The notes under the pieces: generated by a model
Told to the model about the DNA's origin: nothing
Database searches by the model: none
What the model saw: the letters and a program-made list of their open reading frames with translations, nothing else
In this document: positions 1 to 49,899 of the stretch, in pieces
Layout of the letters: each line of letters begins with the position of its first letter
Numbering within the stretch: the stretch's first letter is position 1
Position numbers and translations under genes: made by a program
Assembly: GCA_015654795.1 (NCBI GenBank)
Contig: JAATGF010000077.1
Location: 1 to 49,899, forward strand
Length of the DNA stretch: 49,899 nucleotides
Direction: 5' to 3'
Origin: Bacteroidales bacterium
GTDB taxonomy: Bacteria > Bacteroidota > Bacteroidia > Bacteroidales > Prolixibacteraceae

Positions 1-18
1 AATCTTTAATAAACGAGG

Positions 19-84
19 TATGGACCAAACAAGAACCAAACATAGAGCAGGCATAGAGCAGATATAGAGCGGGTATAGAGCAGG
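19..84 (+). repeat. 11-nt tandem array, six units
   Basis: There are six head-to-tail units of exactly 11 nt: TATGGACCAAA, CAAGAACCAAA, CATAGAGCAGG, CATAGAGCAGA, TATAGAGCGGG and TATAGAGCAGG. The paralogous array at 18338 has five units, so the copy number differs between the two copies of the host repeat. A period of 11 is not divisible by three, which argues against coding. Confidence 0.9.
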
Positions 85-525
85 TGCGGTCCGTTCCCGA
101 ATAAAAACAGGTTATAAAGAGTCGTGGAGAACTGCAGATCGCCTTGTTGAATCCCTGTATTCGGAGTACCTACCGGTTTATTGATAATGGCAGCCCCTGA
201 TTTTGCATCCGGAGCTACATACGTTTTATCCCTTCAGGATTAGGGGGCGGCTGGCTGAATAATTTGTGACAATAAAACAGTCTCCCGTATGTAATTTAAA
301 GTCACAAGATAATCGCTGATAATCATACGGGTTACAAGGATATTTGTCATCCCGCACATGCGGGATCACAAAATAAGCAGATTTCCCGTGACTTTATTGT
401 GACTTTAACTGTGACTTTATTTACTAAAATATCTATGTAATATTCTGTTTATTAAGCATATATAGTAATATGAGTTGTGACTTTAACTGTGACACCAGGA
501 ATTAAGGCGGTGAGCCTCTAAAATT
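19..525. repeat. Dispersed ~505-bp non-coding repeat, copy 1
   Basis: This stretch is repeated in the same orientation at 18338-18843, with roughly 85 percent identity by eye over the whole length. It starts with six 11-nt units (19-84, e.g. CATAGAGCAGG), followed by GTGCGGTCCGTTCCCGAATA. It contains a perfect 8-bp hairpin at 349-366 (ATCCCGCA/TGCGGGAT) and a second 11-12-nt array at 388-421 (GTGACTTTATT type). A further partner word in inverted orientation (TTAAAGTCACAA) is at 296-307. It ends near GGCGGTGAGCCTCTAAAATTA. No long ORF crosses it. Both copies end shortly before the 3' end of a minus-strand gene. It is either a non-autonomous mobile element or a structured non-coding locus; the sequence does not decide between them. 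Left of 19 the window shows only 18 nt of flank. Confidence 0.9.
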
Positions 526-571
526 ATCTGTCTTCGGTCTGTTCGATTATCTTTGTGTCAGATGCATCTTG

Positions 572-1354
572 TTAAAAATCAGAATAATCGGTTGGATAAA
601 GCAACAATATTACCGCTTTGGAGACTGTATGTTGGTACTCATCGAGGGCTGAAAGCTTTTTCCATTCGGGATGACTTCCGAAGGCAGCCCAGTGAGCATC
701 GTGTGCGGCCTTGTCTGCAAAGGTGGTAAGGTACATCAGGTTGGGCATTGTGCTTCCCGAAATTACCTCGGCATAGAAAACCGCGTTGAAATCGAGTGAT
801 TTAAAGAGTTTGATCTCACCGCCTTCGTTGAACATTTTTGCTTTCTGACGGAATAGATTTTCTGTCGGACCTTCATAACTCCTTAATTCATAAATTCTAT
901 CTGAAGGGTTTGTTTTATGTTTAGGAATGAAATAAGATGGAGCATCCGGGAAAGCTTTTAGCAGAATCGATTCCTTCCTCTTAAATGGTACATTATCAAA
1001 TGGTGCATTTAAAAAATCGGCACCGGCGGCCTGGTAAACAGCATCTTTCTCCAGATTATTTTTTATTTTATCCAGTTGGGCAAGAGAGGTTAACGGTACC
1101 CAAACAATGATTTGTTGCCCGGCAGCGGGATCGGATGCTATTGGTTTGAAAACCCCGACACTTTTGATGCCGGCCCGATGCATTGCAGGCAGGTAAGCCA
1201 TTTTAAGATAATTATCGACACGTGTTTCCTGAGCCTTATCGTTAAGCCGGTAAACCAGGATCTGGTAGAAGTCGCGTTCTGCGGCGGTAACAAATTGTGT
1301 TACTGTAAATAAGAGTACAATAGCGATGGCCAGTTGTTTCATTGTTCTTTTCAT
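572..1354 (-). CDS. Secreted NIPSNAP family protein
   Basis: The 260-residue product begins with a signal peptide (Lys/Arg-rich start, hydrophobic segment, cut after about residue 24 at TAA). Two NIPSNAP-like alpha/beta-barrel halves follow: residues ~28-125, with FYQILVYRL and a conserved VGVF strand, and ~150-258, with RIYELRSYEGPTE and a final LLYPTDYS. NIPSNAP proteins are dimeric ferredoxin-like folds of unclear function; secreted two-domain versions are common in Bacteroidota near carbohydrate enzymes. The gene lies downstream of the fucosidase gene on the same strand, but a 333-bp gap makes cotranscription uncertain. Family assignment is good; the biochemical role is unknown. Confidence 0.85.
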   Translation of the reverse strand: MKRTMKQLAIAIVLLFTVTQFVTAAERDFYQILVYRLNDKAQETRVDNYLKMAYLPAMHRAGIKSVGVFKPIASDPAAGQQIIVWVPLTSLAQLDKIKNNLEKDAVYQAAGADFLNAPFDNVPFKRKESILLKAFPDAPSYFIPKHKTNPSDRIYELRSYEGPTENLFRQKAKMFNEGGEIKLFKSLDFNAVFYAEVISGSTMPNLMYLTTFADKAAHDAHWAAFGSHPEWKKLSALDEYQHTVSKAVILLLYPTDYSDF

Positions 1355-1687
1355 TTGAGTTTCTTTAAATAATTATTGTTGATGATTGCAAAATACATAT
1401 TAATTGAACACTAAACCTAATTTTACATTTACGGGAAACAGGTTTTCTTATTATTAACGCAGAAGTACTGTTGCACAAAAGATTATCGATGCTTGTCCAT
1501 GTAAATCGCCAACGATGCGTTTACGCTGTAAATTATGGCTCCTTTCGTTTTTGATATTGATCCCCTCACAGACTCTTAAAATATATAGTTCGCAAACAAA
1601 TTCGTGTCTCATTCCTATTAAAAAATTAGGATGGGACACGAAATTCAAGAAGATATTTGGTGAAAATTGCATTTTAAATGCAACTGA
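1355..1687. other. 333-bp spacer with two hairpins
   Basis: This gap separates the fucosidase stop from the NIPSNAP start. It holds an imperfect inverted repeat at 1601-1642 (TTCGTGTC ... GACACGAA around an A-rich loop). A short hairpin at 1667-1683 (TTGCATTT/AAATGCAA) is followed on the minus strand by TTTT and may be a weak terminator of the fucosidase gene. A 72-codon minus-strand ORF inside looks like chance: it has no recognisable domain and no plausible start context. Confidence 0.5.
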
Positions 1688-3355
1688 TTAATCGGCTCTG
1701 AAAAGAATCCATTCGTTTAAGGTTGGTTCTTTTGCCTCTACAATTTTGAGGCGAAAATAGCGGGCAGAAACAGGGGAGAAAGATGCTGTATGACCTGTTC
1801 CGTTTGTTGTAACTGCAAAAGCAACCGCCCATTTTTCACCCGATTTGTATTGAAGCTCGATTTTCTGACCTTTGTTGTCCCACGGATGCCATGGTTCCAC
1901 AATCGAGAAAGCGCCGATTGCGGTTTCTTCGCCCAGATCAACTTCTACCCATTTATTCTTATCATCAGCAGTGGGCTGCCATTTATTGTTAGGGTTTCCG
2001 TCGAAAAGGTTTTTCGCTGAAGTGCCCTCTTTTTCAGAAGAAGCTGTGGCTGGTTTTCCTGCGGAAGGCAATGGAAGTACTTCGGGAGCGCTGTTTAATT
2101 CAACAACTACAACAGAAGCAATTTTATCGGGTGCGTTGCCTGCGAGTGTAATCGTATTTTTTGTCTTCGATTTATCTACTGTAAGTGTTTTCTTTGGATC
2201 AGAAAGCAGGTAAGCTCTTGAAATTTTGTTGAGTACGGGGAGTGATATTTTCCCATCTTTGGGCCAGTCAAAGACATGAAGATAGAGTTTATTCCCTTTT
2301 TGGGTGCATCTTCCCCAAGGCAGGTAACTAAACGGACTGGCTGTTGTTCCGTAGATGGCTTCTCCATTTATTTTCATCCACTTCCCCACCTCTGCAAGTC
2401 TTTCGATACTTGGCTGTGGTACAAGGCCTTCCGAAGTCGGACCGACATTCAACAAGTAATTTCCGCCTTTACTTACGATATCGATCAATGTTTGAAGAAT
2501 CTCTTTTGTCGATTTCCAGTTGTTATCTTTTGATTTATAGCCCCAAGTGTCGTTCATCGTCATACAGGTTTCCCAATTACGCCCGGGAAATCCTGTAGCG
2601 GGAACAAATTGTTCGGGAGTTTCCGTATCTCCATCATATCCGCCACCTAATCTGTTGTTTGTAATCAGGTTAGGATGCTGGGCCAGGATGGGTTGGAATT
2701 TTTCGGCCCTCTCTTTTGTCATGTCGCAAGGGGTGTCCCACCAAAGAATGTCAACCTGTCCATAGTTTGAAAGAATTTCCTTCACCTGTGGAACTGCAAC
2801 TTTATCAATGTATTCATCCATTGAACCATCCTGTGCTTTATCCCAGTGACCTCCGCAGGCTCCGCCACCCTTGTTGTTCCAGTCCTGGGCTTGTGAATAG
2901 TAAAATCCAAGCCTGATCCCGTTTTTGTGACACGCTTCTGCGAGAGGTTTGAGTAAATCTTTTCCATAAGGCGTTGCTTCAACAATATTCCATTTCGAAG
3001 CTTTTGTTTCGAAAAGGGTAAAGCCGTCGTGGTGTTTTGAGGTGATAACGAGGTATTTCATTCCTGCATCCTTAGCCATTTTGACCCACGCTTCGGGATT
3101 GTATTTCACCGGATTAAACTGTTTTGCATAAGCCTGATATTTAGCTGTTGGAATTTTGGCATTATTCATGATCCATTCGCCAATTCCGTTAACATCTTTT
3201 CCATCATAGACTCCGGCAGGAACAGAATATACACCCCAATGGATAAACAATCCAAATTTAGCATCTTTCCACCAATCCATCTTGTCGGGTTTTGATTGGG
3301 CACAAATGTTTAATGCCACTACCAATGCAATCATTAAAGTTAGTGTTTTTTTCAT
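1688..3355 (-). CDS. Alpha-L-fucosidase, GH29, with C-terminal F5/8-type C domain
   Basis: The 555-residue protein has an N-terminal signal peptide (MKKTLTLMIALVVALNICAQ) for export to the periplasm or cell surface. The GH29 barrel covers ~25-340: KFGLFIHWGVYSVPAG near the start, SKHHDGFTLF at ~100, and ILWWDTP at ~200, where the Asp is the expected nucleophile. A beta-sandwich follows. A discoidin-like F5/8 type C carbohydrate-binding domain occupies ~430-550 (GKPATASS ... LFDGNPNNKW ... YFRLKIVEA). The enzyme should release L-fucose from fucosylated glycans with retention of configuration. FucU upstream on the same strand would handle the released sugar, supporting a fucose-catabolic role. 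Linkage specificity cannot be read from the sequence. Confidence 0.93.
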   Translation of the reverse strand: MKKTLTLMIALVVALNICAQSKPDKMDWWKDAKFGLFIHWGVYSVPAGVYDGKDVNGIGEWIMNNAKIPTAKYQAYAKQFNPVKYNPEAWVKMAKDAGMKYLVITSKHHDGFTLFETKASKWNIVEATPYGKDLLKPLAEACHKNGIRLGFYYSQAQDWNNKGGGACGGHWDKAQDGSMDEYIDKVAVPQVKEILSNYGQVDILWWDTPCDMTKERAEKFQPILAQHPNLITNNRLGGGYDGDTETPEQFVPATGFPGRNWETCMTMNDTWGYKSKDNNWKSTKEILQTLIDIVSKGGNYLLNVGPTSEGLVPQPSIERLAEVGKWMKINGEAIYGTTASPFSYLPWGRCTQKGNKLYLHVFDWPKDGKISLPVLNKISRAYLLSDPKKTLTVDKSKTKNTITLAGNAPDKIASVVVVELNSAPEVLPLPSAGKPATASSEKEGTSAKNLFDGNPNNKWQPTADDKNKWVEVDLGEETAIGAFSIVEPWHPWDNKGQKIELQYKSGEKWAVAFAVTTNGTGHTASFSPVSARYFRLKIVEAKEPTLNEWILFRAD

Positions 3356-3478
3356 TTCAAATATTTATTGGTTTCATCTTTAAGTTTAGTTGGAATATAT
3401 GATTCAGGCTAAGCAGCTCTTTGTTTAGTCGTTTGGCACCCGCTTAATCCGAAAAAGATAACAGATCCGGTGATAAGT

Positions 3479-3913
3479 TTAGAATATAGGAGTAACCCCT
3501 TTTTTAAGAATGATATTCCCGTATTTGGCAGTTTCACCGGTCATTACAACAGCGAATGCACTTTTCGCCCGTTCATAAAATGCGAACCGTTCGATGCGTT
3601 CTATCGAAGCAGCCGAAGGATTTGTTTGATAAATACTTTTCAGATAATCCGCTTCGACAAGGGGATCAAGCGTATCGCCCGGAACAGCGGCCATCATCGC
3701 AAGAGGATGAGCAACATAGGCATCGAGTTCGAAAAGGGGCAGAATAGCAGCCAGAAGATCGGCTATTTTTAATCCATCGGCACGCAAAACACGGGAATTG
3801 AATGTTTCGCCCGGGAAATGGGCATCGGCCAGAACGATTTCGTCGCCATGGCCCATTCGAGCCAGAACAGAGAGGAGTTCCGGGCTAATCAAAGGGGATA
3901 TTCCTTTAAGCAT
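3479..3913 (-). CDS. fucU: L-fucose mutarotase (RbsD/FucU family)
   Basis: The 144-residue protein matches FucU/RbsD over its whole length: [25 protein letters not shown] at the N-terminus with the conserved [14 protein letters not shown] block, and [16 protein letters not shown] towards the C-terminus. The family interconverts alpha and beta anomers of L-fucose (or D-ribose) in the cytosol. The neighbouring fucosidase makes fucose the likely substrate. A Bacteroidota-type -7 element (TAACTTTG, minus strand, 3934-3941) lies just upstream, so the gene probably heads the transcript running into the fucosidase gene 123 bp downstream. No fucose isomerase, kinase or permease gene is in the window. 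Confidence 0.9.
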
Positions 3914-3933
3914 AGTAGTTGTTTGTTTGGAAG

Positions 3934-3962
3934 CAAAGTTAAAAGTTTTTTTTCATGCCAAA
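3934..3962 (-). promoter_or_regulatory. Bacteroidota-type promoter for fucU
   Basis: On the minus strand, TTTG (3959-3962) is separated by 17 bp from TAACTTTG (3934-3941). This fits the TTTG/TAnnTTTG pattern of the primary sigma factor of Bacteroidota. The start codon follows about 20 nt further on. Confidence 0.55.
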
Positions 3963-4202
3963 TATAACGTGAACCATGAATAAAAGCTATGGATCAGAAA
4001 ACCATTTTTGTGTATATTCTAAACATGAAAAAATAGTTCAGTTAGAATTCTTTGAAATGAACAATTCTGTCTTATCCGCACATCTCTATTTTTTTAAAGC
4101 GTCATTTTATTTGACTATAGCTGAAAACCGGCTTGATTTATTCTCTTCTTATTTTTGATATCTTTGTGTATATATTAACTTCCTTCAGTTTTACTATTTC
4201 AA

Positions 4203-5111
4203 ATGAAATTTTTCAAAGTACCGGATAAAGGCGACCCGTCAAATATTCCTCAACTCTTTTCGGGGTTGAATATTAATTTGTTATGTTGCAGATTCTGGTG
4301 GCTGAAAAACTGGGAAAGCAGGAATATGTCGTTTCCTTACTGGCGGATCTACTGGAATAAAAGTTTTGGAGGGATTATCTCATTTGCCGGAAAAACAATC
4401 GAGCTTACCCCAAACCAGATTATTCTGATTCCACCATATACCGCATTTTCGAGTCGCTTAAAGGGAAATACGATACCTTCATCCGGCTACAACCTCGAAG
4501 GGGGAAGAGTTGGAGAGGGTGATCCTGATCTGGATTTATTGAGTGAAGGAGCAGTGCATCATCTGTTTATCCATTTTAATCTGGGTATGCCTTATGACTT
4601 TATTTCTCCGCAATTGTTCTCTTTCGAAGTTTATCCCGATTTACGAGCTGATCTGGAAGAACTCTCTTTTAGTCTTCGTCAGAACAATGTGCAGTTGTCG
4701 GTTCAATCAAGTCTGCTGATTTACAAAATCATTATCCTCACCGTAAGTCAGATTCCTAAAGAGTTTTGGAACCTGGCGACGACTGATCAGCGGATCCTGA
4801 ATGTTTTACGGGAGATTGAAGATCATATTTCGGAGGAGCTCACCAACAAACGATTGGCACAGGTGGCAAATATGGCGGTCAATTCTTTTGCACGTGTTTT
4901 CAAAGAAGAAATCGGAGTTCCGCCACAGCAATTTGTCAGGGAGAGAAGGGTGCAGAAAACCAGTATCCTGCTTCACCATACCACTGAACCTATTGAAGAG
5001 ATCGCCCGGCTGTCGGGCTTTTGCGACCGATTTCATTTGGCGCGTGTCTTCAAAGAAGTGACTTCATACTCACCGGCACAATACCGAAAACAGTATTATC
5101 CCAAGAGCTAA
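4203..5111 (+). CDS. AraC-family transcriptional regulator
   Basis: The 302-residue protein has an N-terminal cupin-like sensing region (~40-180, with SFAGKTIELTPNQIILIPPYT) and a C-terminal pair of helix-turn-helix motifs (~205-298). Diagnostic motifs are NKRLAQVANMAVNSFARVFKEE and EEIARLSGFCDRFHLARVFKE ending in SPAQYRKQYYP. It is transcribed divergently from fucU with a 289-bp spacer, the usual arrangement for a local activator of a sugar gene set, so regulation of fucosidase/FucU is a reasonable inference. Possible -7 elements (TATTTTTG 4150-4157, TATCTTTG 4159-4166) lie 35-50 nt upstream of the start. Confidence 0.9.
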   Translation: MKFFKVPDKGDPSNIPQLFSGLNINLLCCRFWWLKNWESRNMSFPYWRIYWNKSFGGIISFAGKTIELTPNQIILIPPYTAFSSRLKGNTIPSSGYNLEGGRVGEGDPDLDLLSEGAVHHLFIHFNLGMPYDFISPQLFSFEVYPDLRADLEELSFSLRQNNVQLSVQSSLLIYKIIILTVSQIPKEFWNLATTDQRILNVLREIEDHISEELTNKRLAQVANMAVNSFARVFKEEIGVPPQQFVRERRVQKTSILLHHTTEPIEEIARLSGFCDRFHLARVFKEVTSYSPAQYRKQYYPKS

Positions 5112-5181
5112 ATTCAATTTTTCGGATAAAATTGGTTGCTTCGCTGCATTTTTCTAATTTCACGCTCTTAATTTTGACAGG

Positions 5182-5619
5182 ATGATGTTTCCCAAACTTA
5201 CCATTAATACTCCTATTGCGTTACTCAATCAGTACGTCAAAGACACAATGGTTGAAAACCTTGGCATCCAATTTACCGCTATTGGCGAAGGATGGGTGGA
5301 AGCCACAATGCCGGTTGATCACCGGACCTCACGCCCCGGAGGATTGTTGCACGGAGGCGCTAATCTTGCACTCGCTGAGACAATTGCAGGGCTTGGTTCC
5401 ATGCTGACAGTCGATATCAATGAATTCGATGTTCTCGGAATTCAGGTCAGTGCCAACCACACTGGTGGTTTATCCGGAGGAACAGTTTTTGCCCGTGCCG
5501 AAATTGTGCATTCCGGTATCCAGACCCAAGTTTGGAATATTGAAATAAAGAGTGAAGCAGGAAAACTAATTTCGACTGCACGAGTGACCAACATGATTGT
5601 AAAACGTAATGGAAAATAA
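5182..5619 (+). CDS. menI: Hotdog-fold acyl-CoA thioesterase, probable DHNA-CoA hydrolase
   Basis: The 145-residue protein has a single hotdog domain of the PaaI/YdiI type. The motif LLHGGANLALAETIAGLGS carries the HGG signature and the catalytic acid in AET. YdiI-type enzymes (MenI) hydrolyse 1,4-dihydroxy-2-naphthoyl-CoA to DHNA in menaquinone synthesis. It is the first gene of the men operon, and its 3' end overlaps menF by 11 nt, which supports that assignment over a generic thioesterase. The gene starts with tandem ATG codons at 5182 and 5185. A TAATTTTG word at 5169-5176 is so close that it would give an almost leaderless transcript if used as a promoter. Confidence 0.82.
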   Translation: MMFPKLTINTPIALLNQYVKDTMVENLGIQFTAIGEGWVEATMPVDHRTSRPGGLLHGGANLALAETIAGLGSMLTVDINEFDVLGIQVSANHTGGLSGGTVFARAEIVHSGIQTQVWNIEIKSEAGKLISTARVTNMIVKRNGK

Positions 5620-6724
5620 GACCACTTTAACTTCGGTTCTGGATCAACTCATTGAAAAACACATTGCTTTTGCCTGTTGGTTTAACCCGATGGAGAATCA
5701 CCTCGGGATTGTTATCGGAAATGCATATGACGTTAAATTATTAGATCGTTTCGATCAGCTAAATGGAGAAGCCGGATTTGTCTTTGCACCGTTCAGAATC
5801 ACTGATAAATACCCGGTTATTCTTCTTAAACCAGCTATTTATCTCGAAGATTTCAACTCCGCCAAACAGCTTGATTTCACGAATATCGAACCCTTCAGTT
5901 CTGATAAAATGGCTGATGACCACTGTATTGTTAGCACAAAAGAAGAATATGTTAGTACCATCGAAGAAACAGTAGCTGCCATTCGCGAAGGAGAACTTTC
6001 GAAAGTGATTATTTCCAGGCAAATACCAGTTAAGAGACCGGTCCGATCATTGGGAAACATTTTCTTTCAATTGCATGATCAAACACCTAACGCATTCACC
6101 TATCTGGTCAATTTGCCAAGTGCCGGAAACTGGATGGGAGCCACACCAGAAGTATTACTCAAATCGGAAGGCGGATTTTTCGAAACAGTTTCACTGGCAG
6201 GTACACAAGTCCGAAAATATAATTCCGACGATTATTATTGGAACACTAAAGATATTGAAGAACAGGCATTTATTTCAAGATATATGCTTGAGCTGTTTCA
6301 CCTTTTCGATATTCATAAATACAGGACGACAGGTCCCGAAACTTTGGAAAGCGGTAAAGTAGCGCACCTGAAAACCTCTTTCTTTTTTGCGGCTGAAAAA
6401 ATTGAAAATTGTCTTGGTGATTTTGTAGCCGAACTTCATCCAACGCCTGCTGTTTGCGGTTTACCAAAGAATCTTGCTGACGAATTTATCAGGGAGAAAG
6501 AAAAGCATGACCGAAAATACTATACAGGATATCTTGGCCCATGGAAACTGAATCAGCAAGTCAATCTTTTCGTAAATTTACGCTGTATGGAAATTACGAA
6601 TAACGAATTCATTCTTTATGCCGGAGGCGGAATAACCTCCAAATCGGTTCCGGAACGCGAGTGGGAAGAGACTAATCAAAAGGCCAAAACATTATTGGCT
6701 GTAATTAACACTGAATCAGAATGA
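5609..6724 (+). CDS. menF: Isochorismate synthase
   Basis: The 371-residue protein has the chorismate-binding fold. SKVIISRQIPV starts the catalytic domain at ~130. SAGNWMGATPEVLLKSEGG, SLAGTQV, LHPTPAVCGLP and the C-terminal YAGGGITSKSVPEREWEET are conserved features of isochorismate/anthranilate synthase enzymes. It converts chorismate to isochorismate, the first committed step of menaquinone synthesis. Its position between the thioesterase (11-nt overlap) and menD (4-nt ATGA overlap) marks it as MenF rather than a siderophore EntC. The N-terminal ~120 residues are less conserved, as usual for Bacteroidota versions. Confidence 0.93.
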   Translation: MENKTTLTSVLDQLIEKHIAFACWFNPMENHLGIVIGNAYDVKLLDRFDQLNGEAGFVFAPFRITDKYPVILLKPAIYLEDFNSAKQLDFTNIEPFSSDKMADDHCIVSTKEEYVSTIEETVAAIREGELSKVIISRQIPVKRPVRSLGNIFFQLHDQTPNAFTYLVNLPSAGNWMGATPEVLLKSEGGFFETVSLAGTQVRKYNSDDYYWNTKDIEEQAFISRYMLELFHLFDIHKYRTTGPETLESGKVAHLKTSFFFAAEKIENCLGDFVAELHPTPAVCGLPKNLADEFIREKEKHDRKYYTGYLGPWKLNQQVNLFVNLRCMEITNNEFILYAGGGITSKSVPEREWEETNQKAKTLLAVINTESE

Positions 6725-8406
6725 TCTCAGATAAAAAACATGTTCAGCAACTCGCAGCCCTACTTCTGAAAAAGGGGATTACAGATATTGTGATCTCGCC
6801 AGGAAGCCGCAATGCACCAATGATTAATACATTTACGGGTATTCCCGGTTTTTGCTGTCGAAATATTGTTGACGAACGTAGTGCTGCCTATTTTGCAATT
6901 GGATTGGCACTGGCAAAACAAAAACCAGTTGTGTTGATTTGCAGTTCAGGAACGGCTGCATTAAATTATACACCGGCAGTTGCAGAGGCATTTTACCAAA
7001 ATATACCACTGATTATTCTCACGGCTGATCGTCCCAATTACTGGATTGATCAGGCTGAAAGTCAATGTATCCGTCAGGAAAATATCTATCAGAATTTCAC
7101 GAAAAAGGAAATTAGTTTGCCTTTAGGCGAATCAGAAAAAGAACTTTGGTATGCCGCAAGGCAAATTAACGAATGCCTGAATCTGTCTGTTTCAGGACAA
7201 CTCGCTCCGGTACATATTAATATTCCGCTCGAAGAGCCTTTACATAAACTGGTTCACGCGGATTTATCTGAAGTAAAGGACATTGAACTGGCAGAAACCC
7301 AAAATGTATTAGAAGAAAATGAGATTGCATGCCTGGTCAAAACTATTAACCAGTCGCAAAAGGTTCTGATTTTGGCAGGGCAGCAAAGTCCCAATCCAGA
7401 ACTGGAAAATATATTAGCCAAGCTGATTGATAAAACAGGAGCAATTGTTCTGCATGAACATTTATCGAATCTTTCTGATCCACAATTTTGTGGAAGCATC
7501 GATGTACTGATGACTGGCATCCTGGATGAAAATATCGAATCGTACCAGCCCGATTTGCTGATCAGTTTTGGAGGACAGTTTGTCTCCAAAGCGCTCAAAC
7601 AATTTCTTCGAAAAAATAAACCTCTGCAGCATTGGCACCTAAGCTTGTCCGGCGAGCATTTCGACACTTACCAGTCGCTGTCGAAAGTCGTCAAAATGGT
7701 GGCTGTCGATTTTTTTGATGTGATTTCATCTCATGTTCAGCAAAACGACGACAAAGGCTATCTTCAGCTGTGGAAAAACAAAGAAGCGAAAGTCAATCAG
7801 CTTCGTGATGAATTTGTGGAAAGCATTGATTTCTGCGATTTGAAAGCTTTTAGTCTTATCGGACAAAAAATACCAACCGGCACTGTTATTCATTTGGGCA
7901 ATAGTTCGCCGGTGCGATATGCCCTGATCCATAACCGGGTTAAAAACGCAAAATATTACAGTAACCGTGGTACAGCAGGAATTGACGGATGTTTATCGAC
8001 AGCGGTTGGTTTTGCCAACGAATCGGATAAGATAAACACCATCATTTTGGGTGACCTATCTTTTTTTTACGATTCGAATGCTTTGTGGAACAAATATATC
8101 GGATCAAATTTGCGCATCATCGTTATTCACAACGGTGGCGGAAATATCTTTGGCATGATCAAAGGTCCATCTGACTCACCTGCATTTACGGAACATTTCT
8201 TAGCTGAAAATATACTTAAGGCCGAAGTATTGGCAAAAGCTTTCGGTCTTGATTATTTCAAGGCCGAAAACGAAGCAGAACTTGAAAACGCACTGGATGA
8301 ATTCTATTCCCCGGAACAAAAGAAAGTTGCTTTATTGGAGGTTTTTACGAATGCGGAAACGAATGTGAGGGAGTTTCGGGAATTATTTAAACAAGTTAAA
8401 ATGTAA
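6721..8406 (+). CDS. menD: SEPHCHC synthase (2-succinyl-5-enolpyruvyl-6-hydroxy-3-cyclohexene-1-carboxylate synthase)
   Basis: The 561-residue thiamine-diphosphate enzyme adds 2-oxoglutarate to isochorismate with loss of CO2. The N-terminal Pyr domain holds [10 protein letters not shown] (~26-35) and the activating glutamate region [12 protein letters not shown]. The C-terminal PP domain holds the ThDP/Mg motif [14 protein letters not shown] (~440) and [11 protein letters not shown]. Length and motifs are normal for MenD. It overlaps menF by four nt, indicating translational coupling, and is followed after 11 nt by menB. No menH (SHCHC synthase) gene follows; that step may be spontaneous or encoded elsewhere. 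Confidence 0.95.
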
Positions 8407-8417
8407 ATCAACATACC

Positions 8418-9242
8418 ATGAACACTAAAAGAGAATGGCAAACAATAAGGGAATACAAAGATATTTTCTTCGATTATTTTGACGGAATCGGAAAGATTAC
8501 TATCAACCGCGAACGCTACCGCAATGCATTCAGGCCGACGACGGTAAATGAAATGAGCGATGCACTAAAGATATGCCGTGAAGATCAGCGGATTAATGTA
8601 GTAGTACTGACAGGAGCCGGTGACAAAGCTTTCTGCGCAGGTGGTGACCAAACCGTGAAAGGTAAAGGTGGCTACATTGACGAAGACGGAATTCCGCGCC
8701 TCAACATTCTCGAGGTACAGAAGCAAATCCGATCGATGCCAAAACCGGTAATCGCAATGGTAAACGGATATGCGATCGGCGGCGGACATGTATTGCATGT
8801 GGTTTGCGATATCAGTATTGCTTCGGAGAATGCGATTTTTGGGCAGACCGGTCCCAAAGTTGGAAGTTTCGATGCCGGATTGGGTTCATCCTACCTGGCA
8901 AGCATCGTTGGTCAGAAAAAAGCGCGCGAAATCTGGTTTATGTGCCGCCAATATTCTGCAGCCGAAGCTTTGGAAATGGGTCTGGTCAACAAAGTAGTTC
9001 CGCTTGAACAGCTGGAAGATGAAGTAGTTGCCTGGGGACAAAAAATGCAGGAACACAGTCCGCTGGCACTGCGTATGCTGAAGCTTGGATTGAATGCCGA
9101 TCTCGACGGACAAATCGGGATTCAGGAGTTTGCCGGAAATGCCACTTTGCTTTATTATCTCACAGAAGAAGCGCAGGAAGGTAAAAATGCATTCCTCGAA
9201 AAACGCAAACCTGACTTCAAAAAATATCCAAAATTTCCTTGA
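8418..9242 (+). CDS. menB: 1,4-dihydroxy-2-naphthoyl-CoA synthase
   Basis: The 274-residue crotonase-superfamily protein closely resembles E. coli MenB. It has [11 protein letters not shown] (oxyanion-hole region, ~75), [14 protein letters not shown] (~118), [17 protein letters not shown] (~145) and a C-terminal [16 protein letters not shown]. It cyclises o-succinylbenzoyl-CoA to DHNA-CoA. The QTGP motif places it with bicarbonate-dependent type I enzymes (family knowledge). The gene ends the first half of the men operon; the next gene is an ATPase 89 bp away with its own promoter. Confidence 0.96.
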
Positions 9243-9260
9243 TATCAGCATTATACAGAT

Positions 9261-9306
9261 GTAACAAAATTGTTAGTAACAAAGTTGTTAGTAACAAAAA
9301 TGTTAC
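9261..9306. repeat. Three tandem 15-bp palindromes, candidate operator
   Basis: Three head-to-tail copies are present: GTAACAAAATTGTTA (9261-9275), GTAACAAAGTTGTTA (9276-9290) and GTAACAAAAATGTTAC (9291-9306). Each is itself a near-perfect palindrome of the TAACAA-N2-TTGTTA type. The likely -33 TTG of the downstream gene (9285-9287) lies inside the second copy. Repeated dyads overlapping a promoter are typical of a cooperative DNA-binding regulator; which protein binds is not known. Confidence 0.85.
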
Positions 9307-9315
9307 ATATTTTTG
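9285..9315 (+). promoter_or_regulatory. Promoter inside the men operon, before the ATPase gene
   Basis: TTG (9285-9287), 20 bp, then TATTTTTG (9308-9315) matches the Bacteroidota promoter pattern. The start codon of the ATPase gene is 16 nt downstream of the -7 box. The promoter would also drive menA-menC-menE. Confidence 0.6.
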
Positions 9316-9331
9316 CTGGTAAAAATTGACC

Positions 9332-10468
9332 ATGGAAACACCATTCGTTTTTGGGAAATTAGCGGTTGACCGAAATTTTACGAACAGAGACAATGAAAGA
9401 GTACGATTGGCTGGAAATTTTGCCGGTCTCGTTAACACAGTACTTATTTCGCCTCGTCGTTGGGGAAAATCATCTTTGGTACAAAAGTCGGCACTTGAGG
9501 CAATTTCAGCAGATAAAAATCTGCACTTTTGCTTTCTTGATGCATTTAATATTCGGACTGAAGAACAGTTTTACCTTGCACTTGCCAGCGAGGTTTTAAA
9601 GATTTCTTCCTCAAAGTTAGACGTAATAATTGAAAATGCGAAGCGGTTTATAGGAGTGTTTCTTCCTAAACTTTCTTTTAGTCCTGGTCATCAGGATGAA
9701 TTTTCGCTAAGTCTCGACTGGAAAGAAGTAAAGAAACATCCGGATGCGATTCTTGATATGGCAGAGACTGTTGCGACGGAGAAAGGATGGAAACTGGTGA
9801 TTTGTATCGATGAATTTCAGAACATTTCAACATTCGAAAATCAATTGGCATTTCAGAAAAAACTGAGGTCGCACTGGCAGAAGCACCAGCATGTTGCATA
9901 TTGTTTATATGGAAGTAAACGGCACATGCTCATGGATGTTTTTACCAGTTCTTCGATGCCGTTTTATAAATTTGGTGATATCCTTTTTCTTGAAAAGATA
10001 CACAGGGATAACTGGATTCCCTTTATTTGCAGTCGTTTTGAGGATACGCAGAAACACATCAATGAAAATGATGCTGCCCTGATCGCGGATCTGGCAGAGT
10101 GTCACCCGTATTACGTTCAGCAACTTGCGCAACAAAGCTGGTTACGAACAGCGACAGCGTGTTCAGAGGAAATAATCAGGGAAGCACACGAAGGAATAGT
10201 GTCGCAGCTTAGTTTGCTTTTTCAATCCAAAACAGAAGAATTGTCGACACCCCAAATTAATTTTTTAAAAGCTTTGCTGGATGGAGTTGAAAAATTTAGT
10301 TCGAAAAACATGATAGATGATTATCAGCTTGGGTCTTCTGCAAATGTATCCCGGATTAAAAAAGCCCTTGAAAACAAGGAGATTATCGACATAATGGCCG
10401 GAAATATTTTAGTACTCGACCCGATGTACAAAAATTGGCTGGTAACCCGGTATTTTATTAAAAATTAA
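9332..10468 (+). CDS. Archaeal-type P-loop ATPase with C-terminal winged helix, inside the men operon
   Basis: The ATG at 9332 was chosen over a TTG two codons upstream, giving 378 residues. The N-terminal ATPase domain has Walker A SPRRWGKSS (~40-48) and Walker B LVICIDEFQNI (~153). A sensor-like LYGSKRHMLMDVF follows at ~193. The C-terminal ~80 residues (TPQINFLKALLDGV ... SSANVSRIKKALENKEII) look like a winged helix-turn-helix. This is the archaeal-ATPase-like family common in Bacteroidota. It has no known role in menaquinone synthesis, yet lies between menB and menA with only 10 nt to menA. The palindromes just upstream make DNA binding or self-regulation plausible. Its function is unknown. 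Confidence 0.88.
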   Translation: METPFVFGKLAVDRNFTNRDNERVRLAGNFAGLVNTVLISPRRWGKSSLVQKSALEAISADKNLHFCFLDAFNIRTEEQFYLALASEVLKISSSKLDVIIENAKRFIGVFLPKLSFSPGHQDEFSLSLDWKEVKKHPDAILDMAETVATEKGWKLVICIDEFQNISTFENQLAFQKKLRSHWQKHQHVAYCLYGSKRHMLMDVFTSSSMPFYKFGDILFLEKIHRDNWIPFICSRFEDTQKHINENDAALIADLAECHPYYVQQLAQQSWLRTATACSEEIIREAHEGIVSQLSLLFQSKTEELSTPQINFLKALLDGVEKFSSKNMIDDYQLGSSANVSRIKKALENKEIIDIMAGNILVLDPMYKNWLVTRYFIKN

Positions 10469-10478
10469 ACAAGCAAAA

Positions 10479-11387
10479 ATGGCATCAGTAAAAAGTTGGA
10501 TTAAGGCAGCACGTCTGCGAACACTGCCTTTGGCGATGTCGGGTATTTTGATGGGTGCCGCCTTGTCGTATTTTGATGGCGGTTTCCAAACTAAAATAAC
10601 CGTTTTAGCCATAGTTACCGCCTTATTTATCCAGATTTTTTCCAATTTCGCAAACGACTATGGCGATTCGCAAAAAGGAACTGACAACAAACATCGCGTG
10701 GGGCCTCAGCGAACAGTTCAAAGCGGAGAAATTAGTTTGAAGGAGATGAAAGTCGGAATGGTGGTTTTGATTGCATTGAGTCTTGCAAGCGGGATTTGGC
10801 TGGTCGCTGAAGGAACAAAAGGACTTGATCTTAATACCTTTTTGCTTTTCCTCGGTCTTGGAATTGTTGCATTAGTTGCGGCTTACCGCTACACCGGGGG
10901 GAACAATCCATACGGATATGCCGGATTTGGCGATATGGCTGTATTTCTTTTCTTTGGATTGCTACCTGTAGTTGGCACTTATTTTCTGAATACACACATG
11001 ATTAATCCTGGAATATTTCTTCCTGCAATCACCATTGGATTTTTCAGCACGGGCGTATTGAATCTGAATAACATGCGTGATATCGAAAACGATCGTAATT
11101 CCGGCAAAAAAACGGTAGTTGTGAGAATGGGAGGCGATAAAAGCAGACTTTATCACACCAGTTTGATTACGCTGGGATGGTTTTGTGCTGTATTGTTTGT
11201 TGCACTTCGGTTTCAATCCATTTATCAGACACTTTTTCTTCTGACTGCATTACTTTTTATCCGTGATCTGGTAAAGATTAACAAAATACAGGAACCACGC
11301 CAACTTGATCCGTTTCTGAAAAAGTTGTCGATTGCTACGCTGTTATTTACTTTGCTGTTTGGAATAGGAATAATTTTGGCCGTATGA
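10479..11387 (+). CDS. menA: 1,4-dihydroxy-2-naphthoate polyprenyltransferase
   Basis: The 302-residue UbiA-superfamily integral membrane protein has about eight or nine hydrophobic segments. The first Asp-rich motif is NDYGDSQKGTDNKHRVGPQR (~58-77); the second is NNMRDIENDRNSGKKT (~197-212). It joins an all-trans polyprenyl chain to DHNA with decarboxylation, giving demethylmenaquinone in the inner membrane. It follows the ATPase gene by 10 nt and overlaps menC by four nt (ATGA). The motifs and neighbours leave little doubt over MenA versus other UbiA members. Confidence 0.95.
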   Translation: MASVKSWIKAARLRTLPLAMSGILMGAALSYFDGGFQTKITVLAIVTALFIQIFSNFANDYGDSQKGTDNKHRVGPQRTVQSGEISLKEMKVGMVVLIALSLASGIWLVAEGTKGLDLNTFLLFLGLGIVALVAAYRYTGGNNPYGYAGFGDMAVFLFFGLLPVVGTYFLNTHMINPGIFLPAITIGFFSTGVLNLNNMRDIENDRNSGKKTVVVRMGGDKSRLYHTSLITLGWFCAVLFVALRFQSIYQTLFLLTALLFIRDLVKINKIQEPRQLDPFLKKLSIATLLFTLLFGIGIILAV

Positions 11388-12427
11388 AAGCCCATTTCAA
11401 AAAATATATCCTTAATTTCAGGCAGGCTTCCGGTACTTCACGCGGAGTTTACGCGACCCGCGAGGTTTGGTTTATTTTTCTAAAGGACGGAACTAAAATT
11501 GGAATTGGCGAATGTGCACCGTTGCCCAATCTGAGTGTTGAAAGTCCTGAGAAAATGAGCGCCAAATTGCAACAGGTCTGCGATAACATTGAGTATTTCA
11601 GCCAGTTTTCAGAAGAGTTGCAAAACTGGCCATCTATCCGATTCGGACTCGAAACCGCAATGCAGGATCTGCAAAACGGAGGACAACAAATTTTATTTCC
11701 ATCGGCTTTCACGCGCGGAGAACAGGGTATCCCGATCAACGGACTGATCTGGATGGGAACTCCCGAGTTTATGAAGCAGCAGATCCGCTCTAAGCTGGTG
11801 GCAGGGTTTCGGTGTATCAAAATGAAAATCGGGGCCATCGACTTCGAGACCGAATTCAATTTACTGAAAGAGATCCGCAAAGAATTTTCTGCCGACGAAA
11901 TCACATTGCGGGTTGATGCCAATGGCGCTTATTCGTTCCAGACCGCCCTCGAAAACATGAAACGATTATCCGATTTGCAAATTCACTCCATCGAGCAGCC
12001 CATTAAGGCCGGGCGATGGGACGAGATGGCGGCACTTTGCGAAAAATCGCCGGTTCCGATCGGACTTGATGAGGAACTGATCGGTGTCTTCAATTCACTG
12101 GAAATGCAAAAACTGGTTGAAACCATTCGTCCCGCTTACCTAATTTTAAAGCCCAGCTTGCACGGGGGCTTTGCCGGTTGTGAAAAATGGATTGAACTGA
12201 CTAATAAACAAGGAATTGGCTGGTGGATCACTTCTGCCCTCGAATCGAATATAGGGCTGAATGCCATTGCACAATGGACTTTTCAGCAAGATTTCAAATC
12301 AGAACAAGGACTTGGAACCGGCCAGCTTTTCACAAATAATTTTGACTCGCCGCTTCAAATTGATGGAGATCAGCTTTGGTACAAACCTGCCCGTGAATGG
12401 CAGCTAAAACCACTGACCGATGAGTAA
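11384..12427 (+). CDS. menC: o-Succinylbenzoate synthase
   Basis: The 347-residue enolase-superfamily enzyme dehydrates SHCHC to o-succinylbenzoate. The catalytic Lys pair is in CIKMKIG (~145-150), metal ligands are in RVDANGAYS (Asp), SIEQPI (Glu) and GLDEEL (Asp), and the opposing Lys is in ILKPS (~255). The C-terminal ITSALESNIGLNAIAQW is typical of OSBS. Start and stop overlap menA (4 nt) and menE (8 nt), showing tight operon packing. Confidence 0.93.
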   Translation: MKAHFKKYILNFRQASGTSRGVYATREVWFIFLKDGTKIGIGECAPLPNLSVESPEKMSAKLQQVCDNIEYFSQFSEELQNWPSIRFGLETAMQDLQNGGQQILFPSAFTRGEQGIPINGLIWMGTPEFMKQQIRSKLVAGFRCIKMKIGAIDFETEFNLLKEIRKEFSADEITLRVDANGAYSFQTALENMKRLSDLQIHSIEQPIKAGRWDEMAALCEKSPVPIGLDEELIGVFNSLEMQKLVETIRPAYLILKPSLHGGFAGCEKWIELTNKQGIGWWITSALESNIGLNAIAQWTFQQDFKSEQGLGTGQLFTNNFDSPLQIDGDQLWYKPAREWQLKPLTDE

Positions 12428-13496
12428 AATACCCATTGTCATGATTATCAATGGTCTGAATTATTCTCAGAATGAATTGACTTCACTGATTGCAGAAAAA
12501 CTTTCATTTCCTCAACTGCCGGAATGGGAATATGAATTATATACATTTATCAAAGAATGGTTATCGCCTTCGGATTTTATTGAAGCACAGACTTCGGGCA
12601 GCACTGGCGCACCACAAATCATACGGTTACCGAAGACTACAATGCAACAAAGTGCTGGCAGAACCATCGAATATTTCGGACTTAAGGCTGGAAACCGAAT
12701 CTTATTAAGTCTGCCATGCCGTTTTATTGCAGGGAAAATGATGGTAGTGCGTGCAATCATTGGCCAAATGGATTTGATCACAGTTGATCCTTCCACTGAT
12801 TTTGAACTTTTGATGAACGACACTTTTGATTTCGGTTCGATGGTTTCAAATCAGGTTTTCAAACTGTTAGAATGCCATTCCGGTAGGGAAAAGCTCGAAA
12901 ATATCCATAATCTGCTGATAGGGGGTTCTGCCATTCCGGCAAATCTGGAAGTACAAATCAGCCAATTGTCCAGCAGGGTAGTTTCAACCTATGGAATGAC
13001 CGAAACCGCCTCTCACATTGCCATTCGCGAACTTTCGGGAGAAAAACGGTCAGACATTTATCATTGTCTGCCCGGAATTTCGGTTTCCACAGGAGAAAAC
13101 GATTGTTTACAAATTCATATTCCGGAATGGACAGCATCGCTTCAAACCAAAGATATTGCTGAAATTATTTCTCCCTCCAGTTTTCGGATTTTGGGAAGGG
13201 TTGATGATGTGATCATTTCAGGAGGAATAAAATACTGGCCAGACAGGATTGAGAAAAAACTGGAATCAGTAATTCCCGGACGATTTGTTATTTCATCAGT
13301 TTCCGATGAGATGTTAGGAGAAAAACTGGTGTTGGTAATAGAAGGTGAATATATTGACACTGAATTAATTCAACAAAAATCAGAAGAACTCCTTCCTTCG
13401 TTTGAACGCCCGAAGGCAATTTGTTTTCTGGATAAATTCCCGGAAACCCCAAATGGAAAATTAAAACGAAATGAAATAAAAGCGGCGATCAAATAG
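12420..13496 (+). CDS. menE: o-Succinylbenzoate--CoA ligase
   Basis: The 358-residue ANL-superfamily ligase is shorter than the ~450 residues of proteobacterial MenE, as usual in Bacteroidota. The P-loop is TSGSTGAPQII (~58); the adenylate-binding motif is TYGMTETASHIAIR (~195). The C-terminal lid has GRVDDVIISGGIKYWPDRIE and the catalytic-Lys motif PNGKLKRNEI. It activates o-succinylbenzoate as AMP ester and then CoA thioester for MenB. It is the last gene of the operon. A small hairpin at 13527-13543 (TCAAGGA/TCCTTGA) without a U-tract may lie near the 3' end of the transcript. Confidence 0.93.
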   Translation: MSKIPIVMIINGLNYSQNELTSLIAEKLSFPQLPEWEYELYTFIKEWLSPSDFIEAQTSGSTGAPQIIRLPKTTMQQSAGRTIEYFGLKAGNRILLSLPCRFIAGKMMVVRAIIGQMDLITVDPSTDFELLMNDTFDFGSMVSNQVFKLLECHSGREKLENIHNLLIGGSAIPANLEVQISQLSSRVVSTYGMTETASHIAIRELSGEKRSDIYHCLPGISVSTGENDCLQIHIPEWTASLQTKDIAEIISPSSFRILGRVDDVIISGGIKYWPDRIEKKLESVIPGRFVISSVSDEMLGEKLVLVIEGEYIDTELIQQKSEELLPSFERPKAICFLDKFPETPNGKLKRNEIKAAIK

Positions 13497-14069
13497 ACTG
13501 TTGCTGTTCCTCGAAAATTCGAAATTTCAAGGATTTTCCTTGATGGCGCACACATCGTTACCTACAAACAATACTACAATTGCCTATTATGTAAAAAATC
13601 TCTATTCAACCAGGTACGACGCAAATACGAACCAAACACGACGAGGGAGCGGCACGAAGCAATCTGATTTATTTATTTTACTTATGATAGATATATATTG
13701 AAATTGCACTGCGCTTCAATGGTTCATAAATCCAAAAACGGCAAAAAACGACATTTATTCGCATTACTTAAATATGTATTTCCCTTGTTTAATTATTGCT
13801 CCAGTTTCTGAATCCGGTTTAGATTTGGCGTAATTAATTCGGACAACAGACTTAAGCCTTTGCCTGGCCCCCATTTAAACCCGCTCCTTGTTTTTTCACA
13901 CTAAACGTCATAGAACCAATATATTCAAGGTTTTGTGAATTTTTATTGAGTTGATCTCTTTTCCTATTTTAAATTTGCAATATTTTATTTGCCAGACCAG
14001 ATTTTGGACTTTTTATTTGACAATAAAGGTTATATTTACATACCAAAAATAAACTAAAAAATCAGACGA
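13497..14069. other. 573-bp spacer with a short 11-nt array
   Basis: This spacer between menE and the SGNH hydrolase gene holds a hairpin at 13527-13543 and the short 11-nt array at 13615-13647. The rest is AT-rich sequence with no ORF I believe. No clear promoter box could be fixed upstream of 14070. Confidence 0.5.
13615..13647 (+). repeat. 11-nt tandem array, three units
   Basis: TACGACGCAAA, TACGAACCAAA and CACGACGAGGG follow each other without gaps, and CACGAAGCAAT recurs five nt out of phase at 13653. The units share the YAYGA...AA pattern of the other 11-nt arrays. The array stands alone here, without the 505-bp repeat or the conserved core seen elsewhere. Confidence 0.75.
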
Positions 14070-14852
14070 ATGATCAGGTTTAAACAAACTATTCTACCCC
14101 TTGTTTTGGTCATCTGCGGAATCTTTTCCGGAAGTTCCTCTTCTGCCCAGCTCAAAAGAGACACGCTTAAAGTGCTTTTTGTTGGGAACAGTTATACCTA
14201 CGTTCAAAACCTTCCGCAGATCGTTTCAATAATTTCAGACAGCACAAAAACTAAACTTGTGACACGGAAATCAACCGTTGGAGGTGCTTACCTAAGTGAA
14301 CACTGGTATGGTAAGAGAGGACTTAAAACAAAGGAAATCATAACAAAGGGAAAATTTGATATTGTCATTCTGCAAGAAAACAGTATGGCCACCATCCTGC
14401 AGCCCGACAGCACGATAAAATATGCAAAACTATTGTGCGGATTAATTAAGTCCTCAGGGGCTAAACCCTATTTGTATATGACCTGGGCGAGAGAGAAGGT
14501 TCCACAGTCCCAGGATGAAATTACGAATGTCTATTCCAAAATAGCGAAAGATAACGGCGAGATTTTAGTACCTGTGGGAAAGGCATGGGAATTAGCAATT
14601 AAATTACGCCCCACGATTAATTTGTACGATCCGGATGGTAGTCATCCTTCAAGTCTTGGTGCCATTTTATCGGCTTATGTTTTTGTCGGCGCACTGACAG
14701 GTGAAGTTCCTGTTTCAATTCCCGGCTCGTATCAAATCACTGATATTGAAGGAGAATCAGTACAGCTCATGAGTATCGATAATCTTGATGCCATTTTCTT
14801 TCAAAAAATTACAGAGCAAACGCTCCGCGATTACAATATGCTGAAACATTAA
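14070..14852 (+). CDS. Secreted SGNH/GDSL-type hydrolase
   Basis: The 260-residue protein has a signal peptide (hydrophobic ~7-22, cut near SSAQ). Block I is VLFVGNSYTYVQNLP (~36-50) with the nucleophile Ser in GNSYT. Block III-like ILQENSM is at ~101, and block V DGSHPSSLGA at ~191 has the Asp/His pair. This fits SGNH hydrolases of the DUF4886 type, which may act as carbohydrate esterases. It is followed after 64 bp by two secreted glycoside hydrolases on the same strand, so deacylation of a polysaccharide is a reasonable inference; the substrate is unknown. Confidence 0.85.
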   Translation: MIRFKQTILPLVLVICGIFSGSSSSAQLKRDTLKVLFVGNSYTYVQNLPQIVSIISDSTKTKLVTRKSTVGGAYLSEHWYGKRGLKTKEIITKGKFDIVILQENSMATILQPDSTIKYAKLLCGLIKSSGAKPYLYMTWAREKVPQSQDEITNVYSKIAKDNGEILVPVGKAWELAIKLRPTINLYDPDGSHPSSLGAILSAYVFVGALTGEVPVSIPGSYQITDIEGESVQLMSIDNLDAIFFQKITEQTLRDYNMLKH

Positions 14853-14916
14853 ACTATAATCCAGATTTGATTCCGATTATAACTACCAAATATTGATATA
14901 ATTAATTGATTTTTAG

Positions 14917-16851
14917 ATGAAGAAAAGACTATGGTTTGGTATATTGACAATTGCAACTTTCAGCGTATTGTCCTTCAATAAGGCCGATGCCCAAAATCCT
15001 GTCAGGATACAGTTCGACAGTAACAAAGAGGTTTCGGGACAAAAATTCGCAATCAAAGATATTTCGCCCGGACTTCCATCAAGCTGGGACTCCTATAACT
15101 TTGTGGTTCTTGAGTTTAAATCAACAACTCCTCAACGTTTCCATGTCGGTTTTACAACTGAAACCGGCTACAATGAACTTCGGGTGATGAACTACACCGC
15201 AAATGGATGGAATAAGCTTGCGATACCATTAAAGTTTTTCAGGGAATTACCTAGTGCCGCACTCGATCTGGCAGCGACTTACAACCAGGCCCGGTACACC
15301 GGATGGATCAACCTTGGAGGTAAGCGCGGTCCTCTCAGAGGTGTCGACACAATTGGTATCAGGATGAATGCTCCTATCAACGACCCGGTTATCGAACTCC
15401 GGTCAATCTCACTTTCAGTAGAAGATTCAGGTGACCAATACCTTGATAAAAAACCAGTTGTCGATGAATTTGGTCAATGGAACCTGGGCGATTACGAAGG
15501 AAAGATAAAATCACAGGCGCAGCTCAAAAAAGAGTGGGATGCCGAAGAGACTGAAATAGTTTCAACAAAAGCGTATAACTACTCGAAGTTTGGCGGTTAC
15601 CTCAATGCAAAAGTCAAAGCAACCGGGTTTTTTAGAACTGAAAAGATAGATGGCCGTTGGTGGTTTGTCGATCCGGAAGGTTATCTGTTCCTTTCGGTTG
15701 GTGTCGATTGTGTGAATCCAGGAGGCGGCGGCAATGCCATCAATATCGACAAACGGAGAAATTTGTATAAAGAATTACCTCCCGCAGGAATTGGATCAAA
15801 TCCGGAAAGGCCGAATTCTGCCTCCTTCGGAACCTGGAACCTTTTCCGCAGATATGGCAAAGAATATCCTGCGAAATCTAAAAACATGATTATCAAACGC
15901 ATGGATAAGTGGGGCCTAAATACCATTGCCAACTGGTCGAGTCCGGAAGTGACTAAGTTAAACCGAAAAGCTTTTATGATGCAGTTGCACGGAGTTGGCA
16001 TTGAAGATGGAGTGATGGGCTTACCTGATGTCTATACTACCGGGTTTGCGTCCAAGATTGATGCCGCCTGCAAAGCATTTGTGGAACCTTATAAGGAAAA
16101 TCCCTGGGTAATAGGCTATTTCACAGGAAACGAACCGTCGTGGCTTGAGCAGGAAGAACGACTTTGTGAACTGATTCTTGATGGTTCTGACAAACCCATA
16201 AAAAGCGAATTGAAAAAATACCTGTCAGCAGGCGATACACCTGAACGCAGGAAACAGTTTATCTACAACACTTTTCATATTTTTCTTAAAACTGTGGACA
16301 CCGCAGTAAAACGATATGACCCCAATCACCTGAATCTTGGTATGCGTTTCGGACATGTTCCCGGCAAGGAAATACTGGATATTTGCAAGGATGTTTTTGA
16401 CGTATTCAGCTTTAACTGTTACGATTTATATCCCCAAAAAGAATTTATGGATCAAATACTTGCCGGAACAGGATTGCCTATGATCATTGGCGAATACCAT
16501 TTCGGAACTGTTGACCGGGGAATGGCTCAGTCTTTGTGGCAGGTAAATTCGCAAGAACAGAGAGGTGTCGCCTACAGGTATTATACCGAGCGGGCTTATG
16601 CTCATCCGGGACTTATCGGAACAGCGTATTTTCAATGGTCCGATCAGGATTTAACCGGACGCCGCGACGGAGAGAATTATAACTGCGGGCTAGTTGACGT
16701 TACTGATCGCCCCTATCAACATCAGGTTGAGGCAATGATGGAATCGGCAAAACGCTTGTATGATATTCATACCGGAAAAGAAAAACCAATAGACCAGGCC
16801 CCACTTAAAGCCCGCGGGCATGGTACAATCCCTGATTTATGGAATAAATAA
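14917..16851 (+). CDS. Agarase-like (GH50-type) glycoside hydrolase
   Basis: The 644-residue secreted protein has a signal peptide ending around NKADAQ. An N-terminal beta-sandwich (~28-170) precedes a large TIM barrel (~215-620). DGRWWFVDPEGYLFLSVGVD (~245) is a hallmark of agarase-like GH50 relatives. Probable catalytic residues are the Glu in FTGNEPSW (acid/base, ~410) and the Glu in PMIIGEYHFG (nucleophile, ~530). Many proteins annotated as beta-agarase have this architecture without proven agar activity, so the substrate is uncertain. It belongs to the same transcription unit as the SGNH hydrolase and the GH5 gene. Confidence 0.82.
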   Translation: MKKRLWFGILTIATFSVLSFNKADAQNPVRIQFDSNKEVSGQKFAIKDISPGLPSSWDSYNFVVLEFKSTTPQRFHVGFTTETGYNELRVMNYTANGWNKLAIPLKFFRELPSAALDLAATYNQARYTGWINLGGKRGPLRGVDTIGIRMNAPINDPVIELRSISLSVEDSGDQYLDKKPVVDEFGQWNLGDYEGKIKSQAQLKKEWDAEETEIVSTKAYNYSKFGGYLNAKVKATGFFRTEKIDGRWWFVDPEGYLFLSVGVDCVNPGGGGNAINIDKRRNLYKELPPAGIGSNPERPNSASFGTWNLFRRYGKEYPAKSKNMIIKRMDKWGLNTIANWSSPEVTKLNRKAFMMQLHGVGIEDGVMGLPDVYTTGFASKIDAACKAFVEPYKENPWVIGYFTGNEPSWLEQEERLCELILDGSDKPIKSELKKYLSAGDTPERRKQFIYNTFHIFLKTVDTAVKRYDPNHLNLGMRFGHVPGKEILDICKDVFDVFSFNCYDLYPQKEFMDQILAGTGLPMIIGEYHFGTVDRGMAQSLWQVNSQEQRGVAYRYYTERAYAHPGLIGTAYFQWSDQDLTGRRDGENYNCGLVDVTDRPYQHQVEAMMESAKRLYDIHTGKEKPIDQAPLKARGHGTIPDLWNK

Positions 16852-16862
16852 ACAATTATAAT

Positions 16863-18116
16863 ATGAAGTATTTAGCTTATTCACTTATCGTTATCTTCTG
16901 CCTCGCAAATGTCGTAACGGCCGAAGCAAAAACAACAAAGACAGTTTCATCGCAAATGTTTATTCGGATTGACGGACAGAATCTGGTCGCTCCTAATAAT
17001 GAGAAATTCTTTATTAAAGGGACCAATCTTGGCAATTGGCTTAATCCAGAAGGTTACATGTTTCTTTTCAAAAAAGCAAATGCTCCCCGCTTGATCGATC
17101 AGGCTTTTAAAGAAATGGTTGGCCCCGATTTTACCAATGAATTCTGGAAACTATTCAAAGACAATTATGTAACCAGGGCAGATATCAATTACCTCAAAAA
17201 AACAGGGACAAATACCATCCGTTTCCCTTTTCACTATAAACTCTTTACGGATGAGGATTATATGGGATTGCATTCAGCACAGGATGGTTTTCAGCGCACA
17301 GACAGTCTGGTAAGTTGGTGCAAGGAGGCCGGGATCTATATTATTTTCGATATGCACGATGCTCCGGGTGGTCAGACTGGCGATAATATTGACGATAGTT
17401 ATGGTTATCCCTGGCTTTTTGAAAGTGAAGTGAGCCAGAAGTTATTCCTTGACATTTGGGTCAAAATAGCTGACCGTTATAAAAACGAACCTGTCATTTT
17501 AGGCTATGACTTATTGAATGAACCGATCGCACCCTATTTCGGTAACGATATGTCGAAATTGAATGCAGCCCTTGAGCCACTCTATAAAAAGGCAGTTGCC
17601 GCTATTCGTCAGGTGGACAAAAACCATATTATTCTTCTCGGTGGCGCCCAATGGGATGGAAATTTTGAAGTGTTTAGCGATTGGAAATTTGACAACAAGA
17701 TCATGTACACTTGTCATCGCTATGGCGGCGAGCCAACTGCGGATGCAATCCGGAAAATTATTGATTTCAGAAATAAAACGAACCTCCCAATGTATATGGG
17801 TGAAATCGGACATAACAAAGACCAATGGATTGCCTCATTTTGTAAAACAATGGAAGACAATAATATCGGTTACACATTCTGGCCTTATAAAAAGATGGGC
17901 GACTCCACTTCATTCGTTCATGTAAATAAACCTGAAAACTGGGATAAGATCATTGAATTTACTGAGAAACCACGAGATAATTATAAAGACGTTCGTGAAG
18001 CCCGTCCTGATCAGGCGCTCGCGCGAAAGGCATTACTTGATTATATCGAAAGTTGCAAGTTCTCCAATTGCACTAAAAATGATGGCTATATCAAGGCCAT
18101 GGGACTGCAGCCATAA
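16863..18116 (+). CDS. Glycoside hydrolase family 5 (cellulase superfamily)
   Basis: The 417-residue secreted protein has a signal peptide of about 23 residues. The GH5 barrel begins with FIKGTNLGNWLNPEGYMF and TNTIRFPFHY, followed by IYIIFDMHDAPGGQ. The acid/base Glu is in GYDLLNEPIAPYFG (~218) and the nucleophile Glu in PMYMGEIGHN (~316). The start follows the upstream gene by 11 nt, so the two are cotranscribed. GH5 members of this kind attack beta-glucans or related beta-linked chains; the exact substrate cannot be read. No SusC/SusD pair flanks the cluster. Confidence 0.9.
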   Translation: MKYLAYSLIVIFCLANVVTAEAKTTKTVSSQMFIRIDGQNLVAPNNEKFFIKGTNLGNWLNPEGYMFLFKKANAPRLIDQAFKEMVGPDFTNEFWKLFKDNYVTRADINYLKKTGTNTIRFPFHYKLFTDEDYMGLHSAQDGFQRTDSLVSWCKEAGIYIIFDMHDAPGGQTGDNIDDSYGYPWLFESEVSQKLFLDIWVKIADRYKNEPVILGYDLLNEPIAPYFGNDMSKLNAALEPLYKKAVAAIRQVDKNHIILLGGAQWDGNFEVFSDWKFDNKIMYTCHRYGGEPTADAIRKIIDFRNKTNLPMYMGEIGHNKDQWIASFCKTMEDNNIGYTFWPYKKMGDSTSFVHVNKPENWDKIIEFTEKPRDNYKDVREARPDQALARKALLDYIESCKFSNCTKNDGYIKAMGLQP

Positions 18117-18183
18117 TTTGATTTGAAAATGGGCGCTCTGCGAATGTTTCGAGTGTCAGGGAGACGGAGAGATGAATGTCATT

Positions 18184-18309
18184 AAGAAGCCATTGAAAGG
18201 GTCATTGGCTTCGCCGTCATTGAAGAAGTCATTGAAAAGGTTGTTGGCTTCGCTGTCATTGAAAAGTCATTAGAAAAGGTCATTGGCTTCGCTGTCATTG
18301 AAAGGTCAT
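18184..18309. repeat. 39-bp minisatellite, three units plus partial
   Basis: Units are at 18184-18222, 18223-18261 and 18262-18300, followed by a 9-nt remnant. Each contains GTCATTG...AAAGG and TTGGCTTCGCTGTCATTG. The units differ by a few substitutions and one compensating indel. The array abuts the 505-bp repeat copy 2, and a matching array is not present next to copy 1. Confidence 0.9.
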
Positions 18310-18337
18310 CAGTGCTGATATCTGATACCAGACGCGA

Positions 18338-18392
18338 TATGGGCCAAACAAGAACCAAACATAGAGCAAACATAGAGCGGACATAGAGCAAG
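18338..18392 (+). repeat. 11-nt tandem array, five units
   Basis: The units are TATGGGCCAAA, CAAGAACCAAA, CATAGAGCAAA, CATAGAGCGGA and CATAGAGCAAG. The array is paralogous to 19-84 with one unit fewer. The first two units are almost identical between the copies, so the gain or loss happened in the CATAGAGC part. Confidence 0.9.
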
Positions 18393-18843
18393 TGCGGTCC
18401 GTTCCCGAATAAAAATAGGTTATAAAGCGTCGTGGAGAACTGCAGAGTGCCTTGTTGAACTCCTTATTCGGGGTGCCGGTTGTATTAATAATGGCAGCCC
18501 CTGATTTTGCACCCGAAGCTACATCCGTTTAATCCCTCCAGGATTTTGGGGTGACTGGCAGGACAATTTGTGACAATAAAAACGGGCTCGCGTATGTAAT
18601 TTAAAGTCACAGGATAATTGCTGATAATCACTGGGGTTACAAGGATATTTGTCATCCCGCACATGCGGGATCACAAAATAGACAGATTTTCCGTGATTTT
18701 TGTGTGACTTTATTGTGACTTTAACTGTGACTTTATTTGCCAAAATTCTTGTGTAATATACTGCTTATTAGGCATATATACTAATATAAGTTGTGACTTT
18801 AACTGTGACACCAGGAATTAAGGCGGTGAGCTTCTAAAAATTA
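18338..18843. repeat. Dispersed ~505-bp non-coding repeat, copy 2
   Basis: This is the second copy of the repeat at 19-525, in the same orientation. It carries five 11-nt units (18338-18392) against six in copy 1. The internal GTGACTTTATT array (18693-18737) has four units against three in copy 1. The hairpin ATCCCGCA/TGCGGGAT (18654-18671) is fully conserved. Similarity stops at GGTGAGCTTCTAAAAATTA. Flanks differ from those of copy 1, which defines the element ends. Confidence 0.9.
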
Positions 18844-18980
18844 GTTTTAAAGATGTGATCATACGATTTTATTTTTGGACTTAAGTTGCAGCTTGTAAAT
18901 GAGCTGTAATCGAATTAAAAAATTCCCCCAACAATATCATTTGATTGATTTTGACTTTCAAATCAGCGATTATTAAATAA

Positions 18981-19016
18981 TAAAGGAGGCTGCCCCGATA
19001 TTTTGAGACAGCCTCT
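18981..19016 (-). terminator. Terminator of fusA2
   Basis: On the minus strand GAGGCTG (19009-19015) pairs with CAGCCTC (18986-18992) across a 16-nt loop and is followed by TTTATTATT. It lies 25 bp beyond the fusA2 stop codon. Confidence 0.65.
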
Positions 19017-19040
19017 CCGATTATCTCACATTTAAGAATT

Positions 19041-21197
19041 CTATTCTTCGACTTGTTCGGCTTCGTAGGCTTTGAGCAATTCTTCCTGAACTTCGGCGGG
19101 AACTTTTTCGTAGTTCGAGAATTTCAGTTTGAACATTGCTCGTCCCTGCGTAATAGAACTTAACGAGGTGGAGTATTTGTTCATCTCTTTGAGCGGAACC
19201 TTGGCCAGGATTTTCTCGAAACCTTTTTCAGAACTCATTCCCATGATCAATGCCCTGCGTCCCTGGAGGTCGCCCATTACATCGCCTAACCGATCAGATG
19301 GGACTAATACTTCGACATCATAAATTGGTTCAAGAATTTTTGGTCCTGCAATTTTAAAAGCGGCGCTGAATGCGTTACGTCCTGCCAGCCGGAATGAAAT
19401 TTCGTTGGAATCGACAGGGTGCATTTTGCCGTCGTAAACACAAACCCTGATATCGCGGGCATATGATCCGGTGAGCGGTCCTTCTTCCATTTTTTCCATG
19501 ATCCCTTTGAGAATGGCGGGAAGGAATCGCGCATCAATAGAACCGCCGACAATGCAATTGCAGAAAACAAGCTTTCCACCCCAGGGGAGATCGGTTACAT
19601 CAGTTCCGCGTAAGCTTATTTTCATCTCTTTCCCATCGATTTTGTACATTTCAGGGACAGGCATGCCCTCTTCGTAGGGTTCAATCACAAGGTGAACTTC
19701 ACCGAATTGACCAGAACCACCACTCTGTTTGCGGTGACGATAGTCACCTGGAGCAATTTTAGTGATGGTTTCGCGGTAAGGGATTTTAGGTTTTAGGAAT
19801 TGAATGTCGATTTTGAATACATTATCGAAATACCATTTCAGTGTATTAATATGGTATTCGCCCTGCCCATGAAGCAGGATTTGTTTTAACTCTTTGGAGT
19901 ACTCAATAATATATGTTGGATCCTCCTCTGCGAGTTTATGCATATATTCTCCCATTTTTTCTTCGTCAGCCTCGCTAACTGCTTTTATAGCTGTTGTATA
20001 GCGTGGAGCTGGATATTGTAATGGAGGGAAATTTATTTCAGCGTCCTTGTCGCAAAGCGTGTGGTTATGTTTTACTTCTTTGAGTTTTACAGTAGCGCCA
20101 ATGTCGCCCGCTTGCATTTCGGGGACTTTCATTCGGTTTTTACCTGCTACGGCATATATCTGAGATATCCTTTCTTTCGAATTTTTGGTGGTATTAACCA
20201 GATCCATTCCCTCTTTCAAGATTCCCGAGATCACTTTAAAATAAGTGACTTCGCCAACATGCTGTTCGATTGATGTTTTGAAAACAAATATTGAAGTCGG
20301 ACCGTTAATATCCATTTTAATAAATTTTCCGTCGACGGTTTCAACAGGAGCAAGTTCTCCGGGATTAGGAGCTACATTGCAGATAAATTCCATGAGTCGG
20401 CGGATTCCCATGTCGCGGGCGGCGCAAGTACAGAAAACCGGATAAAGGCTGCGGCTTAACATTCCAAGCTTAAGTCCTTTACGCATTTCGTCTTCGCTGA
20501 GATTTCCCTGCTCGAAGAAAAGTTCCATCAACTCTTCGTCGTTTTCGGCAGCCATTTCGAGCAGTTGGTTATGAACTTCCTCTGCGCGCTCAAGTTCAGT
20601 AGCAGGGATATCAAATATTTCGGGCGCTCCTCCGGATGGTCCCCATTGGAGCATTTTCATTTTTAGTACGTCGATTACTTTGTTGTAGCTTAATCCTGGG
20701 TTAAGCGGATATTGAACGATTGCCAGTTTGTTGCCAAAAGTGGTTTTGGCCATTTCAATCGTATTTTCCCAGTTACTGTTTTCATGGTCAAGATGGTTGA
20801 CAACAAAGATCAGCGGTTTGTGGAATTTTTCAGCATTCCTGTTCGCAATCTCTGTTCCTACTTCGACTCCATTAACGGCATTAAAAACCAGAAGCCCGGT
20901 AGCGGCTACACTGAGAGCAGGTATTACTCCACCTACAAAATCGTCCATCCCGGGAGTGTCGATGATATTAATCTTGCAACCTTCAAATTCGGTGTAAAGA
21001 ACAGTAGCGTGGACCGAATTGCCATATTCCTGTTCAACAAGATTGTAGTCTGATGCAGTGGTTTTGCTTTTTACGTCACCTCTGCGACTAATTACACCAC
21101 CCTCGAAGAGCATCGACTCTACAAGGGTGGTTTTCCCGGCGCCGGAATTACCAATTACAGTAATGTTCCGGATCTCTTTAGTTTGATATACTTTCAT
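19041..21197 (-). CDS. fusA2: EF-G2, elongation factor G paralogue with altered GTPase motifs
   Basis: The 718-residue protein has all five EF-G domains. The P-loop is GNSGAGKTT (16-24). Key GTPase residues differ from EF-G: switch I reads EQEYGNSVHAT instead of [18 protein letters not shown] (80-84) has Met where EF-G has the catalytic His, and NHLD (134-137) replaces NKxD. The translocation domain IV looks intact (GDYRHRKQSGGSGQFGEVHL). In Bacteroides thetaiotaomicron a related EF-G2 supports translocation without GTP hydrolysis during carbon starvation (established for that organism), so a starvation translation factor is the likely role. The gene is divergent from the str operon that encodes the housekeeping fusA. 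Confidence 0.92.
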   Translation of the reverse strand: MKVYQTKEIRNITVIGNSGAGKTTLVESMLFEGGVISRRGDVKSKTTASDYNLVEQEYGNSVHATVLYTEFEGCKINIIDTPGMDDFVGGVIPALSVAATGLLVFNAVNGVEVGTEIANRNAEKFHKPLIFVVNHLDHENSNWENTIEMAKTTFGNKLAIVQYPLNPGLSYNKVIDVLKMKMLQWGPSGGAPEIFDIPATELERAEEVHNQLLEMAAENDEELMELFFEQGNLSEDEMRKGLKLGMLSRSLYPVFCTCAARDMGIRRLMEFICNVAPNPGELAPVETVDGKFIKMDINGPTSIFVFKTSIEQHVGEVTYFKVISGILKEGMDLVNTTKNSKERISQIYAVAGKNRMKVPEMQAGDIGATVKLKEVKHNHTLCDKDAEINFPPLQYPAPRYTTAIKAVSEADEEKMGEYMHKLAEEDPTYIIEYSKELKQILLHGQGEYHINTLKWYFDNVFKIDIQFLKPKIPYRETITKIAPGDYRHRKQSGGSGQFGEVHLVIEPYEEGMPVPEMYKIDGKEMKISLRGTDVTDLPWGGKLVFCNCIVGGSIDARFLPAILKGIMEKMEEGPLTGSYARDIRVCVYDGKMHPVDSNEISFRLAGRNAFSAAFKIAGPKILEPIYDVEVLVPSDRLGDVMGDLQGRRALIMGMSSEKGFEKILAKVPLKEMNKYSTSLSSITQGRAMFKLKFSNYEKVPAEVQEELLKAYEAEQVEE

Positions 21198-21820
21198 GTG
21201 ATAAAATTTAGATAAAAACTTAGTAATCTATTAGTTCGAAATTCAACTTTATTCATTAAGTGTATAAAAAAATCAAAGCTGCAGAAAAACAACTTTGTCA
21301 CATCAAAAACGGATTAACTGGGATATTTATTTCTCAATTCCATCAAAAATAGAAATTTTTTAAAAAGTTCCAATCTTTTGTATTAATTGATCTTTTTTTT
21401 CCAGTTCAAAATTTAATTCTATTAAAGACAGGCAATAAATTGGTTATTAGGTTTGTACTATATGGAGGTAGTTGTGGTGGCAGTTTGTTTGGTGAGATAA
21501 ATATGTTTTTAAAGTATAAATTTTCACACAGTAGGTTGTCTGATTTTAGAGGAGATTCGCATATTTCTTCTCCGACCTGACTATAATCGGAGTAGAATTT
21601 CATGAAATAGGTTCTTCGTTTTCGCCTAAACTTTTGATTAAAAACACATTTTTTTTGTGTGAGTCATTGTTTTCTGTTGAAATTGTGTACTTTTGCAGTC
21701 CATTTTGGGGAAGATTCGCGCGGTTGGAATTGGTTACCGTATTGATCTTTCGTTAAAATGGATTGGATTTGAGTTCATTTTTCGTGTGTATTATTATAAT
21801 TCAAAAATTTAAAAACGTTT
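21198..21820. other. 623-bp divergent spacer between fusA2 and rpsL
   Basis: This AT-rich region holds the regulatory sequences of both fusA2 and the str operon. The rpsL promoter is at 21667-21695. A short hairpin CTCCGA/TCGGAG lies at 21570-21592. A 65-codon minus-strand ORF at 21406-21603 has no recognisable features. I could not fix a -7 box for fusA2. Confidence 0.45.
21667..21695 (+). promoter_or_regulatory. Promoter of the str operon (rpsL)
   Basis: TTG (21667-21669), 18 bp, then TACTTTTG (21688-21695) fits the Bacteroidota consensus. Transcription would start near 21702, leaving a leader of ~120 nt. In that leader CCATTTT (21700-21706) can pair with AAAATGG (21755-21761). Confidence 0.65.
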
Positions 21821-22228
21821 ATGCCTACTATTCAACAGTTAGTACGTAAGGGAAGAACGAGTCTCGAAGATAAGAGTAAATCTCCGGCGCTTAATTCTTG
21901 CCCGCAACGAAGAGGCGTATGTGTTCGTGTTTACACCACGACGCCTAAAAAGCCGAATTCGGCAATGAGAAAGGTTGCCCGCGTAAGGTTGACCAATCAG
22001 AAAGAAGTAAATGCATACATTCCTGGTGAAGGACACAACTTGCAGGAGCACTCGATTGTGCTGGTTCGCGGAGGACGTGTAAAAGATCTTCCAGGTGTAC
22101 GTTATCACCTTATTCGTGGAGCTCTGGACACCGCAGGTGTTGAAGGCCGTAAACAACGTCGTTCGAAATATGGCGCAAAACGTCCAAAACCGGGACAGGT
22201 TGTAGCAGCGACTAAGAAAAAGAAGTAA
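21821..22228 (+). CDS. rpsL: Ribosomal protein S12
   Basis: The 135-residue protein is S12 of the small-subunit decoding centre. [17 protein letters not shown] and [14 protein letters not shown] are intact, and the lysines whose substitution usually gives streptomycin resistance are present. The basic tail ends in KKKK. It is the first gene of the str operon, 122 bp before rpsG. Confidence 0.98.
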
Positions 22229-22350
22229 TTGATTAGAAATTAGTTATTTGTTTGGAGGTTTGGTTGAGTAAGGGTTTGCCTTGAGCAGGCTATTTAAACT
22301 GAAGACTGAACAACAGCCGATTCGAATAACACAAACAATGTGTAACTAAG

Positions 22351-22827
22351 ATGAGAAAGACAAAACCAAAGAAAAGGATCATTTTGCCTGATCCGAAATT
22401 TAAAGACGTTCTGGTAACAAGATTTGTTAACAGTTTGATGGTCGATGGCAAAAAAACAATTGCTTTCAAGATTTTCTACGATGCACTTGACATCGTTGAG
22501 AAAAAGATGAAAGACAGCGAATTATCTCCGCTTGATGTTTGGAAGAAGGGCTTATTAAATATTACCCCTGCAGTTGAAGTAAAGAGCAGACGTGTTGGAG
22601 GTGCTAACTTTCAGGTTCCAATGGAAATTCGTCCGGAACGTAAAGTTGCAATATCCATGCACAATCTAATTCAGTTTGCGACCAAACGTTCGGGCCACTC
22701 AATGGCAGAAAAGCTTGCAGCTGAAACGGTTGCTGCTTTCAACGAAGAAGGTGGAGCATTCAAAAAGAAAGAAGATACACACAGAATGGCTGAGGCAAAC
22801 CGTGCGTTTGCACATTTCAGATTTTAA
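22351..22827 (+). CDS. rpsG: Ribosomal protein S7
   Basis: The 158-residue S7 nucleates assembly of the 30S head. [25 protein letters not shown] and [14 protein letters not shown] match the family, and the C-terminus [13 protein letters not shown] is typical. It lies 122 bp after rpsL and 29 bp before fusA. Confidence 0.98.
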
Positions 22828-22856
22828 TTAAATAGTAGATATCAGGATCAAATATA

Positions 22857-24965
22857 ATGGCTAAAAGGGATCTCACAAATACCAGGAACATTGGTATCAT
22901 GGCTCACATCGACGCGGGTAAAACAACCACCTCTGAGAGGATTTTGTTCTACACGGGTAAAACTCACCGTATTGGTGAGGTTCATGATGGAGCAGCTACA
23001 ATGGACTGGATGGCACAGGAACAGGAGCGCGGTATCACAATTACTTCTGCTGCTACATTCACAGAATGGAAGTATAATGATATTGTCCATCAGATCAACA
23101 TTATTGATACTCCCGGGCACGTTGACTTCACTGTTGAGGTTGAACGTTCTTTAAGGGTACTCGATGGTGCAGTTGCTACGTTTTGCGCTGTTGGTGGCGT
23201 AGAAGCGCAGTCTGAAACTGTTTGGCGTCAGGCTGAGAAATATGGTGTACCAAAAATTGCATTTATAAATAAAATGGACCGTGCGGGTGCCGATTTCTAC
23301 CGTGTCTACAACGACATCAAGGAAAAGCTTGGCGCAAACCCTGTTCCAATCCAGCTTCCAATCGGGGCTGAAGAAAATTTCAAGGGAGTTATTGATCTTA
23401 TTCGCATGAAAGCCCTCTATTGGCACAATGAAGCCATGGGTGCTGAGTACGATATTTCAGAGATTCCTGAAGATATGCTCGAAATATCACGCGAATGGCA
23501 TGATAAAATGGTTGAATCAGTTGCAGAACAGGATGAAGTCCTTATGGAAAAATTCTTTGTCGATCCTGAAAGTATCACCGTTGACGAGCTTATAGCAGAA
23601 ATACGAAAAGCTACAATCACAGGTGCAATTATTCCAATGCTTTGTGGTTCGGCCTTTAAAAATAAAGGGGTTCAGACTTTGCTTGATGCAGTTTGTGCAT
23701 ATTTACCAAATCCGCTTGATATTGGTTCAATTGAAGGAAAAAATCCTGATACTGGCGAAGTTGTTGAGCGTAAACCTTCTGTTGACCAGCCGCTTGCAGC
23801 GTTGGCTTTCAAGATTGCAACCGACCCATTCGTTGGACGTTTGTGCTTTATACGTGTTTATTCAGGTAAGATCGATGCAGGTTCGTATGTATTAAACATG
23901 CGTACAGGCAAAAAGGAACGTATTTCGCGATTGTTCCAGATGCATGCCAACAAACAACAGCCACGCGACGTTATCGAAGCTGGTGATATTTGCGCTGCAG
24001 TCGGTTTTAAAGATATTCGTACGGGAGATACACTTTGTAGTCTCGACCATCCGATTATTCTTGAATCAATGACTTTCCCTGAACCGGTTATTGGTATTGC
24101 GATTGAGCCTAAAACTCAAAACGATATTGATAAATTATCAAACGGTTTGCAAAAATTAGCCGAAGAAGATCCAACCTTCCAGGTTAGAACTGATGAAGAC
24201 AGCGGTCAGACCGTTATTCGCGGTATGGGTGAACTTCACCTTGAAATTATCGTCGATCGTCTGAGACGTGAGTTCAAGGTCGAATGTAACCAGGGAGCAC
24301 CACAAGTTGCGTACAAAGAAGCGATTACTAAAGAAGTTGAGCTTCGTGAAGTATTTAAGAAACAAACCGGGGGTCGTGGTAAGTTTGCTGATATCAGCGT
24401 TAAAGTTGGTCCGGTAGACGAAGGTGTAACTGGTCTTCAGTTTGTTGATAGTATCAAAGGGGGAACGATTCCACGCGAATTTATTCCTGCTGTTGAGAAA
24501 GGTTTCAAAGAGTCGCTTAACAATGGACCACTCGCAGGTTTCAAAATTGAAAACCTCAAGGTTACATTGGTTGACGGATCTTTTCACCCGGTTGACTCCG
24601 ATGCGCTCTCTTTTGAGCTTTGCGCGAAACAAGCTTTCAGAAATGCAGCTTCCAAGGCAAAACCTGTCTTGCTTGAGCCTATTATGAAAGTAGAAGTCGT
24701 AACCCCGGATGATTATATGGGTGATATTGTTTCAGACCTTAACCGTAGGCGTGGTCATGTTGAAAGCATGGATTCTAAATTTGGGGCACGTGTTATCAAG
24801 GCTTTGGTACCTCTTGCCGAACAGTTCGGGTATGTAACTACCTTACGTACATTGTCCTCTGGCCGTGCAACTTCGACAATGGAGTTTTCGCATTATGCTG
24901 AAGTACCGAAAAATATCGCCTTGACAGTTCTTGAAGGTGTTAAAGGCAGAACAGATTTGTTATAA
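22857..24965 (+). CDS. fusA: Elongation factor G
   Basis: The 702-residue housekeeping translocase has canonical G motifs: [29 protein letters not shown] with the catalytic His, and NKMD. Domain IV carries [11 protein letters not shown]. It drives GTP-dependent tRNA-mRNA translocation and, with RRF, ribosome recycling. It makes a direct comparison for the altered motifs of fusA2 at 19041-21197. It sits in the order rpsL-rpsG-fusA-rpsJ; no tuf follows, which is usual in Bacteroidota where tuf lies elsewhere. Confidence 0.98.
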
Positions 24966-24992
24966 CCATCACAATTATAATACGTTCTTATC

Positions 24993-25298
24993 ATGAGTCA
25001 AAGAATCAGGATCAAACTGAAATCCTACGATCACAACTTGGTCGATAAATCGGCTGAGAAGATTGTCAAAACTGTGAAGACTACGGGAGCTATTGTAAGC
25101 GGACCTATTCCGCTTCCAACACACCGGAGAATTTTTACAGTATTGCGGTCAACATTTGTAAACAAAAAATCGAGGGAGCAATTCGAATTATCTTCTTACA
25201 AGAGGTTGATCGATATTTACAGTTCCACAGCTAAAACGATCGACGCCCTTATGAAACTTGAGTTGCCAAGTGGTGTTGAGGTAGAAATCAAAGTTTAA
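24993..25298 (+). CDS. rpsJ: Ribosomal protein S10
   Basis: The 101-residue S10 has [21 protein letters not shown] at the start and [17 protein letters not shown] in the loop that contacts the 30S head. It also serves NusB-dependent antitermination in other bacteria. It follows fusA by 27 bp, joining the str and S10 gene groups into one run. Confidence 0.98.
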
Positions 25299-25323
25299 TT
25301 TTAAACTGCTTAATCAGTAAAAA

Positions 25324-25941
25324 ATGCCAGGATTAATTGGAAAGAAAATCGGAATGACTTCCGTATTCAGTGTTGAGGGGAGAAACATCCCATGCACTGT
25401 GATTGAGGCAGGTCCATGTACTGTATCGCAGATTCGTACCATTGAAAAAGATGGTTATGAAGCGATTCAGTTAGGCTTTCAGGAAAAGAAAGAAAAGCAT
25501 GCGACAAAGCCAGAGATCGGCCATTTTAAAAAGGCCGGTACTACTCCGAAGAAAAAACTTGTCGAATTCGACGGTTTCGGAGCTGATGTGAAACTTGGAG
25601 ATATCATTTCCGCAGATATGTTCGAGCCATCAAGTTTTATCGATGTCACCGGGATTTCAAAAGGTAAAGGATTTCAGGGGGTTGTTCGTCGCCACGGATT
25701 TGGTGGTGTAGGCGAAAGCACACACGGTCAGCACAACAGGTTGCGAGCTCCGGGATCTATTGGTGCTTCATCTTATCCTTCGCGCGTTTTTAAAGGAATG
25801 CGTATGGCGGGACGTATGGGAGGCGCTAAAATAACTGTTCAAAATATCGAAGTTTTGAAAGTTATTCCTGAGAATAACCTTGTGATTGTTAAAGGTTCCG
25901 TACCAGGAGCTAATGGTTCATACTTAATTCTCTTGAAGTAA
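25324..25941 (+). CDS. rplC: Ribosomal protein L3
   Basis: The 205-residue L3 begins [15 protein letters not shown]. Its long loop near the peptidyl-transferase centre reads [20 protein letters not shown], followed by [21 protein letters not shown]. The stop codon shares a base with the rplD start (TAATG), so translation is coupled. Confidence 0.98.
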
Positions 25942-26570
25942 TGGAAATCGCAATCTTCAACAAAACAGGGCAGGAAACCGGAAGAAACGTAGAACTGAAT
26001 GCAGAAATCTACGCGGTTGAGCCTAACGATCACGCGATTTATCTCGACGTGAAACAATACCTGGCTAATCAACGTCAGGGAACTCACAAAGCAAAAGATC
26101 GTGGTGAAATTGCGGGATCGACCCGTAAAATCAAACGTCAAAAAGGTACAGGCGGAGCGCGTGCAGGTAGCAGAAAATCTGGAACAATCCGTGGTGGTGG
26201 TCGTATTTTTGGGCCTCAGCCAAGGGACTACAGTTTTAAACTGAACAAGAAGCTTAAAGAGCTTGCACGTAAATCAGCACTGACGTACAAAGCACAGGCA
26301 AGTGAAATTCTGGTTTTAGAAGATATTTCTTTTGATGCCCCAAAAACGAAAGAATTTGCGGCAATTCAGAATAATCTGAAGATTAGTGATAAAAGATTAC
26401 TAATTGTGTTACCAGAAGCAAATAAAAATATATATTTGTCCTCCAGAAATTTACAGAACGTAGAAATTGTAATCGCTTCAGAATTAAGCACATACAAGAT
26501 TATGCGAGCCCAAAAGATTATTTTGGTAGAAAGTTCTGTGGTCAAAGTGGAAGAATTATTTAAGATTTAA
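25941..26570 (+). CDS. rplD: Ribosomal protein L4
   Basis: The 209-residue L4 carries the exit-tunnel loop KIKRQKGTGGARAGSRKSG and GGRIFGPQPRDYSFKLNKK. In E. coli L4 autoregulates the S10 operon; no such leader is evident here. It overlaps rplC by one nt. Confidence 0.97.
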   Translation: MEIAIFNKTGQETGRNVELNAEIYAVEPNDHAIYLDVKQYLANQRQGTHKAKDRGEIAGSTRKIKRQKGTGGARAGSRKSGTIRGGGRIFGPQPRDYSFKLNKKLKELARKSALTYKAQASEILVLEDISFDAPKTKEFAAIQNNLKISDKRLLIVLPEANKNIYLSSRNLQNVEIVIASELSTYKIMRAQKIILVESSVVKVEELFKI

Positions 26571-26581
26571 CGCGTAAGACA

Positions 26582-26875
26582 ATGGTTGATATTTTGATTC
26601 GCCCTATAGTAACCGAGAAAATGAACAAATTAACGGAGAAATATAACCGTTATGGGTTCAGGGTTGAGAAGAAGGCAAACAAGCACGAGATCAAAAAAGC
26701 CGTGGAAGAAATCTATGGCGTTAAGGTTAGCACTGTTAATACAATGGTGTATGCCGGTAAGTTAAAATCACGCTTTACCAAGGGTGGGGTTATATCCGGT
26801 CGTTCCAATGCTTATAAGAAAGCTATTGTTACGCTGACCGAAGGAGAAAATATTGATTTTTACAGCAATATCTAA
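26582..26875 (+). CDS. rplW: Ribosomal protein L23
   Basis: The 97-residue L23 (ILIRPIVTEKMNKLTEKYNRYGFRV ... VYGVKVSTVNTM-like motifs) lies at the tunnel exit, where trigger factor and SRP dock. It lies 11 bp after rplD and 8 bp before rplB. Confidence 0.97.
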   Translation: MVDILIRPIVTEKMNKLTEKYNRYGFRVEKKANKHEIKKAVEEIYGVKVSTVNTMVYAGKLKSRFTKGGVISGRSNAYKKAIVTLTEGENIDFYSNI

Positions 26876-26883
26876 AGTAAGAG

Positions 26884-27711
26884 ATGGCAGTTAGAAAGTT
26901 AAATCCAGTAACTCCGGGACAAAGGCACAAGATCGCTGGTACCTTTGAGACCGTTACAACTGGCAACGCACCTGAAAAATCATTGTTAAGGCCCATGAAG
27001 AGTACCGGGGGACGTAACAGCGCCGGTAAGATGACAATGAGGTATATAGGTGGAGGGCATAAGAGGAAATACCGTGTTATCGATTTTAAAAGAGAGAAAG
27101 ACGGTGTTCCTGCACGAGTAGATTCGATACAATACGACCCAAATCGTACTGCTCGCATCGCACTTTTGGTATATGCCGATGGGGAAAAACGTTACATGCT
27201 TGCACCGAACGGTCTACAGGTTGGACAAACCGTTCTTTCAGGCAGTGATATTGCTCCTGAAATCGGAAATGCACTCCCTTTAGCAAAAATACCTCTAGGT
27301 ACTATCGTTCACAATATTGAGCTGCATCCCGGACAAGGAGGCATTATGGCCCGGTCTGCCGGAACATATGCACAGCTCACCTCGCGTGAAGGACGATACG
27401 CCATCATTAAGCTCCCCTCTGGCGAATCCCGAATGATACTAGTTACATGCCGTGCAACGGTAGGTACAGTCGGAAACTCAGACCATGGCCTTGAAAGATC
27501 AGGTAAAGCCGGTAGAAGCCGTTGGCAGGGACGTCGTCCCCGTGTCCGCGGTGTTGTTATGAACCCTGTCGATCACCCAATGGGTGGTGGAGAAGGACGT
27601 GCTTCCGGTGGTCACCCACGTTCACGTAAAGGATTACTCGCTAAGGGTTTCAAAACCCGTTCGAAGAAAAAAGCTTCAAGCAGGTATATCATTGAACGTA
27701 GGAAAAAGTAA
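26884..27711 (+). CDS. rplB: Ribosomal protein L2
   Basis: The 275-residue L2 is needed for peptidyl-transferase assembly. [20 protein letters not shown], the SH3-like central fold with [14 protein letters not shown], and the conserved C-terminal [19 protein letters not shown] with its functional His are all present. Confidence 0.98.
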
Positions 27712-27738
27712 TCACTAAATTTAAATGAAAAGTAGATT

Positions 27739-28008
27739 ATGAGTCGTTCGCTAAAAAAAGGCCCTTTTATCGACTTTAAGTTGGAGAAAAAAGTTCTGGT
27801 TCTTAATGAAGCAGACAAAAAGTCGGTAGTCAAAACATGGGCAAGACATTCAATGATTTCGCCTGATTTCGTAGGTCATACTATTGCAGTGCACAACGGG
27901 AATAAATTTATCCCTGTATATGTAACTGAAAATATGGTTGGTCATAAATTAGGGGAATTTGCTCCTACCCGCACCTTCAGGGGACATGGTGGTAATAAAA
28001 AACGATAA
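27739..28008 (+). CDS. rpsS: Ribosomal protein S19
   Basis: The 89-residue S19 ([12 protein letters not shown] at the start, [17 protein letters not shown] at the end) contacts S13 and tRNA in the 30S head. It lies 27 bp after rplB and 42 bp before rplV. Confidence 0.98.
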
Positions 28009-28050
28009 CCATGAACGCGGAAATGTATAATAGAAGTAAAAAGTACCAAG

Positions 28051-28467
28051 ATGGGTTCTAGAAAAAAGAAAAGTGCTGAATTGCTTAAGCAAGCAAAAGC
28101 CGAGAGATTTCAGGCTTGTCTGCACGAAGTCCCAACTTCTCCTCGTAAGATGCGCCTTGTTACCGATATGGTTCGTGGAATGGCGGTAAATCGTGCACTT
28201 GACGTCCTGAAGTTTTCCTCAAAAGAGGCTTCTCGCAGAGTAGAGAAACTTCTTCTTTCGGCAATTGCCAACTGGCAAGCTAAAAATGAAGGAGTTAGAC
28301 TTGAAGAAAGCAACCTATACGTGCAGGAAGTTTTCGTAGATTCAGCTCGCATGCTTAAACGTCTCCGTCCTGCTCCGCAGGGTCGCGGGCATCGTATAAG
28401 AAAGCGTTCGAATCACGTGACTATCCGTTTGGCAAGTAAAAATGTTGTAGAAGAAAATACGAAATAA
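28051..28467 (+). CDS. rplV: Ribosomal protein L22
   Basis: The 138-residue L22 has [20 protein letters not shown] and the tunnel-lining hairpin with [20 protein letters not shown]. The N-terminus is extended by ~25 Lys-rich residues relative to E. coli, as in other Bacteroidota. It is followed by rpsC after 4 bp. Confidence 0.97.
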
Positions 28468-28471
28468 TAGT

Positions 28472-29200
28472 ATGGGACAAAAAGTAAATCCGATTTCAAA
28501 TAGGCTTGGAATCATCAGAGGATGGGATTCCAACTGGTTCGGAGGTAACGATTATGGTGATAAACTGGTCGAAGACCACAAAATCAGAGGTTATCTAAAT
28601 GCGAGGCTTTCAAAAGCCAGCATCTCAAGGATCATCATTGAGCGCACTTTAAAGCTTATTACCATAACTGTTCACACTTCAAGGCCTGGTATTATTATTG
28701 GTAAAGGTGGTCAGGAAGTTGATAAGCTAAAAGAAGAGCTTAAGAAGATCACAAAAAAAGAGGTTCAGATCAATATTTTCGAAATCAAACGTCCTGAACT
28801 TGATGCTCAAATTGTTGCCAGTAACATCGCGCGACAGGTGGAAGGTAAAATTGCTTATCGCCGTGCCACAAAGATGTCTATTGCATCTACCATGCGAATG
28901 GGAGCTGAAGGTATTAAAGTTCAGGTATCGGGACGATTGAATGGTGCCGAAATGGCCCGTTCTGAAATGTATAAAGATGGTAGAACACCATTACACACAT
29001 TCAGAGCTGATATTGATTATGCTCTTGCCGAAGCGTTGACCAAAACAGGTTTGATTGGTGTTAAAGTATGGATCTGCCGTGGCGAAATTTACGGCAAACG
29101 TGATCTTTCGCCAAATGTTGGACAATCTGTACAGCAACAACGTCCGAACCGCCCTGCACCTGAACATGGTAAAGGTGGGTTTAAAAAACGTAAAAAGTAA
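28472..29200 (+). CDS. rpsC: Ribosomal protein S3
   Basis: The 242-residue S3 lines the mRNA entry channel. The KH domain reads [20 protein letters not shown]. The C-terminal domain has [22 protein letters not shown] and ends in a basic Gln/Arg/Lys tail. Confidence 0.98.
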
Positions 29201-29221
29201 CCATCGACAAAGCAAAACAAG

Positions 29222-29656
29222 ATGTTACAGCCAAAAAAAGTAAAATTTAGAAGAGTACAAAAGGGCAAGCTGAAAGGAAACGCACAGCGTGGAAATCAGT
29301 TATCATTTGGTTCTTTTGGTATAAAATGCCTGGAAACAGCATGGATAACCGGACGCCAGATTGAGGCAGCCAGGGTCGCGGTAACGCGTCATATGCAGCG
29401 TCAGGGACAAATTTGGATTCGTATTTTCCCCGATAAACCAATTACCAAAAAACCTGCAGAGGTTCGTATGGGTAAAGGGAAAGGTGCTCCTGAAGGATTT
29501 GTTGCCACTGTTACGCCAGGGCGCATCATGATCGAGGTTGAAGGAGTTCCCTTCCTCCTGGCTAAAGAAGCATTACGTCTGGCAGCTCAAAAGCTGCCCG
29601 TGACTACCAGGTTTGTTGTTAGACGTGATTTTGTTGAATCTTTAATTATTGAATAA
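29222..29656 (+). CDS. rplP: Ribosomal protein L16
   Basis: The 144-residue L16 starts [16 protein letters not shown] and contains [20 protein letters not shown] and [11 protein letters not shown], which approach the A-site tRNA elbow. Its stop overlaps the rpmC start by one nt. Confidence 0.98.
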
Positions 29657-29850
29657 TGAAAAATTCTGAGATAAAAGAGTTAACAACTGCTGAAATCATC
29701 GAGAAAATTTCTGTTACAAAAGAAGAGTTAATTCGCATGAAATTGAATCATAGCGTTAACCCTTTGGAAAATCCGATGAAAATACGGTTTACCCGAAAAG
29801 ACGTCGCTCGTCTGAACACCGAATTACGTAATCGTCAACTTGAAAATTAA
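29656..29850 (+). CDS. rpmC: Ribosomal protein L29
   Basis: The 64-residue helical-hairpin protein ([20 protein letters not shown] ... [15 protein letters not shown]) lies at the tunnel exit next to L23. It overlaps rplP by one nt. Confidence 0.96.
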
Positions 29851-29852
29851 TT

Positions 29853-30116
29853 ATGACTATGGAAACTAGGAATCTTCGGAAAGAGCGTATTGGTGTTGTT
29901 GTAAGTAACAAAATGGAAAAAACCATAGTTGTCGCAGAGAAGGGGAAAGAGAAACATCCGATTTACGGTAAATTCGTAAACAGGACTACCAAATTCTATG
30001 CGCATGACGAAAAAAATGACTGCAACATAGGCGATACCGTAATGATAATGGAAACACGTCCTCTGTCGAAGCAGAAAGGATGGAGATTAGTTAAAATTTT
30101 AGAAAGAGCGAAGTAG
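29853..30116 (+). CDS. rpsQ: Ribosomal protein S17
   Basis: The 87-residue OB-fold S17 has [19 protein letters not shown] and [19 protein letters not shown]. Two in-frame ATGs are present. Relatives in Bacteroidota start [10 protein letters not shown], so the second ATG at 29859 may be the true start. Confidence 0.96.
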
Positions 30117-30118
30117 CC

Positions 30119-30484
30119 ATGATACAGCAAGAATCACGTTGTACAGTCGCAGATAACAGCGGCGCTAAAGAAGCCTTGGTCATCCGTGTTTTAGGAGGGA
30201 CCCGCAAGCGTTATGCCACCGTTGGAGACAAAATTGTCGTGACTGTAAAAAATGCCCTGCCTGGAAGCGATATGAAGAAAGGTACTGTTTCGAAAGCAGT
30301 TGTTGTGCGCACTTCCAAGGAAGTACGCCGTGCTGACGGATCATATATTAGGTTCGATGATAATGCAGTTGTGTTGCTTAACGCTGCCGGTGAAATGCGG
30401 GGTACCCGTATTTTTGGGCCGGTTGCCCGCGAGCTTCGTGACAATTTCATGAAAATCGTTTCTTTAGCTCCTGAAGTACTTTAA
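30119..30484 (+). CDS. rplN: Ribosomal protein L14
   Basis: The 121-residue L14 ([39 protein letters not shown]) sits at the subunit interface and bridges to 16S rRNA. It begins two nt after rpsQ. Confidence 0.98.
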
Positions 30485-30496
30485 CACATTCAGACC

Positions 30497-30820
30497 ATGC
30501 AGAAAAAGTTACACATAAAAAAAGGAGACACGGTAGTCGTAATTGCCGGTAACTCGAAAGGACAGGAAGGTAAAATCCTTGAAGTTGTTCGCGAAACCGA
30601 GCGCGCTATTGTGGAAGGGGTAAACTTGGTGTCAAAGCACACCAAACCCAACGCTAAAAGTCCTCAGGGTGGTATCATCAAACAGGAAGCAACAATTCAT
30701 GTTTCCAACCTGATGCTCAAAGATCCTAAAACAGGTAAACCAACCCGTATTGGTCGCCGCCTTGATAAAAAAGGAAAATTAGTTCGCTATTCAAAAAAAT
30801 CAGGGGAGGAGATTAAGTAA
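30497..30820 (+). CDS. rplX: Ribosomal protein L24
   Basis: The 107-residue L24 carries a KOW motif ([20 protein letters not shown]) and starts 50S assembly. The stop overlaps the rplE start by one nt. Confidence 0.97.
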
Positions 30821-31377
30821 TGGGTTACATACCTACTTTAAAGCAGAAATTTCAAGAGGAGATCATTCCTGTAATGCAGACCGAATTCGGATATAAATCC
30901 GTGATGCAGGTTCCTCAGCTCGAGAAAATTATCATTAACCAAGGTGTTGGTGCTGCTATAGCTGATAAAAAAATTATGGAAGTAGCTGTTGAAGAGCTTA
31001 CTACTATAACAGGTCAAAAGGCTGTTACTACAATGTCTAAGAAGGATATCGCAAATTTTAAACTTCGCAAGAAAATGCCAATTGGTGTTAGAGTAACATT
31101 GCGTAGTGATAAGATGTACGAGTTTCTGGAAAGACTTGTAAGTATCGCATTACCGCGTATCCGTGACTTCAAAGGTATTAGTGATAAATTCGATGGACGT
31201 GGAAATTATACGCTCGGTGTAACCGAACAGATTATTTTCCCTGAAATTGTTTTAGATAAGGTAACCAAAATGAACGGTTACAATATCACTTTTGTTACTA
31301 CAGCCAATACTGATGAAGAAGGTTATGCGCTGCTAAAGAAATTTGGATTACCTTTCAAGAACGCAAAAAAGAACTAA
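30820..31377 (+). CDS. rplE: Ribosomal protein L5
   Basis: The 185-residue L5 binds 5S rRNA and contacts P-site t[35 protein letters not shown] and [11 protein letters not shown] match the family. Confidence 0.98.
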
Positions 31378-31382
31378 TTGAT

Positions 31383-31652
31383 ATGGCCAAAGAATCATTA
31401 AAAGCCCGCGAAGTAAAACGCGTAAAGCTTGTTGAAAGGTATGCTGAGAAGAGAGCCCGTCTTAAGGCTGAAGGTGATTATATCGGAATGAGCCAATTGC
31501 CCCGCAATTCAGCTCCAAGCCGCATGCACAATCGCTGTAAGCTGACAGGTCGTCCTAAAGGATATATGCGTCAGTTTGGTGTTTCGCGTATTCAATTTCG
31601 CGAAATGGCTTCTGCCGGATTAATTCCCGGAATTAAAAAAGCTAGTTGGTAA
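31383..31652 (+). CDS. rpsN: Ribosomal protein S14, zinc-free form
   Basis: The 89-residue S14 is the long C-minus type, lacking paired CxxC motifs. [23 protein letters not shown] is present with a single Cys. Such forms work without zinc (family knowledge). Confidence 0.97.
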
Positions 31653-31674
31653 TCGTTTTAAATTTATTGCAAAG

Positions 31675-32073
31675 ATGACTGATCCTATTGCAGATTATCT
31701 CACCCGACTTCGGAATGCCATTAAGGCAAAACATAAAGTTGTGGAAATACCTGCGTCGAACATTAAAAAAGAGATTACCAAAATTCTGAAGGAAAAAGGG
31801 TATATTCTCAATTATAAATTCGACGACGAGGTTAATTATCAGGGAAGTATCAAAATTGCCCTGAAATACCATCCTGCCGATGGTACCTCAGCGATCAAAT
31901 CGCTGACACGTGCATCAAAACCTGGTCTTCGCAAATATTGCGATACAGAGCACGTACCACGTGTATTGAACGGCCTTGGTGTGGCTATCATCTCGACTTC
32001 AAAAGGTGTAATTACTGATAAAGAAGCGAAAGCACTGAATGTAGGTGGTGAAGTTTTATGTTTTGTTTATTAA
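31675..32073 (+). CDS. rpsH: Ribosomal protein S8
   Basis: The 132-residue S8 begins [20 protein letters not shown] and ends with the [20 protein letters not shown] block. It binds the central 16S domain; in E. coli it represses the spc operon. Confidence 0.98.
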
Positions 32074-32089
32074 TTAAGGAGGAATTACA

Positions 32090-32647
32090 ATGTCAAGGAT
32101 AGGAAAACTACCGATTGAAATCCCTGCCGGAGTGACGATAAACGTGAGCAAAGAAAACCTCGTTACCGTTAAAGGCCCGCTTGGAACACTTACTCAGAAA
32201 GTTGATGCCGATCTTGAAGTTGCTGTTGAAGCAGCTCATATTATCGTCAAAAGGCCTACTGAGCAGAAACGTCACCGTGCTATGCATGGTCTGTACCGTT
32301 CGCTTCTTCACAATATGGTTGTAGGAGTGTCTAAAGGTTATGAATTAAAACTAGAACTTGTAGGAGTTGGATATCGTGCGGAAGCTGCTGGCCAGGTTTT
32401 GGACCTTGTGCTTGGGTTTTCTCACCATACCTATTTACAGATCCCTCCGGAAGTGAAGGTTGTAGCCGTTACTGATAAACGTGCTAATCCGATTATTACG
32501 CTAAACAGTGCCGACAAGCAATTGATAGGTCATGTTGCAGCGAAAATCAGATCATTCCGTTTACCAGAGCCTTATAAAGGGAAGGGTGTTAAATTTGTTG
32601 GCGAAAAACTTCGTCGTAAGGCTGGTAAATCAGCTGCTAAAAAATAA
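32090..32647 (+). CDS. rplF: Ribosomal protein L6
   Basis: The 185-residue L6 has two similar alpha/beta domains. The first begins [17 protein letters not shown]; the C-terminal one has [23 protein letters not shown] clear AAGGAGG-like ribosome-binding site precedes the start (32074-32082). Confidence 0.98.
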
Positions 32648-32661
32648 TTGACTTTATAGTT

Positions 32662-33018
32662 ATGGCTCTCACAAAATTAGAAAGAAGAGAAAGAATCCGT
32701 AAACGAATAAGAAAAGTAGTTTCCGGTACTAACGAGGTTCCCCGCTTGAGCGTATTTCGCAGCAATACACAGATCTCTGTGCAATTTGTTGACGATGTAG
32801 CGGGAAAAACCTTACTGTCAGTTTCTTCATTGAATAAAGATATTGCTGCTGTTGCAGGTACAAAAACAGAAAAGGCTGTCCTTGTGGGCAAGCTTGCTGC
32901 TGAAAAAGCCCTTGCTGCAGGTATCAATGTTGTAAAATTTGACCGTGGCGGTTATTTATATCATGGACGTGTGAAAGCAGTTGCTGAAGCGGCACGTGAA
33001 GGAGGTTTAAAATTCTAA
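32662..33018 (+). CDS. rplR: Ribosomal protein L18
   Basis: The 118-residue L18 binds 5S r[24 protein letters not shown] and [25 protein letters not shown] are diagnostic. It lies 5 bp before rpsE. Confidence 0.98.
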
Positions 33019-33023
33019 GCATT

Positions 33024-33539
33024 ATGGCGAAAAATATTAAAAAAGTTAAAACCAGCGATCTCGAGCTTAAAGACAGGTTAGTAGCAATTAACCGCGTCAC
33101 AAAAGTCACCAAAGGAGGTAGAACATTCAGCTTTTCAGCTATCGTCGTTGTGGGCAACGAAGACGGAATTGTAGGCTGGGGTCTTGGTAAAGCCAGCGAA
33201 GTAACTGCAGCCATCGCCAAGGGCGTTGACGCAGCAAAAAAGAACCTCGTGAAGGTACCCGTTATTAACGGAACAATCCCTCATACGCAAGAAGCAAAAT
33301 TTGGTGGTGCTAACGTTTTACTTAAACCTGCTTCTTCGGGAACAGGAGTTAAAGCAGGGGGTGCTATGCGCGCTGTGCTTGAAAGTGTTGGCATACATGA
33401 TATTTTGGCTAAATCAAAAGGATCGTCTAACCCTCACAACCTGGTGAAAGCTACATTTGCTGCATTACTCGAATTGCGTGATGCATACACTGTGGCCGAA
33501 CATCGTGGCGTGGCTCTGGACAAAGTGTTTAACGGATAA
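33024..33539 (+). CDS. rpsE: Ribosomal protein S5
   Basis: The 171-residue S5 has the double-stranded-RNA-binding N-domain ([30 protein letters not shown]) and the C-domain ([19 protein letters not shown]). It helps maintain decoding accuracy. Confidence 0.98.
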
Positions 33540-33551
33540 ATTTTATACAAA

Positions 33552-33737
33552 ATGGCAAAGGTTCGTATTACACAGTACAAGAGTTCGATAGGCGCTACTA
33601 AGGCTCAGAAGAAAATAATGAAAGCTCTCGGGCTTGGCAAGTTAAACCGTCCGGTTGAACACGAAGCTGTCCCCGAAGTTTTAGGTATGGTAAGAAAACT
33701 ACAACACCTTTTAAGGGTTGAAGAAGTTAACGAATAA
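33552..33737 (+). CDS. rpmD: Ribosomal protein L30
   Basis: The 61-residue L30 (VRITQYKSSIGATKAQKKIMKALGL-type start with LGKLNRPVEHEAVPEVLGMV) is a small 50S protein. It lies 12 bp after rpsE and 14 bp before rplO. Confidence 0.96.
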   Translation: MAKVRITQYKSSIGATKAQKKIMKALGLGKLNRPVEHEAVPEVLGMVRKLQHLLRVEEVNE

Positions 33738-33751
33738 TATATTCTACAGAT

Positions 33752-34198
33752 ATGGAATTGCATAACTTAAAACCTGCGGAAGGTTCCACTAAGAAAGAGA
33801 AAAGAATCGGGCGAGGACAAGGTTCCGGCCACGGGGGCACATCAACCCGTGGACACAAAGGAGCTAAATCGCGTTCAGGTTATAAATCTAAACGGAGTTT
33901 CCAGGGAGGTCAGATGCCGCTACAGCGTATTGTACCAAAATTTGGCTTTACAAACGTGAACAGGGTAGAATTTAAAGGTGTCAACCTTAGTTCTTTACAA
34001 ACATTGGCTGAAGAATACAGCCTTACAGTTATTGATTTTCAGTCTCTTCAGAACGCCGGTTTTGCTGGCAAAAATGACAAGGTTAAAATCCTTGGCAATG
34101 GAGAATTGAAATTGAAACTTGAAGTGAAAGCGCATGCTTTTTCTAAGAGTGCGAAAGAGGCAATTGAGAAACTGGAAGGAACTACTGAAATACTTTAA
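33752..34198 (+). CDS. rplO: Ribosomal protein L15
   Basis: The 148-residue L15 has the Gly/Arg-rich N-terminal extension (RIGRGQGSGHGGTSTRGHKG) that penetrates 23S rRNA and the globular KVKILGNGELKLKLEVKAHA block. It lies five bp before secY. Confidence 0.98.
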   Translation: MELHNLKPAEGSTKKEKRIGRGQGSGHGGTSTRGHKGAKSRSGYKSKRSFQGGQMPLQRIVPKFGFTNVNRVEFKGVNLSSLQTLAEEYSLTVIDFQSLQNAGFAGKNDKVKILGNGELKLKLEVKAHAFSKSAKEAIEKLEGTTEIL

Positions 34199-34203
34199 AC
34201 CGG

Positions 34204-35538
34204 ATGAAAAAACTAATCGAGACTCTTAAGAACATTTATAAGATTGAGGATTTAAGAGCGCGGCTTGGATTGACATTGTTGCTTATCGCGGTTTACCGCT
34301 TTGGCTCATTTGTCATTCTTCCGGGTATCGATCCTAATCCTGCAAATTTTGAAGCTTTAAGAAGCCAAAGTTCAGACGGGATTCTTGGATTATTAAATAT
34401 GTTCTCGGGTGGTGCATTTTCGAATGCATCAATTTTTGCGTTGGGAATTATGCCTTACATCAGCGCCTCGATTGTTATCCAACTTTTAGGTTTTGCTGTT
34501 CCTTACATTCAGCGGTTACAAAAAGAGGGAGAATCGGGCCGCCGCAAAATTAACCAGATGACACGTTATTTAACGGTTGTTATTCTGGTTTTTCAGGGTT
34601 GGGCTTATTTGGCCAACCTGCGGTTCCAGCTTCCAGAATCCGCTTTTGTAATGAGCGCCTTTGCCTTCAATGTTAGCTCAACAATTGTGATGGCTGCCGG
34701 TTCAATGTTTATCATGTGGCTCGGTGAACGAATCACTGACAAAGGAATTGGCAACGGTATCTCCATGATCATCATGATCGGTATTATTGCACGGCTTCCG
34801 CATTCGTTGGTACAGGAATTTGCCAGTCGTTTGGCAGAACAGGGTAAAGGGTTCATCATGATTATTATTGAGATGATTATTTTTCTGTTCGTTATCGCAG
34901 CAACTATTCTTTTGGTTCAGGGAACCCGCAAGGTGCCTGTTCAATATGCCAAGCGAATTGTAGGAAATCGTCAGTACGGTGGAGTACGTCAGTATATTCC
35001 TTTGAAGGTTAATGCTGCCGGAGTAATGCCAATAATTTTCGCACAGGCAATTATGTTTGTGCCTATCAGCCTTGCGGGGTTGTTCTCTTCAGAAACACTT
35101 GGTCGAATGATGTCATCGTTCTCTGATTATACCGGATTTGGATATAATTTTACGATGTTTTTGATGGTTATCGTGTTTACCTATTTCTACACTGCCATCA
35201 CGGTTAATCCTAACCAGATGTCGGATGATATGAAGAAAAACGGTGGATTTATTCCGGGAATCAAGCCAGGAAAGAAAACAGCAGAGTACCTTGACACAGT
35301 TATGTCGAGAATTACTTTGCCGGGATCAATATTTCTTGGATTGATTACGATCCTTCCTGCCTTTGCAATGGGACTGGGCGTTAATTCGGAATTTGCACAC
35401 TTCTTTGGCGGTACATCATTGCTAATCCTTGTCGGTGTTATTCTGGATACTCTCCAACAGGTTGAAAGTCATTTGTTGATGCGCCATTATGATGGATTAT
35501 TGAAATCAGGACGTATTAAAGGACGTACCGGTGCTTAA
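34204..35538 (+). CDS. secY: Protein translocase subunit SecY
   Basis: The 444-residue channel protein of the Sec translocon has ten hydrophobic segments. GIMPYISASIVIQLL is in TM2, and the cytoplasmic loops that bind ribosome or SecA include RQYGGVRQYIPLKVNAAGVMPIIFA and the MKKNGGFIPGIKPGKKTAEYL block. It exports the many signal-peptide proteins encoded here. It is the last gene before a 447-bp spacer where other Bacteroidota often carry map. Confidence 0.97.
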   Translation: MKKLIETLKNIYKIEDLRARLGLTLLLIAVYRFGSFVILPGIDPNPANFEALRSQSSDGILGLLNMFSGGAFSNASIFALGIMPYISASIVIQLLGFAVPYIQRLQKEGESGRRKINQMTRYLTVVILVFQGWAYLANLRFQLPESAFVMSAFAFNVSSTIVMAAGSMFIMWLGERITDKGIGNGISMIIMIGIIARLPHSLVQEFASRLAEQGKGFIMIIIEMIIFLFVIAATILLVQGTRKVPVQYAKRIVGNRQYGGVRQYIPLKVNAAGVMPIIFAQAIMFVPISLAGLFSSETLGRMMSSFSDYTGFGYNFTMFLMVIVFTYFYTAITVNPNQMSDDMKKNGGFIPGIKPGKKTAEYLDTVMSRITLPGSIFLGLITILPAFAMGLGVNSEFAHFFGGTSLLILVGVILDTLQQVESHLLMRHYDGLLKSGRIKGRTGA

Positions 35539-35544
35539 ATAATA

Positions 35545-35569
35545 TGAACCCTCGTAAAAGAGGGATTCA
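35545..35569 (+). terminator. Hairpin after secY
   Basis: TGAA-CCCTC pairs with GAGGG-A-TTCA with one bulged A and a six-nt GTAAAA loop, 7 bp after the secY stop. The U-tract is poor (TAATTTTG), so it may attenuate rather than terminate, or protect the 3' end. Confidence 0.5.
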
Positions 35570-35882
35570 TAATTTTGAAATGCGTATAGTTAATTCGCAA
35601 GTCAGCTGAAAAGCAATATATAATCAGTAGTAATTCAAATTAATATGAATTTACACTGATGCGTTCTGTGAAAGATTCTTGAGAATCATGGTTCTGATAT
35701 GATCTATGTTTCTGTTTGTCTTCTTTTTTCTGAAGACGGATTGGAAATTGTTTCGTTACGATTGTTTGCCATTTATCTGATGGTAATGCAAGCGCGGCAA
35801 AACGAAACCTTCAGCAGATTTTTCACTGCTGGTGTTGGCGCATATTTATTACCAGGGTATTTTTTAATATCAGATATCTCAT

Positions 35883-35890
35883 TAATTTTG
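35883..35890 (+). promoter_or_regulatory. -7 promoter box for the infA-rpmJ-alpha segment
   Basis: TAATTTTG matches TAnnTTTG exactly. No good TTG is found 19-21 bp upstream. Transcription would start near 35896, immediately before the CCGCTC/GAGCGG hairpin, with infA about 90 nt downstream. Confidence 0.45.
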
Positions 35891-35900
35891 TGGACGTTTT

Positions 35901-35924
35901 TAAAAAAAACCGCTCTTTGAGCGG
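35901..35924 (-). terminator. Intrinsic terminator facing the minus strand
   Basis: On the minus strand CCGCTC-AAA-GAGCGG is followed directly by eight T residues, a textbook intrinsic terminator. No annotated minus-strand gene ends here, so it would stop antisense transcription coming from the infA side. Confidence 0.6.
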
Positions 35925-35985
35925 AATGTGAGAGTTTACAGGTCTTTCAACACATTACAGAATTTTGGAGAAGTAATTAGTTTCT

Positions 35986-36207
35986 ATGTCAAAACAAGCA
36001 TTTATAGAACAAGACGGAACCATTATTGAAGCATTGTCGAATGCAATGTTCAGGGTGGAATTACAGAATGGTCATGTCATCACGGCCCATATCTCGGGTA
36101 AGATGCGCATGCACTACATCAAGATTCTGCCTGGTGACAAGGTAAAGGTTGAAATGTCTCCTTACGACTTGACCAAAGGGAGAATATCTTTCAGATACAA
36201 AAATTAA
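35986..36207 (+). CDS. infA: Translation initiation factor IF-1
   Basis: The 73-residue OB-fold IF-1 ([55 protein letters not shown]) binds the 30S A site during initiation. It heads the last part of the cluster and is followed after 11 bp by rpmJ. Confidence 0.98.
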
Positions 36208-36218
36208 AACGTAGGAAA

Positions 36219-36335
36219 ATGAAAGTAAGGGCATCTATTAAGAAACGTAGTGCAGATTGCAAAATTGTCAGCCGTAAAGGCCGTCTCTACGTTATCAACA
36301 AAAAAAATCCGAAGTTTAAACAACGTCAAGGATAA
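36219..36335 (+). CDS. rpmJ: Ribosomal protein L36, zinc-free form
   Basis: This 38-codon gene encodes a protein beginning [20 protein letters not shown] and ending NPKFKQRQG. Of the four zinc ligands of C-plus L36 only one Cys remains (Cys14), and the others read Ser, Asn and Phe. It is therefore the C-minus form, which does not need zinc. It lies between infA and rpsM as expected. Confidence 0.96.
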
Positions 36336-36372
36336 TATGTTAATTTTGTAAAGATTTTAATCGTAAAAGAAT

Positions 36373-36750
36373 ATGGCTCGTATAGTTGGCGTAGATATAC
36401 CGAATAACAAGAGAGGCGAAATTGCCTTGACTTATATTTATGGGATAGGCCGTAGCCGCTCGCAGTTGATTCTGGAGAAAGCTAGCGTTGATAAAAATAT
36501 CAAAGTAAGCGACTGGAACGACGAGCAGTTAGGTGCAATTCGTAAAGTTATTACGGAAAGTTACAAGGTTGAAGGCGAATTACGGTCTGAGTATCAGATG
36601 TCTATCAAACGATTGATGGATATTGGTTGCTACCGTGGCATTCGTCATCGTATTGGGTTACCGGTTCGTGGGCAGAGTACAAAGAACAATGCCAGAACCC
36701 GTAAGGGCAGAAAGAAAACAGTTGCTAATAAGAAAAAAGCCACTAAATAA
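36373..36750 (+). CDS. rpsM: Ribosomal protein S13
   Basis: The 125-residue S13 ([40 protein letters not shown]) contacts the P-site tRNA and bridges to L5. The C-terminal tail is Lys-rich. Confidence 0.98.
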
Positions 36751-36762
36751 TCTTAAGTAGAA

Positions 36763-37152
36763 ATGGCAAAAAAGACTGGAGTATCAAAGAAAAGAGTTGT
36801 AAACATTGAACCTGTTGGTCAGGCTCATGTCTCATCTTCTTTTAATAATATCATCATTTCGATGACCAATAACAACGGGGAAGTAATTTCCTGGTCATCT
36901 GCTGGTAAAAAAGGGTTTAGGGGCTCAAAGAAAAATACTCCTTATGCAGCACAAACTGCATCTGAGGAGTGCGCAAAAACAGCTTTTGATCTTGGATTAC
37001 GCAAGGTGAAAGTTTTCGTTAAAGGACCGGGAAACGGACGCGAGTCTGCTATTCGCGCAATGGCCAATGTCGGAATTCAGGTAACTGAAATCGTTGACGT
37101 TACTCCATTGCCACATAATGGATGCCGACCTCCTAAACGTCGTCGTGTATAA
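36763..37152 (+). CDS. rpsK: Ribosomal protein S11
   Basis: The 129-residue S11 ([51 protein letters not shown]) lines the mRNA exit on the platform. It lies 12 bp after rpsM. Confidence 0.98.
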
Positions 37153-37181
37153 TTAATAGGTACTTTTAAACGTAAAATCAC

Positions 37182-37790
37182 ATGGCAAGATATATTGGTC
37201 CAAAATCCAAAATTTCACGAAAATTCGGGGAGGCAATTTATGGCCCCGATAAAGCTTTTGAGCACAAAAACTATCCTCCGGGAATGCACGGCAATAGCAA
37301 ACGCCGTAAAAAGGTCTCGGAGTACGGAACTCAGCTGAAAGAAAAACAGAAAGCCAAATACATGTATGGTATACTTGAGCGTCAGTTCCGCAATCTTTTC
37401 GAAAAAGCTCATTCACATAAAGGGGTTACGGGTACTGTTCTTTTGCAGCTTCTCGAAAGTCGCCTTGATAATGTAGTATTTCGTCTGGGTATCGCACCAA
37501 CACGCGCAGCTGCTCGTCAGTTGGTGTCTCACAAACACATTGTAATTGACGGATCGGTAGTAAACATACCTTCTTACACACTTCGCCCTGGAGAAGTTGT
37601 CAGCGTTCGCGAGAAATCAAAATCGCTTGTAGCGATTACTGATGCTCTGGCTGTAAACCGCCACAATAAATTTCCTTGGCTTGAATGGGATAGCGAAGCC
37701 AAAGCTGGCAAGTTTTTGAATGTTCCTAGTCGCGAAGAGATTCCGGAAAATATCAAGGAACAATTAATCGTCGAATTGTATTCGAAATAA
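37182..37790 (+). CDS. rpsD: Ribosomal protein S4
   Basis: The 202-residue S4 is a primary 16S binder. Its S4 RNA-binding domain reads [20 protein letters not shown] ... [18 protein letters not shown]. Unlike zinc-type S4 proteins it has no N-terminal Cys cluster. Confidence 0.98.
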
Positions 37791-37807
37791 AAATAATTTT
37801 TAGGTTT

Positions 37808-38800
37808 ATGGCAATTTTAGCTTTCCAGAAGCCGGATAAGGTGATAATGATTGAGTCGGATGATAAAATCGGTAAATTCGAGTTTCGTCCGCTTGAGCCT
37901 GGTTATGGTATTACTATAGGTAATGCACTGCGCAGGATTTTGTTATCTTCTTTAGAAGGGTACGCAATCACAACGATCAAAATCGAAGGGGTAGAGCATG
38001 AGTTTTCTACAATCCCAGGTGTAATAGAGGATGTAACCGAGATGATCCTTAACCTGAAACAGATCCGTTTCAAAAAGGTTGTGGACGATTTCGACAGCGA
38101 AAAAGTATCTGTGACTATTTTTGGTCAGGATAAGTTTAAAGCTGGAGATATTAATAATTTCATCACGGGATTCAGAGTTCTAAATCCGGAATTGTTGATC
38201 TGCAATATGGAGCCGGACGTGAAACTTCAGATTGAACTTTCAATCGAAAAGGGCCGTGGATATGTTCCGGGTGTTGAGAATAAACCTTCGGAAGAAGAGT
38301 TTGGAGTAATCCCAATTGATTCTATTTTCACGCCAATCAAAAATGTAAAGTATGATATCGAAAACTATCGTGTTGAGCAGAAAACCGACTACGAAAAATT
38401 AGTAATCGAAATCACAACTGACGGATCTATCTATCCTAAAGATGCCTTGAAGGAAGCGGCTAAAATTCTGATTTACCATTTTATGCTTTTCTCCGACGAG
38501 AAAATTACACTCGACTCAGATGAGAAATTCGCCAATGAGGAATTCGATGAAGAGATTCTTCATATGAGGCAACTTCTTAAAAATCGGTTGATCGATCTTG
38601 ACCTGTCTGTTAGGGCATTAAATTGTCTTAAAGCGGCTGATGTTGATACGCTGGGTGAATTGGTTACTTACAATCGCAACGACTTACTGAAATTCCGTAA
38701 CTTCGGAAAGAAATCACTGACGGAACTTGACGATTTATTGGTTAACCTCGGTTTGAGTTTCGGGATGGATATCAGTAAGTATAAATTAGACAAGGAATAA
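37808..38800 (+). CDS. rpoA: RNA polymerase alpha subunit
   Basis: The 330-residue alpha subunit has the dimerising N-terminal domain ([37 protein letters not shown]). The C-terminal domain binds UP elements and activators ([37 protein letters not shown]). It lies five bp before rplQ. Confidence 0.98.
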
Positions 38801-38805
38801 CAGAA

Positions 38806-39339
38806 ATGAGACATAAAAAAAGTTTTAATCATTTAGGGAGGACGACTTCACATCGGCATGCTTTGCTTTCAAATATGGCAAATTCGCTTTTTATCCATAA
38901 AAGGATTAGTACGACTTTAGCCAAAGCCAAAGCATTACGCATCTATGTAGAGCCACTCATTACCCGTGCAAAAAGTGATACTACTCACAATCGTCGCGAA
39001 GTGTTCAGCCTTTTGCAAAGCAAAACGGTTGTTACAGAACTTTTCCGCGATATCATTCTGAAAATCGGCGATCGTCCGGGTGGTTATACCAGAATATTGA
39101 AAGTTGGAAACAGACTTGGTGACAATGCAGAGATGTGTATTATTGAGTTGGTAGATTATAATGAGAATATGTTATCTACCGTCAAGAAGGAAGTTGGTAA
39201 AAAGCGCAGATCAAGGAAAAAGAGTGATGCTGTTGCTGCTGAAGGGGCTCCTAAAAAGGAAGCTGCTGCGCCAAAGGCAGAAGCCAAAGTCGTGGAAACA
39301 CCAGTCTCGGCAATTGACGCTGAAGAAAAAGCTGAATAG
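38806..39339 (+). CDS. rplQ: Ribosomal protein L17 with Ala/Lys/Glu-rich tail
   Basis: The first ~120 residues are canonical L17 ([40 protein letters not shown]). A low-complexity C-terminal extension of ~55 residues rich in Ala, Lys and Glu follows, as in other Bacteroidota. It is the last gene of the supercluster. Confidence 0.97.
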
Positions 39340-39360
39340 TAATTACAACTATTATATTGA

Positions 39361-39389
39361 AAAGGGCAACGCGAGTTGCCCTTTTTTTT
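39361..39389 (+). terminator. Strong intrinsic terminator of the ribosomal-protein cluster
   Basis: GGGCAAC-GCGA-GTTGCCC is a perfect 7-bp stem extended by AAA/TTT pairs and followed by eight T, 21 bp after the rplQ stop. Confidence 0.95.
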
Positions 39390-39483
39390 GTCCTTTTTAT
39401 TCTTTACTGCCAACCTTTTCTCTTATTCTTTGTTAATGATTTGTTATTTGTCTTTTGAGACTGATTTGTTCTGTTAAAAATCA

Positions 39484-39491
39484 TATATTTG
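39484..39491 (+). promoter_or_regulatory. -7 box of the citrate synthase promoter
   Basis: TATATTTG matches TAnnTTTG. A TTTG at 39465-39468 is 15 bp upstream, closer than usual. The box lies downstream of an in-frame TTG at 39455, which argues that translation starts at the ATG at 39515. Confidence 0.5.
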
Positions 39492-39514
39492 AACCTACAC
39501 TAATAGGTAATCGC

Positions 39515-40828
39515 ATGGACTATATTAAGAAAAAGCTTCTTGAAAAGGGTGAAAAAGAGCGGGCTGTCGTAAAACGGTTAATTGGAGAATACGGAGAAGT
39601 CGTTGTTGAATCTGTCAATATTGATCAGATCCTTACAGGGATGAAGGGAATGACAAGTTTGCTGACTGTTACGTCGAAACTTGATCCTGAAAACGGGATC
39701 AGGTATCGCGGGCATTCAATTCCTGATCTGCAGCAAAAACTTCCAAAAATTAATCCGGATGGAGAACCTTTACCGGAAGGGCTTTTTTATCTGATGCTGT
39801 TGGATGAAATGCCTACTCGTGAAGATGCTGATTATTTGAGCAAAGACTGGTATAACCGAAGCCATGTGCCATACCACGTCATTAAGGTGATTGAAGCAAT
39901 GCCTGTAACAAGCAAGCCAATGACGCAGTTTAGCACTGGAATAATTTCGATGGCAACTGATTCGATATTTCAAAAAGCACATAGGGCAGGGTTAAATAAA
40001 AATGACTACTGGGATACAACCTATGAGGATGTAATGAATCTTATTGCCCGTCTTCCGGTGATCGCGGCTTACATTTATCGTCGTAGTTTCAAGGATGGCA
40101 GTTTTATTGAACCAGATCGCAATCTTGATTGGGCAGCCAACTTCGCGCACATGATGGGGTATGACAATGAAGAGATTTATCGTTTGTTCCGGATGTACAT
40201 GTGTATTCATGCGGATCATGAAGGAGGAAATGTTTCTGCCCATGCCACTCACCTTGTTGGGTCGGCGTTGAGCAATCCTTATTATTCATATGCTGCTGGT
40301 ATGCTTGGCTTGGCTGGACCTTTACATGGCTATGCCAATCAGGAAGTGATGTATTGGATTTCAGAAATGCTAAAGGAAATAGGTGAAAACAATGATGAGA
40401 AAATTATAAGGGAGAAGATTGAAGCTTATGTACGTAAGACGATTTCTGAAGGCAAAGTGATACCTGGGTATGGTCATGCTGTGTTGCGCGTAACTGATCC
40501 CCGGTTTACAGCGCAGCAGATATTTGCTGAAAAATACGTTAAGGATGATCACTTAATTAATATCGTGAACATACTGTACGACATTGTGCCTCCGATTCTA
40601 AAATCGCTGGGTAAGGTTAAAAATCCATGGCCAAATGTGGATGCATTTTCGGGCGCACTTTTACATCATTACGGAATCAGCGAATATTTCTTTTATACTG
40701 TTATGTTTGGGGTTAGCCGTTCATTGGGCGTTTTGGCTCAGTTAATCTGGGACAGGATGTATAACCTGCCCCTCGAAAGACCTTCATCCGAAACACTCGA
40801 ATGGTTTCAGGGGAAAGCCGGAATTTGA
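39515..40828 (+). CDS. gltA: Citrate synthase, eukaryotic-like type I
   Basis: The ATG at 39515 (MDYIKKKLLEKGEK) was chosen because an upstream TTG lies ahead of the promoter box; this gives 437 residues. HADHEGGNVSAHATHLVGSA, GPLHGYANQE with the catalytic His, PGYGHAVLRVTDPR with the second His, and VDAFSGALLHHYG with the catalytic Asp are all present. The sequence is closer to mitochondrial citrate synthase than to hexameric E. coli GltA. It condenses acetyl-CoA and oxaloacetate to citrate. The gene is monocistronic, between two good terminators. Confidence 0.93.
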   Translation: MDYIKKKLLEKGEKERAVVKRLIGEYGEVVVESVNIDQILTGMKGMTSLLTVTSKLDPENGIRYRGHSIPDLQQKLPKINPDGEPLPEGLFYLMLLDEMPTREDADYLSKDWYNRSHVPYHVIKVIEAMPVTSKPMTQFSTGIISMATDSIFQKAHRAGLNKNDYWDTTYEDVMNLIARLPVIAAYIYRRSFKDGSFIEPDRNLDWAANFAHMMGYDNEEIYRLFRMYMCIHADHEGGNVSAHATHLVGSALSNPYYSYAAGMLGLAGPLHGYANQEVMYWISEMLKEIGENNDEKIIREKIEAYVRKTISEGKVIPGYGHAVLRVTDPRFTAQQIFAEKYVKDDHLINIVNILYDIVPPILKSLGKVKNPWPNVDAFSGALLHHYGISEYFFYTVMFGVSRSLGVLAQLIWDRMYNLPLERPSSETLEWFQGKAGI

Positions 40829-40849
40829 TATAAGTTTTTATTCTATTTT

Positions 40850-40878
40850 AATAGGGGACCTTAAAATCCCCTATTTTT
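40850..40878 (+). terminator. Terminator of citrate synthase
   Basis: AATAGGGGA pairs with TCCCCTATT across an eight-nt loop and is followed by TTT, 21 bp after the stop codon. Confidence 0.9.
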
Positions 40879-40985
40879 ATGTTCAGATTAAATGCTATGG
40901 CCGACTCTGGGGATATGTGAATTTATTGAACTGTTTGAAAGTAATGAGAAACTGATCCGGATTTCTATTCCCTTAGTCCTGTGTT

Positions 40986-41135
40986 AAGTCTCAGAAATGA
41001 AATAAAGTCGTATTTGCAAATAGCTTAATCGCATTTTTAAATGCATGCCCTTTCGCTATATTAATTATGTACTTTCTGTATTCTGTTCCCGTATGGAATC
41101 AACATGGAGTTAATATGGAACTAACACGGAGAAAG
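40986..41135 (-). repeat. Core-plus-array element E1
   Basis: On the minus strand four 11-nt units (41092-41135; plus-strand readings TATGGAATCAA, CATGGAGTTAA, TATGGAACTAA, CACGGAGAAAG) are followed after ~30 nt by a core of ~75 nt (40986-41062). That core is nearly identical to 49650-49728 (ATATAGCGAAAGGGC, GCGATTAAGCTATTTGCAAA, TTATTTCATTTCTG). The relative orientation of array and core is the same as at 43241-43350 and 49579-49728. Confidence 0.85.
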
Positions 41136-41285
41136 CATTTTCCTGTATTATTGTTAACTTGTGCACGACTATCAATATACGGCATTAAATTATTCACATT
41201 TACTTAGCAATCACCGGGATAGTTAACCGGATATCAAAGAGGTGCCGAAGCAGTAAGTCGATAAAATTAATTATAACCTAATTGG

Positions 41286-41315
41286 TTGAATAAATTCAAA
41301 ATTTTCTTACTTTTA
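41286..41315 (+). promoter_or_regulatory. Probable rubrerythrin promoter
   Basis: TTG (41286-41288), 19 bp, TACTTTTA (41308-41315), seven of eight matching the Bacteroidota -7 consensus. The start codon is ~70 nt downstream. Confidence 0.5.
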
Positions 41316-41387
41316 TTCTCTGGCTTTAGAGTTAGTGTAATTTGTTCTGAAAATATGACATTGATTTCAATCATAAATAGTTAAACG

Positions 41388-41963
41388 ATGAATAGTATCA
41401 AAGGATCCAAGACTGAGCAGAATTTGCTCAAAGCATTTGCAGGTGAATCGCAGGCGCGTATGCGGTACGATTATTTTGCTAAACAGGCAAAAAAAGAGGG
41501 ACTTGAACAGATTTCTGCCATCTTTGAAGAGACTGCATTGAATGAGCGTGAACACGCAAAACGGTTTTTCAAATTTCTGGAGGGTGGCCCTGTTGAGATA
41601 ACGGCAACATATCCTGCCGGGAAAATTGGAACTACACTCGAAAACCTTAAAGAGGCGGCCGATGGTGAAAATGAAGAGTGGTCAGATTTATATCCCGAGT
41701 TTGCAAGAATAGCCGATGAGGAAGGATTCAAGGAAGTCGCCGTAGCCTTTAAACTGATTACAAAAGTTGAAAAGGCTCATGAGGATCGTTACCGTACATT
41801 ACATGAAAATCTCGAATCAGGCAAAGTATTCAAACGTGGTGATAAAGTAATATGGAAATGTCGCAATTGCGGTTATCTCCATGAAGCTGCGAGTGCTCCC
41901 CTGACTTGCCCTGCCTGTTTACATCCGCAATCATATTTTGAGATTAAAGAATCGAACTATTAA
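41388..41963 (+). CDS. rbr: Rubrerythrin
   Basis: The 191-residue protein has an N-terminal ferritin-like diiron domain (GESQARMRYDYFA, ETALNEREHAKRF, and a second EExxH-like KVEKAHEDRY) and a C-terminal rubredoxin domain with two Cys pairs, CRNC (~157) and CPAC (~173). Rubrerythrins reduce hydrogen peroxide to water in the cytosol of anaerobes. The gene stands alone between its own promoter and terminator, which fits independent control by oxidative stress. Confidence 0.95.
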   Translation: MNSIKGSKTEQNLLKAFAGESQARMRYDYFAKQAKKEGLEQISAIFEETALNEREHAKRFFKFLEGGPVEITATYPAGKIGTTLENLKEAADGENEEWSDLYPEFARIADEEGFKEVAVAFKLITKVEKAHEDRYRTLHENLESGKVFKRGDKVIWKCRNCGYLHEAASAPLTCPACLHPQSYFEIKESNY

Positions 41964-42051
41964 ACTCACTTTTCTGAGTTTAGAGGTTTCGCCCTGTGTA
42001 ATCAGTTGGTTAATAGTATTATACTAATGGTTGCACAGGGCGTTTGTTTTT
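41961..42051 (+). terminator. Rubrerythrin terminator with nested hairpins
   Basis: A first hairpin (TAAACTCA/TGAGTTTA, 41961-41982) includes the stop codon. A second stem, CGCCCTGTG (41990-41998) with CACAGGGCG (42034-42042), encloses a further small stem TAGTAT/ATACTA and ends in TTTGTTTTT. The long loop makes it a branched terminator. Confidence 0.75.
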
Positions 42052-42078
42052 CACAGAATAATTCTTCTAATAGATTGA

Positions 42079-43098
<1,020 letters not shown>

Positions 43099-43240
43099 GA
43101 TATAAGTGCTGAAGCAGTTCTTTAGCTCAACGCTGTTTTTTCCTCGGGTATTATTGTATTTATGATTTTCACTAAGAAAATGTAGGATAGAAGGAATGCA
43201 AATCAATAAATGATGCATTTTTTATAAGATAACAGTAGCG

Positions 43241-43350
43241 ATTCCTTCGGATTTTCTCCCTACCAACCTTATGCCATCCTTATGTCACGGTTGGGACATA
43301 CCTGATCAGGCATTATGCGAATACAACATTATTTCACTCCCGTGACTTAT
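43241..43350 (+). repeat. Core-plus-array element E2
   Basis: Four 11-nt units read on the plus strand as ATTCCTTCGGA, TTTTCTCCCTA, CCAACCTTATG and CCATCCTTATG (43241-43284). They are followed by a shortened core (43316-43350, TGCGAATACAACATTATTTC then CGTGACTTAT). Orientation matches elements E1 and E4. Confidence 0.75.
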
Positions 43351-43390
43351 TAGAAGTACTTTAGGCACTCCTAACTTTAGGCACTCCACA

Positions 43391-43483
43391 CTTTTCTTAT
43401 GTCTTGCCTGATCGCGGAATTAGTTTGGGAAGCTTTCAATTCAGTTTTTGCAAATACAACATTATATCATTTCCGGTACTTAT
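43391..43483 (+). repeat. Core element E3 with degenerate array
   Basis: The core TGCAAATACAACATTATATC ... GGTACTTAT (43449-43483) matches E2 and E4. Upstream only one clear 11-nt unit remains (CTTTTCTTATG, 43391-43401), followed by diverged sequence. Confidence 0.65.
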
Positions 43484-43607
43484 ACTTCTACGTCCAAATT
43501 TGTCCGGGTATTATAAGTACTCAGGTAAAATGAATTCCCATCTATTTATCAAATTTGTGATTCATTTGTTCGAAAATTCATAAAGAATTGTAGATCAATT
43601 AGAAGCA

Positions 43608-43637
43608 TTGTTTATTAATTTGAATATTCTATCTTTG
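43608..43637 (+). promoter_or_regulatory. Promoter of the FadL-like gene
   Basis: TTG (43608-43610), 19 bp, TATCTTTG (43630-43637) is a perfect Bacteroidota promoter, 23 nt before the start codon. Confidence 0.75.
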
Positions 43638-43660
43638 CCGCGCTAAATAAAAATTAATAA

Positions 43661-45271
43661 ATGAAGAAGCTTATTGTATTTACAGGAATACTGTTTTGTT
43701 ATTGTCAGGTTTTTGCGGGTGGAATACTTACCAATGGCAACCAAAGTGCACAATACATCAGAATGTTGTCGCGTAATGCATCCACATCGGTCGATGCGGT
43801 TTATTTTAATCCTGCAGGTTTAATGATGATGGATAATGGGTTCTATTTATCCATTCAAAGTCAGAGTTTATTTCAAACGAAGACTGTTGAAAGCGGTTTT
43901 CCATTGCTTAATACTCCAAAATATGAAGGATCGTTAACTGCTCCTGTTTTTCCTACTGCATTTGCAATTTATAAAAAGGATCGTTTTGCCCTTTCATTGG
44001 GATTTGGTCCTAATAGCGGCGGTGCAAGTGCCGAGTTCGACAAAGGATTGCCCTCATTCGAGAAAAACATCTCAACCCTTGTTCCCAGCCTGGCAGGTCT
44101 GAGTAAATTGGGGAAGAATGTGTCTGGTTATAAAGTGGATATCTATTTTAAAGGTGAATCGGCTTATTGGGGAATTCAGGGAGGTGCTTCCTTCAAAGTA
44201 AACGATATCTTTTCTGTCTATGGTGGAATGCGTTACCTTCCATCGACAACCAAATACAATGGTTATCTAAAAAATATTGAATTAAATGTGAACGGCGAAT
44301 TCAAAAATGCTGCGACATTCCTTCAGGGTGAAGTCGCACCGATATTAACGGGAGCCGCTAACCAGGCCTCCGGCGCAGCATCAAGTGTGGCGCCGCTAAT
44401 TTCAAATGGAGCAGGTTCTTTTACACTTGCCCAGGTTCAGGGAGCAGGTTATATCAGCGCAGCTTCAAGAACTCAACTCGAACAGGGATTGCTTGGGCTT
44501 GGAGTCACTCAGGCACAGATTAATCAAATGAGCATTTCGCAGGTTCAGTCTGCTTTTACTGCCGGAGCTACCTCTCTGAATGGTCAGGCTGCTACTATGG
44601 TCGGAACAGCTGCTGCACTTCAGGATAAATTAGTTGACGTTGAACAAACCGGTACGGGATACACGCCTATTCTTGGTGTTAATATTTCGCCGGTAAAGGA
44701 CTTAAATATTGGCATAAAATATGAGTTCAAGACTAAATTAACAATGACGAACAAAACTACTGTAGATGGAACTGGTTTATTCTCCGACAAAAAGGAGACC
44801 GGAAGTGATCTCCCTTCTCTCTTTTCAATTGGAGCCGACTATAAATTAACAAAAAGGTTCGATCTGTCTTTGTCTTACAATTCATACCACGATAAAGGAG
44901 TTAACTGGGGAACTAATATTTATGGTGAACCCCGTACAACAGGATACAATACATGGGAACTGGCAATCGGAGGTCAGTATCAGTGGACTAAAAAATTTGC
45001 AGTAAGTATGGGTTACCTGCATACCGAGATGGGGGTAACGAAACAATATCAAAGCGATTTCAGCTACATTAACCCTGGCGATACATTTGGCGGAGGATTC
45101 GAGTGGAAACCAACTTCACGGTTTACTGTAGATGCCGGAGTACTTTACACCGTATACGAAGATGCCCAGAAACCATTTACAGATCCAACCTTTGGTTCGT
45201 ATTCCGAAACCTATTCGAAACACAATCTTGGTTTTGCATTAGGTTTGACTTATCATTTTGGTGGAATTTAA
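43661..45271 (+). CDS. FadL/TodX-family outer-membrane transport protein
   Basis: The 536-residue protein has a signal peptide cut near VFAG. The N-terminal plug-like region (GGILTNGNQSAQYIRMLSRNAS, VYFNPAGLMMM) is typical of the OmpP1/FadL/TodX family. Many amphipathic strands follow, ending in an aromatic ALGLTYHFGGI. Such proteins let long-chain fatty acids or other hydrophobic compounds cross the outer membrane. Residues ~225-325 form an Ala/Gln/Ser/Gly-rich insertion with little strand character. It is a single gene with its own promoter; the substrate is not known. Confidence 0.85.
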   Translation: MKKLIVFTGILFCYCQVFAGGILTNGNQSAQYIRMLSRNASTSVDAVYFNPAGLMMMDNGFYLSIQSQSLFQTKTVESGFPLLNTPKYEGSLTAPVFPTAFAIYKKDRFALSLGFGPNSGGASAEFDKGLPSFEKNISTLVPSLAGLSKLGKNVSGYKVDIYFKGESAYWGIQGGASFKVNDIFSVYGGMRYLPSTTKYNGYLKNIELNVNGEFKNAATFLQGEVAPILTGAANQASGAASSVAPLISNGAGSFTLAQVQGAGYISAASRTQLEQGLLGLGVTQAQINQMSISQVQSAFTAGATSLNGQAATMVGTAAALQDKLVDVEQTGTGYTPILGVNISPVKDLNIGIKYEFKTKLTMTNKTTVDGTGLFSDKKETGSDLPSLFSIGADYKLTKRFDLSLSYNSYHDKGVNWGTNIYGEPRTTGYNTWELAIGGQYQWTKKFAVSMGYLHTEMGVTKQYQSDFSYINPGDTFGGGFEWKPTSRFTVDAGVLYTVYEDAQKPFTDPTFGSYSETYSKHNLGFALGLTYHFGGI

Positions 45272-45365
45272 TTGATAGAAATCGGGATATTTCTTGATTT
45301 TACCGATTAAGATATTGATTTTTAAAAAAGGAGACATTCTATTACCGGAAGTCGTTTGAAGAAAC

Positions 45366-45428
45366 TGTAGAGACGTTGTATGCAACGTCTCTACACACGT
45401 GAAATGTTTCCACGCACATGAAACATTT
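45366..45428. repeat. REP-like palindrome pair
   Basis: TGTAGAGACGTTG pairs perfectly with CAACGTCTCTACA around a TATG loop (45366-45395). A second stem AAATGTTTC/GAAACATTT (45402-45428) follows. GTAGAGACG...CGTCTCTAC palindromes recur in many Bacteroidota and cyanobacteria and are associated with REP-linked transposases (family knowledge). No transposase gene is in the window. Confidence 0.75.
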
Positions 45429-45504
45429 ATGTACGCATGCAATGTCTCTGCCTATTGTGATTTTGAATGTTTTGACGACATTGGCTGAAGCTCCGATTCT
45501 CTTC

Positions 45505-45657
45505 ATTTGTAACGAGGGTTTTGTAGTTTTGGAGTGCCGTAAGCACGGCCCATCAATACATTACATGCGCCGAACCTACGGTTACCGCGATTCAACGATT
45601 CTTTCATAACCTGCTGCCGATATAGGTTTGGGATGAGAAATGGCACATCGAAAAGCA
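45505..45657. repeat. MITE-like fragment
   Basis: This stretch begins with CATTTGTAACGAGGG, related to the ends of the 45824-46040 element. It contains GCCGT-AAGC-ACGGC and ATAGGTTTGGGATG, words that occur in dispersed repeats of Bacteroidota as far as I recall. Boundaries are uncertain. Confidence 0.4.
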
Positions 45658-45669
45658 AGATCACGGAAT

Positions 45670-45713
45670 AGCGAATCAGGTACGAAGGAAATACGAAGCA
45701 AATACGAATGAGG
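45670..45713 (+). repeat. 11-nt tandem array, four units
   Basis: The units are AGCGAATCAGG, TACGAAGGAAA, TACGAAGCAAA and TACGAATGAGG. They share TACGAANNANN with the arrays at 13615 and, in reverse, at 49579. No conserved core follows on either side. Confidence 0.8.
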
Positions 45714-45823
45714 TGATGTTCGCTTAATTTATAACTCAAAATTAGGGTTTTAAAAAAAATAACGATCAAAAGTGAACGACGTGCCCTGAGATGCCGCGAA
45801 ACGACAGAAAGCGAATTGCGATG

Positions 45824-46040
45824 CCCCTCGTTTGTAACCTACTCTTTATACATATCTTAATAATCCCGTTAGATACTATGATAGAAAACCAGTTCCTGAT
45901 TGGAGGTTCCGTCCCGTACGGGACGGTATAATGGTTTGTAATTCCTTTTTCTACCTCCCGCATATGTGGGATGCCTGACGGCACACATCTTCGATTCAGA
46001 ATCACTATTTGTGTATAAAGAGTAGGTTGCAAGCGAGGGG
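45824..46040. repeat. 217-bp inverted-repeat element (MITE-like)
   Basis: The ends are 29-nt inverted repeats (45824-45852 and 46012-46040) with two mismatches, starting CCCCTCGTTTGTAACC and CCCCTCGCTTGCAACC. Inside is a perfect 18-bp palindrome (45909-45926, CCGTCCCGTACGGGACGG) and CCCGCATATGTGGG (45957-45970). It has no coding capacity. A relative of the ends is at 49756-49899. Confidence 0.85.
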
Positions 46041-46141
46041 TAGCCCGGATTCAATTGGAACTGTTCTCTTTATTTTCTGAAATTTTAGCTTCAAATTTAT
46101 ATCGAACCCAGGTTAATACTTTAATCTGAGGAAATTAAGAT

Positions 46142-46190
46142 AAAAAAAGAGAAGACTTCTCATATTAGCTTTTGAGACGTCCTCTCTTTA
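46142..46190 (-). terminator. Terminator of the 46212-46790 gene
   Basis: On the minus strand AAAGAGAGGACGTCTCA pairs imperfectly with TGAGAAGTCTTCTCTTT and is followed by TTTTAT, 22 bp after the stop codon. Confidence 0.85.
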
Positions 46191-46211
46191 GAAGGATGAA
46201 GGTGTAAAAAT

Positions 46212-46790
46212 CTACAGTTGTTTAAAAAAAAACATTTCTCCGGCGGTATTAACCCTTACCATAATCTTGCTGTTCTCCTTTGTCAGTTCCACAAAATAAT
46301 TGTCTTCGTCATCAAACTGGAGGCCATAAAGCATCATATCGGTATCACTAAATTCATTATCGTCGAAAAAGATAACCGGGCCAACAGAATAATCTTTGTA
46401 CCTGGTTTTTATTGTCTTCTGACCTTTACCCGGCACGTCGGCGAAGGTTTTGGGTGATGTTGTTCCAACTAATTTTCCATAAAAATCATAAAAAGCAGTT
46501 ATTTCATGTCCATCTTTAGCGAAGGTTGCTTCGTCGAAATACGCAGAACTTCTCCATTTCACGTTCGGCACATCACCAAAGTCTGTATAAAGACTGTTCT
46601 TTGAGATTACATTTACTTCGCTGCTCTCAAGTTTCCGAAGTACCTTTTTTTCTGTTTTTAATTCTTTCTTTTCCGTCTTCAATTCTTTTTTGGTTTCTTT
46701 GATCGCTGCTTTTTCCTTTTCCTGTGCCTGAATTTGTATTACAGTTATAGCTAACAGGAATGTCATTGACAAAATTGCTAACTTTTTCAT
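46212..46790 (-). CDS. Secreted Lys/Glu-rich protein of unknown function
   Basis: The 192-residue protein has a signal peptide (MKKLAILSMTFLLAITVIQIQAQ). A charged Lys/Glu helix follows (~24-52, with ELKTEKKELKTEKK), then a compact region (~58-192) with DFGDVPNVKWRSSAYFDEATF and ITAFYDFYGKLVGTT. The latter pattern recalls small periplasmic PepSY/BLIP-like sensor or adaptor proteins of Bacteroidota, but I would not assign a function. Its promoter region carries three 11-bp direct repeats just upstream of a TAATTTTG box, suggesting control by a response regulator. A good terminator follows the gene, so it is monocistronic. Confidence 0.8.
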   Translation of the reverse strand: MKKLAILSMTFLLAITVIQIQAQEKEKAAIKETKKELKTEKKELKTEKKVLRKLESSEVNVISKNSLYTDFGDVPNVKWRSSAYFDEATFAKDGHEITAFYDFYGKLVGTTSPKTFADVPGKGQKTIKTRYKDYSVGPVIFFDDNEFSDTDMMLYGLQFDDEDNYFVELTKENSKIMVRVNTAGEMFFFKQL

Positions 46791-46834
46791 AATGGTGAAT
46801 TTTTAAAAATTGTTTTTAAAATTAAATCTATCAC

Positions 46835-46873
46835 CAAAATTATGAAGACTTTATGAAGATTTCATGAAGAAAT
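46835..46873 (-). promoter_or_regulatory. Promoter with three 11-bp direct repeats
   Basis: On the minus strand a TAATTTTG -7 box (46835-46842) is preceded by three 11-bp direct repeats. Plus-strand readings are TATGAAGACTT, TATGAAGATTT and CATGAAGAAAT, so the bound strand reads TCTTCAT three times at an exact 11-bp spacing. The repeats fill the -35 region and no -33 TTG is present, as expected for an activator-dependent promoter. OmpR/PhoB-type response regulators typically bind such 11-bp direct repeats. Confidence 0.65.
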
Positions 46874-47004
46874 AAAACGGGGCAAACCTATTAACATTAA
46901 TTAATGAAAATTGATATTTCTAAATAAGTTAGAATTCTATTCCCAGAAGTTAGACAAATAAAAGAGGAGTTCTGTTCGTCAGGAAAACCCTGTCATCATA
47001 AATC

Positions 47005-47034
47005 ACAAAAAAGCCTCGTTTAGTTGACGAGGCT
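47005..47034 (-). terminator. Terminator of the PQQ-propeller gene
   Basis: On the minus strand GCCTCGT-CAACTAA-ACGAGGC is followed by six T, about 40 bp after the stop codon. Confidence 0.92.
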
Positions 47035-47073
47035 CTTGACTTATTTTTTAAAGGAAATAATCAGGGATATCAA

Positions 47074-48303
47074 TTATTTTACGACCATCATTGCTAACGA
47101 ATCTTTATCCTTGACAAATATCATATTACCTGCGATTACGGGATAGGAATAAGTTGGTGTATCGGCCACTTTAATCAGTGCGACTTCGGTATAAGCCTTC
47201 TCATTCGGTTTGAAAACTACCAGATTGGACGTTTGAGGCAGCGCAATGATCACGGAACCGGCATCGACAATCGACCCGAAGTCATTGTGTAGTTTGTCAT
47301 CTATCCAGGCAGTCTTGCCCGTGGCAGCGTTCATGCAGAATAACTTTCGTCCATCCGAAAGTCCATAAAGAAAGCCGTCTTTCAAAACAGGGGTATTCCA
47401 TTTTGTACCCAATTCCCCATTTTTCCAAAGCTCACTTGCAACAAATTCATTTCCTTGTTTTTGAATCTTAATGGCTTTTGTCCCTTGTCCCTGACCCGTT
47501 ATAATTACTATTTGTCCATCGATCAGTGGACTTGCAGAATTATAAAACCTGTTTTCGACGGGTACAGGGAATGACCATAGAAGCTTTCCATTCTCAGGAT
47601 CTATTCCCACGAGGTTTTTCGATGTTAAGTCAACGATTTGCTTTTTCCCGTTTACGGTCATCATCGCAAGTGAAGCATATGAGGGACCGTCGCTTGCGGA
47701 TTGCCATTTCTGTTTACCTGTTTTGAGGTCGAATGCTATAATCTGGCCCATTTCGTTTCCGCCCAGATGAACAATGCACATACCATTGCTGATGAGCGGA
47801 GACAAACCTGTGAAGAATGTAGGTAATTCCTTCGTGAAATCTTCATTTCGCCATACGAGTTTTCCTGTGGAGGCATCCAGGCAAGAGAGTACGCCGCCGA
47901 CACCCAGTGTAACTACTTTTTCATCCCCAACAGTTGGTGTACTCCGGGGACCAGAGTGCTGCGAACTCGCCGGTCCTGTGATTGCCAATGCGGGGTACTT
48001 ACTTTGCCATAATTCTTTTCCTGTGGCTTCATCCAGGCATATGATCACTTCATCATCTCCCTGTCGCGTAAATGAATAGAGTTTTCCGCCAGCCAATACG
48101 GGCGAGGCATCACCCAAACCAACGGTTACTTTCCATTGCGGCGCCAATTCAGCAGGCCACGATTTCGGAACATCGAAACCTGTAACTTTACCGTCGCGAT
48201 TGGCTCCACGCCATTGCGGCCAATCTTGAGCGAACAAATTTGAAGTCACTGCCAGAACCAGGAACCCAGCAACTGCAATAAACAATCGATTAGATTTTCC
48301 CAT
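47074..48303 (-). CDS. Secreted PQQ-like beta-propeller repeat protein
   Basis: The 409-residue protein has a signal peptide ending near NLFAQ and then DWPQWRGANRDGK, the start motif of a large family of periplasmic propellers. Repeated blades carry the AtGKxxW-type signature (LDEATGKELWQ, LDASTGKLVWR, FDLKTGKQKWQ, IDPENGKLLWS, MNAATGKTAWI). Such propellers resemble BamB and quinoprotein dehydrogenases, but no catalytic PQQ ligands can be assigned here, so a binding or scaffold role is equally possible. The gene is single, with a strong terminator. Confidence 0.85.
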   Translation of the reverse strand: MGKSNRLFIAVAGFLVLAVTSNLFAQDWPQWRGANRDGKVTGFDVPKSWPAELAPQWKVTVGLGDASPVLAGGKLYSFTRQGDDEVIICLDEATGKELWQSKYPALAITGPASSQHSGPRSTPTVGDEKVVTLGVGGVLSCLDASTGKLVWRNEDFTKELPTFFTGLSPLISNGMCIVHLGGNEMGQIIAFDLKTGKQKWQSASDGPSYASLAMMTVNGKKQIVDLTSKNLVGIDPENGKLLWSFPVPVENRFYNSASPLIDGQIVIITGQGQGTKAIKIQKQGNEFVASELWKNGELGTKWNTPVLKDGFLYGLSDGRKLFCMNAATGKTAWIDDKLHNDFGSIVDAGSVIIALPQTSNLVVFKPNEKAYTEVALIKVADTPTYSYPVIAGNMIFVKDKDSLAMMVVK

Positions 48304-48531
48304 GTCAATTACTTTTAATTTTGATTAAAATGATATTTTCCAGTGGCATAAATTTACAAATAATATAAATACCATAAACTCATTTTCGCAATCGTTTTCA
48401 ACTGCCGGTTGGAAAAATTTCTGTCCGGTTTTATTTGTAATTTTCCTTCACGCTTTGATTTCTTCCTTTACCGGAAATGATTTGGATACTGATAGTTTTG
48501 CTCAGGATTTGAAAAGAAGCAGAATTTGTAT

Positions 48532-49176
48532 CTATTCATCTAAAAGTACGAACAAATGATCGAACAGACGATTGGCCATTGCATCCAGACGCATTTGCAT
48601 AAATCTTAGCCCTTCGTGTGTTAAGATGGAAAGATCGAAAGACGATGTTTCCACAAGAAATGATTGCAAAGCTGGAATAAATACCGCACAACCTTGCTTC
48701 ATAAAGTTTGCAAATCTATTGTGGATAATTTGTATTCGATCCACACTATCAATAATCAGTTTGGCGAGTTTTTGATTTTCAGTCAGCTCCGATTCAGGAA
48801 TATCTTCTAAAGACTTATCATCGTCATTCATTGGAATTTGGCGGTCATACCAATGCGATTCCTCAGGCCATTTGATAGGTGCTATATTTTCATTAAAATT
48901 GTTAATTAACTTATAATAAGGGAGATGATCTGTTTTTGTGCGATTGCGATATAAATGATCGGGAATACCATCTGTGTTAATCTCAAGGTCTCTCCTGATA
49001 ATTTCTTCCACTTCGCGGTAAGTCTCCGATTCGAGTGTATAAAGCCGCTCCCCGAAATAGTCGGTCAAAAACTTTTTGACACATGGCGCCAGTGCATTAT
49101 AAACCTCTGTACCAGATGCAATTATTTTGTCATTATCTTCTAACTCATCAGGAGGTATAGTCGTTTTTGTTTCCAT
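48532..49176 (-). CDS. Hypothetical protein, 214 residues, mostly helical
   Basis: I do not recognise this protein. It has no signal peptide or membrane segment. The N-terminus is acidic (TTIPPDELEDND), the middle contains EEIIRRDLEINTDGIPDHLY and EESHWYDRQIPMNDDDKSL, and the C-terminal ~85 residues look like long amphipathic helices (KLAKLIIDSVDRIQIIHNRF, LRFMQMRLDAMANRLFDHL). It is cytosolic by appearance. No neighbour on the same strand is close enough to suggest an operon partner within the window. Confidence 0.7.
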   Translation of the reverse strand: METKTTIPPDELEDNDKIIASGTEVYNALAPCVKKFLTDYFGERLYTLESETYREVEEIIRRDLEINTDGIPDHLYRNRTKTDHLPYYKLINNFNENIAPIKWPEESHWYDRQIPMNDDDKSLEDIPESELTENQKLAKLIIDSVDRIQIIHNRFANFMKQGCAVFIPALQSFLVETSSFDLSILTHEGLRFMQMRLDAMANRLFDHLFVLLDE

Positions 49177-49318
49177 CTTTCTTTTTTAGTCAATGGATAA
49201 TTCTTTTCCAATTTAACACGCCGCACGTTTTGTAATCTTGGCGATCAATTATTTGTAAAGATAACTATAAAATAAATCATTTGTATTAACGATTTGAATT
49301 GCAAAATTTCAGGCAACC

Positions 49319-49459
49319 ATGGATGATTTAGGAAGAGAACATATTTTTACCGGGCGGTTACATGTGTTCGCTCTTTATGAAACAAATTCCTGGGTTATCT
49401 GTAAAACCAATTCTCCGTTGGTGTTCAGCCTGGTTAACTTTTATAAAATAAGCAAATAA
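49319..49459 (+). CDS. Possible small protein of 46 residues
   Basis: An ATG-initiated frame of 46 codons starts MDDLGREHIFTGRLHVFALY and ends FYKISK. I see neither a family match nor a clear promoter or ribosome-binding site. It may be chance, and is listed because it is the only ORF of note in this spacer. Confidence 0.15.
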   Translation: MDDLGREHIFTGRLHVFALYETNSWVICKTNSPLVFSLVNFYKISK

Positions 49460-49578
49460 GCTTGGCAAAACTTATGCATTCCTTTTTATTAAAGTTAATT
49501 TACAAAATTTTATACTTATTCATTACTGGATAATAACGGTTTTCCAATTAAACAATAACGGCGCAAAATCCGCCTGGA

Positions 49579-49728
49579 CTTCCTTCGTATCAAGTCCCTA
49601 TCAAGTCCCTATCAAGTCCTGACGTGAATTAATTTAGAAAATTAACAATATATAGCGGGAAAGGGCTGCATTTTTAAATACGATTAAGCTATTTGCAAAT
49701 ACAACATTATTTCATTTCTGGTACTTAA
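49579..49728 (+). repeat. Core-plus-array element E4
   Basis: Four 11-nt units (CTTCCTTCGTA, TCAAGTCCCTA, TCAAGTCCCTA, TCAAGTCCTGA; 49579-49622) are followed after 27 nt by the full core (49650-49728: ATATAGCGGGAAAGGGC, ACGATTAAGCTATTTGCAAA, TACAACATTATTTCATTTCT). This is the same arrangement as E1 in the opposite genome orientation. Two middle units are identical, a sign of recent slippage or duplication. Confidence 0.85.
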
Positions 49729-49755
49729 TTACGATCAGGTTGGTAACCTGCGATC

Positions 49756-49899
49756 CCCCTCGTTTGCAACGACAATTATATCGCATAATATCACCAGAAG
49801 TGGCTGTTGATTATTGTAAATAAGTGGCTAACATTACATTGGAAATTTAAAGCTGAGTTGCAAACTCAAAACCATAAGCCCCTCGTTACAAACGAGGGG
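49756..49899. repeat. Inverted-repeat element with CCCCTCGTTTGYAAC ends, reaching the window edge
   Basis: CCCCTCGTTTGCAAC (49756-49770) is matched in inverted orientation by GTTACAAACGAGGGG (49885-49899). The right end also forms its own hairpin CCCCTCGTT-ACA-AACGAGGGG (49879-49899). The ends match those of the element at 45824-46040, while the interior differs. The element may continue past the window. Confidence 0.7.

Follow-up and report, generated by a model that had tools for sequence, protein, structure and literature searches.

A gene for an AAA+ ATPase that interrupts the men genes of a Bacteroidales bacterium carries a tandem array of palindromes in its own promoter, and across a large family of homologues the sequence of such arrays changes together with a single residue, 341, in the predicted recognition helix of the protein's C-terminal winged helix. 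We consider it quite probable that the ATPase binds its own promoter array through this winged helix and controls its own expression. Since the -33 element and the spacer are taken up by the array, that control is most likely repression. The window, meaning the whole stretch of 49,899 nucleotides that was analysed, is contig 94 of a 3.7 Mb, 69%-complete draft genome with Prolixibacteraceae as its closest named relatives, and the men genes and ATPase gene of the window are arranged as follows:

5609-6724: menF
6721-8406: menD
8418-9242, + strand: menB, the upstream neighbour of the ATPase gene
9332-10468, + strand: ATPase gene, ATG start at 9332, encoding 378 aa with an AAA+ domain plus winged helix (SSO1545-like)
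10479-11387, + strand: menA, first of menA-menC-menE (10479-13496)
11384-12427, + strand: menC
12420-13496, + strand: menE

By these gene coordinates the interval 9243-9331 is the sole real gap in the run from menF to menE, as the earlier note had reported, and only 10 nt separate the ATPase stop codon from the menA start. A thioesterase-like gene (window 5182-5619) adjoins menF upstream and, on inspection of its translation, is a candidate DHNA-CoA thioesterase. Two EF-G-type genes, likewise identified by inspection, lie near each other on opposite strands (window 19041-21197 and 22857-24965), the second of them within what appears to be a ribosomal protein operon.

The characteristic Bacteroidota promoter is a TTG at a defined spacing from a TAnnTTTG box, and elements of this type overlap the array between menB and the ATPase gene:

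9262-9275, + strand: palindrome 1, TAACAAAATTGTTA, perfect
9277-9290, + strand: palindrome 2, TAACAAAGTTGTTA, perfect; its TTG at 9285-9287 is the presumed -33 element
9292-9305, + strand: palindrome 3, TAACAAAAATGTTA, one mismatch, between the -33 and -7 elements
9308-9315, + strand: Bacteroidota -7 box TATTTTTG (TAnnTTTG), read from the sequence

The promoter that the earlier note placed here is thus present, as are its three palindromes, but the units are 14 bp long and it is their period that is 15 bp. The promoter reads TTG-N20-TATTTTTG, with the TTG drawn from palindrome 2 and the 20 bp spacing seen in many homologues, and is predicted to give a leader of ~10 nt. The array as a whole (9262-9305) overlaps this promoter and lies directly before the ATPase gene, between menB and menA. 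In 20 repeat copies from seven close relatives the half-site positions are almost invariant and the central 2 bp vary. When the 3.7 Mb draft was searched for the palindrome, as had been suggested, no second copy of the tandem pair was found at up to 3 mismatches (the reversed-pattern control gave 0), and the one other perfect single palindrome (C150:29196) falls within an open reading frame; a genome-wide regulon was rejected on these grounds.

The protein has both the Walker motifs and the C-terminal winged helix that had been proposed for it, the latter supported by an AlphaFold2 model:

9449-9475, + strand: Walker A-like motif SPRRWGKSS, residues 40-48 (R42, R43, G45 and K46 invariant in alignment A1)
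9797-9817, + strand: Walker B motif VICIDEF, residues 156-162 (D160 and E161 invariant)
10211-10453, + strand: C-terminal winged helix, residues 294-374, predicted by AlphaFold2 (helices 294-302, 306-316, 325-330 and 336-348, strands 352-355 and 358-361, helix 364-374)
10337-10375, + strand: predicted recognition helix, residues 336-348, with residue 341 covarying with the operator
10352-10354, + strand: codon of R341, mid-helix in the predicted recognition helix

Residues G45, K46, D160 and E161 are invariant in 37 homologues, as would be expected of a P-loop ATPase. The model of the window protein (mean pLDDT 90) comprises an AAA+ core and a C-terminal winged helix, and its nearest structures are PABY2304 (2qen, Z 24.0) and SSO1545 (2fna, Z 23.6), over 334 residues and with the same domain arrangement; a sequence profile also finds both. 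The next structural matches are archaeal Orc1/Cdc6 (Z 18-20, with entries 2v1u and 2qby, both DNA complexes, at Z 18-18.4) and TnsC (Z about 16). The match to Pfam PF01637 (ATPase_2) scores 25.4 bits, under the gathering score of 33.2, so the protein is only distantly related to that family and falls outside its formal membership.

The array goes with the ATPase gene and not with the men genes. Sampling of relatives, of the phylum and of a species collection yielded 152 distinct full-length homologues, and a strong array was defined as a tandem score of at least 14 within 150 bp upstream of the gene. Strong arrays precede 56% of 151 homologues versus 5% of 228 control genes at the same loci, and the same score is reached in 2% of dinucleotide shuffles. 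The period is 14 or 15 in 78 of the 84 strong arrays; two further homologue samples, scored at a looser threshold, have arrays in 44 of 67 and 50 of 73 cases, and by these criteria the array is absent from about a third of homologues. The array sequences vary widely, from TAACAA..TTGTTA in the window to GTTACC..GGTAA, TAATAA..TTATTA, CCTAAAATAGG, ACGAACTTTTCGT, GATAATCTA and more. The neighbouring genes are mostly unrelated, menB and menA being the only recurrent ones. At least one such ATPase gene occurs in 77 of 197 Bacteroidales genomes in one sample and in 60 of 140 in a family sample, and the operators of paralogues within one genome are no more alike than random pairs, which is consistent with separate self-circuits.

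Several features of individual homologues were also recorded. Two from Elusimicrobia (L067, L070) have a single long dyad of the type ATTATACCTTA..GGGTTAACCC..TAAGGTATAAT upstream instead of a tandem array. Others lie on IMG/VR contigs called viral (L289-L295), several of them with arrays, and L291 and L295 combine Ala at residue 341 with TAAGAA half-sites. A period of 15 goes mostly with 'AN', 'GN' or 'RN' at residues 337-338 and a period of 14 mostly with 'SS' or 'AT'; array spacing may be set by the packing of neighbouring winged helices.

The overlap with the promoter extends across the family. A TAnnTTTG box lies downstream of 93 of 143 arrays versus 3 in shuffled windows, a TTG stands 19-21 bp ahead of this -7 box in up to 61 of those 93, and the -33 position is covered by the array in 89 of the 93. 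Putative cognate sites therefore overlap the gene's own promoter across the family, as an iterated-operator autoregulator would have them. Coverage of the -33 element and spacer is a repressor position, and it argues against the ATPase being an autoactivator, for which the array would be needed to recruit or position RNA polymerase while the protein switched in response to a signal, the role suggested for IniR. IniR, which couples an AAA+ domain of the SSO1545 type to a DNA-binding domain, is indeed an activator (PMC5760070), but its extra sensor domains are absent from the window ATPase, and we regard this alternative as unlikely. It is scarcely credible that the repeats work at the RNA level, forming hairpins or terminating transcription between menB and menA. 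Read-through from menB would transcribe the palindromes, but their arms are A/T-rich and only 6 bp long, the array lies upstream of the predicted start site, there is no Rfam match, and the covariation with residue 341 described below would be left unexplained.

At 17 retrieved homologue loci besides the window, the ATPase gene directly follows menB or a menB end at the contig edge; within the DNA retrieved, menA comes directly after it at all of them except L008. In other Bacteroidales menB-menA is present with neither ATPase nor array, and arrays are generally absent at the ATPase-less men loci (L191, L193, L194, L196, L199), so the array was rejected as an element of general men regulation. 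The earlier note had named one finding as contrary to its proposal, namely relatives that have the palindromes but no ATPase gene, and one such case was seen: at L184, in genome G025, the ATPase is absent from menB-menA and a decayed 15-bp array, TGTAACAAAAATGTAACTTGCAATTTTGTTAGTT, remains before menA. G045 and G463, two genomes that share the genus code of G025, have the ATPase at menB-menA; gene loss in G025 is therefore the simplest explanation, and its degenerate array is likely the scar of that loss. This one locus is what would favour the array being the site of a different, unlinked regulator of menA-menC-menE, with the ATPase a bystander; against this, the ATPase has arrays at loci other than men, ATPase-less men loci generally have none, and the operator type tracks a residue of the ATPase itself, all of which make such a regulator very unlikely.

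The occurrence of an orphan gene at scattered sites agrees in part with the proposal that it is selfish cargo, but the analysis turned up no signature of mobility, and the men-site copies with callable arrays form one supported clade, suggesting vertical inheritance there. A partner gene or mobile cassette was rejected since no neighbour recurs outside men, and the PADLOC defence library gave no match. A candidate second insertion at menB (L049) was also discarded, its neighbour being just 26% identical to MenB. The scattered locations, the iterated sites, the structural likeness to SSO1545/PABY2304 and then to Orc1/Cdc6 and TnsC, and the fact that viral and plasmid records include some homologues could instead suggest a centromere- or origin-like nucleation site, on which an Orc/TnsC-like ATPase assembles for replication, segregation or mobile-element insertion and where the overlap with the promoter reflects the autoregulation common in such modules. 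There is, however, no conserved partner gene, plasmid or phage homologues are few, and the men-site copies were inherited within one clade; we give this possibility a small chance.

A discovery scan of 99 arrays asked which protein column predicts operator similarity beyond overall identity, and residue 341 came first of 344 columns (0.292, with the next at 0.16 and a permutation maximum of 0.187); it is also first over all 193 arrays. R341 pairs with ..ACA, K341 with ..ACC and I341 with ..ATA (TAATAA), N341 goes with TTGAAAT, and S, T or A at this position is often found with ACG, although the coding is not clean for S, T, A and Q. Within the helix scaffold G[ST]SAN[VI], R, K, I and A at 341 correspond to TAACAA, TAACC, TAATAA and TAAGAA. 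In the discovery set R goes with ACA 42 times and with ACC twice, and K once and 16 times, respectively. The rule was fixed at this point and then tested on two new homologue samples: the ACA:ACC counts are 17:0 for R and 0:2 for K in held-out set 1, and 20:3 and 0:7 in set 2, so that the pooled contrast is 37:3 versus 0:9 (p 1e-7, Fisher values here overstating certainty because related sequences are not independent). Over all the data, 110 homologues, the counts are 79:5 for R and 1:25 for K. In the discovery and pooled held-out sets alike, the predicted recognition-helix specificity appears to match the operator.

A blind column scan ranks residue 341 only 28-67 in held-out set 1 alone, 2-5 in set 2 and second in the two sets combined. 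The five cases of R with ACC are all of one kind, with an NARRN helix and CCTAAAATAGG; the rule-breaking clade (L145, L153, L348, L358, L362) combines R341 and this helix with CCTAAAATAGG / CCTAAAATAGGTAA arrays, and a different reading register is likely there. At the level of domains, the partial correlation with operator similarity is 0.15 for the whole C-terminal domain versus 0.07 for the ATPase domain; this comparison alone is unconvincing, whereas the residue-level test is convincing.

On a tree built from the ATPase domain alone, with the winged helix left out, residue 341 changes between R and K 10 times and the array 11 times. In independent well-supported pairs, residue and array agree in 4.6 of 5 and are never opposite, a sign test giving a p of only 0.06. 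The menB-menA clade contains both R/ACA members (the window, L006, L009, L011, L042, L044) and K/ACC members (L008, L010, L041, L045, L218), which means that the protein and all its repeats have changed together at one chromosomal site.

We therefore retain the earlier note's autoregulated DNA-binding ATPase insofar as array and promoter follow the gene across contexts and the operator covaries with residue 341; binding itself we infer. In the mechanism we propose, the C-terminal winged helix would bind the tandem palindromes in the ATPase's own promoter and repress it, several copies would sit side by side on about 3 repeats, one half-site per 7-7.5 bp, and this multimer would form or come apart according to the nucleotide bound by the AAA+ domain. 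As operator and recognition helix change together, each family member would read its own sequence. menA, menC and menE, beginning 10 nt downstream, would be expressed partly from the ATPase promoter; the 10-nt spacing and gene order suggest that they may be co-controlled with the ATPase, and expression of the pathway may be split by this promoter.

The arrays and the co-change at residue 341 suggest a gene family that is large, regulates itself and follows a simple recognition code. A bolder version has, in our view, a modest chance of being right: a large Bacteroidota family of orphan Orc-like ATPases, so far unrecognised, would form mutually orthogonal self-recognising modules, each reading its own array alone by a near one-residue code, and the array would seed an AAA+ assembly under ATP control that serves more than simple repression, be it immunity to relatives, DNA maintenance or the ends of a self-limiting selfish gene. 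The homologues are usually annotated just as 'ATP-binding protein', for example in plasmid records, and with no experiment the arrays predict which DNA most of them would bind and give a specificity code that is open to test (R to ACA, K to ACC, I to ATA). The role of SSO1545-like ATPases thus becomes directly testable, and the family preserves repeated natural cases in which a regulator and its multi-copy operator changed together, a known problem in regulatory evolution.

Autoregulators with iterated operators are already known, as are SSO1545-like ATPases. The Omega repressor and ParR, with heptad/iteron operators, and the C proteins of restriction-modification systems are autoregulators acting on iterated short sites in their own promoters; they are small ribbon-helix-helix or HTH proteins lacking an AAA+ domain and are tied to plasmid or restriction-modification partners, whereas the window ATPase gene stands alone and encodes an AAA+ domain. 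In the open-access literature searched, a limited test, we found neither the combination of an iterated operator with an SSO1545-like ATPase, a fixed 14/15-bp period and family-wide co-change of operator and helix, nor such arrays at PF01637-type ATPases, Bacteroidetes ATPase operators or men operons, nor an operator or autoregulation for SSO1545 or PABY2304. These two archaeal AAA+ proteins (PF01637, ATPase_2) have the same fold over almost the whole window protein, at 15% identity. IniR of mycobacteria shares with it an SSO1545-like AAA+ domain in a transcription regulator, and is an 818 aa protein with a MalT-like sensor and a LuxR-type DNA-binding domain that activates another operon (PMC5760070). 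Archaeal Orc1/Cdc6 initiators likewise join AAA+ and winged helix, a likeness of fold only, and nothing seen in the window points to an origin or to replication; unlike theirs, the sites in the window lie in the ATPase's own promoter, inside an operon, and repeat with a period of 14-15 bp.

Follow-up and report, generated by a model that had tools for sequence, protein, structure and literature searches.

Asr is a small, Lys/Ala-rich protein, and in E. coli Cpx controls degP. PMC4415409 attributes to Asr a protection of periplasmic proteins when the pH is low, and it describes the PHO box as two 11-nt direct-repeat units, with seven conserved and four less conserved bases, that are bound in tandem and head to tail. 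According to PMC9026648, the PhoB site of the asr promoter overlaps the -35 element and leaves a 9-bp spacer to the -10. RstA, an OmpR-type regulator acting on a tandem repeat, up-regulates asr, and its box is TACAN6TACA (PMC4117788).

Here we analyzed a promoter of a Bacteroidota genome that carries 11-bp direct repeats at a TAnnTTTG box. Judging from sequence comparisons, we consider it about 85% probable that these repeats form the operator of an OmpR/PhoB-family regulator encoded, together with a histidine kinase, on contig C121 of the same genome. No name for the box, the regulator, or the regulon appeared in titles and abstract openings, a body of literature with subscription journals mostly outside it, and TTCAT was not found in the main text of PMC9723704.

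Tandem repeats at a promoter box

In the window (the whole stretch of DNA analyzed, 49,899 nucleotides), the minus strand has three copies of TCTTCAT (46864-46870, 46853-46859, and 46842-46848) with a period of exactly 11 bp, as located by the initial annotation. This period corresponds to tandem half-sites repeated at about one helical turn (10 to 11 bp). The first two copies, which match exactly and have the core CTTCAT, are referred to as half-sites 1 and 2. Read on the minus strand from 46873 to 46835, the region is ATTTCTTCATGAAATCTTCATAAAGTCTTCATAATTTTG, and the third copy, specific to the window, runs into TAATTTTG (46842-46835, minus strand), its last base being the first base of this box. 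TAATTTTG follows the TAnnTTTG consensus 10 bp from half-site 2 and is a candidate -7 box (candidate A). The other candidate, TAGATTTA (candidate B; 46823-46830, minus strand), has one mismatch, at its last base, and lies 11 bp from the third copy.

The target gene is an ORF of 192 aa (46212-46790, minus strand). As the initial annotation had proposed, its product looks secreted and Lys/Glu-rich: by eye, it has a signal-peptide-like start followed by a Lys/Glu-rich linker at about residues 23 to 56. No Pfam or NCBIfam model matched this protein at its cut-off; PF11396 was absent at an E value of ≤1, and the best Pfam model, DivIC, stayed below its cut-off (E value of 0.0014). An AlphaFold2 model built from eight sequences had a mean pLDDT of 72.7, with most of the first 60 residues below 50. 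In a Foldseek search, this model matched 4hbr, 4k61, and 4fr9 at E values of ~1e-6 (for 4k61_B, E value of 8e-7 and target TM-score of 0.78). Past the Lys/Glu-rich stretch, the protein is thus predicted to fold as a DUF2874/BLIP-like domain. Between this gene and a FadL-like gene lies a 29-nt inverted repeat (45824-45852 and 46012-46040; 93% complementary, 159 nt apart), which could represent the ends of a small noncoding element.

Under a first-order Markov model, TCTTCATN4TCTTCATN4TCTTCAT is expected 1.4e-7 times per window, and the looser TTCATN6TTCATN6TTCAT is expected 0.0009 times per window and 0.065 times per genome-length sequence. In the 3.68-Mb genome, whose sequence is 69% complete, TCTTCATN4TCTTCAT was found only in the window, at two overlapping places (control, 0). 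This null model is nevertheless too lenient because other 11-bp arrays are common in the genome, and their abundance makes conservation the better test of the repeats.

We therefore looked at the orthologous promoters. The window gene had matches in 8 of 61 genomes, its own included. The two closest orthologues were 73% and 64% identical, and one homologue was 41% identical. Their promoters (L004, L005, and L007) all harbor TCTTCAY-N4-YCTTCAY and, after a further 11 bp, TAnnTTTG; each has two repeats, which are the counterparts of half-sites 1 and 2 of the window. No box was found upstream of the homologues L006, L011, L012, and L015, nor did the family scan place a site at their contigs. Weak matches (L008, L009, L010, L013, and L014) were left out of this comparison. 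At L102 (contig C62 of G001, 4105-5065), two neighboring genes, that of a peroxiredoxin and the orthologue of the window gene, are each preceded by a box.

A second box beside a regulator and kinase pair

Searching the genome with CTTCAYN5CTTCAYN{7,14}TANNTTTG yielded two places (reversed control, 0), the window and C121:30601-30636. The initial annotation had held that a lack of other promoters with this box would speak against it; one more does exist, and it begins 2 bp after the stop codon of a histidine kinase gene. This kinase (C121:29252-30598, plus strand; 448 aa) has the expected domains and is divergent from the gene of an OmpR-type response regulator of 228 aa (C121:28469-29155, minus strand) with Response_reg and Trans_reg_C domains above cut-off. 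A regulator with a receiver and a Trans_reg_C domain is hence genetically linked to the sites. For either protein, no cut-off was reached among the 25 best NCBIfam families. The C121 box precedes a secreted-looking, Lys/Ala-rich ORF of 72 aa. For the one small protein tested, a Pfam match above cut-off was not found. Targets may be missing from this list of two because the genome is 69% complete.

The genome encodes four other OmpR-type regulators, which by neighborhood and by eye are one PhoB-like, one KdpE-like, and two RprY-like proteins. The stretch SN-x-I/V-D-V/A-H-x-x-N, which we take to be the recognition helix, was present in all 29 relatives chosen for the alignment and in none of these four. 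Since relatives without a box have it too, it supports common descent rather than the box in particular.

The conserved core of the box consists of two CTTCAY half-sites 11 bp apart, followed after 10 to 11 bp by TAnnTTTG. For the 43 family sites whose spacer is 11 (G061 included), the consensus is TCTTCAYGATTCCTTCATAATTGGGATAATACATTTGA, in which the letters of CTTCAY and TAnnTTTG were imposed by the search and additional conservation is seen at spacer positions T19 and G21. The placement beside the core promoter is fixed: in a search that required TAnnTTTG and permitted spacers of 9 to 13 only, the spacer to TAnnTTTG was 11 at 43, 10 at 2, and 12 at 1 of 46 family sites and 10 at 26 and 11 at 1 of 27 sites from a draw across the phylum. 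All 23 sites of genus g56 have a spacer of 10, so that both 10 and 11 occur. The usual distance places the -33 element where the half-sites lie, and by this distance the two half-sites would cover the -33 region.

Co-occurrence of box and regulator

The family scan (140 genomes; spacer, 9 to 13) gave 46 box sites in 24 genomes, compared to 2 in the reversed control. The regulator was found at an E value of ≤1e-60 in 21 of the 140 genomes, all of genera g1 and g8, and in all 21 a box lies downstream of the kinase gene, within about 110 bp of the aligned end of the kinase in 20 genomes and at about 420 bp in G024. Only 3 of the 119 genomes lacking the regulator had a box (Fisher's P = 4e-22, relatedness ignored). 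Since relatedness does not enter this P value, the joint presence or absence of regulator and box within single genera carries more weight: in g8, both regulator and box are carried by the identical five of eight genomes, while in g1 the regulator is present in 16 and the box in 17 of 18. As for the three boxes without a regulator match, of which those of G061 and G109 are hard to accommodate in a simple way, the contig of G005 stops within the kinase gene, the G061 site has no ORF behind it by the rule of the script, and the G109 site adjoins a regulator of 39% identity having an SN-x-V-D-V-H helix stretch. At this last locus (L089, 4509-6609), which is perhaps a paralogous system with an identical site, the stretch reads SN-x-V-D-V-H-x-K-N and the CTTCAY box lies behind the kinase gene, before a secreted-looking protein of 229 aa.

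In 395 genomes drawn evenly from the phylum, we found 29 sites in 16 genomes (control, 1) and the regulator in 22 (Fisher's P = 4e-14 for regulator versus box over the whole draw). Genus g56, which belongs to another family, shows regulator and box in the identical 11 of its 23 genomes; none of the 23 sites there is more than 2 kb away from the regulator gene. The box was seen in 4 of the 373 genomes without the regulator (G164, G232, G290, and G445). However, the pattern detected no box in 10 of the 22 regulator-bearing genomes (families f28 and f36), although the best regulators there, at 50 to 55% identity, are no more distant than those of g56 (50 to 54%). A relaxed scan with two pattern alternatives found nothing convincing in the 1.5-kb flanks of 12 regulator loci from these 10 genomes, and over 19 loci (these 12 plus 7 of Pedobacter or Hymenobacter) it gave two unconvincing places, both at L260. 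Either the box has changed in f28 and f36 or the regulator reads another site there.

Scanning named contigs for the regulator, we retained 80 loci, to which a looser pattern (a TTCAY pair plus TAnnTTTG in 5-kb flanks) was applied. Such a site was present in Pontibacter, Rufibacter, Chitinophaga, and two Bacteroidales MAG loci and absent from the 5-kb flanks of three Hymenobacter and four Pedobacter loci. At the Pedobacter locus L140, a CTTCAT pair without TAnnTTTG precedes a small Lys/Ala-rich ORF. An unrelated locus, L152, likewise matched the looser pattern.

Overall, the claim of an OmpR/PhoB-type box at a TAnnTTTG promoter held up: two repeats are retained in two orthologous promoters and one homologous promoter, and in three genera, which represent two families, the box tracks one OmpR-type regulator.

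Genes behind the boxes

At the 46 family sites, the genes behind the box comprise 22 small Lys/Ala-rich genes beside the kinase gene and 15 further small Lys-rich genes elsewhere. The remainder are four genes of the window protein family, two HtrA genes (G005 and G007), one peroxiredoxin gene (G001), and two others (G061 and G109). The G005 HtrA was above the NCBIfam cut-off and the peroxiredoxin was confirmed by its family model, while the G007 HtrA was assigned by likeness; as candidate periplasmic quality-control genes, HtrA accounts for 2 and peroxiredoxin for 1 of the 46 sites. The 22 kinase-linked proteins are 62 to 118 aa long and contain, after residue 21, means of 32% Lys/Arg/His, 35% Ala, 13% Pro, and 7% Asp/Glu. 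Similarly, 21 of the 23 sites in genus g56 precede small, Lys-rich, secreted-looking ORFs; at one G506 site, where the first ATG gives an ORF of 43 aa, the 66-aa ORF of the second ATG was counted. In G317, also of g56, one site lies before the gene of a 195-aa protein that shares 39% identity with the window protein, so that the box and the window protein family meet in two families. G317 has a third box near the regulator (C8:74773; L234 and L236), before a secreted-looking protein of 303 aa. The genes behind the boxes suggest a role of the regulon in protecting the cell envelope.

The third repeat and the choice of -7 box

The initial annotation had described a box of three repeats. Its 11-bp direct repeats stood, but the conserved unit is a pair of half-sites, CTTCAY-N5-CTTCAY: a third copy was seen at 1 of 46 family sites, the one in the window, and at none of the 27 sites of the phylum draw. 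Two registers are conceivable in the window. Register A combines repeats 1 and 2 with TAATTTTG (spacer, 10; leader, 44), and register B combines repeats 2 and 3 with TAGATTTA (spacer, 11; leader, 32 nt); the leaders of 42 family sites have a median of 29 and range from 26 to 79. A PWM was built on 42 family sites out of the total of 46: we chose to omit G061 and G109, and the fixed spacer could not accommodate two more, that of the window (spacer, 10) and the HtrA site of G007 (spacer, 12). Register B scored 28.8, the highest value in the window, and register A scored 11.2 unaltered and 27.5 with one spacer base added free. Member sites score between 26.4 and 64.9, which puts both window registers at the low end.

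The alignments were divided as well. In a MAFFT alignment, the other three promoters have an 11-column gap opposite the third copy, which favors register B, with the third copy as a tandem duplication of a half-site. A pairwise alignment with G001 also has its gap at the third copy (register B). In contrast, the pairwise alignment with the nearest orthologue, G017, retains TAATTTTG, and the presence of this box in G017 favors register A. With the evidence split, the active -7 box may be TAATTTTG or TAGATTTA, and both may be in use. Given that PMC9723704 has such a box at -12 to -5, TAATTTTG would correspond to a transcription start near 46830 and TAGATTTA to one near 46818.

Other 11-bp arrays

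The pattern TTCATN6TTCATN6TTCAT, with up to two mismatches, matched 156 places in the genome versus 27 in the reversed control. In the window, other exact period-11 triples of a 7-mer lie at 42, 53, 18359-18361, and 49588-49591. It had been suggested that such arrays could be degenerate or decoy sites. We inspected 16 distinct TTCAT-triple arrays, taken from the first 30 loci among the matches listed. The 15 that lie outside the window have different units (e.g., TTCATGTTTGR and TTCATTRGGGT); TAnnTTTG was not detected by the script in the 40 bp that follow them, and an ORF of ≥60 aa starting within 200 bp is missing from 13 of the 15. The script overlooked TAATTTTG of the window because the final T of the repeat is also the first base of this box, but inspection by eye revealed no such overlapping box at the 15 arrays. 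For these matches listed, the decoy-site model was rejected on account of the differing units and the lack of TAnnTTTG behind them. The arrays rather look like a dispersed repeat family than like operators of the CTTCAY kind.

Arrays with an 11-bp period are dispersed across many contigs (e.g., L018, L025, and L037). Those in the window have the units CATAGAGCAGG (41-84), CAAACATAGAG (18356-18391), and TATCAAGTCCC (49588-49619), and a stretch related to the 11-bp units of the window, ACATAGAGCAGG, lies behind the 72-aa gene in L053. A 39-bp tandem array with GTCATTGAAAAG units occupies 18177-18309 of the window, and a similar sequence occurs in L053 at ~7060-7120. Additionally, a stretch starting GTCATATTTGGTTCATACCAACTTCAT is found on at least 20 contigs (e.g., C3:328, C19:280, C27:17, C42:95, and C99:20), on at least 11 of which it lies within 350 bp of the first base, a pattern suggestive of a repeated element at which the assembly breaks.

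Discussion

The repeats, their spacing, their co-occurrence with the regulator, and the genes behind the boxes are read directly from the genomes. From these we infer the following mechanism. The C121 regulator, once phosphorylated, would bind as a pair of molecules in head-to-tail orientation across two CTTCAY half-sites with an 11-bp period. Both molecules would lie on the same helical face and take up the position of the -33 element. The bound regulator would then activate the polymerase carrying the main sigma factor at TAnnTTTG, 10 to 11 bp downstream. The regulon would be small and include one or more secreted Lys/Ala-rich proteins, one of them encoded beside the kinase; the DUF2874/BLIP-like window protein would belong to it in some genomes, and HtrA or a peroxiredoxin in occasional cases. 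This likely mechanism, in which direct repeats beside a core promoter are bound head to tail, is an ordinary one in the OmpR/PhoB family (PMC4415409; PMC4117788).

One could object that the window repeats belong to the genomic stock of 11-bp intergenic arrays and came to lie in a promoter by chance. The genome indeed holds many TTCAT-containing 11-bp arrays, and the window itself has other exact period-11 triples. Conservation largely refutes this explanation, which we regard as extremely improbable: the orthologous promoters of other species retain two repeats and the spacing to the -7 box, the identical box stands before other genes beside one regulator, and the 15 other arrays among the matches listed have different units and no TAnnTTTG behind them. 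The box could instead be real but read by a different OmpR-type regulator. PhoB comes to mind since CTTCAT resembles the core of the E. coli pho box, CTGTCAT; moreover, the PHO box has the same architecture of 11-nt units (PMC4415409), and the genome encodes four further OmpR-type regulators. Two of these, the PhoB-like protein and one RprY-like protein, were covered by our profiles. The former is found in 120 and the latter in all 140 of the family genomes, compared to 24 with the box, so that neither tracks the box (as labeled by eye and neighborhood), and both were rejected as its readers. Nor does the box have a CTGTCAT-type core or a presence that follows PhoB, its core being CTTCAY. The box and the C121 regulator, in contrast, share their presence and absence within g8 and g56 and adjoin each other, and we hold a different reader to be very unlikely.

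Alternatively, the promoter might require all three repeats, which could, for instance, hold several dimers in a ladder and so provide graded or self-limiting control. This proposal stems from the overlap of the third copy with a -7 box, and the window does have three exact copies in register. However, the window site alone has three, its orthologues having two, and the third copy fits an 11-bp duplication, even though TAATTTTG in the nearest orthologue argues for the other register. A need for all three is thus unlikely in our opinion, and we favor the reading in which a pair of half-sites is the operator of the C121 regulator.

In a wider and more tentative proposal, to which we would give somewhat less than even odds, at least two families of Bacteroidota would possess a dedicated two-component circuit unlike any named one. 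Its main output would be small, probably disordered, strongly basic secreted proteins (Lys/Ala/Pro-rich, 62 to 118 aa), which would serve the periplasm as a polycationic buffer or as a chaperone and so be convergent with Asr of enterobacteria. They would be joined by BLIP-like proteins and HtrA, and the kinase-adjacent gene would be the constant output. What the data provide is a testable assignment of regulator, operator, and regulon in Bacteroidota: one regulator gene and a 36-bp promoter pattern with which to find candidate targets, which are secreted-looking and otherwise unannotated. Lys/Ala-rich and DUF2874/BLIP-like proteins become linked to one signaling system, and the same arrangement recurs in a second, distant genus.

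How does this locus compare with described systems? The predicted fold of the window protein is like that of solved Bacteroides periplasmic proteins of the DUF2874/PepSY-like (PF11396), BLIP-like kind, but the protein has no PF11396 match at an E value of ≤1 and has an extra Lys/Glu-rich N-terminal stretch. HtrA behind the box in two genomes (G005 and G007) recalls the CpxAR-type envelope stress response, yet only 2 of the 24 box-bearing family genomes have it there and the operator is different. With PhoB and the PHO box of E. coli, the locus shares tandem 11-nt direct-repeat units beside a core promoter; it differs in its core, CTTCAY instead of CTGTCAT, and in its targets, those seen not being phosphate genes, and a separate PhoB-like regulator is encoded in the genome beside a PhoU-like gene (by eye). 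Finally, RstA/RstB-asr likewise combines an OmpR-type regulator with a tandem repeat. Its RstA box, TACAN6TACA, is different and it belongs to another phylum, and a Lys/Ala-rich composition is what the small proteins described here would share with Asr.
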